Assembly (NCBI GenBank): GCA_030998015.1
Contig: JARWMV010000237.1
Coordinates: 1,612,001-1,676,000 of the forward strand
Source: Ceratorhiza oryzae-sativae
Taxonomy: Eukaryota; Basidiomycota; Agaricomycetes; Cantharellales; Ceratobasidiaceae
DNA length: 64,000 bases
Reading direction: 5' to 3'
Shown here: in pieces, positions 1 to 64,000 of the stretch
Layout of the letters: every line of letters begins with the position of its first letter
Position numbering within the stretch: the first letter of the stretch is position 1
Made by a program: the position numbers and the translations under genes
Notes under the pieces: model-generated
Seen by the model: the letters and a program-made list of their open reading frames with translations, nothing else
The model's database searches: none
What the model was told of the DNA's origin: nothing

Positions 1-1054
1 CTTGGACTAACTGATACTAATCTTAATGATAGACTTAAGCAATAGCTTATAGGATAGATGGTGAGCTGCCTAATGTGTGTACTTCCTCAGCTACAGGTAC
101 TTAGATTTCCTCTAATAGCTGGTACTTAATGTCACACTCAATCACGCAATATTGTATCCATATATATCTCTGTATATAAGATACAAGAAATCAGCCAGTA
201 TATATAACTAATATGGTACTTTATTTCTCAGTACTAGTTGTATAAGAAATCACACAGACAAGAGAAACAGAAAGAGAAAGGAAACCAGTAACCAGTCTGG
301 GTTGAGTAAGAGTGGGTGGTCTAGAAGGGCCTCAGAGGAGGTCCTTTTATACCCTGAGGAGGGCATTCCAGAGCCAAATAGATACATGCATGCCAGTGCA
401 ATCATCAAAAGAGGGTACTGCTATACTTGGGGTACACCCTAGCCCAGTATAGGATAAGAGAGTAAAGATAGGGTGTGGATTGAAGGCATTGATGCATCTG
501 AGACCTGCTATTGGCTTGTAGATCATATTATCATAGTATATACATGTATGAATGGAGGCTACATCTCAGTGAGTCATAAAGTGAGTCAGAGAAGCTTCTG
601 GATCAATTTGGAAGGCTCTCCTGACTCACTGGAGTCATTAGATCTTGATTGATGGTCGAGTAAGATCCTAATGATCTTCAGGCCATTCTGGTACGAGGAT
701 CCAATGGATCGCGACGATCTTTGGGCAGCAGGTACCGCGAAAGATTAGCTATCGATAGAGCATATGATCGCATTGATAGCATAAGCAGTTGCCAAGATAT
801 GAGTGGCACAATGTTGTAATCAATATCTCCTGATAAGGGGAAATATTGCAAACTCTATATCTCTCTGAGTTCTTCAGATAAAATCACAATGAAATATGCG
901 TTGTAAAGTTAAGATTTTTTTACTATTCAATGGAACACAAATAGTATAAATTCAGACACCTACAAATGCATTTAATTTCAAGAAAATTACAGAGGCATCG
1001 CTTGAGGTTGGCAGAGCAGACTAAAATAATAGAAAATGTAAGCAATCCATAACA
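1..1054 (-). repeat. Family D LTR, 5'-truncated by the window edge
   Basis: This is the same sequence as 20,573-21,628 and the reverse complement of 23,476-24,540. It ends in CCATAACA, the inverse of the TGTTATGG start of the complete copy at 23,476-24,782. The TATA box of the complete copy places transcription on the other strand, so this copy is minus-oriented. About 250 bp of the LTR lie outside the window, so it cannot be told whether it is solo or the edge of a full element. It abuts a family A gag fragment. Confidence 0.75.
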
Positions 1055-1064
1055 TGTACAGACA

Positions 1065-1530
1065 AAGTTCAAGAACCCTGCTCCAGAGAATCATAGTGGC
1101 AAGAGTGGGGATACAGCAAAGTCCATCATCCATGACTCCAAAACTTATGTTGTTGCGAATTTCCCTAACTTTCCCACAGATCATTTGAGGATCATGTGCA
1201 TGATGATGAACTTTATGGAGGGCATCCCTATATAATGGTGACAACACTGCATCAAATTGTTTGGTGGAGATACAGGCCCACCTCTCTGCAGCTGGTACGC
1301 ATTTGAGAGAGGGCATCCAGCCAATTGGTCAGATCCTGCAGCACCCAGGTTTGCTGAGTGTTGGATCAATGAGCAGAAACAATGACTCTCTGCAAGAATC
1401 TTTGCAACTCAGTTTATCGTTGTTACAAGCAAATTGGAAAGGTCTGACAGCAGTCCATGGAGATATTCCATTCAGGTCTCAAGCCCTTTGTCTGCAGCAA
1501 GCTCATTGTAGAGCTGAGTTTGCACTGCTG
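1065..1530 (+). pseudogene. Family A Ty3/gypsy gag fragment
   Basis: The nucleotide sequence follows 6,965-7,420 (family A gag) on the same strand, for instance the stretch on the themes GGATCATG, GAGGGCATCC and CCAATTGGTCAGATCCTG. No long frame survives. It stops at about 1,530, where the homology flips to the other strand, so the junction at 1,530-1,540 is an inversion or a fusion of two copies. Confidence 0.7.
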
Positions 1531-1534
1531 CACC

Positions 1535-2970
1535 CATATACCCTGTTCTAGAGTGCATGTTAGGGTGTGGGTGAGAACATTGGTGGTGTTGTATGTGATT
1601 CACACTTCCTCTGGTGCTCTTGTCTCTAGTTCAGGTGCAGGCTTCAAGGGGAGGCCAGCAGCACCAATCGGAATGGGTTGTGGAGGTGCGCTATTGTGCA
1701 ATTGAGGGGGAGAGACTGGTGGGTGTCTTGCTTGCTGTGCTTCTGTAGCTGGGGATTGGTGCAAGATTTCTGTGACTACTAGGCGGTGCAGAAAGTTACT
1801 TTGTTTGGCAGGGACAGTGTGGATATCCCTGTGGGGCCAACCTCTGTGACACTTCATTCTGCAGAACCTCTAGGTGCATGTAGCATCTTTTGTCCTCTTC
1901 CTTTGGGCTGGGCTCCAGTTTGGGCTGCTTGAGCAAGGCTGAGGAATCTTCTGATCCAGATCTGGCAGGGATGGCGTGGTCTCTTCCTGCAGACCCAATA
2001 AACAGCATTGATGTGGGTGTTCTCTCTCCTGCTGGGGTGCTTGATCAGACTGGGGTGCACTGATCTGGCTCCCTCACATGCCTGGACATGTCCTGGATCA
2101 TTCATTGAGGATGGAGATGATTCTGGCCTCCATTGCACAAATCTCTTTGCAGAGATTGTGTTGTGGCATCTGTAGCATCCAACAGACTGCTGGGGCTTCA
2201 AAACTGGTGTGTTTCAAGCCTTGCTCCTGACATGTTATTGATTTAATTTGTGATATCTCTCTTGTGTTTCCTTGATGTTGCCTGCTTCTTGCAACATGTA
2301 CTTGTGCATGTGCTTCCAATTTTGCCTGTGCTTGCTTGTCTTGCTTGTGCTTGCCTATTCTTGCTGATACTCACTTATATTCACTTCCTGTCACTTGTAC
2401 TGTGTTAGCTGTTGCATGTACTTACACATTGCTTGTCATATTAGCACTAAATAGTATTAAAGTCAGTCAGTGAAGTGTCTCTGGTCTCTGGAGTGCTTTA
2501 GCTGGTCTATTCACCCATTTCACTACTCTGAGAGCCAGTATTCCCCTTCAGGGATTCTCCCAGCCCTCTACAAGTCATTGGTTGTGACATGTTACTCCTC
2601 ATGCCAATGAGATAGTTGAGAACAAGACGCAGTTCTTGATAGTCTCCTGGACCATGAAGAAAAGACTTGGGCAATGTCTGAGGGTGCACTGACACTTGGT
2701 GTGCTCCCAACTGGTGCAATAAATGCTGCTGGGCGTAGGAAGAGTTCCTGGTTGATCAAGCAGCAAACGTGGAGCACTGTTTGGACATGGTGCTGCAGAC
2801 ACAGAACTAATGCCTTGAGTCACATGCATAGCTGATAGTGATGTGTTGCTATGTATAAGAGTTGAGGTGCAAGTTTCTGATATGCTTGCACCAAATGTTT
2901 TTTGAATGAACAGCAAGGAATAAAGTCCAAAGTGACATGAGGCAACAGCCTGGTCAGAAGACTTCACAGC
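1535..2970 (-). pseudogene. Family A leader and gag N-terminus, minus strand
   Basis: Read on the minus strand this matches the leader and gag N-terminal half of family A (5,880-6,900 and 12,330-12,930). Shared blocks encode the Gly-Pro-Glu-Asp-His-Gln region and the Thr-Glu-Ala-Arg-Ile region of gag. It is interrupted at 2,210-2,589 by a plus-oriented LTR. It continues into a minus-oriented LTR at 2,970-3,407, the expected order for a minus-strand element. All frames are broken. Confidence 0.65.
2210..2589 (+). repeat. Family A LTR, plus orientation, inside a minus-strand copy
   Basis: About 380 bp, starting near TGTTTCAAGCCTTGCTCCTG and ending TTGGTTGTGACA, the family A LTR ends. The leader sequence on both sides belongs to one minus-strand copy, so this is an insertion that left a solo LTR. 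A clean 5-bp target duplication is not visible at the present edges. Confidence 0.7.
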
Positions 2971-3407
2971 ATCACAACCAACAACTTTGGATGGTTGGGG
3001 AAGTATTGAGCCTTAGGATTGCTGCAAGAGAGCTCTGGGACAAGGGCAAGTGGTCTCAGGGCAGTAGAAAATGTGAAATGATGCAGTGACGTTCTGGAGA
3101 CAAGAGAGGCTTCAGAGCATTGCTTGAATACTATTTGGAGAACAAGGTAGAAGCAAGGTGTAGCTGCAAGAGAAAATTAAACAACTACAAGCAAGTCAAG
3201 TGACATCTAGCCAGCTAAACGCAGGACAAGTGAAAAGAAGTGCATGTAAGCAAGAGAGAGTGCATGCAAGTGAGTACAAGCAACAATAGATGCAAGGGCA
3301 CCAGGATATGTTGCAGATGGTAGACAAACTGAAACGAACAAGTCAAGAAAACAAGAAAGGAATCACACAAGACAATCAATGATTTTGCAGGAGCAAGGTT
3401 TGTGACA
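2970..3407 (-). repeat. Family A LTR, minus orientation
   Basis: Reverse complement of the family A LTR. It starts with the inverted terminus TCACAACCAACAACTTT and ends GCAAGGTTTGTGACA. It is about 40 bp longer than the other copies and fits as the 5' LTR of the minus-strand remnant at 1,535-2,970. Confidence 0.65.
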
Positions 3408-3449
3408 TACTGTGCCCTTGTGCGTATGCTTCTATTGTCAATTGTCCTT

Positions 3450-3855
3450 GCTGCCACAAGCCTTGCTCTTGAGATAGTTATTGATGCACTTTTAATCTGC
3501 TTATCTAATTTTCGAAATGTATTTCTGCCATATGTGACGTCTTCTTGTGCATTTGCTTCTGTTCTCACCTGTACTTGTATCAGGACACTTCCTCTTGCTT
3601 GTGCTATTTGAAACCAGCTAGCTGTTTTTTTTGCTTGCAGTTTCCTAGCCATTGCCTGTAGTTTTGTGTTGTTTGTATTTTCATCTTGTGATCATATTGA
3701 GTAAGTCTGTGAGGTGTCTCTGTTGTCCAGAAAGCTTTCCCTGTTGTACTCCACATGCTACATGTGCCTAAACATGTTGTCTCCATTACAGGAGTGTTGT
3801 AGGCCATCTACCAGGTCCATAAGGCTTCCAACTGTTTACCAGTTACTGTTGTCAC
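3450..3855 (+). repeat. Diverged family A LTR
   Basis: The order of blocks (CCACAAGCCTTGCTC, a Tyr-free T/C-rich middle, then GTAAGTCTGTGAGGTGTCTC and an end near TTACTGTTGTCAC) follows the family A LTR, with many substitutions. An old copy. The next 90 bp to 3,944 hold nothing recognisable. Confidence 0.45.
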
Positions 3856-3944
3856 TCTCAACCACTTGGAGACAGATAGGAACATTCAAGTGATGCAAAA
3901 ACACTACAAGGAGGGCTCTGGGATGGGGACCAGTTGTCATTGTG

Positions 3945-4336
3945 TGTTACAAGCCTTGCTCCTGAGAAGCTCATTAATTTCAATTGCAATATTTCTCTCT
4001 TATTTCCTTGATTTTGCCTGCTTCTTGCCATATATGCTTGTACATGTGCTTCCATTCTTGCTTGTTCCCACCTGTCTCACTCATACTCACTTAGATTCAC
4101 TTCCTATTGCTTGTATTGCACTAGCGCTCACTTGTAGTTATGCGTTGCTTGCAATATTAACACCAAATAGTATTTAAGCAAGTCTGGGAAGCGTCTCTGA
4201 TCTCCAGAGTGCTTCACTTCATTATTTCATATCCCTTACTGCTCTCAGACTGCCTGTCTTTGCCTCAGAGCTGCTTTGCAGTACTTTCAACAGCTCAGGT
4301 CTCATCCCAACAGTCTCCGAGTCATTGGTTGTGATG
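3945..4336 (+). repeat. Family A LTR, plus orientation
   Basis: Starts TGTTACAAGCCTTGCTCCTG, contains the TATTTAAGCAAGTCTGG promoter-like block and ends GTCATTGGTTGTGATG. It is followed at once by a minus-oriented LTR fragment, so two LTRs meet tail to tail. Confidence 0.65.
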
Positions 4337-4349
4337 TTGTGAAGCACAA

Positions 4350-4610
4350 TGGGTGGAATTGACAAAGTGAAGTGTCCTGGACACCAGAGACACTCCACAG
4401 ACTTGCTTAAATGTGAATGAGAGACATAACGGAAGCAATGCATAGCTACAAGAGCAGGCTGCCTGGCCATGAGCAAGTTGAGTGATGGCTAGCCAGCTAA
4501 GCACAGTATACATTACAGGAAGTGAATATAAGCAAGGACAAGCAAGATCAGAAGCACAAGCACAAGGACAGGTTGCAAGGAGTGGGCAAAATCAAGGAAA
4601 TAACAGAAGA
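4350..4610 (-). repeat. Family A LTR fragment, minus orientation
   Basis: Reverse complement of the family A LTR from the promoter-proximal CTGGACACCAGAGACACTCC block to the AAAATCAAGGAAAT block. It is truncated at both ends, and pol-like sequence follows from 4,648. Confidence 0.5.
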
Positions 4611-4647
4611 GGAAAGACCAGATATGCATTTGTTACACCTGGACCAT

Positions 4648-5455
4648 GTCCAATCAGAGCCTGAGCAACAGATCATGCTTCCAGAATACTTACCTGTTGG
4701 CACAGGTGTCACAAACAATGGCTTATAGACAGTTGGGAGGATTGCTGTAAGTGGTAAGAGCTGCAGGAGAGCCCCAGGAGTAGAAATAGATTTCAGAGTA
4801 GTGGATTGGGTGAGTTAACCAGCTAATATGCTGTGGAGACCAGAGATTCTTCACAGACTTGCTCAAATACTAATTGTGGCCAATACGGCAAGTGATGTAT
4901 AAGTCCAAGCAAGAGCTAGCACAGTACAAGAAACAGGAAGCAATCATTAGGAAGTCTAAGTTAGAACAAGGAAGAACAAGTGAGACAAGTGAGAACAGGC
5001 AAAAATTGAAGCAAATGCCCAAGCATATGTAGTGAGGAGCAGGCAAAATCAAGGAAATGAGAGAGAGATATTGAAAGTGAAATAAATAAATATGCTAGGG
5101 GCAAGGCTTGTGACAACAGGAGTAGATATCTCAGCTGCACTGACTTCACTTATCCAAGATGCATTTACAGAGGATCCCAGCCTTCATGTCATTATCTCAA
5201 CCTTCTCTCATAGTGATAAGTAACACAAATCTGGGGCAGCGAAGTTGCAGGACCATTCCAATCTGGATTGCATTCTTTTCTACCAACGCAAAGTTGTTGA
5301 TCCTAATGATCCTGACATCAAAGAGAGCATATTGTCTAATTACAAACAGTCACTAGCCACCAGGCATCAAGGATGCTCAGACTCTTTAGAGCTGTTGTCA
5401 AGACACCATTACTGGCTGCCTATAAAGTTCCAGTTTTATTATGACTAGGTGCAAT
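4648..5455 (+). pseudogene. Family A pol fragment (RNase H-integrase linker and integrase zinc region)
   Basis: Matches 9,620-10,010 of the readable family A copy. It covers the linker reading Gln-Ile-Met-Leu...Tyr-Leu-Pro-Val-Gly, then the integrase H2C2 zinc region (His-Gln-Gly-Cys...His-His-Tyr-Trp-Leu-Pro). Frames are broken. A solo LTR (4,707-5,115) splits it. Sequence continuity across that LTR confirms it is one fragment. Confidence 0.65.
4707..5115 (-). repeat. Solo family A LTR with target duplication ACAGG
   Basis: Starts TGTCACAAACAATGGC and ends GGCAAGGCTTGTGACA. The 5 bp before it (4,702-4,706) and after it (5,116-5,120) are both ACAGG, and the interrupted pol sequence resumes directly. 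This is the standard footprint of an LTR element that lost its interior by LTR-LTR recombination. Confidence 0.85.
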
Positions 5456-5482
5456 CCTGCATGTCACACCCTACCACTTGTA

Positions 5483-5878
5483 TGTCGTAAGCCTTGCTCC
5501 GGACACGCTTATTAATTCCAATCTTGATATTTCTGACTCATTTCTTTAATTTTGCCCACTTCTTGCCACATATGCATGTACATGTGATTCCAGGCTTCCT
5601 TGTTCATGCTTGTCTCACTTATACTCACTTAGATTCACTGTCTATCACTTGTACTGTGCGTTAGTGCTTACTTGTAGTTATGTGTCGCTTGCAATATTGG
5701 CACTGAATAGTATTTAAGTGAGTCTGTGAAGCATCTCTGATCTCCAGAGCACTTTATGTTGTCATTCCACATCCCTTAATACTCTCAGACTGCCTGTCTT
5801 TGCCCCTGAGCTCTTCTGCAGTTCTTTCCAAGGCTCAATTCTCATCCCAACTATATATATAAGTCATCAGTTGCGACA
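5483..5878 (+). repeat. 5' LTR of the readable family A element
   Basis: 396 bp, TGTCGTAAGCCTTGCTCCGG to TTGCGACA. It is followed by the leader and then gag and pol on the same strand. A TATTTAAG box lies at about 5,720. The sequence CCAGAGCACTTTATG about 26-30 bp downstream, near the expected RNA start, is partly complementary to bases just inside the element (see the primer-site entry). Confidence 0.8.
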
Positions 5879-5880
5879 TT

Positions 5881-5892
5881 ATGAAGCACTCT
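5881..5892 (+). other. Putative self-primed primer-binding site, family A
   Basis: ATGAAGCACTCT begins two bases inside the LTR end. Its complement AGAGTGCTTCAT resembles AGAGCACTTTAT at about 5,746-5,757 in the LTR. The mismatches fall where a CpG would have decayed differently in the two places. In the copy at 11,935-12,932 the match is a perfect 9 bases (LTR 12,196-12,204 with 12,331-12,339). No tRNA 3' end is evident. Confidence 0.5.
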
Positions 5893-6057
5893 TCTCAGAT
5901 TGTTGCCTCATCCCTCTGTATCTCATCCCACACCATCCATTCCAACACCATTTTGTGCAAGCACATCAACAGCTTGCACAGCGCCTCACATATAAATCAA
6001 CATGTCAAAATCAGCTGCACCCACTTTTAAAGACTTTGATCTTGCATCTGCAGCGCT

Positions 6058-7761
6058 ATGTCCAAACAGTGCTCTGCATTGGCCACTTCATCAGCCAGGA
6101 ACTCTCCCCTACTCCCAGCTGCATCTCTTGCACCAGCAGGGAATACACCATACACCAACAAATGTTCAGACAGTGGACAAGCCTTTCTTTATGGTCCAGA
6201 AGACCATCAAAAATCAGGTTGTCTCTTCAACTATCTGATGTTCACCAGGAGCAACAATTTCAAAGCCCCTGCACTCCATGGCATCCTGGAGGCACTCCAA
6301 AACAGTCTCAGCAACCATATTTGGGCAACAGAGGCCAGGATCACGTCTGCACTCACCAATATACTCCAAGACAATGCCAGGCTTGCCAGGGAGCCAGAAC
6401 AACACACTCCAGTACGCTCCAGCACTCCAGCTGGAGAGAATAAATGCAAACCATTGCTGGTCACTGGGTCAACATACAGAGATCATGCCATCCCCACCTG
6501 ATTTGTGTCAGAAGATCCCTCCAGATTGCTCAGGCAGTTCAAGGCAGAGCCCAGCACTGAGGAGGATGACAACCAGCAACCAGCAGCAACCAGAAGCCCT
6601 GCAGAGCAAAGCATAATTGAATTTAACCCCATAGCAGCCTCCACTCCAGCCCGGCCAAGCAGGGTAACCTTGCACATCACGCCTGTGTAAAGAGAAATAT
6701 CTCGCAATCCCAGCACTACAGAAAACCAGGCAGCAGAGCAGCCAGCCACTTCTCCCCCTGGTGTGTACAACAGTGTCCCCCTACAATCCATCCCCTTTGG
6801 TGCTGAGGGCCTCCGCTGGACGCCGGCACCTGAGCAAGAGACTAAAGAGCAGGAGGAAGTGCACACCATGAATAAGATTGCCAATGTTCTCACCCATGCG
6901 CTTACCTGTCCTCTGGAGCAAGTTGTACATGCTGCAACGCAGACTACAGCTCGTCAGCAGCCAAAGTCCGAAATCACAGCTCTGGAGAAATATAGCGGCA
7001 AGAAGGGGAACGCAGCCAAGTCATTCATCCTGGATTGCAAAACCTACTTCACTGCCAATGTCTTCAGCTTTCCCACAGACAATTCCAGGATCATGTATGT
7101 GCGGATGAAACTGAAGGAGGGCATCCACAAACAGTGGGGACAATACTACCTCAACAAGCTAATCAGGGGAGACCAGGATCCAATGCCTAACAGTTGGGAT
7201 GCATTTGAAACAGGATCACCAGCCAATTGGTCAGATCCTGGAGCCCTGCAGGTTGCTGAGTGCCAAACTAATGAGCTGAAGCAATCAGGCTCTGCAAGCA
7301 ACTTTGCAACAGAATTCAGGGTAATCACAAGCAAGCTGGAATGGTCTGACAGTGCCCTCATGGCAGCATTCTGGCAAGGTTCCAAGCTGTTTGTCTTCAG
7401 CAAACTCATTGAGCATTCCATTGGCAAGAGCATCACCAGTTTGGATGAGCTCATTAAAATTGCCTGTCTCTTTGACAATACCCTATTTGAGGCGTGCAAG
7501 GAGGTGCAAGTACCCTCCAATCAATCTCATCAGAACGCCCCCAAACCCACCACTGCAAGATCGGGAGGCTTTGTGACTGCGGAGATCCGGGAGAAGCGCA
7601 GGAATGCAGGACAATGCCCCAAATGTGGCAATTCTGGTCACAAGTTTGAAAATTATCCAAATGGCTGGACAATCAAGGCTGATGAGCGCCCCAAGCCGGT
7701 CTCAGGAAGGGTGGGAAGCTTGATTGACCTAGAGGAACCTGCGGAGTTGGAAAAAGTCTAA
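6058..7761 (+). pseudogene. Family A Gag (two in-frame stops)
   Basis: One reading frame of about 567 codons from ATG 6,058 (Met-Ser-Lys-Gln, the same start as the copy at 12,505) to TAA 7,759-7,761. It is broken only by stops ending at 6,501 and 6,690. The C-terminal half is a Ty3/gypsy Gag: a capsid-like block (about 7,000-7,480), then a zinc knuckle reading CPKCGNSGHKFENY. In that knuckle the final Cys of the CX2CX4HX4C pattern is Tyr, so nucleic-acid binding would be impaired. The stop overlaps the next ATG (TAATG, 7,759-7,763), suggesting that pol was translated by reinitiation. Structural protein of the retrotransposon particle; dead in this copy. Confidence 0.8.
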
Positions 7762-10290
7762 TGCAGACCATTTTACCTGTGTCTGGTGCTGCAACCCAGC
7801 CTACAATGTCATCCAAACCCCTTGTCTGCTGTGCAATCCATTTAAATTCTTCTCTCCTAATAAGTCTTGACATTGAGGGAATTACAGGCTCTCATTTTGC
7901 TCTCATGGACTCTGGATCCTCTGCAAATTTCATCAACCCACAACATGCACATCAACTTTCTATTCCCCTGACAGAACTCAGCTCCCCCACAACAGGTTGT
8001 TGGGATTAATGGCAAAGAAGTCCAGGATGTTGTCTGCTTCAAATACACCCTCTAATTCACAGTCCAATCACATTCCTCCACTGCAACCTGTTTTTGTCTC
8101 CCTCTTCATGACAGAGATATCATTTTAGGACTGCCCTGGCTGAGGCAGGCCAACCCTGATGTGGACTGGGCAAATATGACCATCAAACTCCCCAAAATAC
8201 TATCTGTGAAGAATGCAGACATGGCAACCACTCTCATAATCCCACCTGAGTTCCAGGAATTCAAGAAGACATTTAAGGAAGAGTTCTTCATGTACCTATC
8301 TCCCCACCAACCATATGACTGTGCCATCCCACCAAAAGATGGCAAGGATGTGCCTTGGGGTCCTATCTACCCAATGACACTAGGTGAAACAGCTGCACTC
8401 GAGGAACACTTGGATACAGAGCTTGCAAGCAGCAAAATACTCCCCAGCACATCTCCTACATGCACCCCAGTATTGTTTGCCACGAAGGCTGATGGCCAAC
8501 TCCACCTTGAGGTCGATTAGTAGTGCCTGAATATTATCGCCATCAAGGACTGCTGTCTGCCGCCACATTAGGATGGGCTAATCGAGAAGCCCCGATATGC
8601 AATGATATTCACCCAGCTAGATTTATGCTCAGGTTACAACAATGTGCACATCAAGGCAGCGGACAAGTGAAAAATGGCATTCCACACCAAATATGGGCTG
8701 TTTGAACATCTGGTCATGCCATTTGGCCTCTCAAATGCACCTGTGTTGTTCCAGTGCTTCATGAGCAACATCTTCAGGGACATCTTGGATATCTGTGTCG
8801 TTGTCTACCTAGATGATATCCTGATCTTCTCCAACGACAGAGAGGAACATGAGGGGCATGTCATGGAGGTTCTCACACGTTTGCAGAAGCATACCCTGTG
8901 CTACAACCCCGCAAAGTGCCATTTTGCAGTCTCCATGGTTACCTACATTGGCTTGGTGATTACTGCTGAAGGAATATCTATGGAGAAGGAAAAGGTCAAG
9001 GCAATCATCAAGTGGCCAGCTCCCATGACTGTGAAATAAGTGCAGAGTTTCCTTGCATTTGCAAAATTCTACCATTGCTTAATTTCAAACTTCAGCTGGT
9101 TAGCAAGACCACTCCATGCTCTCACGCATCTGGACGTCCCATGTCACTGGGGAGAGGAACAGCAAACAGCGTTTGATACCATCAAGTAGGCAATTTCATC
9201 AGAAACTGTGCTTGCCCACCCAAAAGAGGATGAACCCCAACTTCTAGAAACTGATGCTCCTGACAATGTAATGGATGCTGTGCTGTCCCAGCAACATTCA
9301 GATCGGTGCATTCACCCAAAGCTTTCATGTCAGCCAACTTATCCCCTGCAGAGCTCTATTATGATACTCATGACAAGGAATTACTGGCTATCATTCACTC
9401 ATTTGAACGCTGGTGCATATTTCTGGAAGGAACAAAGCACCCAGTCGCTGTACTAACTAACAGATCACATGAATCTGGAGAACCCGAAGACTTCCAGGAA
9501 CTTCAGCAGGCGGCATGCATGCTTCCACCTTACCCTTGTAGCTTACAACTTTGTTATTGAACACCAACCCAGGAAACAATTAGAGAAAACAGATGCACTC
9601 TCACAGCAGCTGAATCATTTGCTTTCAGAGCCTCAGCTGCAGATAATGCTTACAGAACACCTGTTTGTTGGCAAAGCAGCAGATATGTCAGCCCTACCTA
9701 TCTCCCTGATCAAGAATGCGCTACCAGATGATCTTAGCCGCAATGTAATTCTCTCCACCATCTCTGGTATATAGAGGCTACCCTCCTCAGTGGTAGCAAA
9801 GCTTGAAGACTACTCCATACGAGATGAAGCCCTGTTCTACCATGGCAGAAGTGTTGTTCCTGATGTGCATGACATCAAACAGTGCTTATTGTCTCATTTC
9901 CAGAATTCACCAGCTGCTGGTCATCAAGGATGCACACGCACTCTGGAACTACAAGTCCGATGCTACTACTGGCCAGCGATGAAATTCCAGGTTAATTCCT
10001 ACATCGAATCATGCAAAATCTGTCAAAGGTGCAAGGGACATGCGAAACACTTCACCCTGCAGCCTTTGCCTGTTCCTGCTGGTCTGTGTGAAGATATCTC
10101 ATATGACTTCATTGTCAAACTGCCAAAATCTGAGGGCTTTCACAACATGCCTAGGGTCGTAGACCGCTTCTCCAAGATGATGCACCTAACCCCTTGCAGA
10201 GAGGTGTCATCAGCAGAAGATGTCGCAGAGATGTTCCTGTATCATGCCTGGAAGCTCCATGGAACACCCAGGACCACTGTATCGGATTGA
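7761..10290 (+). pseudogene. Family A Pol: protease, RT, RNase H, integrase (broken, 3'-truncated)
   Basis: Domains in order: aspartic protease with Asp-Ser-Gly-Ser-Ser (about 7,909); RT with Tyr-Leu-Asp-Asp (VVYLDDILIFS, about 8,806); RNase H (about 9,230-9,560); an integrase H2C2 finger (HFQN...GHQGC...CKICQRC, about 9,890-10,030); then the first catalytic region (VVDRFSKM). Frameshifts or stops occur near 8,009, 8,520, 9,039, 9,183 and 9,774. The frame ends at Thr-Val-Ser-Asp, followed by a TGA where Arg is expected (CGA to TGA). A minus-oriented LTR begins three bases later, so the rest of integrase and any chromodomain are missing. Confidence 0.85.
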
Positions 10291-10294
10291 GGGC

Positions 10295-10674
10295 TGTCAG
10301 AACCAATGACTTGTAGACTGCTGGGGGAATCCCTGGAGGGGGATACTGGCTTTCAGAGTAGGGAAAAGGTGAATAGATGAGGTAATGTGCTCTGGAGACC
10401 AGAGACACTTCACAGACTTGCTTTAATACTATTCGTGGCAAATATGACAAGTGATGCCCAAGTAAACATGACAGCTACTGCAGTACAAGCGACAGAAAGC
10501 AAGTATAAGCGAGTTTAAGCAAGAATAGGCAAGGGCAAGTGAGACAAGCAAGAGTGTGCAAAAATTGGAAGCACATGCACAAGTACATGTTGCAAAAAGC
10601 AGGCAAAATCAAAGAAACAGAAGCGAGATGTCACAAATAAAATCAATGATGTGTTAGGAGCAAGGCTTGTGACA
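10295..10674 (-). repeat. Family A LTR, minus orientation, truncating the integrase
   Basis: Starts TGTCAGAACCAATGACTTG and ends GCAAGGCTTGTGACA. The flanks share GGGC (10,291-10,294 and 10,675-10,678), a possible 4-bp target duplication. Pol does not resume on the right, so more than a simple insertion happened here. Confidence 0.7.
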
Positions 10675-10679
10675 GGGCT

Positions 10680-11940
10680 AGCCTACCTCAAGCAAAATAA
10701 GCGATATCTTGCAAAGTACACATGATAGGAAGTGAATAGAAGCAAGAAATGTAGCACAAGCACAAGCACCTGTTTGCAACAAGCAAGCACAATCATGGAA
10801 ATGAGAGAACAATATTGCAAATGAAATCAATGAGGATGTCAGGAGGAAGGCTTGCGATATTCCCCCCCTTTTTTGACCACAGTGGGACAGCCATTGGGGC
10901 AAAACTCACGCAAGGACAGCATCTTCTCCCAATCCTTCAATGTTAACTTGGCATGCTCCTTTGTGACCCAATTATCATCCCATCTGCTCTCTCTTTTGTC
11001 TGACCAGGTGCAGGAGTGCACCATTTTCTCCTTTATTGCTGGTTCCTCCAGTGGATACTGAAGTGACAGGTCTGCAAAGCAGGCAGCCAGGCCCTCTTGA
11101 TGGGTAGGCTCTGGAGCCCACCAATAAATGAGCCCATTGGAGTGCCATTGCATCATGCAGGCAAAGGAGGAACAATCTGCAGCAATGAAGTGCAGCCAGC
11201 AATAGTAGGTGTCACAAGACTCGCTTCTGACTTGTTATTGTGATATCTCTCTTGTGTGTCCTAGATTTTGCCCACTGTTTGCAACATGTACTCGCGCATG
11301 TGCTTCTGTTTTTGCCTACTCTTGCTTATCCCACTAGCCCCTGCCTGTTCTTGCTTGTACTCGCTTATACTCGCTTCCTGTTGGTTGTACTGCGCTAGCC
11401 ATCCCTTGTACTTACACTTTGCTTGCCATTTTTGTCCGAAATAGTATTTAAGCAAGTCTGTGAAGCATCTCTGGTCTCCAGAGCGCATTACCCTGTCTAT
11501 TCCTCCTTTTCACTGCTCTAACAACTCAGTATTCCGCTCTAGGGAGTTCCCCAGCCATCTACACATTGTTCATGGTGACAGTAGGGGCTGATGGTGATTG
11601 ACATACAGTGGAAGTACTGGAACAGATCTTGCAACTTTCAAGCTCTGTATCAACGTGTTCCTTACGTGCACCTGATTTAGCTGGTTCCATTTGTCACAAC
11701 CAACAACTTTTAGATAGTGGAGAGAGGTCATGAGAGTGGTGGGAACTGCAAGATAGTCCTGAGATGAGGACAGGTTGTCTCAAAGTAGTAGAGTGGGTGA
11801 AACAAGGAGGTAAATCGTTCTGGAAACCAGAGATGCTTTGCAATCTTGCTCAAATCGCATTTGGAGAACAAGGTAGAAGCAATGCATAGCTACACGAAAG
11901 CTAACCAACTATAGGTGAAGTCAGCATTATCTAGCTTTTC
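10680..11940 (-). mobile_element. Internally deleted LTR element, minus strand, family A LTRs
   Basis: LTR pieces in minus orientation lie at 11,694-11,940 (5' side) and 10,680-10,858 (3' side). Between them is only about 460 bp of interior (10,859-11,204 and 11,586-11,693), interrupted by a solo LTR. A purine-rich tract on the minus strand (complement of 10,859-10,876) directly precedes the 3' LTR. The interior keeps an open frame (10,839-11,156) ending Lys-Lys-Gly-Gly-Glu-Tyr, but I do not recognise a domain in it. It could be the end of pol or an unrelated passenger. Confidence 0.4.
11210..11580 (+). repeat. Solo family A LTR with target duplication GTAGG
   Basis: 371 bp, TGTCACAAGACTCGCTTCTG to TTCATGGTGACA. 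GTAGG flanks it on both sides (11,205-11,209 and 11,581-11,585). It sits in the interior of the short minus-strand element. Confidence 0.85.
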
Positions 11941-12325
11941 ATGAGCCTTGCTCCTGACATGCTCAGTGGTTCCAATTGTGACATTCCTTGCTCATTTCTT
12001 TGATTTTTGACGCCTCTTGCCACATATGCTTGTACATGTGCTTCCATTCTCACTTGTTCCCACTTGTCTTGCTTATTCGCTTATATTCGCTTCCTGTAGC
12101 TTGTACTGTGTTAGCCCTTGCTTGTAGTTATGTGCTGCTTGCGACATTGGCATAGAATAGTATTTAAGCAAGTATGTGAAGCATCTCTGCAATCCAGAGC
12201 ACTTCACCTTGTTGTTCCACTTCACTTTCTGCTCTCAGACCACCCGGCTTGCCCTAAGGCCCCTTGGCAGTACCTTCAACAGCACAGGTCTCATCCCAAC
12301 TGTCTACAAGTCATTGGTTGTGGCA
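11935..12325 (+). repeat. Family A 5' LTR of a gag-only remnant
   Basis: Blocks in order match the 5,483-5,878 LTR, including TATTTAAGC (12,161) and CCAGAGCACTT (12,194-12,204), ending TCATTGGTTGTGGCA. A leader and a gag N-terminus follow on the same strand. AAGTGCTCT at 12,331-12,339 is the exact complement of AGAGCACTT in the LTR, supporting self-priming. Confidence 0.7.
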
Positions 12326-12504
12326 ATGCTAAGTGCTCTTCTCAGGCTGTGGCCTCATCACTCTGGATCTCATCTCACACCACCCATTCCAGCACCATTT
12401 TGTACAAGCACATCAACAACTTGCAAGCCAGCTCACATCCATATCAAAGTCTCAATATCAGTTGCACCCACTACTAAAGACTTTGATCTTGTGTCTGCAG
12501 TGCT

Positions 12505-12932
12505 ATGTCCAAACAACACTCTGCATTGGCCACTCCATTGGTCGGGAACTCTGCTCTACTGCTAGCTGCATCGCTTGAACCAGCAGGGAACGCATCAAGC
12601 ACCAGCACGCCTTCAGACAGCACACATGCCTTTCTGTATGGTCCAGAAGACCATCAAAAACTACGTTGTCTCTTTGACTATCTGATTGGCACTAGAAGAG
12701 ACAATTCCGAAGCCCTGGCACTCCATGGCATGCTGGAGGCACTACAAAACAATCTCAGCAACCAGATTCAGACAACAGAGGCCAGGATCATGTCTGGACT
12801 CAACAATATACTCCAAGACAACACCAGGCTTGCCAGGGAGCCAGAACAGCGCACTCCAGTATGCTCCAGCACTCCAGCAGGGGAGAAAACACCCAAACCA
12901 TTGCTGGTCACTGTGTCAACATACAGGGGACA
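12505..12932 (+). pseudogene. Family A Gag N-terminal fragment
   Basis: An open frame from ATG 12,505 with the same Met-Ser-Lys-Gln start and the same Ala-Arg-Glu-Pro-Glu-Gln block as the copy at 6,058. About 140 codons are preserved without a stop. At about 12,934 the homology ends at the start of another LTR fragment (12,934-12,977), which is itself cut by family D LTR sequence. Confidence 0.7.
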
Positions 12933-12977
12933 TGTAATGAGCAAGGCTCATGACATGTTATCAATTTCATTTGTGAT

Positions 12978-13317
12978 TGTTACAGGTCAGGTTACACTTG
13001 GATATCTAGAGCTTAAGTAAATGTAGATATGTTAGTATACACTAATCATACTCAATACTTCTTAGACTAGAGTAAGAAGGCTCAAAGTAGTTGCAATGCA
13101 ATCAGGTAACACTCAAGGTAGTCTTAATCTTTCACAGTGTAAACTGACTAATTTATAGGTATAAAGAGCAAGACTACTTTGAGTGTTACTTGATCACATT
13201 GCAACTACTTTGAGCCTTCTTACTCTAGTCTAAGAAGTATTGAGTATGATTAGTGTATACTAACATATTTACATTTACTTAAGCTCTTGATATCCAAGTG
13301 TACCCTGACCTGTAACA
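12978..13317. repeat. Fold-back made of two inverted family D LTR ends
   Basis: 340 bp beginning TGTTACAGGTCAGG and ending CCTGACCTGTAACA. The two arms (about 150 bp) are inverted copies of the same family D LTR terminus. The left arm runs about 30 bp further inward than the right, so the centre is off the symmetry point. Flanks (GTGAT and CTCTT) show no target duplication. It looks like a MITE but is better explained as two inverted LTR ends joined by a deletion. Confidence 0.6.
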
Positions 13318-13774
13318 CTCTTGCAACCCCAGCAAACCCAGCAATGCAGCAAAGCTGTTTGAGCCAACTTGCCAAATTGATTGGTGCCAGGATATTTACT
13401 GGAGCCTGATTGGGTTGGCTGTGCATACAGTTGGGTACCCTTGGAGCCTGACTGAAATTGTTAAGCAGCTGTGATTAATTGACTATGATACATTCCAGGT
13501 CCTATGTCCTCAGTGAATCAGCCAGTGGAGGGATCATAAATACCCCAATGAACTATGATGGACACAGGCTCACTTTCATGCTATCAAGGCTGGCAGGCAA
13601 CCAAAGGGAGGAGCTGGTTGTCATAGTATATTTGTGTGTATATGCATCTTTGAATTTCCACAGTATCATCGATTCACATTTTCTGTAGCACAAACATGCT
13701 AATGTTGTTAAAATGATCAAGTATGGTCTCCTAGCCTTTTGAAAGACTGATGTTAGCTTGAACTTGAGGACAAT
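13318..13774. other. No gene recognised; probable 5' part of the pogo-like transposon
   Basis: AT-rich sequence with only short broken frames (one of 69 codons at 13,479-13,688). It lies upstream of transposase sequence on the plus strand and has no repeat elsewhere in the window. I see no domain in it. Confidence 0.4.
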
Positions 13775-14250
13775 CCATGGCTACCTGATGGGGGTGATAA
13801 CACACTGCATTCCTGATGCCTTCTCCAGGGTGGTTTGCTCCAGCTGGCTTTTTCAGCGCTCAGAAAGCTTTGTGTGACTATTTCTCCATGAGGAGCTTGG
13901 TTGGCCTATTCAAAAGGCAACCAGAGCTGTGCGGAAGTATCCCTCCAACATTTGTACTGTACTGTTGAACACATTGCTTCAAATCACCTGTGCTGTGCAT
14001 GACTATGTGATTCCTGCTAGCTGCATTGTCAAAATGGATAAGACACAAGTAATTTATAGCTCTGGCAACCAGAAAACCTGGACTACGTCTGGGGAGCAGC
14101 AATCAAACAGACTGGGTGCTGAGGAGAAGCATGCATTTACACTATTGGTTGGTGTATCTGGCTTGGGTGCTCTGCTACCATTTCAAGCCCCACTGGTTCA
14201 CAAATGTAATGTGGCACATGCCTCAAAATCAGTTGATCTGGCCTTGTGTA
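13775..14250 (+). pseudogene. Pogo-like DDE transposase, N-terminal and first catalytic region
   Basis: Frame 3 of the plus strand reads FLHEELGWPIQKATRAVRKY, then VKMDKTQVIY (first catalytic Asp). It goes on through TTSGEQQ and EEKHAFTLLV to LLPFQAPL, which matches the DDE_1 endonuclease fold of fungal pogo/Tigger-like transposases. A TGA precedes the FLHEEL block. The frame runs into non-homologous DNA at about 14,255. The missing second half, with the second and third acidic positions, lies 12 kb away at 26,330-27,158 on the same strand, so later insertions split this transposon. Confidence 0.7.
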
Positions 14251-14264
14251 GAAATTACTGTAAA

Positions 14265-15590
14265 CTAAGCAAGCTGACCCAGAATTTTGCCGGAATCTGG
14301 CGCTGGCACCTTCTGCCAGAATGCCAGAATTCCAGCAATGAGTGACCTCAAAACTGCATCTTTACAGTTTTTTGAGACCTCATTAAATGCGCAAAAAGTA
14401 GGGCTTTCAAACCATGTATGGAGTATATGGTGGAGCCCTGTATTCGTGGTTTCGCAGCGCATTTACTGTTATTAGAATAATGGTTCAATGACCAGCAACC
14501 ATTAAAACACACTAAAAATTCTCCATAAGTAGCTCATTAAATGCGCAAAAGTCCTGGCCTTTCGTTAATATCGCTTTACATGTGTATATCGATAAAACGA
14601 CCAAGATGGCAGCCAATTAGTGCCCAGAAAATATTCACAAAAGTGCGCAGATGCACAAACTCACCTTAAACAGGACATTCAGCTTTTTTCAATGAGCCCA
14701 ATGTGCTCCTGAGGTCCAGAAGCTCCCATCAACATGTCTTGCTTTTTCCCAGTTGCTTACATTACTGTGAACCTGACTCACCCCTGGGTGATGGCACTGA
14801 AATCTGGTGAATGGACAGAGTGCAAGTAGGTGCTTGTTCTCATAATGTTCTAAGCAGGTCCAGGGCATTAGATGGTGGTAATTGGCTTCCATAAATATGC
14901 TGGTATCCTCAGAATCACTAGAATCATTCTGGGTGGCCATGTACAGCAATGTCCAGGGGTTTTTTCCTGTTTCAGGGGTGGTTTGGCAGGATTTCACCCC
15001 TTGAAGCTCCTTCAATGGAGCTGAATTTTTTTCTGTGCCATCTGCTAGGCAGATTGCATCAGATGAGTGCAGGGGAGCAATGTTTGCACAGTTGGTTTTA
15101 CAAGTGTCTGTGGTGCTGACCAGGGGTTTTTGCCCCTAAAATCGCCTGTAGCCCCACAGAGAGTGTTATTCAGCACATATCAGTGTGCTCATTAGACTAG
15201 TGCAAGCAATGTGCATCAATAGGTGTTAATATTATGATATTTCAACGCATATATAGAGCTCCAGACAGTCTGCACATTCCCAGCAATATTTCCAGAACAG
15301 TAATTCAGCACAAACTCCATGAGTTTTGAGTCAATCAGCAATGAAAATATATCATCAGAGTCCTTAGAATCATGTGCATTTTATGATGTATACTGAGCAC
15401 CTACTTGCATAGGTTATGTCAAACTGCAGGTATGCACTATGCAGGATTCTGCAGGAATGCAGGCATGCCAGATTCTGGCAGTTTCAGGCTGAATCTGGCA
15501 CCTGCACCCGCATATGCACTGCAGGATTTTGCCAGGTTTCAAATGCCACATTTTGACAAATCCTGCATGCAGGATTCTGGGGCAGCTTCC
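14265..15590. mobile_element. Unclassified DNA insert with imperfect inverted ends and dense short motifs
   Basis: The left end reads AAGCTGACCCAGAATTTTGC. The right end, read on the other strand, gives AAGCTGCCCCAGAATCCTGC. Both ends carry clusters of variants of GATTCTGG/CCAGAATC and TGCAGGA (14,290-14,335; 15,424-15,580), like the subterminal repeats of hAT elements. No transposase frame and no clean target duplication were found. The middle holds only short broken frames. Confidence 0.4.
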
Positions 15591-15598
15591 TTACTGTA

Positions 15599-16227
15599 TA
15601 CCTTGCTTTAGTGTAGTAGTGAAAGTTTTTTATGCTAGCCTAGTACACCTATGCCCCAAGTTTTGTGAGAATCCAATGATTCCCTGAGGAGAAACAATGT
15701 ATATGAGATCAGGGTAGCTGCATTACATTTGTAACATAGCCAAAGCCATATGCTGTTCTGTACAACAATACATAGAAAACACGGAAATAAGAGCATATAG
15801 AGCCAAAAAAGATTAAAAACAAGTATTTCCTCCATGTGACTCAATCACAGCTTGAACTCATTCAGGAATAGGCTCATACAAATTGTCAATCACAGACTGG
15901 GGAACACAACACCACTGTTTCTGAATATCCTCCCATAACTTTGTCAAATTCTTTGGTGGTGTGCATCTGGAGTGTACCTTACAGTCTATGTAGCTCTATA
16001 CATACTCAATGATATTCAAATCAGGGCTTTGGGCTGGCCATGGTAGCACAGAGATTGATTGGGTGCTTAACCAGTCACAATCCCCCTGAAAAGTATGCTT
16101 TGGGTTGTTGTCCTGCTGGAATACCACCTGGTTTTTTTTGTATATGCACATCCTTGAGAGTCACTAGAAGCCCCTCCTCTAATATCTCTGTGTAATATTT
16201 GCCAATTAGTGTCCCATGGATCCAGAC
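15599..16227 (-). mobile_element. Tc1-like element, half encoding the transposase C-terminus
   Basis: The terminal repeat starts TACCTTGCTTTAGTG after a TA (15,597-15,598). Its partner is at 26,090-26,104, followed by TA. Minus-strand sequence at 15,840-16,220 aligns with the C-terminal half of the Tc1 transposase at 19,240-19,500 (the themes GATATTCAAATCAGGGCTTT and GGGTTGTTGTCCTGCTGGAA), with several stops. It is interrupted at 16,228 by a family B LTR. The target duplication CAGAC (16,223-16,227, and again 25,261-25,265) shows where the other half resumes. Confidence 0.75.
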
Positions 16228-16589
16228 TGTCAACAACAACAAGTCAGGCAACAGGGAAAATGATAAGAAAAGAACTTGTATTCAACAAGAGGTCAAGTTC
16301 TTGAGGAGTCCTCTGCAAACTTGACCTGGTTTATATACATGATACAAGCCACATTGTAACAAACAAGTCCATATGGTGAGTCATGACCAATAAGAGATAG
16401 AAGCAACTGTGGAGCTGTGGAATTTCACATCAGAGTTGAAATACATCTTGGTCACTGGTCCAGAACATCCTTTGAGTCACATGACACAGATATACCATAA
16501 AAGGCAAGTATGTTTTGAAAATGATCTTGTAAAATGTAATAAATCAAGAAAATATTATAGAATGGATATATGCATGTCAGTTTGTGACA
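16228..16589 (-). repeat. 3' LTR of family B copy 1
   Basis: 362 bp, the same length as its partner at 24,899-25,260, from which it differs at seven positions. Six of these lie at decayed CpG sites. With CAGAC outside both LTRs this defines one insertion of 9,033 bp, including later passengers. Confidence 0.85.
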
Positions 16590-18717
16590 CTTCCCCCCTT
16601 CAAGGCATGGGGGTCATGAGGTGCCTTTGGATGTGACTTGACATAGTCAGCCATGAGTTCTGGTGTGTTCAGCAGGTCATTGTAACCTAACCATTGTTGC
16701 TCATCATAACCAAGCCATTTGACATAGTATTCAAAGACATTAGACCTTTTGTTGTATTGTGACTTTATGATCTTTTCAACTTTGAATTCTTCTTCCCCTT
16801 CAGGAGTTACCACAGGTGGTGGTGGGGAGACCTGATGTCCATAGGGGTTGTCTTTGTATTTGGTCAGGAGTGAAATATGAAATACTGGGTGTATTTTCAT
16901 GGTCATCAGCGAATCCAGTTTGAAGGCATGAGTGCAATGTTGTGCTACCACCTTGAATGGTCCAACTCTCTTGTGGGCCAGTTTCCTGGAAGCCTGTTGT
17001 GTCTGTATGTTCTTGGTGTCAAGCCAGACTTTGTCTCCAACCTTAATGGCTTCTGGGGCCCAATGTTTCTGGTCATAATATTCTTTGACCCTCTGGTTTG
17101 CTATTTCCAGAGTGGCCCTAAGTTTGTCATGACCCTTTTGGAGCCATTCTGCATGGTTGTCTGCTAAGGGGAGTTCTTGTCCCTCCCCGTCCCCAACTGC
17201 CAGTCTCAGATGGAAACCATAGTTTGCAAAGAATGGTGATTTGCCAATTGAGGCATTGACACCATTATTATAGGCAAATTTGGCCAAGGGTAAGAGTGAG
17301 ACCCAGTCATCCTGCCAATCTGATACATAGTGTCTGATGTACCCTTCTACTACTTGGTTAGCCCTTTCAGACTGGCCATCTGTTTGAGGGTGATATGCTG
17401 TAGAGTAAGAAGGTTTTATATCCAGCCATTTGTACAAGTGCCTTAGGAATTTGGATGCAAAGTTGGGGCCACAGTCTGAAATTGTTTTCCATGGTAATCC
17501 ATGGAGTTTCCATCCATAAGTTAGGAACAAGTTTGCGCAATACATAGTGCTGGCTTCTGATTGACATGGAATAAAATGGTCCATTTTTGTCAGCCAGTCA
17601 ATGACTGTAAATATTGCATCAAACCCTTTTGACAGGGGTAGCCCAGTGATTAGGTCATAGGTGATTTCCTGCCAGGGCTTTTCCAGTGCTGGTATTGGGT
17701 TTAAGAGCCCTGGGGGAACTTGGTTGCTGTGCTTGTTCCTGATACAGGATTTGCAATGCATGACATATTTGTTGACTGATTTTTTCATTGATGACCATGC
17801 ATATTTGCAGTTTAACAGTTCGCATGTTCTGAACTGCCCTGGGTGTCCTGCCACTGGGTTATCATGATGACTTTTGATGACCAGCTTGTGGAGTTCTTTA
17901 TTATTTGGGACATAGATTTGGCCCTTGTATTGTAAAAGTCCTTCATCCCATTCCCAATTTTTGACCTTCTCATTGTCATCTAAGGCTTTCAGCACTTTTG
18001 ATAGGTGCTTGTCCCCTGGGATAGCATCCCTAATGAGTTGTTCCAGGTCATGGTCCAGGGTGATTGCTTGTAGCCACAATGATTTTAGCTCCAAAAATTG
18101 GTTTTGCACCAGCAAAGCTTGGCTCTCACTCCTCTTTAGGGATGTGCCTTGACAGCCTAGAGAGTATGTCTGCCTGGCCATTCTTTGCCCCTTCAATGTA
18201 TAGAATCTTGAATTCAAATCTGGATAGCAACTTGTGCCATCATGTGACTCAGCCATTCAGTGGCTGATTTGTCTTCCAATACTCCAAATTTTTGTGATCA
18301 CCAATAATGTTTACTGGGTGTTTGGCCCCTTCTAGCAAGTGACGCCAGTGTTTGAGGGCTTTTAAAATTGCCAGCATTTCTTTGTTGTAGACATCATAGT
18401 TCCTTTCTGCTGGAACCATAGCTTTGGAGTAGTAGGAGATTGGGTGGAGCATTCTGTCTTCTACATATTGCAATAGTACAGCACCTGTGGCATAGCCTGA
18501 GGCATCTGTTTCCAGAATAAATGGTTTATTAGGCTCTGGCTGAATTAGGAGGGGGGCTTCCTTTAGTTTCTGCTTCAGTAAGTTCCATGCCTGATCCCTC
18601 TCCTCCATCCATTCCAACCTTACATCCTTCTTGACCAATTCATAAAAACATTTTGTAATTTTTGAAAAGTCCTTTATGAAGTGCCTTAACCAATTTGCAA
18701 ATCCCAGCCCTTCCAGG
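16577..18717 (-). pseudogene. Family B Pol, copy 1: RNase H, integrase, chromodomain
   Basis: On the minus strand: the end of RT, RNase H (FILETDASG, about 18,520), then the integrase H2C2 finger (HDNPVAGHPG...CKSCIRNKH). The catalytic core follows with Asp (TVIDW), Asp (ISDCGPNF) and Glu (GQSERANQ). The C-terminal chromodomain begins FKVEKIIKSQYNKRSN. The largest open stretch is 559 codons (16,577-18,256). The stop lies a few bases inside the LTR, with the purine tract in the coding end. The RT palm and protease are absent: at 18,717 a family D LTR begins, and gag, not RT, lies on its other side, so about 1.9 kb was lost. Confidence 0.85.
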
Positions 18718-18897
18718 TGTTACAGGTCAGGGTACACTTGAATATCTAGAGCTTAAGCAAATGTAGATATGTTAGTATACACTAATTGCACTCAATACTT
18801 CTCAGACTAGAGTAAGATTGCTCAAAGTAGTTGCAATGCAATCAAGTAACACTCAAGGTAGTCTTAATCTTTCACCATGTAAACTGACTAATTTATA

Positions 18898-20502
18898 CAG
18901 TGGTCAGCAAATCAAATGCAACACATGACTGCAAGAGCTTGTGACTGCTGCAACAGGCTGTGTGTGCCAATTGTACTTAAGTATACTTGTAAGAAGTGCT
19001 TGAAGATACCTAATAAGCACTCTTACAAAGTTTCATGCCAATATATGAAGTAAAACCATGGGCCATAAGCAGTTGTCTGTTTGTTTGGTTGCATTTGTTA
19101 TGCTGATGACTAAGTGCATTCACAAACACCTGTCCAATTCAGCTGTGAAACCAGAATTTATCAACAGGATTTGTACATACAACTAGTAGTTAGTGTTGCT
19201 ACCATTCCTAAGAACCAACTCCTCCACTCTGTTCACCATAGAATCATACAATTTGTCAATATACAACTGAGGAATACAAGCCCACTCCTCCTGCAAAATT
19301 GCCCACAAATGGTTGGCACTCAAAGGTAAAGGGGAGTGCATATGAGCCTGACAGTCTAAATAGTCCCAAATGTTCTCAATAATGTCCACATCAGGGCTTT
19401 TGGCAGGCCAAGGGAGAAGTGAGAGCTTGTGTTTCTGAAACCAGTCCCATGTCAGCCCAGCAGCATGTTTGGGATTGTTGTCATGCTGGAATATGATGTT
19501 GTGTGTGTGCAGGGAGTGGTTGCCAAGGGTACCTAGAAGCTCTGAGTTCAAAATTTTGATGTATTGAACAGCCATGAGGCAACCATTGATGTGGTAAAGA
19601 CAACCCACCCCCTTCACAGTGACACAGCCCCAGACCATGATGCTCCCACCACCATGTTTGACCAACTTGCATGTATATCTTGGATCTAGCACAAGCCCTG
19701 GGCACCTCCAGCAGTGTGCAGGCCCATCCAACCCAAAAATGTTGAACTTGGACTCATCTGAAAAGACAACCTTACACCAATCATGCATGATCCATGTTGT
19801 GTGATCACTAGCCCACCTGTGGCAAGCTTGCATGTGCTGGTATAAAAGCAAGGGGATGTGGCAGCAAGTGTAGTTGTGTATTCCAAGCTCACAAAGGTGA
19901 TGGTGGACAGAGTCAGTGGAAACATGGGGAAAATAATCACACCTAAGCCAAACAGTTCTGAGAGAGCAAAAGTGCAACAAATTTCATGTCCAAAAGCATC
20001 AGCTTGCAGGGGTGACCAGAGTTAGCCCAATGGGAGTGATAGCTACAAGTTTTTGCAAAACAAGAGCAAGTCTTGCTCATGGTCAACAGGGGGACACCAA
20101 GTTTGGTTGAAATTATGTAGATGCCCATCCCAGCCTCATGGAGAGCAACGATTTGAGCTCAAACCTTAGGAGAGTGTTGAGGGCCATGCAGGGCCATAGT
20201 CAGATGAGTTTGAGATTATGTAGTGCATTTAGGCAGGCTTAAATAGGGGGACACAGTGTCAAGAGCAATAGGGGCAAGTAATTTATTAGTCAGATGCATA
20301 TCAAATGCAACAATGAAAACCAGTATTTTGCCCATTTCTCTGCAGCAATGCCACAAAGTCACCAGATACTCAGCAGGACAATAGTAGGCTATTGTTCAAG
20401 CAATTTTTACTATTAGACTAAAGTACAAATCAGCACACACAGCCTGTTGCAGCAGTCACAAGCTCTCACAGTCATGTGTTGCATTTGATTTGCTGACCAC
20501 TG
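18898..20502 (-). mobile_element. Tc1/mariner-type transposon, complete ends
   Basis: 1,605 bp with terminal inverted repeats of about 69 bp (start CAGTGGTCAGCAAATCAAAT) that differ at one decayed CpG. TA flanks both sides (18,896-18,897 and 20,503-20,504). Removing the element restores the family D LTR sequence seen at 13,150-13,170 exactly at the TA. It encodes one transposase on the minus strand. Confidence 0.9.
19183..20197 (-). pseudogene. Tc1-type DD34E transposase (one frameshift, one stop)
   Basis: Cuts and inserts its own transposon at TA dinucleotides. From ATG 20,195-20,197 the N-terminus reads as paired helix-turn-helix domains (IVALHEAG...STKLGVP; HPCKLMLLD), with one TGA where Arg is expected. 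A frameshift at about 19,945 leads into the catalytic domain: VVFSDESKFNIFG (first Asp), IIFQHDNNPKHAA (second Asp), DIIENIWDYL (Glu). There are 34 residues between the last two, so it is DD34E. Total length of about 338 codons is usual for Tc1. All three catalytic residues are intact, so the copy may have died recently. Confidence 0.88.
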
Positions 20503-21628
20503 TAGGCATAAAGAGCAAGACTACTATGGTCAGGTTCCCTTAGATATCTTAAATGTAGTTCAGCCCTAGTCACTTGGACTAACTGATACTAATCTTAATA
20601 CTAGACTTAACCAATAGCTTATAGGATAGATGGTGGGCTGCCTAATGTGTGTACTTCCTCAGCTACAGGTACTTAGATTTCCTCTAATAGCTGGTACTTA
20701 ATGTCACACTCAATCAGGCAATATTGTATCCTTATATATCTCTGTATATAAGATACAACAAATCAGACAGTATATAACTAATATGGTACTTTATTCCTCA
20801 GTACTATTTATATAAGAAATCACACTCAGACAAGACAAAATAGAAAGAGAAAGAAACCAATAACCAGTCTGGGTTGAGTAAGAGTGGGTGGTCTAGAAGG
20901 GCCTCAGAGGAGGTCCTTTTATACCCTGAGGAGGGCATTCCAGAGCCAAATAGATACATGCATGCCAGTGCAATCATCAAAAGAGGGTACTGCTATACTC
21001 AGGGTACACCCTAGCCCAGTATAGGATAAAAGAGTAAAGACAGGGTGTGGATCAAAGGCATTGATGCATCTGAGACCTGCTATTGGCTTGTAGATCATAT
21101 TATCATAGTATATACATGTAATGAACAGAGGCTACATCTCAGTGAGTCATAAAGTGAGTCAGAGAAGCTTCTGGATCAATTTGGGAAGCTCTCCTGACTC
21201 ACTGGAGTCATTAGATCTTGATTGATGGTCCAGTAAGATTCTAATGATCTTCGGGTCATTCCGGCGCGAGGATCTGGTGGATCGCGACGATCTTTGGGCA
21301 GCAGATACTGCCGAAGATTAGCTATCGATAGAGCATAAGACCATCTTGATAGCGTAAGCGGTTGCCGAGATATGAGTGGAGCAACGTTGTAATCAATATC
21401 TCCTGATAAGAGGAAATATTGCAACCTCTGTATCTCTCTGAGATCTTATTGTAAAATCTTAATAAAATATGCTTTGGAGAGCGGGAAATTTTTACTATTT
21501 AATGGAACGGAAAATAGTACAATTTGTAGTGCATACAAATTCAAGTATTTCACAAATTAATTACAGAGGCATCACTTGAGGTTGGCAGAGCAGACTAAAA
21601 TAATAGAAAATGTTAGTGATCCATAACA

Positions 21629-22239
21629 GGGACTGCAGTTCCAGGGTTTAGGATTTTGAATTCCTCATATGAGTTGACCCATTTGGCAGTGGACCCTTCA
21701 AGATAAGACATGATAAAGGCAACCACCTGATCAGCAGAGTGCCCACTCATGTTTGTGTTGATGTATCAAGCACATGTGATTCTAAATGAAGTGGTGTCTT
21801 CATGCTTCATGCCATCAAACTTTTGGGGAGCAGCCATTTTAACTTTTGTGGTTGATCCACTAGAGGTAGTGGTGGTTGCCAGTTGTGGCAGGGTCATGCT
21901 GGAGGAGGGTTGTACTTGGGCAGCACCTGAGCCACCCAAGGAGGTATGGATTTGTGTTTCAATGCGCGTGATAGTGGTTTGGAGTATTGCTAACATGCCA
22001 ACTAGGTTGTTAACATTGGTGGCCAGCCCAGCCACATTGGTGTCTATCTTTGTCTGGTTTGTTGTGAGTTTTGCTTCAAGTGAGTCTGTGTAGGTTTTAT
22101 TATTATGTTCAATGTCTCCAATATCATTTTGGAGGTTGTTAGTTTGTTCTTGCAATTCGTCCATTGACTGAAGCATATAGATCACTTTCTCTTCATCAGA
22201 CATATTTGCCCAAGCAGGGGCAGGGGATTGTGATGCCAT
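21629..22239 (-). pseudogene. Family B Gag, copy 1, N-terminal part
   Basis: Minus-strand frame starting MASQSPAPAWANMSDEEK, with a heptad-like coiled-coil segment (LQEQTNNLQNDIGD) and the Gag core start (KMAAPQKFDG, FRITCA). It is cut by the family D LTR at 21,628 within the capsid region. It aligns with the gag of copies 2 and 3. Confidence 0.8.
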
Positions 22240-22262
22240 TTCAGGGATATTGCCAAAAAATT

Positions 22263-23158
22263 CTAGGAGCAACAGAGGTGATAGGGAATTACAGGGAATT
22301 GAGAATTGTTTTGGTACCAGAAGATTTCTGTACCCTGCACAAGCCTATAAATCTCAAAGTTCCCAACCCCCCCAAATCTCAGCCATGTATTGTCCAGGTC
22401 CCAACTCTTGGTGTCCTGGCAACAATACAGCAGTTCCACCCTCTTCAGTTTAGTTTGGTCCCAAAGGAGTGCTTCCTTGGGGAAGATTGATTTGGGCTGC
22501 TTGAAGGGGTGCTTCTTCCTGAATTGGCAAGCCCATGCCACTTAGAAGGATAGGATGAGGGAGGCCTGAAGGAGTTGAGAAGGTAGGGAAAGCATACTCA
22601 TGGGGTCCAGTTGTTTCTCAAACTAGTGCTTGTAGTTCAAGATGGTTGTGGAGGAGGGACAAATAATCCTCCTGGTGTTTGTGCAACTGCTCAGTTAGGT
22701 ATGCACAGCAGGCCTCAGCTTTGTGGAGTTTTTCACAAGTTTCTTTGTACCTATTATGGTAATGATGATACCTGCCTTGGAAATTTTTGATGGTATCTAG
22801 TAGGTGACAAAGGAGTTGTTGGCCAAGGTTCTCCAGCTTATAGCTGGTGACAGGGGATGATGTAGTAGTATAAGAATTTGTCATTCTTAGGACAGTGGGG
22901 ATAGCACACTGGGAAGGTGGCTCCATTTGCTCAATGGCAGATTTTGCACTCAGGGGCACCTGGCTTGGTAACAAAGGCTTGTTGGGCTTGTCCAACTTTC
23001 TGGGGGTGGACTTTGACAATTTTCACACAGTTAAAATTGATATGCCCAGCCTCTTTGAGGATGTCTTCAACTGAGTTGAGGGTGAAGCATTGGATAGACA
23101 GGTGTCCAAACCACCCACACAAATGGCAGTGCTGGTCGTCTGCAAAGGGTTGTGCCAC
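22263..23158 (-). pseudogene. Family B ORF1, copy 1 (zinc knuckle and coiled coil)
   Basis: A separate ORF between the 5' LTR and gag. A CX2CX4HX4C knuckle (CHLCGWFGHLSIQC) lies near the start. CxxC pairs (CKICH) follow, then an extended helical stretch (RYKETCEKLHKAE) with heptad character. Frames shift once between the two parts. It is conserved in all three B copies but belongs to no family I recognise; perhaps an RNA-binding accessory protein. Confidence 0.6.
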
Positions 23159-23159
23159 T

Positions 23160-23475
23160 GAGGGCTGTGCATTCCATCAGAGACATACTCAAGCAAGAGC
23201 AAGATAGAACAAGAAGAAAAATAGACCCTTTCCCAAGTCTATTGGAACAGGAAGGTGACCTCCATTGCTCAGCTACTTAAGGGCAATGAGCGATCCCACC
23301 TCTTGTTGACAAAAGAGATTAGAGAACCAAAGCTTGTTATGATGTGTGAGGGACCTGACCTTTGGTCAGTGAGCTGCTGCATCCACAAGGACCAATAGTG
23401 CTTCAACTGATATAGGTATGCAAGGTTTCACAGAGGCACATATAGGGCAATAATGTCTTGTGGCTGTGGATAGGT
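23160..23475 (-). other. Family B copy 1 leader, no gene seen
   Basis: About 315 bp between ORF1 and a solo LTR, continuing at 24,788-24,882 to the primer site at 24,883-24,898. It is not found in the other two B copies, whose ORF1 starts directly after the primer site, so it may be an insertion. No frame or motif recognised. Confidence 0.4.
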
Positions 23476-24782
23476 TGTTATGGATCACTAACATTTTTCT
23501 ATTATTTTAGTCTGCTCTGCCAACCTCAAGTGATGCCTCTGTAATTTTTCTTGAAATTAAATGAATTTGTATGCATCTGAAATTGTACTATTTATGTTGC
23601 ATTAAATAGTACAAAATCTCCTCTTTCCAACGCATATTTTATCGTGATTTTATCTTAAGAACTCAGAGAGATATAGAGGTTGCAATATTTCCTCTTATCA
23701 GGAGATATTGATTACAACGTTGCTCCACTCATATCTCGGCAACCGCTTACGCTATCAAGATGGTCTTATGCTCTATCGATAGCTAATCTTCGGCAGTATC
23801 TGCTGCCCAAAGATCGTCGCGATCCACCAGATCCTCGCGCCGGAATGGCCCAAAGATCATTAGAATCTTACTGGACCATCAATCAAGATCTAATGACTCC
23901 AGTGAGTCAGGAGAGCTTCCCAAATTGATTCAGAAGCTTCTCTGACTCACTTTATGACTCACTGAGATGTAGCCTCTGTTCATTACATGTATATACTATG
24001 ATAATATGATCTACAAGCCAATAGCAGGTCTCAGATGCATCAATGCCTTTGATCCACACCCTGTCTTTACTCTTTTATCCTATACTGGGCTAGGGTGTAC
24101 CCCGAGTATAGCAGTACCCTCTTTTGATGATTGCACTGGCATGCATGTATATATTTGGCTCTGGAATGCCCTCCTCAGGGTATAAAAGGACCTCCTCTGA
24201 GGCCCTTCCAGACCACCCCCCTCCTCTACTCTACCCAGACTGGTTATTGGTTTCCTTTCTCTTTCTATTTCTCCTGCCTGTGTGTGATTTCTTATACAAC
24301 TAGTACTGAGGAATGAAGTACCATATTAGTTATATACTGTCTGATTCATTGTATCTTATATACAGAGATATATAAGGATACAATATTGCCTGATTGAGTG
24401 TGACATTAAGTACTGGCTATGAGAGGAAATCTAAGTACCTGTAGCTGAGGAAGTACATGCATTAGGCAGCCCACCATCTATCCTATAAGCTATTGGTTAA
24501 GTCTAGTATTAAGATTAGTATCAGTTAGTCCAAGCAACTAGGGCTGAACTATATTTAAGATATCTAAGGGAACCTGACCATAGTAGTCTTGCTCTTTATA
24601 CCTATAAATTAGTCAGTTTACACTGTGAAAGATTAAGACTACCTTGAGTGTTACTTGATTGCATTGCAACTACTTTGAGCCTTCTTACTCTAGTATAAGA
24701 AGTATTGAGTATGATTAGTGTATACTAACATATCTACATTTGCTTAAGCTCTAGATATTCAAGTGTACCCTGACCTGTAACA
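23476..24782 (+). repeat. Complete solo LTR of family D, target duplication TAGGT
   Basis: 1,307 bp, TGTTATGGATCACTAAC to CTGACCTGTAACA. TAGGT occurs on both sides (23,471-23,475 and 24,783-24,787). A TATA box, TATAAAAGG, at 24,181 sets the orientation and gives a U3 of about 700 bp. It is the reference copy for the other D pieces in the window. Confidence 0.88.
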
Positions 24783-24898
24783 TAGGTGGAGTAGGATTGG
24801 GGGAGGCAACAAAGTATTATCTCAAGACAATGCCAACAGCGTGCCAGACATATCCCAGGTGACACTGAGACTTATGATTGAACAAGAACTTGACCTGA

Positions 24899-25260
24899 TG
24901 TTGATGACAACAAGTCAGGCAACAAGGAAAATGATAAGAAAAGAACTTGTATTCAACAAGAGGTCAAGTTCTTGAGGAGTCCTCTGCAAACTTGACCTGG
25001 TTTATATACATGATACAAGCCACATTGTAACAAACAAGTCCATATGGTGAGTCATGACCAATAAGAGATAGAAGCAACTGTGGAGCTGTGGAATTTCACA
25101 TCAGAGTTGAAATACATCTTGGTCACTGGTCCAGAACATCCTTTGAGTCACATGACACAGATATACCATAAAAGGCAAGTATGTTTTGAAAATGATCTTG
25201 TAAAATGTAATAAATCAAGAAAATATTATAGAATGGATATATGCATGTCAGTTCATGACA
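24899..25260 (-). repeat. 5' LTR of family B copy 1
   Basis: 362 bp, ending TTCATGACA before CAGAC (25,261-25,265). On its inner side the primer site (complement of 24,883-24,898) repeats sequence complementary to the RNA-start region of the LTR. Confidence 0.85.
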
Positions 25261-25265
25261 CAGAC

Positions 25266-26104
25266 AAGTTGCCCCACACCTTGCCCAGTGACACCCCCCA
25301 AGTCATAACACCCCCACCCACATGTTTGATGGTTTTTTTTGGTGTAGCAAGGGTCTGTGGACTTTCCAATAGTCCTGTATGTGTAATGGCACCCATCTGA
25401 CCTGAAGAGATTGAATTTCTTCTCATCTGAATACATATTCCAAGCCCAATCAGCTGATGTCCAGGTTGATCACTCTTGACACCACTCAAGACATTTGTGC
25501 TGGTTTCAGCAGGTAATGAGTGGTACACCACATTGTACAAATGCTCATAGTCAAATTCCCCTATGATTCCAACAGACTGTCTGTACACTGACATGGGGGA
25601 AAAGTTGGTTCTGCAGCTGAACTGTGTTATGTGTGTAGCCACAAGCAAGCAAGAGCACTGCAAATTTAGCATTGGAATCACTCAGGATACAAGGACAGCC
25701 TGGCTTAGCTGCAACCAACATTAAAATTTGCATTTTGTTGTTTTATTCATAGATATGACTTGCAGTAGTCAGGTGGATGTTGACAAGCAGTCAAATCTTG
25801 CAAAACAATGTTGCCTGGTGCCTCAGATTGCTGATTCAACCACAAGTCTCAGGTGTAGCATAGCAAGTCATTGTAGCTTGGGATAAAAACAAAAAAATGA
25901 AAGTATATGCTGTAGTGGGTGTGAGAACAAGCTCTATCTCATGGGAAGCCTGGTTATTTATAGCTGTGTTCCAAATGTAATGCAGGTACTGTGATCTTAT
26001 ATGCACCATTTCTCCTCTGGAAATTATCAGATTCTTGCAAAAATTGGATCATAGTTGCACTAGCCTAGTGCAAAAAACTTTCACTACCACACTAAAGTAA
26101 GATA
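25266..26104 (-). mobile_element. Tc1-like element, half encoding the transposase N-terminus
   Basis: The other half of the element starting at 15,599. The right terminal repeat reads TATCTTACTTTAGTGTGGTA on the minus strand, followed outside by TA (26,105-26,106). The minus strand encodes the second helix-turn-helix (GCPCILSDSNAKFAVLLLACG) and the first catalytic Asp in MYSDEKKFNLFRSDG. The GGGVMTWG block ends at the family B insertion. Frames are broken at least three times. Joined, the element would be about 1.47 kb. Confidence 0.75.
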
Positions 26105-26106
26105 TA

Positions 26107-26190
26107 TAGTAATTTCTATGCAAGGCTGGATTGACTGATTTTGAGGCATGTGCTGCATTACATTTGTGACCCAGTGCATCTATGCAGGTA
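26107..26190 (-). repeat. Inverted copy of pogo-like transposase sequence
   Basis: Its reverse complement matches 14,190-14,262 (same order: CACAAATGTAATG, GCACATGCCTCAAAATCAGT, GAAATTACT). The split transposon therefore carries an inverted duplication at the edges of the nested insertion. Confidence 0.6.
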
Positions 26191-26329
26191 AATCAATGTG
26201 TTCTGTCTCTGATTCCACCACCCCTGGATACATGGAAGTTCAGCAGCTCAGCTTTTTGTTAGAATACTCCAATAAGAAGACCTATTGGTTTACATTTGAG
26301 AGCATGTGCAACTGGGTCTCATAAATCCT

Positions 26330-27158
26330 TGTCCCTTTCTTCCACACTGAGATACAGCAGAATCAACTTCCCAATGATCAGCAGTGTCTCCTACAGTTGG
26401 ACTGTTGGATTGTTCATTGCTCTACTCAGTTTCATTCTTGGATGCAAGAGACATAAGCTTGGATTATCTTTGACTACCTGCCAGGCAGATGCACTGGCCT
26501 TTTCCAAGCATGCAGCATTGGGATTCAATGTATTTCTACTCTGACTTCTGCCCATGCAGATGTCTTTGATGAGACTGTGTACACATTAATTTCTGGTGTC
26601 AAGCCTCAATATGTTGTTAATGACAGCCACTTCCAATAGCCTGAATCAGATTGTCTAAGCATACCACACTGCAAATTGACATGATTTGATTAAGAAGGTA
26701 TTTACACTTTGATTGTACCATCAATTGCTCAGTACTAACATGTTTACTGATTTGACCAAGCATTTTTGCTATGTGCAGTCCTGGATTTGCTGTTCAACCT
26801 GTCATACAAAAGCCTTATCAGTGTCACTGCCCTACAAGCAACTGTGGAGGCCTCCAACTCCTACCCCACTTGTTATAGAGCACTCACTTCAAATAGTGTA
26901 CCTTTACCAGAAATTGATTTGTCAGAGGAAGCCCTTGAATCACTGGCTGGTGATGTAGATGATCATCATCATCTTAGTCCAACCATAGATGAGGTTTGTG
27001 ATTTAATGATGGGTGTGCAGAATGCCCAAGATGCCATGCAATTGGTTGGCAGGGAGGATGAGCTTGACCTTGGTGCTGATGAAGATGAACCAGTTGTACT
27101 GCCTGTCACACTGGTGGCTTCATCCCAGTTGTGCAGAGTGACATGCCATCCTGCATGA
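26330..27158 (+). pseudogene. Pogo-like DDE transposase, second half
   Basis: Frames on the plus strand read QCLLQLDCWIVH (second catalytic Asp at 26,400), then WIIFDYLPG and GLFQACSIGIQ. In the last block the usual third Asp of the PCDxGIQ motif is Ser, so this copy is catalytically dead. FNLSYKSL (about 26,790) and an acidic tail with a His run (DDHHHLSP) end the protein at 27,158. It continues the fragment at 13,775-14,250; the gap is the nested cluster. Confidence 0.7.
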
Positions 27159-27585
27159 TATTCAGGTTCTGAATGGATGGCATCTTTGTTGATAGGTTGA
27201 TTTTGTAATCTTTTTCAATATTATATTTCTTGTCTAATTACATGCTACCATATAAGGAAATTATTGTCCTGTCACATTGCAGCTTGCTAGAACACTGGAT
27301 GTTGGAAATTCTGAATGTCATGTTGTGACTTTGGACTGTGACCAATGCTCCACTCTTGCCAGTACAGTATCAGTTCTGTGTGTCATGTGACATGTAGACT
27401 ATAGATAAGATAATCAGGCAAAAGAAAATACAAGAAAATACAAGAAAATTAGGGTTATCACATCAGCTCATGACACAGAGTCCCTTCAGAATGCCAAAGG
27501 AACATACACAAGTCCAGGGTACATTGGGGTCAGATTGGAGGACAACCACAAGCATCCTTACATAATCTTCACCCTCTGTGAACTT
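27159..27585. other. No gene; 3' flank of the pogo-like transposon
   Basis: AT-rich, without long frames. CATCAGCTCATGACACAGA at 27,459-27,477 resembles the end of a family B LTR but is too short to assign. Confidence 0.3.
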
Positions 27586-27587
27586 TT

Positions 27588-28373
27588 GTGGTTTTGTCAC
27601 ATTTCTTCTGGGGTTTTCTTTGTTATATGAACAAAGGGGGATGCCAACCCCAGTTGCCTGAGTGTCCTAGACAAATTGCCAGACTAAAGAGGACTATTGC
27701 TGACTTTAAGCAACCAAATACACTGCTCAATTTTGTGGGCCTCACACCACCAACTGCGTCTTCTATTCTATTTGGTCCTCAGCCAACCCAAAAATTCTAT
27801 GCCTGGCTCAACCCAAGCAAACAAGCTGTTGTGTCTAAGGGAGGGCACCAGTTCTCCTATACCTGATCCAAGCAATCATTCCCTGACAACTAGCAAAAAA
27901 CCTAGAATGGGCAAGACCCCAGACATCATGTTGAACCAGAGTAGTGCAAACCCAATAAACCCCACCCAGCTTGCAATTCACACAACAGGTAGTACCAATG
28001 TGATCAATACCCATACTTCTTCTCCTGGCCCTGCTCCATACTACTGGATGCATCCAACACCCTGTTTAACTTTAATTCTTCTACCCCAAATCCATTTATT
28101 ACCCTTCAATTTGCTTTACAAAAACTTGAATCCCTCTCTACCAATCCCAACAACCTTACTCTCTTCACTTTACCCAACATAGAATCTCACTTGGAAAATT
28201 TGGTACACAATACATACAACACCACTGTTACATACAAACAGAACAAGCTCACCCAAGCTTTCTCTAACATGGAAAATTGCCTTGTCAGCATGATACAATC
28301 CAAAATCTCATCACTCAAAAGCACATACATCCAGGATAAAACCCCACTAACATGGCTAAACCCAACTCTAACC
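27588..28373 (+). pseudogene. Unidentified coding remnant
   Basis: Two plus frames are open for 92 and 161 codons, and a third reads LFTLPNIESHLENLVHNTYN onward to 28,373. That third frame looks protein-like, with Ser/Thr/Asn-rich and helical stretches. Stops and frameshifts separate the blocks. I recognise no domain. It could be a gag-like or LINE ORF1 remnant. Family B copy 2 inserted into its 3' end. Confidence 0.3.
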
Positions 28374-28733
28374 TGTCATGAACCGACACACATATCTATC
28401 CTATAATATTTTCTTGATTTATTACATTTTATGAGATCGTTTTCAAAACATACTTGCCTTTTATGGTATATCTGTGTCATGTGGCTCAAAGGATGTTCCA
28501 GACTGATAACTGAGATGTATTTCAACTCTGATGTGAAATTCCACAGCTCTGCAGTTGCTTCTATCTCTTATTGGTCATGACTCACTGTATGGACTTGTTT
28601 GTTATGATGTGGCTTGTATCATGTATATAAACCAGGTCAAGTTCACAGAGGACTCCTCAAGAACTTGACCTCTAATTGTATACAAGTTCTTTTCTTACTA
28701 TTTTCTTCATTGCCTGACTTGTTGTTGTTGACA
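28374..28733 (+). repeat. 5' LTR of family B copy 2
   Basis: 360 bp, TGTCATGAACC to GTTGTTGACA. TATATAAA lies at 28,624. It is followed by AGGTCAAGTTC...GAACTTGACCT, an 11-bp inverted repeat that could fold at the RNA 5' end. The matching 3' LTR is not in the window, because family C inserted in pol and the rest is lost. Confidence 0.85.
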
Positions 28734-28750
28734 TCAGGTCAAGTTCTTGT
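28734..28750 (+). other. Self-primed primer-binding site, family B copy 2
   Basis: TCAGGTCAAGTTCTTGT directly after the LTR. Bases 28,736-28,749 are the complement of 28,658-28,671 in the LTR (CAAGAACTTGACCT), about 33 bp after the TATA box, where the RNA should begin. This is the arrangement of Tf1/Sushi elements, whose RNA 5' end primes reverse transcription. Confidence 0.7.
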
Positions 28751-28759
28751 TCAATCTGG

Positions 28760-29651
28760 CACAACCCTTTACAGAAGACCAGCACTGCCATTTGTGTGGG
28801 TGGTTTGGACACCTGTCCATCTACTGCTTCACTCTCAACTTGGTTGAAGATATCCTTGAGGAGGCCAGGTACATCAATTTTAACTGTGTGAAAATTGTCA
28901 AAGTCTGTCCCCAGAAAGTCAGATGAGCCCAACAAGCCTTTGTCACCAAGCCAGGTGCCCCCAAGTGCAAAATTTGCCATTGGGAAAACAGAGCCACTTT
29001 CCCAGCACACTGTCCTTATTGTCCTAAGAAGGACAAATTTTTATACTACTACACCATCCCCCATCACCAGCTATAAGCTGGAGAACCTTGGCCAACAACT
29101 CCTTTGTCACCTACTAGATACCATCAAAAATTTCCAAGGCAGGTATCATCATTACCATAATAGGTACAAAGAAACTTGTGAAAAACTCCACAAAGCTGAG
29201 GCCTGCTGTGCATACCTAACTGAGCAGTTGCACAAACACCAGGAGGATTATTTGTCCCTCCTCCACAACCATCTTGAACTACAAGCACTAGTTTGAGAAA
29301 CAACTGGACCCCATGAGTATGCTTTCCCTAACTTCTCAACCCCTTCAGGCCTCCCTCATCCTATCCTTCTAAGTGGCATGGGCTTGCCAATTCAGGAAGA
29401 AGCACCCCTTCCAGCAGCCCAAATCAATTTTCCCCAAGGAGGCACTCCTTCAGGACCAAACTAAACTGAAGAGGGTGGAACCACTGTGCTGTTGCCAAGA
29501 CACCAAGAGTTGGGACTTGGACAATATGTGGCTGAGATTTGGGGGGATTGGAAACTTTGAATTTTATAAACTTGTGCAGGGTAGAGAAACCTTCTGGTAC
29601 CAAAACAACTCTCAATTCCCTGTAATTCCCTATCACCTCCATTGCTCCTAA
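28760..29651 (+). pseudogene. Family B ORF1, copy 2
   Basis: Same layout as at 22,263-23,158 on the opposite strand. It has a CX2CX4HX4C knuckle (CHLCGWFGHLSIYC, about 28,793), then CKICHWENRATF and CPYC pairs, then the coiled-coil stretch (28,895-29,296 frame), and an end reading YQNNSQFPVIPYHL. Several stops and at least two frame changes. Confidence 0.6.
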
Positions 29652-29675
29652 GAATTTATCTGAAATCTCCCTGAA

Positions 29676-31069
29676 ATGACATCACAACCCCCTGCCCCTG
29701 CTTGGGCAAATATGTCTAACAGAGAAAAAGTTATCTATATGCTTCAGTCAATGGACAAATTGCAAGAGCAAACCAACAACCTCCAAAATGATATTGGAGA
29801 TGTTGAGCATAATAATAAAACCTACATGGACTTGCTTGAAGCAAAACTCACAACAAACCAGACTAAGATAGACACTGATGTGGCTGGACTGGCCACCAAT
29901 GTTAACAACCTAGTTGGCATGTTAACAATACTTCAAACCAGTAGCATGTGCATTGAAGTGCAAATCAATACCTCCTCTGGTGGCTCAGGTGCTGCCCAAG
30001 TACAACCCTCCTCCAGCATGACCCAGCCACAACTGGCAACCACCACTACCTCTAGTGGATCAACCACAAAGGTTAAAATGGCTGCTCCCCAAATGTTTGA
30101 TGGCACAAAGCATGAAGATGCCATCTCATTTAGAATTGCATGTGCTCAATACATCAACACAAACATGAGTGGGCACTCTCTGCTGATCAGGTGGTTGCCT
30201 ATATCACATCCCATCTAGAAGGGTCCACTGCTGAATGGGTCAACTCATATGAGGAATTCAAAATTCTAAACCCTGGAACTGTGGTCCCATGGCTTCACAA
30301 TGCCAACATGTTTTGGCAAGAATTTACTACCTGTTATGGGGACTTGAACCACACTGAAAATAACTGCGATAAATGGTGGAAATTGAAACAATCCAAGACA
30401 GTCCAAGGCTATCTCACCCTGTTCAACTTATACTCAACTGGGCTCAACTACAATGATGCAGCCATGCATGACCAATTCTATGATGGCTTATCATCCAATG
30501 TGACAGACAGCATGGTGGCCCAAAATTACAATCCCCACACCAAGACCTTTGCCCAACTCACTCAGCAGGCCCTGGAAATCAACTGCCACCTTATCTCATT
30601 TGGTAGCAAAAGGACGTCCCATGGAGGCAACAAGTCTAGCAGTAATAATGCCTTGTCCAGTAAGCCAACAACTACCTCCCAAAGCAATTCCCCAAAAGAA
30701 AAGTTCAGGAATGGGGAGTGGGTATACAAGATCAAGGATGGTTAGGTGGTAAAGGTCCAAATTGTGGCCATTGGGCCCAACACCAAAGGTTTCACAGTCC
30801 CCACTGTTTGTTATGATGGTAGCAACTCCAATGTCCAAGAATCTTTTAAGGATATAAAGACAGATAATCACCCACCAGTGGCCCCCAAGGCAAAGGACCC
30901 AGATGTGATGGACCTGGATAGTGCAGGAAAAGGAAAAGGGACAAACACCTGCTACAACTGTGGAGGGTGTGGTCATATTGCTGCCAAATGTCCCTCAGCC
31001 AAGATGTCAGGATACAAGGCAGTTGTAGAGGATGTAGAAACAACCAACAATGAGTTGGTAAAAGAATGA
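29676..31069 (+). pseudogene. Family B Gag, copy 2
   Basis: Start MTSQPPAPAWANMSNREK, coiled coil, capsid-like core (FWQEFTTCYGD, YLTLFNLYSTGLNYND) and a zinc knuckle CYNCGGCGHIAAKC near the end, intact for its Cys/His positions. Frame changes at about 30,190 and 30,745. The stop TGA shares bases with the pol ATG (ATGA, 31,066-31,069). Confidence 0.8.
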
Positions 31070-34000
31070 GCTCAAACCATGCCAGGGGGGCAGTCTTGGG
31101 TGCTATGTTACAAAACATGCAGAATGAAAATAAAAATATGGAAATGGAATGTATGTCATTAGGAAACCAATTGCAACTTCAGTTTTTCTTTCATGCATTT
31201 CATCTGCACACAACCCCCAAACACAAGTCTGCATACAATATGAAAAAGTTCAATGGATGGGCCATGACTGATTCAGGGGCCACATCAGTATTTATACATG
31301 AAAACCTTGTTAAACAATATCATATCCCTATTGTCACCCTAAAAACACCAAAGAAACTACAAGTGATCAATGGAAGGGAGATCAACTCCAGGTCTGTGAC
31401 CCATTATTGCACCTTTGAGTTGCGCATTCAGGAGCACTGAGAAATTCTCAGTGCTTACATTGTGAACATTGGCAAAAATGATTTAGTTCTGGGCATGTCA
31501 TGGCTCAAATTCCATAACCCTGACATTGATTGGGATGGAAAGGACATGAAATTCAACTTGCCAATATGCTTAAAGCATTGCATCACCAAGCCCCTACATG
31601 TGCAGGCAAATGAACCCAAGGAGCTCCAGTTGGACTCTTTAGACTTGCTTCTAGCATAATACAAAGAATTCAAGAAAATATTTGCCAAAGAAGACAATGT
31701 CCAGCCATTACCACCCCATAGAAAGTGGGATATGGAGATAGACCTAAAACCAGATGCTAAGCCAAGGCATGGTCCCATATATAGTGTGGGTGTCAAGGAA
31801 GATGCAGAATTGTGCAAGACCTTGGACTGCCAGTTGAAAGCAGTGCATATTAGACCCTCAAGGTCACCAATGGCATCCCCTGTCATATTTGTTAAAAAGA
31901 AGAATGGGAAGCTGCACATGTGCATTGACTACTGGCAGCTAAGTGAGATGACTGTCTCCAATGTATACCCACTCCCATGCATCAATGATATTGTGGAGAC
32001 CTTGCATGGGGCAAAGATATTCACCAAGTTTGATTTAAAGTGGGGTTTCAATCTTATACAGATTTGGGAAGGAGACAAATGGAAAGCAGCTTTTAAGACC
32101 AAGTATGGGTTGTATGAGCCTTTAGTCATGAAATTTGGCCAGAAGAACACACCAGGGACCTTTATGGCTATGATCCAAGAGGAATTCCAAGACATTGAGG
32201 GCATCTACATTGTAATTTATATGGACAACATACTGGTGTTCTCCAAAACCCAAGAAGAGCATGACAAACATGTCAGAGAAGTCTTGTGTCGTCTTCAAAA
32301 GGCTGGCTTGTACTGTGCTCTGGAGAAATGTGTTTTCAATGTCACCAAAGTTGATTACCTGGGAATAGTAGTGACCCCCCAGGGAATTAAAGTAGACCCA
32401 GCCAAGGTTGAAAAGGCTGTTGAATGGCCAACCCCTACCAACCCAACTGAAGTCCTGGAAGGGCTGGGATTTGCAAACTGGTTAAGGCACTTCATAAAGG
32501 ACTTTTCAAAAATTACATAATGTCTTTATGAATTAGTCAAGAAGGATGTAAAGTGGGAATGGACAGAGGAGAGGGATCAGGCATGGAACTTACTGAAGCA
32601 GAAATTGAAGGAAGCCCCCCTCCTAATTCAGCCAGAGCCTAATAAACCATTTATTCTGGAAACAGATGCCTCAGGCTATGCCACAGGTGCTGTACTATTA
32701 CAATATGGAGAAGACAGAATGCTCCACCCAATCTCCTACTACTCCAAAGCTATGGTCCCAGCAGAAAGGAACTATGATATCTACAACAAAGAAATCCTGG
32801 CAATTATAAAGGCCCTCAAACACTGGCGTCACTTGCTAGAAGGGGCCAAACACCCAGTAAACATTATTGGTGATCACAAAAATTTGGAATATTGGAAGAC
32901 AAATCAGCCACTGAATGGCCAAGTGACACAATGGCACAAGTTCCTATCCAGATTTGAATTCAAGATTCTGTACATTGAAGGGGCAAAGAATGGCTGGGCA
33001 GACATACCCTCTAGGCTGTCAAGGCACATACCTAAAGAGGGGAGTGAGAGCCAAGCTCTGCTTGCACAAAACCAATTTTTGGAGCTGAAATCCTTGTGGC
33101 TACAAGTAATCACCCTGGACCATGACCTGGAACAACTCATTAGGGATGCTATCCCAGGGGATGAGCGTCTGTCAAAAGTGCTGAAAGCCTTAGATGACAA
33201 TGAGAAGGTCAAAAATTGGGAGTGGGACAAATGACTTTTACAATACAAGGGCTGAATCTATGTCCCAAATAACAAAGAACTCCACAAGCTGGTCATCGAA
33301 AGTTGTCATGATAACCCAGCAGCAGGACACCCAGGGCAGTTCAGAACATATGAATTGTTAAACCACAAATATGTGTGGTCATCAATGAAAAAATCAGTCA
33401 ACAAATATGTCATGCACTGTGAATCCTGTATCAGGAACAAGCACAGCAACCAAGTTCCCCCAGGGCTCTTAAACCCAATACCAGCACTGGAAAAGCCTTG
33501 GGAGGAAATCACCTATGACCTGATCACCAGGCTACCCCTGTCAGAAGGATTTGATGCCATATTTACAGTTGTTGACTGCCTGACAAAAATGGTCCATTTT
33601 ATTCCATGTCAATCAGAAGCCAGTGCTATGGATTGTGCAAACTTGTTCCTAACTTATGTATGGAAACTTCATGGGTTACCATGGAAAACCATTTCAGACT
33701 GTGGCCCCAACTTTGCATCCAAATTCCTAAGGCACTTGTACAAACAGCTGGATATAAAACCCTCCTACTCTACAGCATACCACCCTCAAACAGATGGCCA
33801 GTCTGAAAGGGCTAACCAAGTAGTAGAAGGGTACATCAGACACTATGTATCAGATTGGCAGGATAACTGGGTCTCACTCTTACCCTTGGCTGAATTTGCC
33901 TACAATAATGGTGTCAATGCCTCAACTGGCAAATCACCATTCTTTGCAAACTATGGTTTCCATCTGAGGCTGGCAGTTGGGGACAGGGAGGGACAAGAAT

Positions 34001-34163
34001 TCCCTGTAGCAGACAACCATGCAGAATGGCTCCAAAAGGGTCATGACAAACTTAAGGCTGCTCTGGAAATAGCAAACCAGAGGGTCAAAGAATATTATGA
34101 CCAGAAACATCAGGCCCCAGAAGCCATTAGGGTTGGAGACAAAGTCTGGCTTGACACCAAGAA
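31066..34163 (+). pseudogene. Family B Pol, copy 2, 3'-truncated
   Basis: Protease Asp-Ser-Gly-Ala-Thr-Ser (about 31,269). RT with IYMDNILVFSK at about 32,218, where the second Asp of YMDD is Asn. RNase H (FILETDASG). Integrase zinc finger and core (VVDCLTKM, ISDCGPNF, GQSERANQ). Stops at 31,440, 31,659, 32,520 and 33,234. It ends at Leu-Asp-Thr-Lys-Asn, where family C begins at 34,164, so the chromodomain is missing. Confidence 0.85.
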
Positions 34164-34916
34164 TGTTATGACCCACACTAATGGTCATAATGTAACAAGG
34201 AGTCTAGCCTGTAGTGTATAGCATTTTCCCCATGGTTAAAACAAGCTAGAAACAGGTCACATGACTCTGGCACTTACCATGGTGACCCAACTCACTCCTG
34301 CAATTCTCTCCTTTGTAACTTGGAGCAAGGAGCAAGTTGTCATGTGACTTCAGTGCTTACATGGGTGCTTACTGTGGTTACCCAACTTGCTCCTGCAATT
34401 CTCTCCATTGTAAATTGGAGCAAGGAGTGAGTTATCACATGACTTTGGCACTTAAACCACATGACCCATGGACCCTGTGTGACTCTATAAGATTCAGAGC
34501 TGCAACAACCCTAAGAGCAACTTACATAACTCCTCATGCTATCATGTGACCCCCAATCAACAATCACCCAGTGGCCCCTCATGTCACATGACCAGTAAAC
34601 ATTCTTGACTGTGGAACTGTCTGACTTGCCTCACACAAGGATATATAAGAAAACCAAAGCAAGGCTGATGGCCCCAGCTTGCTTTATCTTGTCAACCACA
34701 GGGGCCACTTGTACATAACACTAGATACATCAATATATACTATAGGAAAACACATAAGAACATAGCCACTACCTAAGGGATCAACAAGACAACAAAAGAG
34801 ATAGAGGGATCTTGACATTATAAAGCAAGCTTCACACTTAACTAGTGGTGAGACAGATATTTTGCACAAATATCAAGGGTTGAGTACAAGAGATACCAAC
34901 TAACCTCTGCGTTACA
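34164..34916 (+). repeat. 5' LTR of the family C element
   Basis: Starts TGTTATGACCCACACTAA inside family B pol. The partner at 43,875-44,528 matches up to the point where that one is cut. The 3' edge at GCGTTACA (34,916) is chosen by the CA end and is approximate. A TATATAAG box lies at about 34,641. No self-complementary primer site was seen, unlike families A and B. Confidence 0.75.
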
Positions 34917-34936
34917 TAAGAGAACAATCAGCAACT

Positions 34937-36841
34937 ATGGCACAGCAGAATACAGGAAGAGTTACTAGATCAATGAGCTGAGCAGCTAATCATCCACCAA
35001 CAGAACCCACACAACCCCTGCCACAGGTGGTACCTCAAGAAGAAGAACATACAGACACCACACTTACAGGAATTCCAGGAGGAATGCCCTGCACTAAGAC
35101 AGTGCCATTCTTCCAACGAATCCCCCAGAGACCAATCCATATTGGTAGTGAGCCACCAGAGGTAAGGCCTTCCCAAATACCACCAGTAACATCCCAGCAG
35201 GAACCAGTGGATGACTCAAGAGATGAGGTGGAGAACATGACCCACATCATGTATGAGCAGGGGGGCAAAATTCTCAATCCCAAAGAACCCAAAACTCCAA
35301 GGAATTTTTCTGAGCCACCAGAAACCACAACATCACAACCACCAGGGGGGAACCCACCCTGGAGAACCAGTAACCCTGTCCAAATAATTGCCACCACCCT
35401 AGGGGGCAGACTACTCACATTAAGGGAAAACACTCAGCATGAAATACAGAAGGCAATCAGGGCTACAGAGCTGAATTGGAGGGTCCTGGAACAACAAGAG
35501 AGGAGACTGAAGTAAATGGAAATTAATGTGGTGGGAGGACAAGACAATGCAGACATTGCTGCAAAAGCAGCCCAAAATGTGGAAGCAAACATCAAGAACC
35601 TGGAGGGACATATGGAAGGATGGAAGTCAACCATCCAAGAGGTAAATACAGCTATACAAGAACAGACAAAAGTGATACAGTCTACACACAGCCACTTGGA
35701 CCATTTAGAGGAGATCTCCACTGCCATTGAGCAGCAAACCACTGACATAGCAAATGAATTAAGGAGGGAAGCCCCCCCCATGGAGCAACTAACACCAGAT
35801 AGGGACAAACTTCCAACCCAACCAGGGTCTTGATTGTCCTCCCCAACCCCCTTTGCAAGGAGGTCATTCCAAAGGGAGTCCACAGTCAGGCCCTTAGCCA
35901 CACCAGTGGGTCAAGGCAGGAAGGAACCAGAAAACCCATCCTTTATGAATCAGACTACCCTAGCAGGTGCTACCATCCCCAAGGAGGCATGGGCAAAGAA
36001 ACCAGAGGCCTTCAATGGGAGGAAGGGCAAGGAGGCCAAAACATTTCTGACCAAAATGGAAATATACTTTGGGTACTACAAAGAAGGAACCTTCAACAAT
36101 AATAGGAAAATATCCATTACCTTAATGAACATGAGCAGTGGTGATGCAGCAAATTGGGCACAGCCATTCTTAAAGAAAATCTCCAACAAGGAGGACCATG
36201 AATTCTTAAGGTCTTGGTCAGCCTTCAAGGCAGCATTCCTAGGCAACTTCCAAGACCCTGTCAAGAAAGAAAAGGCAATTCAGCAACTAGGCAAACTAAA
36301 CCAAATCAAGAGTGCCCAATCATATGCCACCCAGTTCCACATTTTGGCACAAGTAGTAGACTGGAATGAAGATGCACTCATTGACAGGTTCAAAGAAGGA
36401 TTGAAACCAGAAGTCAGGCAGGAACTGCTGAGAATGTCTATGTATGGAGCAGGAAACCAACTGACCCTGGAGGAATGGATTGTGCTGGCATGCAGGGCAG
36501 ATGACCTAATATTTTCCAATAGAAAGCTCAACACAGGAGGAAGCACCAATCAGGGAGCCCCAAACTGGGGCTTGGCCAGCAGAACACCCCTTTGGGCCAA
36601 GGTCCAAACAGGGCAGAATGGGACATACACTGGTCACTGGCCAAGCAGTGCTGTCAGGATACCAAATGAGGAAAAAGACCAATGGAGAAAGGAGAAACTA
36701 TGCATCAAATATGGCAAGCCAGGACATGTGATGAAGGACTGCAGAGGACAATGGACCTACAACAAGGGCAAAATTGTGGGAAAGGCCAGCACTGAGAAGG
36801 AAACTAATGAACAAGAAACAGATTCAGAGTCAGAAAACTAA
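34937..36841 (+). pseudogene. Family C Gag
   Basis: ATG 34,937 is followed by a TGA at 34,979 (likely an old CGA), an open frame to 35,515, and a frame change at about 35,830 into 335 open codons. Parts: a Pro-rich N-terminus; a helical segment (EANIKNLEGHMEGWKSTIQE); the Gag core (AFNGRKGKEAKTFLTKMEIY...FKEGLKPEVRQELL); and a zinc knuckle CIKYGKPGHVMKDC, in which the second Cys is Tyr. Structural protein of the particle. It is about 630 codons with an unusually long N-terminal extension. Confidence 0.8.
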
Positions 36842-36858
36842 TAGGACCTACTGAATCC

Positions 36859-39800
36859 ATGTCAGTCGATCCAGTAAACACCCCAGTGGTCAATGTATAT
36901 TCCCTTAAGAAATCAAGTAACCAATCTATAATATACATGACTGTCAGGGAATCATGGAACCAGCTAGAACACTGATAGACCAGGATCCTCTTGTAATTTC
37001 ATGGACTCTGAATACATCAGAAGAAAGGGAATCCTAACAGAACCTCTCAAGGCTAAGAGGTCAGTGATTGCAATCGATGGGAAGGAAATCAAGGATGCAA
37101 TCTCAGATAAGGCTGAACTACAAATTGAGGTAGAGGGCAAAACACTAAAATGCACCTTCTACATAATGGACCTAGGGGACACAGAGGTAATACTGGGTAA
37201 AGACTGGCTGGAAGAAGCAGAACCAGTCATTAAATGGAAAGATCTGTTCATATTGTACAAGGACAATATTGTTGGCAAAGCAGCAGAAGAAGTACTGTTA
37301 ATTCCAGAGGAATTCAGGGATTTCATAGATCTGTTCCAGGAAGCAGGATTTAGCAAGCTCCCAGAGCACTGACCCTTTGACTGTGAAATAGAATTTGTTG
37401 AAGGAGCAGGACTCTCCAAACCAGCAAAGATATACCCAATGACCCCAGCTGAATCAGCAGCCCTAAAGGAGTACACAGACAAGGAACTTAGGGATGGAAA
37501 GATAAGGAGGAGCAAATCAACCATTGCAGCCCCATGCTTCTATGAGAACAAAGCAGATGGAGGTTTAAGGTTGGTAGTAGACTACTGGAAACTAAATGCC
37601 ATTACAAAGCCAGATCAATTCCCCATGCCAGTGCAAGAGGACCTTGTGGAGAAGCTAAAAGATGCCACAATATTTACAAAGATGGACATCCATTGGGGCT
37701 TCAATAATATATGGATAAAGGAAGGGGATGAATGGAAAACAGCCTTTAGGAACGAAATATGGGATCTTTGAATACACAGTAATGCCATTTGGACTAAGGA
37801 ATGGGCCCTCAATATGGATGTGATTCATAAGCTCCATATTTGAAGATCTCATAGATGTGTATATGGTGGTATACATGGATGACATACTAATATACTCCAA
37901 TAGTTGAGAGGACCACAAAGAACATGTGAGGGAAGTTCTGAGATGTCTCAGAAAGCATCACCTATTTTTGAAACCTCACAAATGCAACTTCTTCACAACA
38001 AGAACAAGCTTCATTGGAATTGTGATAGCCCCAGAGGGCATATTGATGGAGAAAGAAAAGATCAAGGCAATAGTGGAATGGAAGGAACCCACCACTGTCA
38101 AACAAACCCAATCATTCTTAGGCTTTGCAAACTTTTACCACAGATTTGTGCCCAACTTTAGCACAATAGCAAAGCCCCTGACAGAACTAACAAGGAAGGA
38201 TGCCAAATGGAACTGGACTACCCAAGAACAAGAAGTCTTTAATGAGATCAAGAAATCAATGGCAAGAGACCCAGTCCTCATACACCCAGACCCAAATAAG
38301 CCATACATTCTAGAAACAGATGCCTCAGGAGTAGCCATGGGGGCAGTCCTGAGCCAAAAGGGGGAAGATTGAAGGCTGCATCCAATAGCTTACTTATCAG
38401 AAAGCTTCACCCCACTACAAAGGAACTATGATACACACAACAAGGAGTTACTTGCAATAGTCTGGTCACTGGAGTATTGGAGACTGTTCCTGGAGGGAAC
38501 CAGAATACCCATTACAGTATATACAGACCATTGAAACCTCCAATATTGGCAGGAAGCCAAGATATGGAACAGAAGACATGCTAGGTGCCACCTGACCCTA
38601 GTATCATTTAATTTCCAAATTGAATACTGTCCAGGGAAGCTATCACAAAAACCAGATGCCCTGTCATGAAGGCATGACCATGAGGACACACCAAATGAGC
38701 CACAAGTCATGATATCACCAGACAGATTCATTGGATTCAAGGCAGAGGTAAGGACAAACTTCCTACAGGAAGTGAAGGAAGCACAGGAAGAGGACACATC
38801 AATATCAGGCTTGATGCAAAGCATGTCACACAAGGACAGTCTGCCACCAATGATAAGGAAGGAGCTCAAGCAGTACAGTATGGAAGATGGTCTGCTATGA
38901 TATGATGGGAAAATTTATATACCAGAGGACAGTAATTTATGTCTAGAAGTACTGGACAGACACCATGACTCACCAGTGGCAGGACACCAGGGGCATGCCT
39001 GGACCCTGGAGCTCATATCCAGGCAATGCTATTGGCCAGGATTGAAGGCACAGGTGAATAGATATGTAGACTCCTGTGAAGTTTGCCAATGAAGCAAGGG
39101 ACACAAACAACCAGCACCCCTTAAGCCCCTACCAATACCAGAGAAGCCCTGGGAGGACATAGCATATGACTTTATCATCAAATTACCAATATCAAGAGGC
39201 ATGATAGCATTTTGACAGTGGTGGACTGTTTCTCAAGACAAGCACACTTCATCCCACACATGGAATTGACCAATGCAGAAGACCTAGCAGAAATATTCAT
39301 CAGGGAAGTCTGGAAACTGCACAGAACACCTAAGACAACAGTATCCGACAGAGGACCCACATTTAACAGCCAATTCCTAAGGGCATTATACAAGAACTTG
39401 GGGATAGAACCTAGATACTCCACAGCTTTTCACCTGGAGACTGATGGACTGTCAGAAAGAACAAACCAATGGGTGGAGGGATTTCTGAGAACCTTCTGCA
39501 ATTACAGGCAAGATGACTGGGCAAAATGGCTGCCAATGGCAGAATTTTGTCACAACAACCACAAGAATACAGCCACAGGCCAATCAGCATTTGAAACAGT
39601 CTATGGCACTAAGCTAGCATGGGAAATTCTAAGCAGGACCAGCACAGGACAGGTGGTGCTGGGAGCAGAAATGATGAAGAACCACATGAAGAAGATATGG
39701 GACAAGGCTAAGGCAGCCATGGAAATCCACAAAGGCATAGAAGGTCAAGGGACAGAGTTCAAAGTAGGGGACAGAGTATGGTTAATGCTAACTAACCTAT

Positions 39801-40297
39801 CCACTAAACATCCCTCAAAGAAACTTGACAATAGGAAAGGGGGCCCTTTCACCATCATGGAAAAAATATCTTCACATGCATACCACCTGGATCTACCCAA
39901 AACAATCAAGGTACATAATGTATTCCACATAAACCTCTTATCCCCATTCAAGGAGGACAAAGATTTTGGAAGGACCCAGGCAAAGCCTCTGCCAATCATA
40001 ACAGAGGAAGGGCAAGAGGAATATGAAGTGGATCATGTGGTCAACTGGGAATGGTGGAAGGGTGAACTGTATTACCAGATCAGGTGGAAAGGGTATGATC
40101 CAATAGAAGACACAATGGAACGTGCCAGCAAATTTGCCAAAATGAATGAGGTGCTGGATGACTTGCACAAGCACCTACCAGATGCACCAATACCAGGACA
40201 GCAGAGTCATAGGATCAATGACTTGAGAAAGGGGGGAAGCAAGAACAAACAGATGAGGAGAAGGAATATAAGGCAAGGGAAGGGGGACAGGACTTAG
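36859..40297 (+). pseudogene. Family C Pol: protease, RT, RNase H, integrase, chromodomain
   Basis: Protease (catalytic Asp at about 36,979, frameshifted just after it). RT with VVYMDDILIYS (about 37,866). RNase H (ILETDASG, about 38,310; TDH about 38,527). Integrase zinc region (HDSPVAGHQGHAW...CEVCQ). Core with VVDCFSRQ, VSDRGPTF and LSERTNQ. Chromodomain YEVDHVVNWEWWKGELYYQIRW (split for length: it starts at about 40,021). Frameshifts at about 37,765 and 39,205. At least six stops are TGA, mostly where Arg (CGA) is expected. The last 361 codons (39,212-40,297) are fully open and end in a basic tail. Confidence 0.88.
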
Positions 40298-40355
40298 TGA
40301 CCTCCTCCTCACCATAACCATCCTACCAACACTAGCCCCCCCCCCAACCTTCACC

Positions 40356-41277
40356 ATGAACAACCACTACACCCCACTATCTGATGGATATGCAGCTTCA
40401 GTTGAAAGGACCCAATTGTGGAGGGGTAAGAAGTACCCTTTCAAATCAGTTGAAAACAGAGGGCCCTGGGTGGATGCCACCTATGGTCTTCACTGGAAGA
40501 AGTGAAGAGGTATGCACAAAGGATCCTTCCTGGGGCTAATCTAGACTATATTCCCTGGAAAGAAAGGGATGAGCAGAACTGGATCAACACACATGTATAT
40601 CTGGACCCAAATAGAGGCCCCCTCACATGGTGCCACTCAGGGGCACCAAAGATACAAAGAGCCATTATGTGCACCAAGATGTATGTAATAGATAACCTGG
40701 TTGGCTCCACAGTAGATGCAGTGGCCAAAGCAGCCAAGCAGCAGGGAAGGAATGGGCAACCAGCCATCAGCATGCCAAGGGAAGAAGGGGAGATAACAAA
40801 GGATATGGTGGATTGGCTGAACACATGAGTGAGGGAATGGCATGAACTACCACCTGCCCCATACTGGGGACTCCTTGAAGCAACAACAAGGGCAGACATG
40901 TACAACCTAATTGCCAGGAAGGAGGCCACCCCCAAAGATTTCAAAGACTGGCTACAGGTCCACCCCAGGGAGGAGGAAGAAGAACTACAAAAGCTTGGGG
41001 ATAGCATGAATCCCTAGTGCTTCTGGAAGGCAATGGGGAACCAGAAAAGGTGGCACCAAGACTTATGACAACTGGAGAATGGCAGGGGTTGGAGAACAAA
41101 GAAATGACAAGGGACCTGGAGGAAGCATCACAGGAGGAGCTGCAGCCACTCCTTGCACAGGGCCCCCCAAAACCAAAGAAAACCATAAATGATCCAGACC
41201 CTTACTTTCTCCACAAGTATCTCAGAAAACTAGTAAAATATATTCTGGTAATACACAATATCACCTCCATCTACTAG
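40356..41277 (+). pseudogene. Unknown sense ORF between pol and the Rep-like gene (cargo ORF)
   Basis: ATG 40,356 opens 49 codons. A one-base shift joins the frame at 40,502-41,016, which carries one in-frame TGA (40,826-40,828). A second shift leads to 41,017-41,277. It totals about 300 codons. The composition is protein-like: aromatic and charged in the first part (NLDYIPWKERDEQNWINTH), then acidic (PREEEEELQKLG). I recognise no domain. It follows pol by about 60 bp and ends 17 bp inside the convergent antisense ORF. It may be an accessory retroelement protein or part of a captured module. Confidence 0.5.
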
Positions 41278-41863
41278 AGGAAGCCTGTGAATAAGGCTTA
41301 TCAGCCTTCTGTTTGCTCTTTTTCAGAGGGACACGTCCAGTGGGCTGATCCTTAGAGGAATCACCCCTGGACCAGATCTGACCAGCAGAGGAGTGGGTAA
41401 GCCATGGTGCCTCCCCCCCTGGGTAATCACACATGAAGTTAGTGAGAGGCCCAGACCCCTCAGACCCAGAAGGTTCAGGGGGATGTGGAGTGGGAGCCCA
41501 GCCCTCCTCAAAGAACTCAGCAAGGGCAGCCAGGTGTTCAGCCATTTCCTCAGCACCTAACAGGGAAATGTTAACCAGGTTGCATGCCAAACAAAAAAAG
41601 AAGAGGAACATACTGGGAAGGCCCACTGTAAGCCAGTCACCCACACCACTTTCAAAGTTGGCAAGGGTGGCATTACAAATGGCAGCACAGTAGGCACAAT
41701 AAATCTCAGAAAGAAGAGACCAGCAAGTGCAGTCCAGTGGATCATAGTTAAGCGTGATACTGTGCATAATGAAGTGAATGAAAAGGAAGGGGGGGCCAGA
41801 GTTGCAAAGAAAAGCCCTGCATAGTTGGACAACAACACCAAACAACAAAACAATGAGCCACAT
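41261..41863 (-). CDS. Antisense membrane-protein ORF in family C
   Basis: 200 uninterrupted codons on the strand opposite gag, pol and Rep. Hydrophobic stretches at residues 2-18 (LIVLLFGVVVQL), about 27-40, 55-70 (rich in Cys) and 82-106 (MFLFFFCLACNLVNISLL) suggest three or four membrane segments. The rest is acidic, then Pro/Ser-rich, with a Lys-rich C-terminus (KKSKQKADK). In a region full of stops, an intact 200-codon frame stands out. No family recognised. Antisense ORFs are known in some plant Ty3/gypsy elements, but not with this neighbour. Chance openness cannot be excluded. Confidence 0.45.
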   Translation of the reverse strand: MWLIVLLFGVVVQLCRAFLCNSGPPFLFIHFIMHSITLNYDPLDCTCWSLLSEIYCAYCAAICNATLANFESGVGDWLTVGLPSMFLFFFCLACNLVNISLLGAEEMAEHLAALAEFFEEGWAPTPHPPEPSGSEGSGPLTNFMCDYPGGEAPWLTHSSAGQIWSRGDSSKDQPTGRVPLKKSKQKADKPYSQASSSRWR

Positions 41864-42160
41864 GACCCAGCCTAGTCACATGACCATACACTATCCTGTT
41901 ATACTGGAGGGGTCAGAGAGGGGGCACCGACCAGAGACAACAAGCAGAGGCCCTGAGTGTCAGTGAGGAAAAAGGCCAATGTGAGGAGCAAAGGAAGGGC
42001 ACCCCTCAGAGATGTGTCATCACCAACCAGAGGGGCAGTGTTGAAACAATCATGTGACCAGTAAACAATGAAAACAGAGTTATTAAAGGGGCAATGCCAA
42101 CTGGAGTGATATGTCACACCCATATGCCCACTCCCCAGCCATCCAATACTCAACTGTCCC

Positions 42161-42470
42161 ATGATGAACTTTATCAATAATGGACCAAGCAAGGGAACAC
42201 CAGAGCTAAGTGAGCAAGACAAACTACAGAGGTCAGTCTTGCTGTTGCCAGGGCCCTGGGAAGCAAGCCCACCCCCTGAGCTAAGTTCTTTGCAGCCTAC
42301 CTTGATGGATCCCAAGCCCAAAGAGCAGAGGTGGCAAGGGCAAAGCAGCACCAAGATGCTGAAATTTTATGTGCAATCTCAAGCAGCATTATTAACATGG
42401 AGTATGTTGAGGGACAAGCCAACATCAGGGCTAGTGGCTTGGTAAGCAGCCTGCTACAAAAGAAGCCTGG
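42161..42470 (+). pseudogene. Short unknown ORF upstream of the Rep-like gene
   Basis: Two overlapping plus frames (42,161-42,445 and 42,331-42,555) each read protein-like. One has DKLQRSVLLLPGPWE. The other has an alanine-rich helical run (AEVARAKQHQDAEIL). They look like one ORF with a frameshift near 42,280. No domain recognised. It ends just before the TATA-like run TTTTATATATGC (42,481) and the Rep-like ATG. Confidence 0.3.
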
Positions 42471-42488
42471 CAGAATAACCTTTTATAT

Positions 42489-43526
42489 ATGCATATACAT
42501 AGGTACAAGGCCTTCTGCTGGAGCTGGCCCAACCACTGGGCCACATTGGCAGTAGTAGGACAGCACAATGCTGAGGAACCAAACTACAACCCTGAGTACC
42601 CCCTCCACATCCACACCCTAACAATCAGCTAAGAATGCAAGGGTGGATGGAACACCCAGAACACCAGATTCTGGGACTTTGAGGGGAATCACCCCAACAT
42701 CCTGCCAAAGGATCTAAAGGATGGACTGGGGGGGAATCTGGCACAGGATGCCTTCAACTACCTATGGAAGGCTGTGGGGGAAAATGGGGAGGAAGTGGAA
42801 GATCTGATGACAGGGGATCTGACCCTTGAAGGATTGGAGGAGATTCTGCAAAAGGGACAAGGAGGAAAGCAATCAAGGCAACAAGCAGACCTGGAGGATG
42901 GGGAGGAGATTGTAGTGGCTGCCACCAAGGAGGAGTTTTACCACACATACAAATGACTCCAGCCCCTTCAACTAACAACAGCATGGAACTCTGTATGTGC
43001 ATATGCAGACTATACATACAAGAAGGATGCAGGACTCCTTGAGGCAATTCCAGTGGAACTGGAGATACCAGGGGAGAGGGGGCATGTAGACCAGGTGGAC
43101 AAGTGGTTCAGGGAGGAAATGCAGGAAAGAAGGGCAGGAATGCAACACTGCATCCTAGTAATTGAAGGAGAAGCAGGAACAGGGAAGACAGCCTATGTGC
43201 AATCAAAGGGGTCCCACAGCCAAATGTGCAACACATGGAATGTGGGTGCATTGTCAGAAGAGGCTGACATCTGGATCCTGGATGATATGGTGGCCACTAA
43301 TGGCAAATACTCACTCAAGGCTCTGAGCCAGTATGAAGCAGACTTCACAGGGTGCTACAGCCATGTGAAAACTATGAAGGTCCAGCCAACCATCATACTG
43401 GGCAACAGCCAGACAACCATCACCAAATGCTGGTCTGACATAGAAGGAGAGGAAGGAGAAAGATGGGTGGCAAAGAATGTGGAATGGGTAAACTCAGGGA
43501 GCCTGCTGTTCTTTGTATTTCCATAA
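42489..43526 (+). pseudogene. rep-like: CRESS-DNA Rep-like protein: HUH endonuclease plus SF3 helicase
   Basis: A single frame of 345 codons from ATG 42,489 to 43,526, broken only by TAA 42,630 and TGA 42,954. In order: motif I-like FCWSWPN (residues 9-15); motif II LHIH (39-42, metal-binding His pair); geminivirus/genomovirus-type block RFWDFEGNHPN (60-70); motif III YLWK (91-94, nicking Tyr and Lys); Walker A GEAGTGKT (227-234); Walker B WILDD (262-266); motif C ILGN (303-306). Such proteins nick and unwind circular DNA to start rolling-circle replication in geminiviruses, genomoviruses and related plasmids. Length matches viral Reps. The spacing between motifs I and II is short. It lies between pol and the polypurine tract of family C, on the pol strand. 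No origin nonanucleotide was found beside it. Confidence 0.85.
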
Positions 43527-43647
43527 AATACTATGTATTGGGTATTGCATGCCAGCATTAGAAGCCTAACCAGATAAGACAAGCCCAGGCATGTCAAAAC
43601 CATGGTGGCAAGCAAGGGGAGGATAAATAACCTCATGTAGTGTAAGG

Positions 43648-43735
43648 GTTAAGGGACCTGGCCTGATGTGACTTACCTCATCCAAATGAACCACTTCAGG
43701 TCAAGGGTTGTGAGTTCAAGTTCAGCACCCTTAAC
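43648..43735 (+). other. tRNA-like 88-nt segment (possible class II pseudo-tRNA)
   Basis: GTTAAGGG (43,648-43,655) pairs with CCCTTAAC (43,728-43,735). TGGCCTGATGTG resembles a pol III A box. GAGTTCAAGTTC (43,712-43,723) resembles a B box with its CpG decayed. An 88-nt length would suit a Ser or Leu tRNA. I could not fold a convincing anticodon arm, so this may be a tRNA-derived remnant or coincidence. Confidence 0.3.
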
Positions 43736-43860
43736 CCCCTCAATGCATGAGATTTACCCCTTTTTTTTATGGGAAAGAAGGCTAACAAAAAGAGGGGGGG
43801 GGCATGAGGCCAGGGAACAACAATGAGTGTTACATCTTGAAATCCTCCAAGATGCAAGTG

Positions 43861-43874
43861 AAAGAGGGGGATAA
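43861..43874 (+). other. Polypurine tract of family C
   Basis: AAAGAGGGGGATAA ends exactly at the TGTTATGACC start of the 3' LTR, the expected place for plus-strand priming. It shows that the cargo region (40,356-43,860) lies inside the element and not beyond it. Confidence 0.7.
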
Positions 43875-44528
43875 TGTTATGACCCAAACTAACAGTTATA
43901 ACATAACAAGGAGTCTAGCCTGTAGTGTATTGCATTTTCCCCATGGTTAAAACAAGCTAGAAACAGGACATGTGACTCTGGTGCTTACCATGGTTACCCA
44001 ACTCACTCCTGCAATTCTCTCCTTTGTAACTTGGAGCAAGGAGCAAGTTGTCACATGACTTTGGCACTTACATGGGTGCTTACTGTGGTTACCCAACTCA
44101 CTCCTGCAATTCTCTCCATTGTAACCTGGAGCAAGGAGCAAGTTATCATGTGACTTGGGCACTTAAACCACATGACCCATGGACCCTGCATGGCTCTATA
44201 AGATTTGGAGCTGCAACAACCCTAAGAGTGACTTACATAACCCCTCATGCTATCATGTGACCCCCAATCAACAATCACCAAGTTGCCCTTCACATCACAT
44301 GACCAGTAAACATTGTTGACTGCAGAACTGTCTGATTCACCTCACACAAGGATATATAAGAAAACCAAAGCAAGGCTGATGGCCCCAGCTTGCTTTATCT
44401 TGTCAACCACAGGGGCCACTTGTACATAACACTAGATACATCAATATATACTATAGGAAAACACATAAGAACATAGCCACTACTTAAGGGATCAACAAGA
44501 TGACAGAAGAGACAGAGGGGTCTTGACA
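43875..44528 (+). repeat. 3' LTR of family C, truncated
   Basis: The first 654 bp of the LTR, about 90% like 34,164-34,817 by eye. The last 100 bp are replaced at 44,529 by a family D LTR end, so no target duplication can be read. Confidence 0.8.
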
Positions 44529-44680
44529 ATTAAGACTACCTTGAGTGTTACTTGATTGCATTGCAACTACTTTGGGCCTTCTTACTCTAGTCTAAGAAGT
44601 ATTGAGTACAATTAGTGTATACTAAGATATCTACACTTGCTTAAGCTCTAGATATTCTAGTGTACCCTGACCCATAACAG
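44529..44680 (+). repeat. Family D LTR 3' end fragment
   Basis: 152 bp matching the terminal 150 bp of 23,476-24,782 and ending CATAACA. It is cut on the left at the family C LTR junction. Confidence 0.7.
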
Positions 44681-44854
44681 TTGTACATAACCACCAGCAA
44701 CTGAGAAAACTGCAACATCTGGTTAGGGAGAGAGGGCAAAATTGAAGTACCAAGACCTCCAACTTGATTTGCACCAGAAAAATGCAACAATTTCATGACC
44801 ATCTGTGGCATGACAAGTCCAATTGGCACCAACATGGAAGTCAAAGCTGCTGCC
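44681..44854 (-). pseudogene. Exon piece of the unidentified gene, left of family B copy 3
   Basis: With the family B copy and one CTGCC removed, this joins 51,447 onward in one open minus-strand frame. It reads from ...SSVLAPTNSLA into AALTSMLVPIGLVMPQMVMK and on to LLVVMYN. So the retrotransposon landed in an exon of the gene whose other exons lie at 51,447-54,775. Confidence 0.55.
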
Positions 44855-45229
44855 TGTTGACAACGACAAGTCAGGTGACAAGAAAAATAGTAAGAAAAGA
44901 AAAGAACTTGTATTTGATGAGAGGTCAAGTTCTTGAGGAGCCCTCTGCGAACTTGACCTGGTTTATATACATAGTACAAGCCACATCATAACAAACAAGT
45001 CTGTACAGTGAGTCATGACTGATAAGAGATAGAAGCAGTAGAAGCAACTGCGGAACTGCGGAATTTCACATCAGAGTTGAAATACATCTTGGTTGTCGGT
45101 CTGGAACATCCCCTGAATCACATTACACAGATATACCATAAAAGGCAAGTATGTTTGAAGCTGGTCTCATAAAATGTAGTAAATTGAGAAAATATTATAG
45201 AGTGGATATATGCATGTCAGTTTGTGACA
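44855..45229 (-). repeat. 3' LTR of family B copy 3
   Basis: 375 bp. It differs from the 5' LTR (51,072-51,446) at 13 positions, 12 of them at present or inferred CpG sites. CTGCC lies outside both LTRs (44,850-44,854 and 51,447-51,451). Confidence 0.9.
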
Positions 45230-48200
45230 CTTCCCCCCTTCAAGGCACAGGGGTCATGGGGTGCCTTTGGGTGTGACTTGACGTAGTCGGCAATGAGTTC
45301 TGGTGTGTTCACCAGGTCATCATAGGTTAACCATTGTCACTTGTTGTAGCCAAGCCACTTGACATAGTATTCAAAGATGTTAGATCTTTTGTTGTATCGT
45401 GACTTTATGATCTGTTCCACTTCAAATTCTTCTTCCCCTTCCAGAGTTACCACAGGTGGTGGTGGGGGAACCTGATGGCCATAGGGGTTGTCTTTATATT
45501 TGGTGAGGAGTGAGACATGAAACACTGGGTGTATTTTCATGGTTATCGGTAGGTCCAGTTTGTAGGCATGTGTGCTGTGTTGTGCTACCACCTTGAATGG
45601 TCCAACTCTTTTGTGGGCCAGTTTCCTGGAGGCCTGCTGTGTCTGTATGTTTTTGGTATCAAGCCAGACTTTGTCTCCAACCTTAATAGCTTCAGGAGTC
45701 TGATGCTTCTGGTCATAGTATTCCTTGATCCTCTGGTTTGCTATTTCCAGGGCTGCCTTAAGTTTGTCATGGCCCTTTTGGAGCCATTCTGCATGGTTGT
45801 CCGCTAAAGGGAGTTCTGGTTCCTCCCTGTCCCCAACTGCTAGCCTTGGGTGGAAACTGTAGTTTGCAAAGAATGGTGATTTGCCAGTTGAGGTGTTGAC
45901 ACCATTATTGTAGGCAAATTCAGCCAATGGTAGGAGCAAGACCCAGTCGTCTTGTCTGTCTGATACATAGTGTCTGATGTACCCTTCCACTACTTGCTTG
46001 GCCTGTTTGGACTGGCCATCTGTCTGAGGGTGGTATGCTGTGGAGTAGGAGGGTTTTATATCCAGTCGTTTGTATAAGTGCCTTAAGAATTTGGATGCAA
46101 AGTTGGGGCCGCAGTCTGAGATTGTTTTCTGTGGTACCCTGTGAAGTTTCCATACATATGTTAGGAACAAGTTGGCGCAATCCATAGCACTGGCTTCCAA
46201 TTGACATGCAATAAAGTGGACCATTTTTGTCAGGCAGTCAACAACTGTAAATATGGTGTCAAACCCCTCTGACAGGGGTAGCCCAGTGATCAGATCATAA
46301 GTAATTTCCTCCCAAGGTTTTTCTGGCACGGGTATTGGGTTTAGGAGCCCTGGGGGAACTTGGTTGCTGTGCTTGTTCCTGATGCATGACTTGCAGTGTG
46401 TGACGTATTCGTTGACTGATTTTTTCATTGATAACCATGTGTATTTGCAATTTAACAATTCATATGTTCTGAACTGTCCTGGGTGTCCTGCTGCTGGGCT
46501 GTCGTGACGGCTTTCGATGACCAGTTTGCAAAGTTCTTTGTTATTTGGGACATAGATTCTGCCCTTGTGTTGTAAGAGTCCTTCATCCCATTCCCAATCT
46601 TTGACCTTCTCATAGTCATCTAGGGCTTTTAGGACTTTTGATAGGTGTTTGTCCCCTGGGATAGCATCCCTAATGAGTTGTTCCAGGTCATTGTCTGGCG
46701 TGATTGCTTGCAGGCATAGCGATTTCAGCTCCAAAAATTGGTTTTGCACAAGCAGAGCTTGGCTCTCGCCCCCCTCTTTAGGGATGTGTCTTGACAGCCT
46801 AGAGAGTATGTATGCCCAGCCATTCTTTGCCCCTTCAATATATAGAATCTTGAATTCGAACCTGGATAAGAACTCATGCCACCGTGTGACTTGGCCATTC
46901 AGTGGCCAATTCGTCTTCCAATACTCCAAATTCTTGTGGTCACAAACAATGTTTACTGGGTGTTCGGCCCCTTCTAGCAAATGACGCCAGTGTTTGAGGG
47001 CCTTTATAATTGCCAGCATTTCTTTGTTGTAGATATCATAATTTCTTTCTGCTGGGACCATTGCCTTGGAGTAATAGGAAATCAGGTGGAGCATTCCGTC
47101 CTCTCCATATTGCAATAATACAGTGCCTGTGGCATAGCCTGAGGCATCTGTTTCCAAAATGAATGGTTTGTTGGGTTCTGGCTGAATTAGGAGGGGGGCT
47201 TCTTTTAATTTCTGCTTCAGCAGGTTCCATGCCTGATCCCTTTCTTCTGTCCATTCCCATTTTACATCCTTCTTGACAAGTTCATAAAGACATCTTGTAA
47301 TTTTCAAAAAGTCTTTTATGAAGTGCCTCAACCAATTTGCAAACCCCAACCCTTCCAGGACTTTGGTTGGGTTGGTAGGGGTTGGCCATTCAACAGCTTT
47401 TTCAACCTTGGCTGGGTCTACTTTAATTCCCTGGGGGGTCACTACTATTCCCAGGTAATCAACTTTGGTGACATCGAAAACACATTTCTCCAGGGCGCAA
47501 TATAGGCCAGCTTTTTGGAGATGACGTAAGACTTCCTTTACATGTTCATCATGTTCTTCTTGGTTTTTGGAGAATACTAATATGTCATCCATATAGATTA
47601 CAACATAAATGCCCTTGATGTCTTGGAACTCTTCCCAGATCATGGCCATGAAGGTTCCCAGTGCGTTCTTTTGACCAAATTGCATGACTAAGGGCTCGTA
47701 CAGCCCATATTTGGTCTTAAAAGCTGCTTTCCATTTGTCCCCTTCCCGAATTTGTATGAGGTTGAAGCCCCACTTTAGATCAAACTTGGTGAATATCTTT
47801 GCCCCACACAGAGTCTCCACAATATCATTGATGCGTGGGAGTGGGTACACATTAGAGACTGTCATTTCGTTTAGTCACCAGTAGTCAATGCACATGTGCA
47901 ACTTCCCATTCTTCTTTTTGACAAATATGACTGGGGATGCCATTGGTGACCTTGAGGGTCTGATATGCCCTGCTTTCAGTTGGCGATCCAAGGTTTTGCG
48001 CAATTCTGCATCTTCCTTGACACCCACACTATATATTGGGCCATGCCTTGGCTTGGCATCTGGTTTTAAATCTATTTCCATATCCCACTTCCTATGGGGT
48101 GGTAACAGCTGGATGTCATCTTCTTCAGCAAATATTTTCTTGAACTCCCTGTATTTGGTTGGGAGGGAATCTAAAGAATCCAACTGGAGCTCCTTGGGTT

Positions 48201-48747
48201 CGTTTGCTTGCACATGTAGGGGTTTTGTAATGCAGTGTTTCAAGCATATTGGCAAGTTGAACTTCATATCTTTCCCCTCCCAATCAATGTCTGGGTTATG
48301 GAATTTGAGCCACGACATGCCCAGAACTAGATCATTTTTGCCAACATTCACAATGTAGGCACTGAGGATCTCTCAGTGCTCTTGAATACACAACTCAAAG
48401 GTGCAGTAATGGGTCACAGACCCAGAGTCTATCTCCCTTCCATTGATTACCCTCAGTTTCTTGGGTGTTTTTAGGATGACGGTAGGAATACAGTATTGTT
48501 TAACCAAATCTTCATGTATAAATACTGACGTGGCCCCTGAGTCAATCATGGCCCATCCATTGAATTTTTTCATGTTATATGCAGACTTGCATTTGGGGGT
48601 TATGCGCAGAGGGAATGCATGAAAGAAAAACTGTAGTTGTGATTGGTTTCCTAACAACATACATTCCATTTCCATATTTTTATTTTCATTATGCGCATTT
48701 TGTAACATAGCACCCAAGACCGCCCCCCTGGCATGGTTTGAGCTCAT
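45217..48747 (-). pseudogene. Family B Pol, copy 3 (nearly complete)
   Basis: Starts at the ATG that overlaps the gag stop (ATGA). Protease with IDSGATSVF (about 48,545). RT with VVIYMDDILVFSK (about 47,588). RNase H with FILETDASG (about 47,140). Integrase zinc region (HDSPAAGHPG...CKSCIRNKH), core VVDCLTKM, ISDCGPNF and GQSKQAKQ, and chromodomain FEVEQIIKSRYNKRSN. The main open block is 842 codons (45,337-47,865). Breaks at 45,336 (TGA for Arg), 47,866-47,875 and 48,352-48,373. In the core the usual Ser-Glu-Arg is Ser-Lys-Gln, so the catalytic Glu is lost. The end of pol runs over the polypurine tract (45,230-45,243) into the LTR. Confidence 0.9.
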
Positions 48748-50131
48748 TCTTTTACTGACTCATTGTCAGTTGTTTCTACATCCTCAACCACTGCCTCGTA
48801 TCCTGACATCTTAGCTGAGGGGCATTTGGCTGCAATATGACCCCGTCCTCCACAGTTATAGCAGGTGTTTGTCCCCTTTCCTTTTCCTGCACTATCCAGA
48901 TCCATTGCGTCTGGATCCTTTGCCTTGGGGGCTGCTGGTGGATGGTTATCCTTCTTTATGTCCTTGAAGGATTCTTGTATGTTGGCATTGCTGCCATTGT
49001 AGCGGACAGTTGGAACTGTGAAACCCTTCGCATTGGGCCCAATGGCCACAATCTGGCCTTTTACAGCTCTCCCGTCCTTAATCTTATATATCCGTTCCCC
49101 ATTTTTGAATTTCTCCTTTTGGGGAGTGCTTTGGGGGTTATTGGTCGGCCTACTGGATGAGGCATTGCTGCTGGGCTTGTTACTCCCATGAGACGTTCAT
49201 TTGCTACCAAACAAGATGAGGTGGTGGTCAATTTCCAGGGCTTGCTGAGTGAGTTGGGCAAAGGTTTTGGTGCAGGGGTCATAGTTTTGGGCCACCATGC
49301 TATCTGTTACATCTGACGATAGACCATCATAGAACTGATCACGCATGGCAGCATCGTTGTAGTTGAGACCTGTGGAATATAGGTTGAATAAGGTGAGGTA
49401 ATCCTGAACTGTCTTGGATTGTTTCAGTTTCTGCCACTTGTCGCAGTTATTTTTGGTGCGATTCAGGTCTCCATAACAGGTAGTAAATTCTTGCCAGAAC
49501 AGATTGGCATCATGAAGCCAGGGGATCACAGTTCCAGGGTTAAAATTTTGAATTCTTCATACGAGTTGACCCATTTGGCTGCTGATCCTTCAAGATAGGA
49601 TGTGATAAATGCGACCACTTGGTCAGCTGAGTGCCCACTCATATTTGTATTGATGTATCAGGCACATGCAATCCTGAATGAGATGGCTTCCTCATGCTTT
49701 GTGCCATCAAACTTTTGGGGAGCCGCCATCTTGACTTTTACAGCTGATCCGCCAGTGGTAGCAGTAGCTGTTGGCTGTGGTTGGGTCACACCAGTGGTTG
49801 GTTGTGCTTGGGTGGCACCTGAGCCACCTGATGAGGTGTTTATTTGTGCTTCAATGCATGTGATAGATGTTTGAAGTATTGCTAACATGCCCACAAGGTT
49901 ATTGACACTGGTGGCCAGTCCGGCCACATCGGCATCTATTTTTGTCTGGTTGGTGGTGAGTTTTGCTTTGAGCGTATCTGTGTACATCTTATTGTTATGT
50001 TCTACATCTCCAATGTCATTTTGGAGGTTGTTGGTTCGTTCTTGTAATTCATCCATTGACTGGAGCATATAGATGACCTTTTCCCCATCAGACATATTTG
50101 CCCAAGCAGGGGTAGAGGGTTGTGACGCCAT
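48744..50131 (-). pseudogene. Family B Gag, copy 3
   Basis: Start MASQPSTPAWANMSDGEK, coiled coil (LQERTNNLQNDIGD), Thr/Gln-rich linker and capsid-like core (FWQEFTTCYGDLNRTKNNCDKW). The zinc knuckle CYNCGGRGHIAAKC is intact. Breaks at about 49,658, 49,540 and 49,197. The stop overlaps the pol start. Confidence 0.82.
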
Positions 50132-50154
50132 TTCAGAGAAGATTTGGTAAAATT

Positions 50155-51054
50155 CTAAAGACGACAGAGATGATAAGGAAGTACAGGGAATTGGGAATTG
50201 TTTTGATAGTAGAGGATTTCTGTTCCCTGCACAAGTCTATAAACTTCAAAGTTTCTGATTCCCGCGAACCTTAACCAAGTATCGTCCAGGTCCCAACTTT
50301 TGGTGTCTTGGCAACAATATGGGCACTCCACCCTCTTCAGTTTAGTTTGGTCCTGAAGGAGTGCTTCCTTGGGGAGAATTGATTTGGGCTGCTGGAAGGG
50401 GTGCTTCTTCCTGAGTTGGCAAGCCCGTGCCACTTAGAAAGGTAGGGTGAGGGAGGTCTGACAGTGTTGAGAAGATGGGGAAGGCGTACTTGTGGGGTTC
50501 AATTGTTTCTTGGACTATAGCTTCTAGTCTGAGATGGTCTTGGAGGAGGGATAGGTAGTCCTCCTGGTGTTTGTGCAAACGCTCAGTTAAGTATGCGCAA
50601 CGGGCCTTGGCTTTGTGAAGTTTTTCACAGGTTTCTTTGTACTTATTCTGGTAATAATGGTACTTGTCTTGGAAATTTTTGATAGTGTTTAGCAGGTGAT
50701 GGAGAAGCTGTTGGCCAAGGTTCTCCAGCTTATAGCTGGTTGTGGGGGATGGTGTAGTAGTAAAGGAATTTGTCCTTTTTAGGACAATAAGGGCAGCACA
50801 CTGGGAAGGTGGCTCCGTTTGCCCAATGGCAGATTTTGCACTCAGGGGCACCTGGCTTGGTGACAAAGGCTTGTTGGGTGCATCCAACCTTTTGGGGGTG
50901 GACTTTGATAATTACTACTCAGTTGAAATCAATGTGCCCAGCTTCTTCAAGGATGCTTTTGACTGAGTTGAGGGTGAAGCAGTGGATCAACAGGTGTCCA
51001 AACCACCCACACAAATGGCAGCGCTGGTCTTCTGTAAAAGGTTGTGCCAGATTG
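50155..51054 (-). pseudogene. Family B ORF1, copy 3
   Basis: Begins directly inside the primer site with no clear ATG. Knuckle CHLCGWFGHLLIHC (about 51,000), CKICHWANGATF and CPYC pairs, then 181 open codons (50,342-50,887) with the helical stretch NKYKETCEKLHKAKARCAYL. The tail reads YQNNSQFPVLPYHL. Present in all three B copies in the same place, between LTR and gag. Function unknown; nucleic-acid binding is likely from the zinc motifs. Confidence 0.65.
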
Positions 51055-51071
51055 TCAAGAACTTGACCTGA
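51055..51071 (-). other. Self-primed primer-binding site, family B copy 3
   Basis: On the minus strand TCAGGTCAAGTTCTTGA touches the LTR end. Its 15 bases AGGTCAAGTTCTTGA are the exact complement of TCAAGAACTTGACCT in the same LTR (complement of 51,139-51,153). These lie about 30 bp after the TATATAAA box (complement of 51,179-51,186). Confidence 0.75.
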
Positions 51072-51446
51072 TGTTGACGACAACAAGTCAGGTGATGAGA
51101 AAAATAGTAAGAAAAGAAAAGAACTTGTATTCGACGAGAGGTCAAGTTCTTGAGGAGCCCTCTGCAAACTTGACCTGGTTTATATACATAGTACAAGCCA
51201 CATCATAACAAACAAGTCTGTACAGTGAGTCACAACTGATAAGAGATAGAAGCAGTAGAAGCAACTGCAGAACTGCGGAATTTCACATCAGAGTTGAAAT
51301 ACATCTTGGTTGTTGGTCTGGAACATCCCCTGAATCACATGACACAGATATACCATAAAAGGCAAGTATGTTTGAAGCTGGTCTCATAAAATGTAGTAAA
51401 TCGAGAAAATATTATAGAGTGGATATATGCATGTCAGTTTGTGACA
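51072..51446 (-). repeat. 5' LTR of family B copy 3
   Basis: 375 bp, ending TTTGTGACA before CTGCC (51,447-51,451). It contains the TATA box, an 11-bp inverted repeat and the RNA-start segment used for self-priming. Confidence 0.9.
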
Positions 51447-54400
51447 CTGCCAAGCTGTTTGTGGGAGCCAATACAGAGCTGGCTTGGGCAGGAGAAGCAG
51501 AAGTTGAGAAAGGGAGGCTTGTTTCAGGCACAGTGTGCTTTGAAGCAACAACCAACTGTTTGTTGTTGGAGGTTTCTAAGTCTGAGGGACCATTGGGGCT
51601 GCTCCAAGAGTGAGTAAGGAAGTTGTTTCTGAGCATTGAGAGAACCTGATCAGGGGGATTTGGGCTGTAATGGGAGCCAGTCTTGAGAGCCTATTTCACC
51701 AGCAGGTGAGCATAAACATCAATTAGCTAGCTTGTAAGTTGACTTACCAAGAGCCTAGCCCATAACTCCACACACTCCTCAGTGAGTGGAACATGTACAG
51801 GATCCCTTCCTGGAAGTGGAACAATTCCACAATTCTTGTGGCAGGTCCTACACTTGGGGCATTGGTACTTGATGAACTCATAGGCATGCTGCTGTGGCAA
51901 ACTTGTGTTTTATTTCTTGTTAGCCTGTCTCAAGTCAGCTAGCTAGAACATAGGGAAAATATGAGTAATAAAATACCTTTGACTTTGATCCTTCTCCCTG
52001 CTTGCCTTTGGTATTAGATTTTGACTTGGCAAGGTCAACAATTGTGATCATATAAGTTTTGATTTTGTTAGTCAGCTGGTCATGCTGAGCTACCACCTGC
52101 ACTCCCATCCCACATGCTGCCTCTAACTTTGCAACAGTTGCATCAACACCTTTGTGAGCTAGAGACACCACCCCCTGATAGTGAGCAATTGTTTTCAGAT
52201 GACTTGGAAATGCAGACTTTTTTGCCCCTGGCATTCTGTCGGCACACTTCATGTTGCTGATTGATTTGTCCAGAAGTATGGCCATGTTGAGCTGGAATGC
52301 ATTGTATTCAGTGTTGTGAGCAACTTTGATTGTCTTGTGAGCACTGTCAATCTCAACAGCAAATGCCAAGTGAGTGATCTCAACCTTCATCTCTGTTCAA
52401 AAATGTCCATCAACTCATCAACTCAGCCAATTGTGATATGAGTCAAAAGGCCATACCATCAACTTTGTGTTCCTCCTCATGGTACTCATTGTACTCATCT
52501 TCATTTGAGTCTTCTCCATGCTCTACTTCAGGCTGGGCTTTAGGTGGGAATAGCAATCCCAATAACTTCAGAGTCAACTTCAGGTGTGGCTTTGGGGGTT
52601 TGTCTTGTGTAGTTGTTTTCTTAGACTTAGGCCCCAACAACTTTGACTTAGAAGGTTGCTGAGTCTTAGGCTGAGGTTGAGTCTTAGGATTTGGGGTTTC
52701 CATTTTCCTTGGCTGTCTGCACTTTGGTTTTGTGACAGGGGGAGTGTTTGATGGGGCTTGAGCAGTTGGTGGAACCTGGGACACCTTTCTAGAGCTCCAA
52801 GTCATATGTCAATTTCTGTTGCTGTAAGCTACAGGAATTTAGGTGTGTTCAGTTATTTGCATGTCTATCCTTTCTAATTTACTTACTTTTCTCAATCCCA
52901 TCATCCCCTTTCTCCTTGGTCATTGATTCTGCTTCCAGTTCACTTGGCAGAACGTCAACAAACTTGATGCAGCTCTCCTGTGAATTGAAGTATTAGATTT
53001 CAATTGGGATAATATGAGAAAGGTTGCACATATGTTTGTGTTTGCTGTCAGAGGTTGTGGGGGTGGAAAAAAGAATGAACTGTCTGCTAGAGATGTCACC
53101 TGAGAAACATGCAGCTGGCATAGCAGTGTTCTGCAGGCAAAAATACCTGCAAATACCTGCTGCAGGGTGCAGGTGTGGGTGCAGGTATGGCCCAAAACCT
53201 GCAGGTAACCAGGCAGGTAACCTGTGGTAACCTGCAAACAAGTGCCTCCATACCCACAGATACCTGTGCAGTGAGAGCAGCAAGAATGGCTGCAAGAGTG
53301 GAATGAGGTAACACAAAAGTTGCCACACTTGTTTTTAAATAGCACCATTAAAAAAATATAGTGAAAATCTAGCTTTCTAACTGCATATACAACATAGGCG
53401 ATAAAAAATTTCTAAGGGAGGATTGCAAGCAAACATGTTCAGAAAATAATCCCCCCAAAGTGCAGACTAGTGGCCACTTTCAAAACTCACCAAATACTTA
53501 ACATATATATATCATTAGATGCGCATGAGTTAGGAGAGCTCAAATATACTTGTTTCAGCTTCATAGCATTACTGTAGCAAAAGCTATAGGGGAAATACAG
53601 GGGGGGAAACCCCTAACAGTCCAAAATCTACTAGTGAATCCCACTGTGCAAATGCTGCTCCCTCGTACTAGATAGATGCGATAGGTATAAGAGATGCTAC
53701 CTACAAAATTTCTGCTCATTTGGACAAGATTTAGAGGGTGAAACAGAGGAAGCATACCCCTTAGTACTGAAATTACACCTGAATCCCCTCTCCAGCATGT
53801 CTGAGGGAGTTTGAAGGTTTTCTGATGATCCAGGTGGACTCAGAGCACCTTATTACTGTAGTAAAGTGACCTGTAATGCTCATCTACATGTCCATTTGGT
53901 GAGTTTGCTTGTCCTGACCCAGGGGAACTGGGCATCAGCTGGAAATCATGGGAGAGGGAGTGAGTTCACCTACATGGGACATAGTTATGAGTGCAATGCT
54001 ATATAATATAGGGGTTTTCTAACACTCTGAGTCCACTGGAACCATTATATTTGCTTGGAAATGCCTCCTTGACATTGAAATCAGGGTTGCACATATTTGG
54101 GGATGATTTTCCAGGACAAAAGCTGTGCAATCTCATGACTGGGATTTTTCGCACATGTGATACATATATGGTTGAAAAGCTGTGAATTTTGCGCACTTTA
54201 TGAGTACATAGGCTAACAGTTGTGATGAGTTTTGCAAAAGTGTCCCCCTTTTAATGGATTCACCTCCACACTGTTTGGACTGCAACAGGTGCTAGAATGT
54301 TTTGTACAGGATGTGTTATATCATTAGAAATCTATGAATTTTTCCTATTTTATGGTATATACATTGTAAGCTTGCAGTGACACTTAACCATGGGTATACC

Positions 54401-54775
54401 TGCAATAGCAGGAATGCAGGTAAAATGCCAGATACCACAGGTATACCAGCATACCAGCTGCAGTTGCAGGTGCAGGTGTGGGTAGGGGTCTTAGGGCACC
54501 AGTTACTGGCTGCAGGTGCAGGTAACCAACAAATTTCTTGCCTGACATCTCTACTGTCTGCACAGTAAGTCAGATTGTGTGCTCCTTCAAACAGTATTGT
54601 CAAACTCACCTTCATCAACCTTGATATCTCCCACCTTGATACCAGAATCAATTTCAGGAGCCCCCAACTGGTCTGAATCAATGAGTTTGTTGCTAGAAGC
54701 ACACCTACACTTGGCTGGTGAAGCCTTCTGCTGAGTGGACAAGTTGTTCCACTTTCAAGTGTGACTTTTAGGCAT
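51447..54775 (-). pseudogene. Unidentified multi-exon gene, disrupted
   Basis: Probable exons on the minus strand: 54,775-54,610 (PKSH start, one TGA, donor GTGAGT); about 52,977-52,890 (IKFVDVLPSELEAESM, donor GTAAGT); 52,805-52,443 (Lys/Pro/Gln-rich, acidic end); 52,390-51,965 (MKVEITHLAFAVEIDSAHK..., donor GTATTT); 51,894-51,762 (CPKCRTCHKNCG, zinc-like; donor GTAAGT); and 51,692 onward into the exon broken by family B copy 3. Splice phases do not all fit, and the first intron has swallowed a hAT-like element. No known domain. It could be a low-expression host gene or the gene of an unknown transposon; CpG depletion like its surroundings favours an old repeat. Confidence 0.4.
53088..54553. 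mobile_element. Non-autonomous hAT-like element, 8-bp target duplication
   Basis: 1,466 bp. Terminal inverted repeat TAGAGATGTCA (53,088-53,098; inverse at 54,543-54,553). The 8 bp outside are CTGTCTGC on both sides (53,080-53,087; 54,554-54,561). The 8-bp duplication and the TAGAGATG-like terminus are hAT hallmarks. Within about 180 bp of each end are many copies of TGCAGGT or its inverse (53,125-53,245; 54,396-54,525), like the subterminal transposase-binding repeats of hATs. No transposase is encoded. Confidence 0.85.
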
Positions 54776-55222
54776 TGAGGAAAGAGAAAACAAGACAGCT
54801 CTAGTATGCCTGGGAATGAGGTGTATTCAAATGCCATTTACTGTGGGCCTACACCTAGTTTATATATCCCTCCTCACCCATTTTGGGGGCTATTTTTGAT
54901 TATATAGCTTGGTTGATTTCATGTAAAAGGTGCCTGATATCCCCAAAGGCCCAGAGTGTCAATATCATATCCTATAGACTTGTTATACACCATTTATGTG
55001 GAGCCCAGCAGTGTCCATCCATCAGAGCTGGCCTGGGCCACCAAGAAGCCTGGACCTGTCTGGGCTCACTCTAAGGACTATTATTTTTACATGAGATTTT
55101 TTTGTGCCTACAAGCAATGTCAAAACATCTTTTGATGTAATTTTATGAGGTGATTTGCATCTTCCAGGCAATTTTTTGTGTGACAGGTCAAATTGACAAG
55201 TTTTTTCTTGGTGCTTGGCAAG
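54776..55222. other. No gene seen
   Basis: AT-rich, short frames only, no repeat match within the window. Confidence 0.4.
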
Positions 55223-55224
55223 TA

Positions 55225-55408
55225 CTCTGGGAAATCTGTGGGTGCAATGAATCCAGGGGTTAGTTCATGTGTTCATGGCATGCAATGGATGTTCATGATA
55301 GAAATGAACCCATGTTCATTGCATAAATTACATGCAATGAATGAATGAACTAACTCCTGGAATCATTGCACCTGATGAACATCAATTGCACCCATGGATT
55401 TCCCTGAG
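55225..55408. mobile_element. Hairpin MITE, TA-flanked
   Basis: 184 bp, almost entirely an inverted repeat (CTCTGGGAAATCTGTGGGTG against the inverse of CACCCATGGATTTCCCTGAG). It has an inner second stem around GTTAGTTCAT/ATGAACTAAC. TA lies on both sides (55,223-55,224; 55,409-55,410), as expected for a Tc1/mariner-related MITE. Confidence 0.7.
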
Positions 55409-55412
55409 TACT

Positions 55413-56014
55413 TTTGCAATTTGGTGTAATAAAAAAGATGTGCCCAAGCAAGAGCTTTTGGATGATGTGTGTTGAGGCAAAATTGGTTGCAAAATGGTTG
55501 AGTAAATGGTGAAATCACACCCCAAGCTGGAACATGACAGGCCCAGTCTTCAGTTCATGCCCTTAGGTGTTTTTGTGAAAGTATTAGTGCTTAATATCTT
55601 TTGCTATAGTTTAATTATTTTGTTTTAGTTGTATACAAACTGATATATCTAGTGCAAAAGTGGTATTTGCATGATACAAAACTTTTCCCCTGTGTCTGTT
55701 TGTATGCACATGACATGACCTTGTCTGATTGAAATTCCCTTGTTAGCTGGCACTTAAGTTATACCAGAGGTTTCCCTGATGAAATACAACACAGGAAAGC
55801 AAAAACAGAGTGGGAGACAAACAACAACTCAGTAACAGAACAATCACAGGGAAGTGGAAAGTGACAGAATCTTTGAGGAAGTGACAAGGACCCAAAGGCC
55901 CTGCATTGTACCAAATAATTTTGACATTTCAATAGAGGGAGAGCCTTTACAAAGTAGCCAGTGTGAGTCTGAGTGTAGGGGGCACTCTTGGAGCATGTGC
56001 CTCTCAAGAAAAAC
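55413..56014. other. No gene seen
   Basis: About 600 bp with one open minus frame of 82 codons (55,759-56,007) that lacks recognisable features. No repeat partner in the window. Confidence 0.35.
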
Positions 56015-56018
56015 TTAA

Positions 56019-56161
56019 GGTGTAATGCAACAAGGGGGTGTAGTAATGGTTAAATTCCATGCAATGACACATAATTATCTGTTGTTATCCCATTACACCA
56101 TTGTAATTTGGCATAATGATGTCATTACTACACCCCCGTTTTCATTACCCCTCTTTACACC
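56019..56161. mobile_element. Small MITE with TAA target duplication
   Basis: 143 bp with ends GGTGTAATG... and ...TTTACACC and a strong inner match GGGGGTGTAGTAATG / CATTACTACACCCCC. TAA flanks both sides (56,016-56,018; 56,162-56,164). Three-base TWA duplications and GG-rich ends suit the PIF/Harbinger group. Confidence 0.65.
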
Positions 56162-56189
56162 TAATTACGCCCCCTTACCCCCACGGGTT

Positions 56190-56460
56190 TTTGCTGAGCT
56201 GATCATCTGGAGGGTGGTGTCGTCACAGGGACACAAGGGGTCAGGAGAGTCGTCGAGATTGTATGAGTGGTGGCTTAGGTTGTAAGAGCCCGAGAAGCAG
56301 TGGCCGAGTAGAACTTGGACAAGGCGAGGTTGAACCTCGCGCCCTTTCCTCTCGGCCAACGTCACGGGATTCTGATTTTATCCCCCACTCAGGGCGCTTA
56401 AGCGTCGTGTGTCTCCCACTCCAACTGATCTTCGATTTCTCACTATTAGACACATATATC
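56190..56460 (-). pseudogene. LINE reverse transcriptase C-terminal fragment
   Basis: The minus-strand frame reads LLGHCFSGSYNLSHHSY then CPCDDTTLQMI, the Cys-rich tail seen after LINE RT domains. It matches 62,824-62,930 on the other strand at both DNA and protein level. The fragment is broken upstream by a frameshift at about 56,365. Confidence 0.6.
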
Positions 56461-56803
56461 TGGCCTTGATGATACCTAGCGGTTCACAATGGCCCATAAA
56501 TCCGCTGGCAGAGATACTCAACGTGGGATATCTTCTAATCAATCCGGGTTGTTCTCGTGATTCGGGCTAATTGTCGCTTACGGTCGGAAGGTCTGGTCGG
56601 GCAGGTCCCACGCGGTGTTTCTTGTTCCCGCTGGAAATTTAGCACCTTCTTTCTGGGCCACAGACATTCGACCGCGTTGCACAATGTATTCGCTACCTGA
56701 AAGCGGGCTCGCTTGTTTTGTGACCAAGTCTGACGATTCCAACTGAATTTCTTGGCTATATCGCGAATCAATGTCTTCCGCCTCTTCTTTATCGCTCGTC
56801 TAC

Positions 56804-56811
56804 TATAAAAG
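56804..56811 (+). promoter_or_regulatory. TATA box of the GH55 gene
   Basis: TATAAAAG lies 47-54 bp upstream of the chosen ATG at 56,858, the usual distance for a short fungal leader. Confidence 0.55.
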
Positions 56812-56857
56812 CGCGTCAGGTAGAGCTTAAATCCAGATCTCACTTACGTTTACTCGT

Positions 56858-59800
56858 ATGGTTTCACTCGCCCACACCATCGCGTGTGTGACGGCGTTTG
56901 CTACGGCTTGCTTGGTTACCTCCGTGCGATCTTTGGGATCCACATGTGCAGCCCCACTTGGTCTGGGTACCGCTGCTCCCAGCGATCCGTATTGGATGCA
57001 GACCATTCTTCGCCGTGGTGGTTCTCCATATAATCCCAGTCCTTCGAGCTATAAGGTGTTTCGGAACGTCAAAGACTATGGTGCCAAGGGCGATGGTGTC
57101 ACAGGTGATTTGAAAACTCGGCTTTTAGGTATCACATACTTAATCTGTGTACAGACGATACCGCCGCCATCAACCGGGCTATATCTGATGGAAATCGTTG
57201 CGGGCAGGGATGTAAATCAAGTACCGTCTCTCCTGGCCTCATCTACTTCCCACCCGGAACTGTGAGCCACACTTTAGCAGCCATCGGCATAACCTAATCT
57301 CATTGATATTCAGTACCTTGTTTCAAGCCCCATAGTGCCCTACTACTATACTTCAATGGTCGGGGATGCTAAAAACCCCCCCACTCTGCTAGCGGCCGCG
57401 GGCTTCAATGGCATAGCCGTCATCGGTACGCTAAAATATACAATTAATCTATGTATACCTCGGTTGCTCAACCCCATTCAGATGCAGATCCGTACATTCC
57501 TGGTGGAGGAGGGGCGCAATATTGGGTCAACCAAAACAACTTCTTCCGCTCTACCCGCAACTTTATCATCGATCTGCGTCGGATGCCAACTTCAGCTTCG
57601 GCGACTGGTCTCCACTGGCAAGGTAGGACAGTCGACTTGTGAGATTACGAATGACTTGCCTAATGTTGTCCTAGTTTCACAAGCCACATCACTCGTCAAC
57701 GTTCGCGTCGAAATGTCTGAGGCGGTCGGCAACAATCACCAGGGTATATTCATGGAGAACGGATCGGGCGGCTTCATGTCTGACCTGTACTTCAATGGGT
57801 AAGTCGCTTTATGTACGTGCACGATGCGCATGCTGACCATTCCCAGTGGTAAATATGGCGTTTGGATGGGTAACCAGCAGTTTCCGTTCGCAACATTACT
57901 GTATGGCAATCATTCTCTATTAAATTTCTATCGCTTATAGGACATTCCTTAGGTCGCTAATGCGCAGTCGGGCATCTTCCAACCATGGAACTGGGGTTGG
58001 ACCTTCCAAGATGTGAAAATAATGTGAGTGTTTCTCTTCTGCCTATCCAAAAACTCTGACTCAATGTCATCGACAGCAACTGCCAAGTAGGTTTCGATAT
58101 TACAACAGGAGGCTTGACTCAGGATCAACAGGTGGGCCTTCCAGTCGGCCAATGCCCGATTCGTATTTATCCATATCCGCGTGTTAGACCGTGGGCGCGG
58201 ACGTCATTATCGACGCGGTGGTTACTAACACACCTACCTTCTTGCGCACGTCGGGCTCTGCACCCTCTTCGCTTGGTGGTTCAATTCTATTGGACAATGT
58301 CAAATTCAGCGGAGTAACCAACGGGATCCTCGACGGAAGTGGCCGGGTTGTGCTAGCTGGCGGGGACAAAACCATTAGACAGTGGGCTCAAGGAAATGTC
58401 TACACTGGGACTACCACCACCCCCAAATACACTCAGGCCGCGATCAACGCTCCAGCCAAGCCCTCGGCACTCATTGATTCGACGGGCAAGATTTTCTCCA
58501 AGTCGCGGCCTCAATATTTGAACTATGCGCCCAGCCGTAAGCCAAGGTATTGTTCCTTTGACGAATTTCAGCTCATAGTTTGCCTAGAATTCATTTCAGT
58601 CAAGGCCGAAGGAGCCAAGGGAGACGGTGTGACTGACGATAGCGCAGCCATTCAGGCCATCTTCGACAAGTATTGGGGCTGCAAGATCATCTACTTTGAC
58701 GCCGGTACCTACTACGTTACCAAGACTATCAAGATCCCTACCGGGTCTACTGTGGTAGGCGAGATTTGGTCGACAATTATCGGTGGGGGATCCGCTTTCG
58801 CAGATCAGACAAAGCCTACCCCTGTCATCCAAGTTGGCAACCCCGGCGAGAAAGGCACGGTTGAGATTAGTGACATGGTATTCTCAACTCGCTCAGGGAG
58901 CGCGGGTGCTATCGTGGTTCAATGGAATGTGGGGGATGCCTCTGGCCAAAAAGGGACTGTTGGTCTTTGGGACGTGCACATTCGCCTTGCCGGCTTCAAA
59001 GGAACAAACATCGATGTGAGCAACTGCAAAGCTCAGACTGCTCATTCCTCGATCCCAGCGTGTACTGCCGCGTTCCTGGGTATTCACATCACAAGCACCG
59101 CATCGGCTTACATGGAGAATGTCTGGGTCTGGGCTGCTGATCATGATCTGTAAGTTGCTCTTTGACCATCCAGGAATTGTGACGCATCATTACGCGTAGT
59201 GAGGATGGCAATGAAGGTCAGATCGACGCCTACTCTGGTCGCGGTCTACTAAGCCAATCGACAAACGGCCCCGTCTGGCTCATTGGAACGGGAGTGGAGC
59301 ACCATACTCTTTACCAATACAACATAGTCAGCTCAAAGAACGTGTACGCGGGTCTCATCCAGACGGAGACCGTGAGTTGTTTCCCTGGTCCTCCAAGTTC
59401 AACACTAACTTGAAGTCTTCAGCCATATTACCAACCTGCACCTGCGCCCCCTTCACCATTCAGCATCAACTCCGCCTACGCTGATCCCTCATTCGCCAAC
59501 GGCAACGCCGCTTGGGCCCTTCGCGTGCAAACCTCCTCCAATATTTTCGTTTATGGCGCTGGTCTGTACAGTTTCTTCCAGGTTCGTCACTTCATCACTG
59601 GTACTGCTGAAAAGGTCTGAAGAGTTCACGCAGAACTACAATCAAGCCTGCCTAACGTCCTACACATGCCAAAACTCCATCGCGACTGTGAGCTCTGATT
59701 CCACAGGTATATGATTTACGTGCTCGCTACCTCTGGTCATCGTTCTCACGCACTGCAAAAGATGTCTACGTGTATTCGCTCTCCACCGTTGGTGTTACAA

Positions 59801-59961
59801 ACATGATCAACGTCGGATCGGCTGGCGTCGCTAACCAGAGCCAAAACCGCAACGGCTTCGCCTCGACAATGACATCATTTGGACCTCGACCACTAGTACA
59901 CATTGAACAAGTTATATCCTTGTATTGGAAACGCTGTGGGATTCGGTTGAGGCCCACGTGA
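56858..59961 (+). CDS. GH55 exo-beta-1,3-glucanase-like protein, 14 exons, one frameshift
   Basis: Secreted enzyme that should release glucose from the ends of beta-1,3-glucan (cell-wall turnover or attack on other fungi). The signal peptide is about residues 1-25. Two pectate-lyase-3-type beta-helix modules each start with AKGDGVTDD (exons 1-2 and 10). Family blocks include NNHQGIFMENGSGGF, QPWNWGWTF and LSTVGVTN. Exons: 56,858-57,104; 57,155-57,261; 57,314-57,425; 57,482-57,622; 57,675-57,798; 57,847-57,900; 57,953-58,023; 58,077-58,131; 58,188-58,536; 58,588-59,149; 59,200-59,371; 59,423-59,581; 59,634-59,706; 59,762-59,961. All junctions are GT-AG and keep phase. Exon 6 alone lacks one base near 57,883-57,893 (QQF then VRNIT), leaving 2,426 coding bases for about 808 residues. 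The last 25 residues are atypical. Confidence 0.85.
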
Positions 59962-60137
59962 TTCCCAGCTTCTGTGGTGTCCTGAAATTGTACTTGCGGA
60001 GCATGTAGTGTGAAACCAAATGTTGTGCAACTGCATTTTTTCTCCCAAACACCTTGCGTAAAAATCATATAGTTGACCCAGAACACATACCACCACCAGA
60101 GTCCAGGGCGAATAAACGCAACCCAACGAGAAACCGT

Positions 60138-61780
60138 TTAGAGTAGAGCCCCCTCGGCCTTGATCTTGGCGAAATAAATTCTATCTTCAGCAAACATGAC
60201 CAGACCTCCAGGGACAAAGGCCATATTGGCTGCACCCCGTCCGGCTGGTACTCCGGTGACGTTTGTCGGGATATCCAACCCTAACAGAATTTTGCCAAGT
60301 AGCGCACCATTTTTATTCCAAACCTATTTCACGAGTTTCATGATATCATCAGCCACGCCAGCGATCCAGTGGGGTCAGTTAAGTGCTTACGTGGACCCCG
60401 TCAAAGCATCCTCCGTACACGTTTCCATCTTTATCTAGTTTGAGCCCGTCAGGGTGACATTATCAGTGAAGGCAAATAGCCGCTTGTTGATCAGTGCTGG
60501 CGGGTGCGTGGTCGGGTCTGAACCGTGAGGCGGGTAAACCACGTCGTATGCATAGCTAGCAATCATTAGTCTGGGGCTACGGGAGACACGTTCAGCCACT
60601 CACATCGTGCCCGGCCCGGTTCCATCTTTTGGAACAGGATCCGCGGGATCCTCGGTCAAGAAGCCAGTGTCGGAAATATAACATGTCTTCATGTCTGGGC
60701 TAAACTGAATTCCATTCGGTCGCTGAAGTCGGTCCTCCACTACAACGATCGTTCCACTGGGTGGATGAAATGCATACACTTGGGATGGCAAACGGGGGTA
60801 AGGTTTGAACTTTGTAGGTAGTAACCGTAGGCCGGGTCTACTCCATGTTGGGAATGTTAGGAAGTTCAAGGGAAAGCCAATACAGACATCTGACCTGTAA
60901 AGAAAACCCACTGCTCGAGAAGGGGCGTTCCAGCACGAGCCATAACGGCAACATCATTGAGAGAATTGAAAGGCCGTCCATAGAAATTATTGAGCAGAAA
61001 CTTGTGATTTCAGGGTGCCATCTGGGTTTTTGTGGAAAGGGTCGACGGCCACAAGGCTTGCGGGCCAGCAAACTGATATCCTTGAACGGCCATCAAAAGC
61101 TTGCCGTCATACAGCGTCCCACCGTTTGGAAGAACGAAGGATTTCGAGGGTGGCTTTATGGTCTCCCAATGATAAGTGCCATTGGTCGCGTTGAGCGATA
61201 TTTTGCTTAGACTGGCGAATATGGGATAGGTATAATCGGGCGTCGCAGTCGTCGTGTTCAAGATATTGGAAGTGAAGTAGACCTCGTTTGTGATAGGTAA
61301 ATATATTCCAGCTAGAATGGTTAAACGAACGCTCAAAAAACCATGGTTGAAAATGTAAAGATATTCTCACCCTCGTGAAACTGACGACTATCAGCTTGTG
61401 CGATTACAGAGAGGGTTTGCGTTTTCTCTCCAACGACATCAACAAACACCCTGCTTTCTGCTACAAACGGACGCGTTGCCGGCGGAAATGCAAAGGGTCG
61501 CGAACCGGTTGGATTTCCGTCCGAGTCAACATAGAATGTGTCCCACATGGACTTAAAGACATCACGATCGAATGAGCCGTTGATAACAGCATGGGTGCTG
61601 GGCGGTGCAAACTTTTCTAAGGTTAGTCGCGCTATTACAGGGCCAATACATCAACATACGTATATGCTCGAATTGGCCAAAGACGTCTCGTGGTGGGACG
61701 AAGAAAACGGGACCATAGCGGGCATGCTGGCTTTTATGTTTTCCTTGCAAGAGTCCAGCTAGAAGGCTGCCCTGGATCAT
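60138..61780 (-). CDS. SMP-30/gluconolactonase-like protein, 6 exons, several frameshifts
   Basis: Six-bladed propeller hydrolase of the lactonase / calcium-dependent phosphotriesterase superfamily; the substrate cannot be told. Exons (minus): 61,780-61,660; 61,616-61,371; 61,311-60,895; 60,837-60,604; 60,555-60,391; 60,323-60,138, all GT-AG. Family blocks: VDPFHKNPDGTL, LLNNFYGRPFNSLNDV, QVYAFHPPSG, RPNGIQFSPD, GNVYGGCFDGVHV, GAANMAFVPGGL and FAEDRIYFAKIKAEG at the end. Frame breaks: a compensating pair in exon 3 (about 61,055 and 61,010), one base at about 60,817, and one at about 60,440. Each is beside a short homopolymer. It converges with the GH55 gene, 177 bp apart. The start Met is tentative. 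Confidence 0.8.
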
Positions 61781-61865
61781 GTGCTCGAGCTAATGGCCGC
61801 ACGACCGAGTAGCAGGGTCGGTCAGCCAAGCGACAAGGATCCCCAATTCCGCACGTGACTTATCC

Positions 61866-62044
61866 TTCTTTATTTGGCATACATATTTATAGACCTACAC
61901 GAACACATGGTCGAACTGGTCAGAAGAAAGAACAAGAAGTAACCGCGGCAGCAAATCGAAAACGGGGCACCAAGGGGCGAAACGGGGGGCAGAGGTCAAA
62001 CGGCCCGAAGGCGTACTAAACTCAGAGGACAGTCACGAGGGGGG
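61866..62044 (-). mobile_element. 5'-truncated LINE copy (3' UTR only)
   Basis: Read on the minus strand it ends TTCGTGTAGGTCTATAAATA then an A-rich tail, like the LINE 3' end at 63,130-63,302. GCACGTGACTTATCC flanks it on both sides (61,851-61,865 and 62,045-62,059), a 15-bp target duplication typical of LINE retrotransposition. Confidence 0.75.
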
Positions 62045-62059
62045 GCACGTGACTTATCC

Positions 62060-62095
62060 CTTTTTTTTGCATACATATTTACAGACCTACACGAA
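62060..62095 (-). mobile_element. Very short LINE 3' end, second insertion at the same target
   Basis: Only 36 bp: the last bases of the same LINE (TTCGTGTAGGTCTGTAAATA) plus eight A on the minus strand. It sits between the second and third copies of GCACGTGACTTATCC (62,045-62,059 and 62,096-62,110). Confidence 0.75.
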
Positions 62096-62173
62096 GCACG
62101 TGACTTATCCAAGTACAGTCGTGACCCCAATGATGTATACTGGTAAATAAGTATAGACCCCGAATAAGAATTC

Positions 62174-62193
62174 CACCCGGGCATGCCCGGGTG
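62174..62193. repeat. Perfect 20-bp palindrome
   Basis: CACCCGGGCATGCCCGGGTG equals its own reverse complement. It lies just after a block (62,125-62,172) that recurs in direct orientation at 62,745-62,793. Role unknown. Confidence 0.5.
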
Positions 62194-62299
62194 CTAATTT
62201 CAAATAAGAGTCGGTCAATTACTAAGGCTATGATACGGCGACACAAGGTCGCTGAGGGCGGGATTCGTGCGCCGTTGATGCCTGCCCTCCCGATAGGCT

Positions 62300-62680
62300 A
62301 ACTGTAAACGCCTGCTACTTCAGCAAGCAATTGAACAGGAGGACGCTGGCGAGGAGGACATCTACAAGATCAATCAACTTACTGCAATATCGACGATCTG
62401 CGATGCATGGGCGCAGGTTAGTTCTCGTACGATTCAAAACTGTTGGCAGCACACGGGGATTTGTGGTCCGGAGTCCAAACCATCGCCACTTTCGGTTCCG
62501 ACCGAAGCTGAAGATGTACGAGAGTCCATGTCCACGCTACAGATGACAATCAACAGTCTCCATCGGCGTGCCCAAGCTCTTTTGATCGAACCCGCCAGTG
62601 CCATCGAATTTACCGAGCCCCGTCTCCGAGCTAATCTATTGTTTCTTTCAGACCTTAGCACTCAATTGGCGTTGTTTTAG
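62300..62680 (+). pseudogene. Pogo/Tigger-like transposase C-terminal fragment
   Basis: An open frame of about 126 codons ending at TAG 62,678. CKRLLLQQAIEQED, then IYKINQLTAISTICDAW and RTIQNCWQHTGI, the tail found in pogo/jerky-type DDE transposases. The catalytic domain is absent; a stop (TAG) precedes the fragment at about 62,295. CpG content is normal, unlike the repeats left of 56 kb. Confidence 0.7.
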
Positions 62681-62789
62681 ATTGATCATGTATTTAGCCC
62701 GTTCTCTCCCGAGTGCACATATATGAAATTCATCGGTGATTTAGGGGCGACCCCAATCATGTATAAACCCCAAATAAGAATTCCCCCGA

Positions 62790-63302
62790 CTCTATACATC
62801 ATCGGGGCTTCTACTGTATTCTCGGTCACTGCGTCTCGGGCGCTTACAACCTCCGGCACCGCTCATACAAGACAGACGACGCTCCAGACCCCTTCAGCCC
62901 ATGCGACGACACCACACTACAGACGATTAAGCACGTCCTCCTTACGCTCGGAGCCGCGCTGGCTGCTACGTAGAGGCTCCCCCTCAATCGAGATGACCGA
63001 CATCTTTGGCACGATCAAGGGCCTTTGGGCTCTCGTCGACTTTCTCAAGAGTTCTGGCGATTTCCGCTTCTCTCGTGATCGCTCTGAAATTTATTTTTGT
63101 TTCACTTTCCCGTTTGTTCCTCGCGATCCTGCTCTGACTCTAGTACGCCTTTCGGCTGTTTGACCTCGGTCCCCCTCTCGCTGCTTGTGTCTCCGTTTTA
63201 CTTGTTTGTTAGTTCTTGTCTGTATTGTCTCTGACCGTTTCGACCACCCACATTATTCGTGTAGTTCGTTAAATATGCATGCAAAAAATAAAAATAAAAT
63301 AA
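62790..63302 (+). pseudogene. LINE 3' end: RT C-terminal tail, 3' UTR and A-rich tail
   Basis: GHCVSGAYNLRHRSYK and CDDTTLQTIKHVLLT (about 62,824-62,945) match the LINE fragment at 56,190-56,460. After broken frames comes the 3' UTR shared with 61,866-62,044, ending TTCGTGTAGTTCGTTAAATA and an A-rich tail (63,276-63,305). Probably a 5'-truncated LINE; its target duplication was not found. Confidence 0.65.
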
Positions 63303-63305
63303 AAA

Positions 63306-64000
63306 TCGCACATGATACTCGGGCGCCTGGGCGATCCATCGCCAAAATGGTGGCTTCGATTTGGTCATTCTGCTCGTGTTCGATAATACGGAACCTACTC
63401 AAGGCGACCCGACCCCCAACCAAATGTGAGTTTAGAGCGGTGGGAGTTTGGTGCACTCGGGTGCTCATCACTCTGTCCCAAGATTGACAAACTCCAGTAA
63501 TCGCCAACCACTGGAAATCACATATTATATATTACGAACGTTGGGCGAACCGTCGGTATGATAACGTTCATTTTATATATGGAATGGCTAAAACCCACCG
63601 TCAGCTTTCCGTTGCTATTTGTACGACCCTTGGTGCTATATCATGATGTCTGGTTGGCCAGCCTATTGTCCCGACTTGCTGTCGGGGAACCCTTGATACC
63701 TGTTCCCGCTAGAACATGCGATTTTTTCAGCTTGACCAGAAACACCCCTGTCCCCATCAGCTCAAGCAGAGACAATGCATCATTCTTAGTGACTCGGAAT
63801 ACATGCGTGATACTTGGAACACATTAACAAACCTATCATAACCAGGGACTGCAGCTAATTCTATTGAATCCCCTAGGGATTTGCTGCATGTCTAAGTAAT
63901 CCCTCAAAACCCTTGGGACCCCGGCTGGCTTTTGGATCAACCGATAGCCCAACGGATTACGGCCTCGGCTTAAGGGGTCGGCCCGTTTCTTCGCGATCGG
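63306..64000. other. No gene recognised
   Basis: Normal-CpG DNA with short frames. An 89-codon plus frame (63,558-63,827) and a 54-codon minus frame open to the window edge (about 63,838-64,000) show no domain. A gene continuing beyond the edge is possible. Confidence 0.4.

Follow-up and report, generated by a model that had tools for sequence, protein, structure and literature searches.

Extra genes and Rep proteins in mobile elements

An HUH Rep joined to a helicase is encoded by Helitrons, eukaryotic transposons that have no LTRs, gag or pol. The element described here resembles them in that a eukaryotic transposon appears to encode both activities, but LTRs, gag and pol are all present in it. 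The nearest Rep-bearing fungal element is a TIR transposon of Tuber melanosporum which carries a geminivirus-like Rep and for which, in the accessible text of the report, 42 Rep genes or remnants are described (PMC3198968). As in our case, a Rep-like gene was multiplied within a fungal mobile element. According to the same text, however, the Tuber element has 37-bp TIRs, transposase ORFs and an interrupted Rep (PMC3198968), whereas the element analyzed here belongs to the LTR retrotransposons, has a target-site duplication and carries a Rep frame that is open in many copies. The other side of the comparison involves LTR lineages that keep an extra gene, as this one does: LTR elements of bdelloid rotifers contain a captured ORF3 downstream of pol (PMC5408684), and captured AlkB was found in orchid LTR elements (PMC9289625). 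The captured proteins mentioned in the accessible portions of these two reports are env-like proteins, GDSL esterase, DEDDy exonuclease and AlkB; Rep is not named there (PMC5408684, PMC9289625).

Capture of extra genes by LTR retrotransposons and the presence of Rep genes in DNA transposons are therefore each already known. Among the matches listed in searches of the open-access literature, we found no paper on Rep within an LTR retrotransposon and nothing relevant on Rep in Rhizoctonia or Ceratobasidium elements. Our analysis makes it likely that chromoviruses of one lineage, resident in Ceratobasidium-type fungi, acquired a CRESS-type Rep and kept it as a third gene under purifying selection. 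If so, an RNA-based parasite has been combined with the protein that initiates replication in ssDNA viruses, and a retroelement has become the long-term home of a virus-type Rep; two very different genome parasites appear to have merged.

Structure of the element

The window, a stretch of 64,000 nucleotides, corresponds to positions 1612001-1676000 of contig C237 in the Ceratorhiza oryzae-sativae genome (48.8 Mb in 253 contigs). It contains a chromodomain Ty3/gypsy element at 34164-44528 (+) which has a complete structure but is dead. The following features were identified:

34164..34817, + strand: 5' LTR, starts TGTTATGACCC, ends TTGACA, 92% identical to the 3' LTR
35834..36838, + strand: gag (Retrotrans_gag 3.2e-14, Ty3_capsid 1.2e-10)
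36968..37369, + strand: aspartic protease (RVP_2 2.2e-05)
37373..38369, + strand: reverse transcriptase / RNase H, broken into 37373-37768 and 37908-38369
39170..40294, + strand: integrase core, SH3_Tf2-1 and chromodomain
40454..40825, + strand: fragment of an extra frame, no Pfam domain; counterparts of 251 aa (L041) and 301 aa (L039)
42179..42441, + strand: putative exon 1 remnant of the Rep-like gene with motif I ALLTWS, start approximate
42442..42502, + strand: intron-like interval, 61 nt, GT-AG, whose 3' part is the "TATA-like run" discussed below
42503..43526, + strand: putative exon 2 of the Rep-like gene, two internal stops; motif II, GRS-like block, motif III, Walker A, B and C
43860..43874, + strand: purine-rich tract adjoining the 3' LTR, read directly in the sequence
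43875..44528, + strand: 3' LTR, 654 nt, pairs with the 5' LTR

The order of gag, PR, RT, RNase H, IN and chromodomain, all in broken pieces in the window, and the TG start and CA end of the LTRs (654 nt each) are those of chromoviruses. What distinguishes the element from chromoviruses is the Rep-like gene and a further frame before the 3' LTR. In a related Rep-less Ty3 element of the same window (44855-51460, - strand), by contrast, the end of pol adjoins the LTR. This second element has a pol frame open over 844 aa; its two LTRs share 96% identity across 300 nt, and its RT is 43% identical to that of the Rep-bearing family.

No target-site duplication was seen at the ends of the window element (AAGAA at 34159-34163 versus ATTAA at 44529-44533). 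CpG is nearly absent from the element, with an observed/expected ratio of 0.02, compared to 0.24 in the whole window and 0.81 in the Rep of one open copy, and we therefore regard it as an old copy that has decayed. Among the matches listed, the stop seen most often in broken copies of Rep was TGA, as would result from CpG decay.

Several other repeats and frames were observed in this region. The extra frame between chromodomain and Rep, which occupies L039:5290-6192 (301 aa) in one relative and has similar sequence at 40454-40825 of the window, is possibly a further gene of the element. Direct repeats of 300 nt at 16236-16535 and 24907-25206, which are 100% identical, are perhaps the LTRs of a young insertion. 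A dispersed repeat of 150 nt lies immediately 3' of the 3' LTR (44529-44679) and occurs again in the window around 13, 18.7 and 24.6 kb, as well as within four loci elsewhere in the genome (L008, L015, L024 and L038).

The Rep-like gene of the window and its intron

The original prediction described a 345-codon frame with two stops at 42489-43526 that carries the hallmarks of a rolling-circle Rep and lies between pol and the 3' LTR on the sense strand of a Ty3/gypsy element. The frame is real (internal TAA at 42630, TGA at 42954 and a final TAA), all of the motifs claimed for it (LHIH, RFWD..HPN, YLWK, GEAGTGKT, ILDD and ILGN) were present, and both the upstream domains and the LTRs agree with the location. 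Its proposed start and promoter fared differently: the ATG at 42489 falls within the 61-nt intron-like interval at 42442-42502, and the upstream TATA-like run is part of this interval, which begins with GTAAGC and ends with ACATAG. Upstream of it, a tblastn search that used the N-terminal part of one open copy as query revealed a remnant of exon 1 from about 42179 that contains motif I, ALLTWS. The window frame is the decayed second exon of the Rep-like gene.

A TATA promoter 5' of Rep was considered and dropped in favor of an intron, since the diverged subfamilies keep the interval and the open family is without it. GT...AG intervals of 61-63 nt occur at the same place in seven other loci belonging to diverged subfamilies (L002-L008; L015 was left out of the scoring), and the interval was absent from all 35 distinct open-family loci scored, 34 of which had no extra base and one of which had a single base at this position. 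The predicted proteins of two metagenome relatives, P0050 and P0065, contain an insertion at this position, as expected from an intron that was translated unspliced. From these comparisons we read the interval as a probable intron. Its distribution suggests an ancient intron that has disappeared from the open family, a loss that fits reverse transcription of spliced RNA; gain of the intron in the diverged lineages is the other possible reading. The occurrence of the intron in diverged subfamilies only may be a record of a reverse-transcribed spliced message.

Copies in the same genome

The Rep-like gene was detected at about 165 places in the source genome, based on merged matches of two half-gene searches; this number is a lower bound, in which one copy split by an insertion may be counted twice. 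Genome searches scored the best 40 of 177, 150 of 193, 98 of 255, 81 of 1259, 40 of 644, 150 of 205 and 40 of 666 candidates, and because only the best candidates were scored, all copy numbers are lower bounds. At least 151 matches were obtained with the 189-aa third piece as query and at least 99 with a 429-aa open copy. Among the 99 matches listed for the latter query, 31 were free of stops and had an open frame of 426-454 aa, although three of these match only part of the query, including the copy on contig C240, in which the stretch from motif I to motif II is out of frame.

The position of the gene within the element was constant. Of the 49 distinct copies in which the 3' end of Rep could be read (duplicates merged; L005, which has no Rep 3' end, left out), 47 have a 3' LTR that begins 242-352 nt past the stop codon of Rep, the two exceptions being L004, with partial LTR matches and no LTR start, and L007. 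Using the RT of a relative as query, we found that 58 of the 83 RT matches listed (two of which are second pieces of the same RT) are followed in the same orientation by a Rep start 4.0-6.5 kb further downstream, compared to 1 of 166 control placements. For 16 further matches Rep was farther off (6.5-18.4 kb), which nested insertions could explain. The remaining 9 had no Rep among the matches listed, and one of these (C10:393817) has Rep in another search; a few element copies without Rep may exist.

Several copies contain the whole structure. A complete element at C240:415875-426640 has LTRs at 415875-416750 and 425765-426640 that enclose both RT and Rep, and it is flanked on both sides by AGAAG, a 5-bp target duplication, which shows that the Rep-containing element transposed as a unit; this is the only copy outside the window for which both flanks were read. 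LTR pairs enclosing RT and Rep were also found on C22 and C57, and LTR pairs around Rep of the window type on C12, C20 and in the window itself. In L039, gag, protease, RT/RNase H, SH3, chromodomain, the 301-aa frame, a 429-aa Rep and an LTR follow one another within 10 kb; the integrase core gave no match among its frames scanned with Pfam. L041 is 95% identical to L039 over most of its length and its gag was confirmed by Pfam. Both have a broken pol and an open Rep.

These data also bear on the mobile unit itself. A Helitron-like or Tuber-type Rep transposon could be nested inside the LTR element, and a TIR transposon with a geminivirus-like Rep does exist in Tuber, as stated in the accessible text of the report (PMC3198968). 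We regard such nesting as extremely improbable here: in loci L016-L038, element sequence was present 5' of Rep in 19 of 23 cases and an LTR 3' of Rep in 23 of 23, and the constant spacing between Rep and LTR together with a target duplication outside the LTRs indicates that the LTR element is the mobile unit. Residence of Rep as cargo of an LTR element, which the original prediction had proposed from the single copy, is thus borne out by the same position in other copies, many of them open, and by a complete element with its duplication.

Relatives in other genomes and selection on the gene

Ceratobasidium sp. AG-Ba, 395 and 428 have relatives of 427-429 aa; shorter relatives come from Ceratobasidium sp. 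394, 414 and UAMH 11750 and from metagenome records. Ceratobasidium species also provided the closest named proteins among the matches scored. All relatives with an NCBI name are annotated as "hypothetical protein", and one JGI record is annotated as a Cdc6-like AAA ATPase.

The Rep-like gene is under purifying selection. For 14 distinct open ORFs (22 before merging), mean dN was 0.0275 and mean dS 0.165, a ratio of 0.17, and the median pairwise dN/dS was 0.24, the restriction to open copies biasing the ratio downwards. Variable sites in these 14 ORFs were distributed over the three codon positions as 54/60/149. The pair L039 and L041 is a weaker selection signal than this set, with a dN/dS of 0.37 for Rep and 0.46 for RT. 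Of six comparisons between subfamilies, five had a saturated dS.

A different history would be the chance integration of one ssDNA virus genome into one retrotransposon copy, followed by passive spread. The window copy is dead, and among the candidates scored its closest kin are broken too: the copy on C12 (99% identical) is split into frames of 173 and 189 aa, and those on C20, C90, C30, C14 and C241 have 1-4 stops in the third piece of Rep. Rep-like integrations are also known in fungi, as the accessible text of the Tuber report describes (PMC3198968). Nevertheless, such a history is very improbable given the number of places, the constant position before the LTR, the presence of at least 31 open frames, purifying selection, and relatives in several Ceratobasidium genomes. 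As an account of the present state, a virus genome sitting in one retrotransposon copy is refuted by the roughly 165 places and the constant position. Capture followed by retention as an element gene is the reading we prefer.

Identity of the protein

Motifs I-III of HUH endonucleases are defined as UUTU, HUH and YxxK in the accessible text of a published account (PMC6668415). All six relatives examined contain the corresponding strings FLTW/LLTW, LHVHA/LHIHA and YLWK in this order. The complete order kept in relatives is motif I (LLTW/FLTW), motif II (LHVH/LHIH), RFWDFEG.HPNI, motif III (YLWK), and Walker A, B and C, the latter three with the patterns GxTGTGKT, [IV]LDD and ILGN; the RFWD..HPN block is GRS-like. 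The real Walker A site was picked in 5 of 6 relatives, the pick in P0050 being a chance string upstream. The frame is more than chance, as seen from some 165 relatives in the same genome, the occurrence in other Ceratobasidium genomes, and the result that 0 of 20000 shuffles of the full-length relative P0028 kept the six degenerate motifs in order.

Conservation was high at the predicted catalytic residues, although the background in same-genome copies is also high (mean 0.92): the HUH histidines and the Tyr and Lys of motif III were unchanged in 48 of 48 source-genome copies that cover them, the Walker A Lys was present in 49 of 50 and the second Asp of Walker B in 48 of 50. In a cross-species set, the first and second His were found in 16/16 and 15/17 sequences, and the Tyr and Lys in 16/17 and 17/19.

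The original prediction took the frame for a Rep gene of CRESS type. Searches with Rep domain HMMs do not bear this out at the profile level, as the window's own pieces of the gene had no match and relatives matched only Gemini_AL1_M, below the cut-off. The best match was on P0038 (residues 182-278, profile positions 11-106 of 107, E = 0.001), with 19.5 bits compared to a cut-off of 24; the match on P0058 had an E-value of 0.0045. Members of three overlapping sets of relatives were matched in 5 of 18, 7 of 10 and 8 of 21 cases. The match extends from past the endonuclease motifs through Walker A, which is where Gemini_AL1_M is expected in a geminivirus-type Rep, the P-loop supplying part of it. 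Families unrelated to Rep, Jiv90 and P53_TAD, appeared at E about 0.005 on single relatives, and four shuffles scanned with Pfam gave no match. Searches of source-genome Rep copies with PF00910, PF08283 and PF00799 detected nothing, the last two having been run without a positive-control match.

Profile searches of the PDB returned P-loop or chance matches and no Rep. AlphaFold2 models from 40-row and 21-row alignments had a pLDDT of 36 and 34, too low to be meaningful. With two family profiles, no relative was confirmed in IMG/VR, where two degenerate HPNI patterns hit 5 and 22 contigs as raw pattern matches; a plasmid collection yielded three matches, all by chance. No protein named as a virus Rep was found among the scored candidates, many of which are unnamed.

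An alternative is that the gene encodes a P-loop ATPase of other origin (STAND/AAA-like) with HUH-like motifs by coincidence. The P-loop family nSTAND3 matches weakly in more members (14 of 18 and 11 of 21 relatives) than does Gemini_AL1_M, and no Rep domain scored above its cut-off. However, the nSTAND3 matches cover only the P-loop and 20-40 residues, whereas the Gemini_AL1_M match lies where it should and extends over about 97 residues, and the HUH, HPN and YxxK motifs are conserved and in order. Such an origin seems improbable to us. The Rep identity is partly established by the ordered motifs and the weak match to the central domain, and in terms of likeness the protein is very probably a CRESS-type Rep. 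We call it Rep-like rather than a proven member of the family because no Rep domain HMM passes the cut-off.

The resemblance to Reps of Geminiviridae and Genomoviridae lies in the order and kind of motifs and in the Gemini_AL1_M match. In contrast to CRESS viruses, the carrier is a retroelement, and no above-cut-off domain, capsid or nonanucleotide origin was found. CRESS-type capsids were absent among the frames of the window element and L039 scanned with Pfam. The pattern NANTATTAC, the canonical CRESS origin nonanucleotide, was absent from both strands of L039 and had one reverse-strand match in the window element.

Possible role of the Rep-like protein

The captured gene would encode a geminivirus/genomovirus-like HUH endonuclease with an SF3-type helicase, retained between pol and the 3' LTR as the third gene of the element. 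A spliced or an internal message might be the source of its protein, which would then enter the nucleus and there nick and unwind DNA, activities which we favor because both the nuclease and the ATPase residues are conserved. The most likely substrate would be the element's own unintegrated or integrated DNA, with a higher copy number as the outcome; alternatively, the protein may act on host DNA replication or silencing in a way that favors the element. The element's own DNA would be the most economical substrate, but a role in replication or silencing of the host has almost the same likelihood.

The geminivirus Rep is known to change host functions of plants, such as cell cycle and silencing. 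A Rep that serves the element purely by altering the host, rather than via element DNA, would be consistent with the strong CpG decay of old copies (0.02 in the window element versus 0.81 in the Rep of an open copy), since anti-silencing would pay under such decay. On the other hand, the catalytic residues are kept, though many roles of this kind would not need them, and we consider an exclusively host-directed function unlikely, if plausible. Action on the element's own DNA could take the form of element cDNA, either circular or integrated, being nicked by its own Rep at the LTR or a nearby origin and amplified by the rolling-circle mechanism. This specific scheme is doubtful. If it were true, the element would multiply by reverse transcription and also by DNA nicking. 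The finding would make it testable whether a retrotransposon also copies itself as DNA, and the material is ample, given the number of places, the open frames and the relatives in other Ceratobasidium genomes.

With regard to a candidate origin, hairpins in tandem repeats of the LTR are only a lead. The covariation count in these hairpins was fuzzy and too loose to show covariation, stems of 9 bp were absent from the window LTRs, and the LTRs of two other elements tested carry palindromes of their own. The 878-nt LTR of L039 (L039:8940-9817) contains units of about 100 nt that are repeated in tandem and carry palindromes of two kinds, CGGCGCTTA/TAAGCGCCG, which occurs five times, and CTCGCTCCAG/CTGGAGCGAG, which occurs four times. 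Among the matches listed, other copies seem to have fewer of these tandem units.
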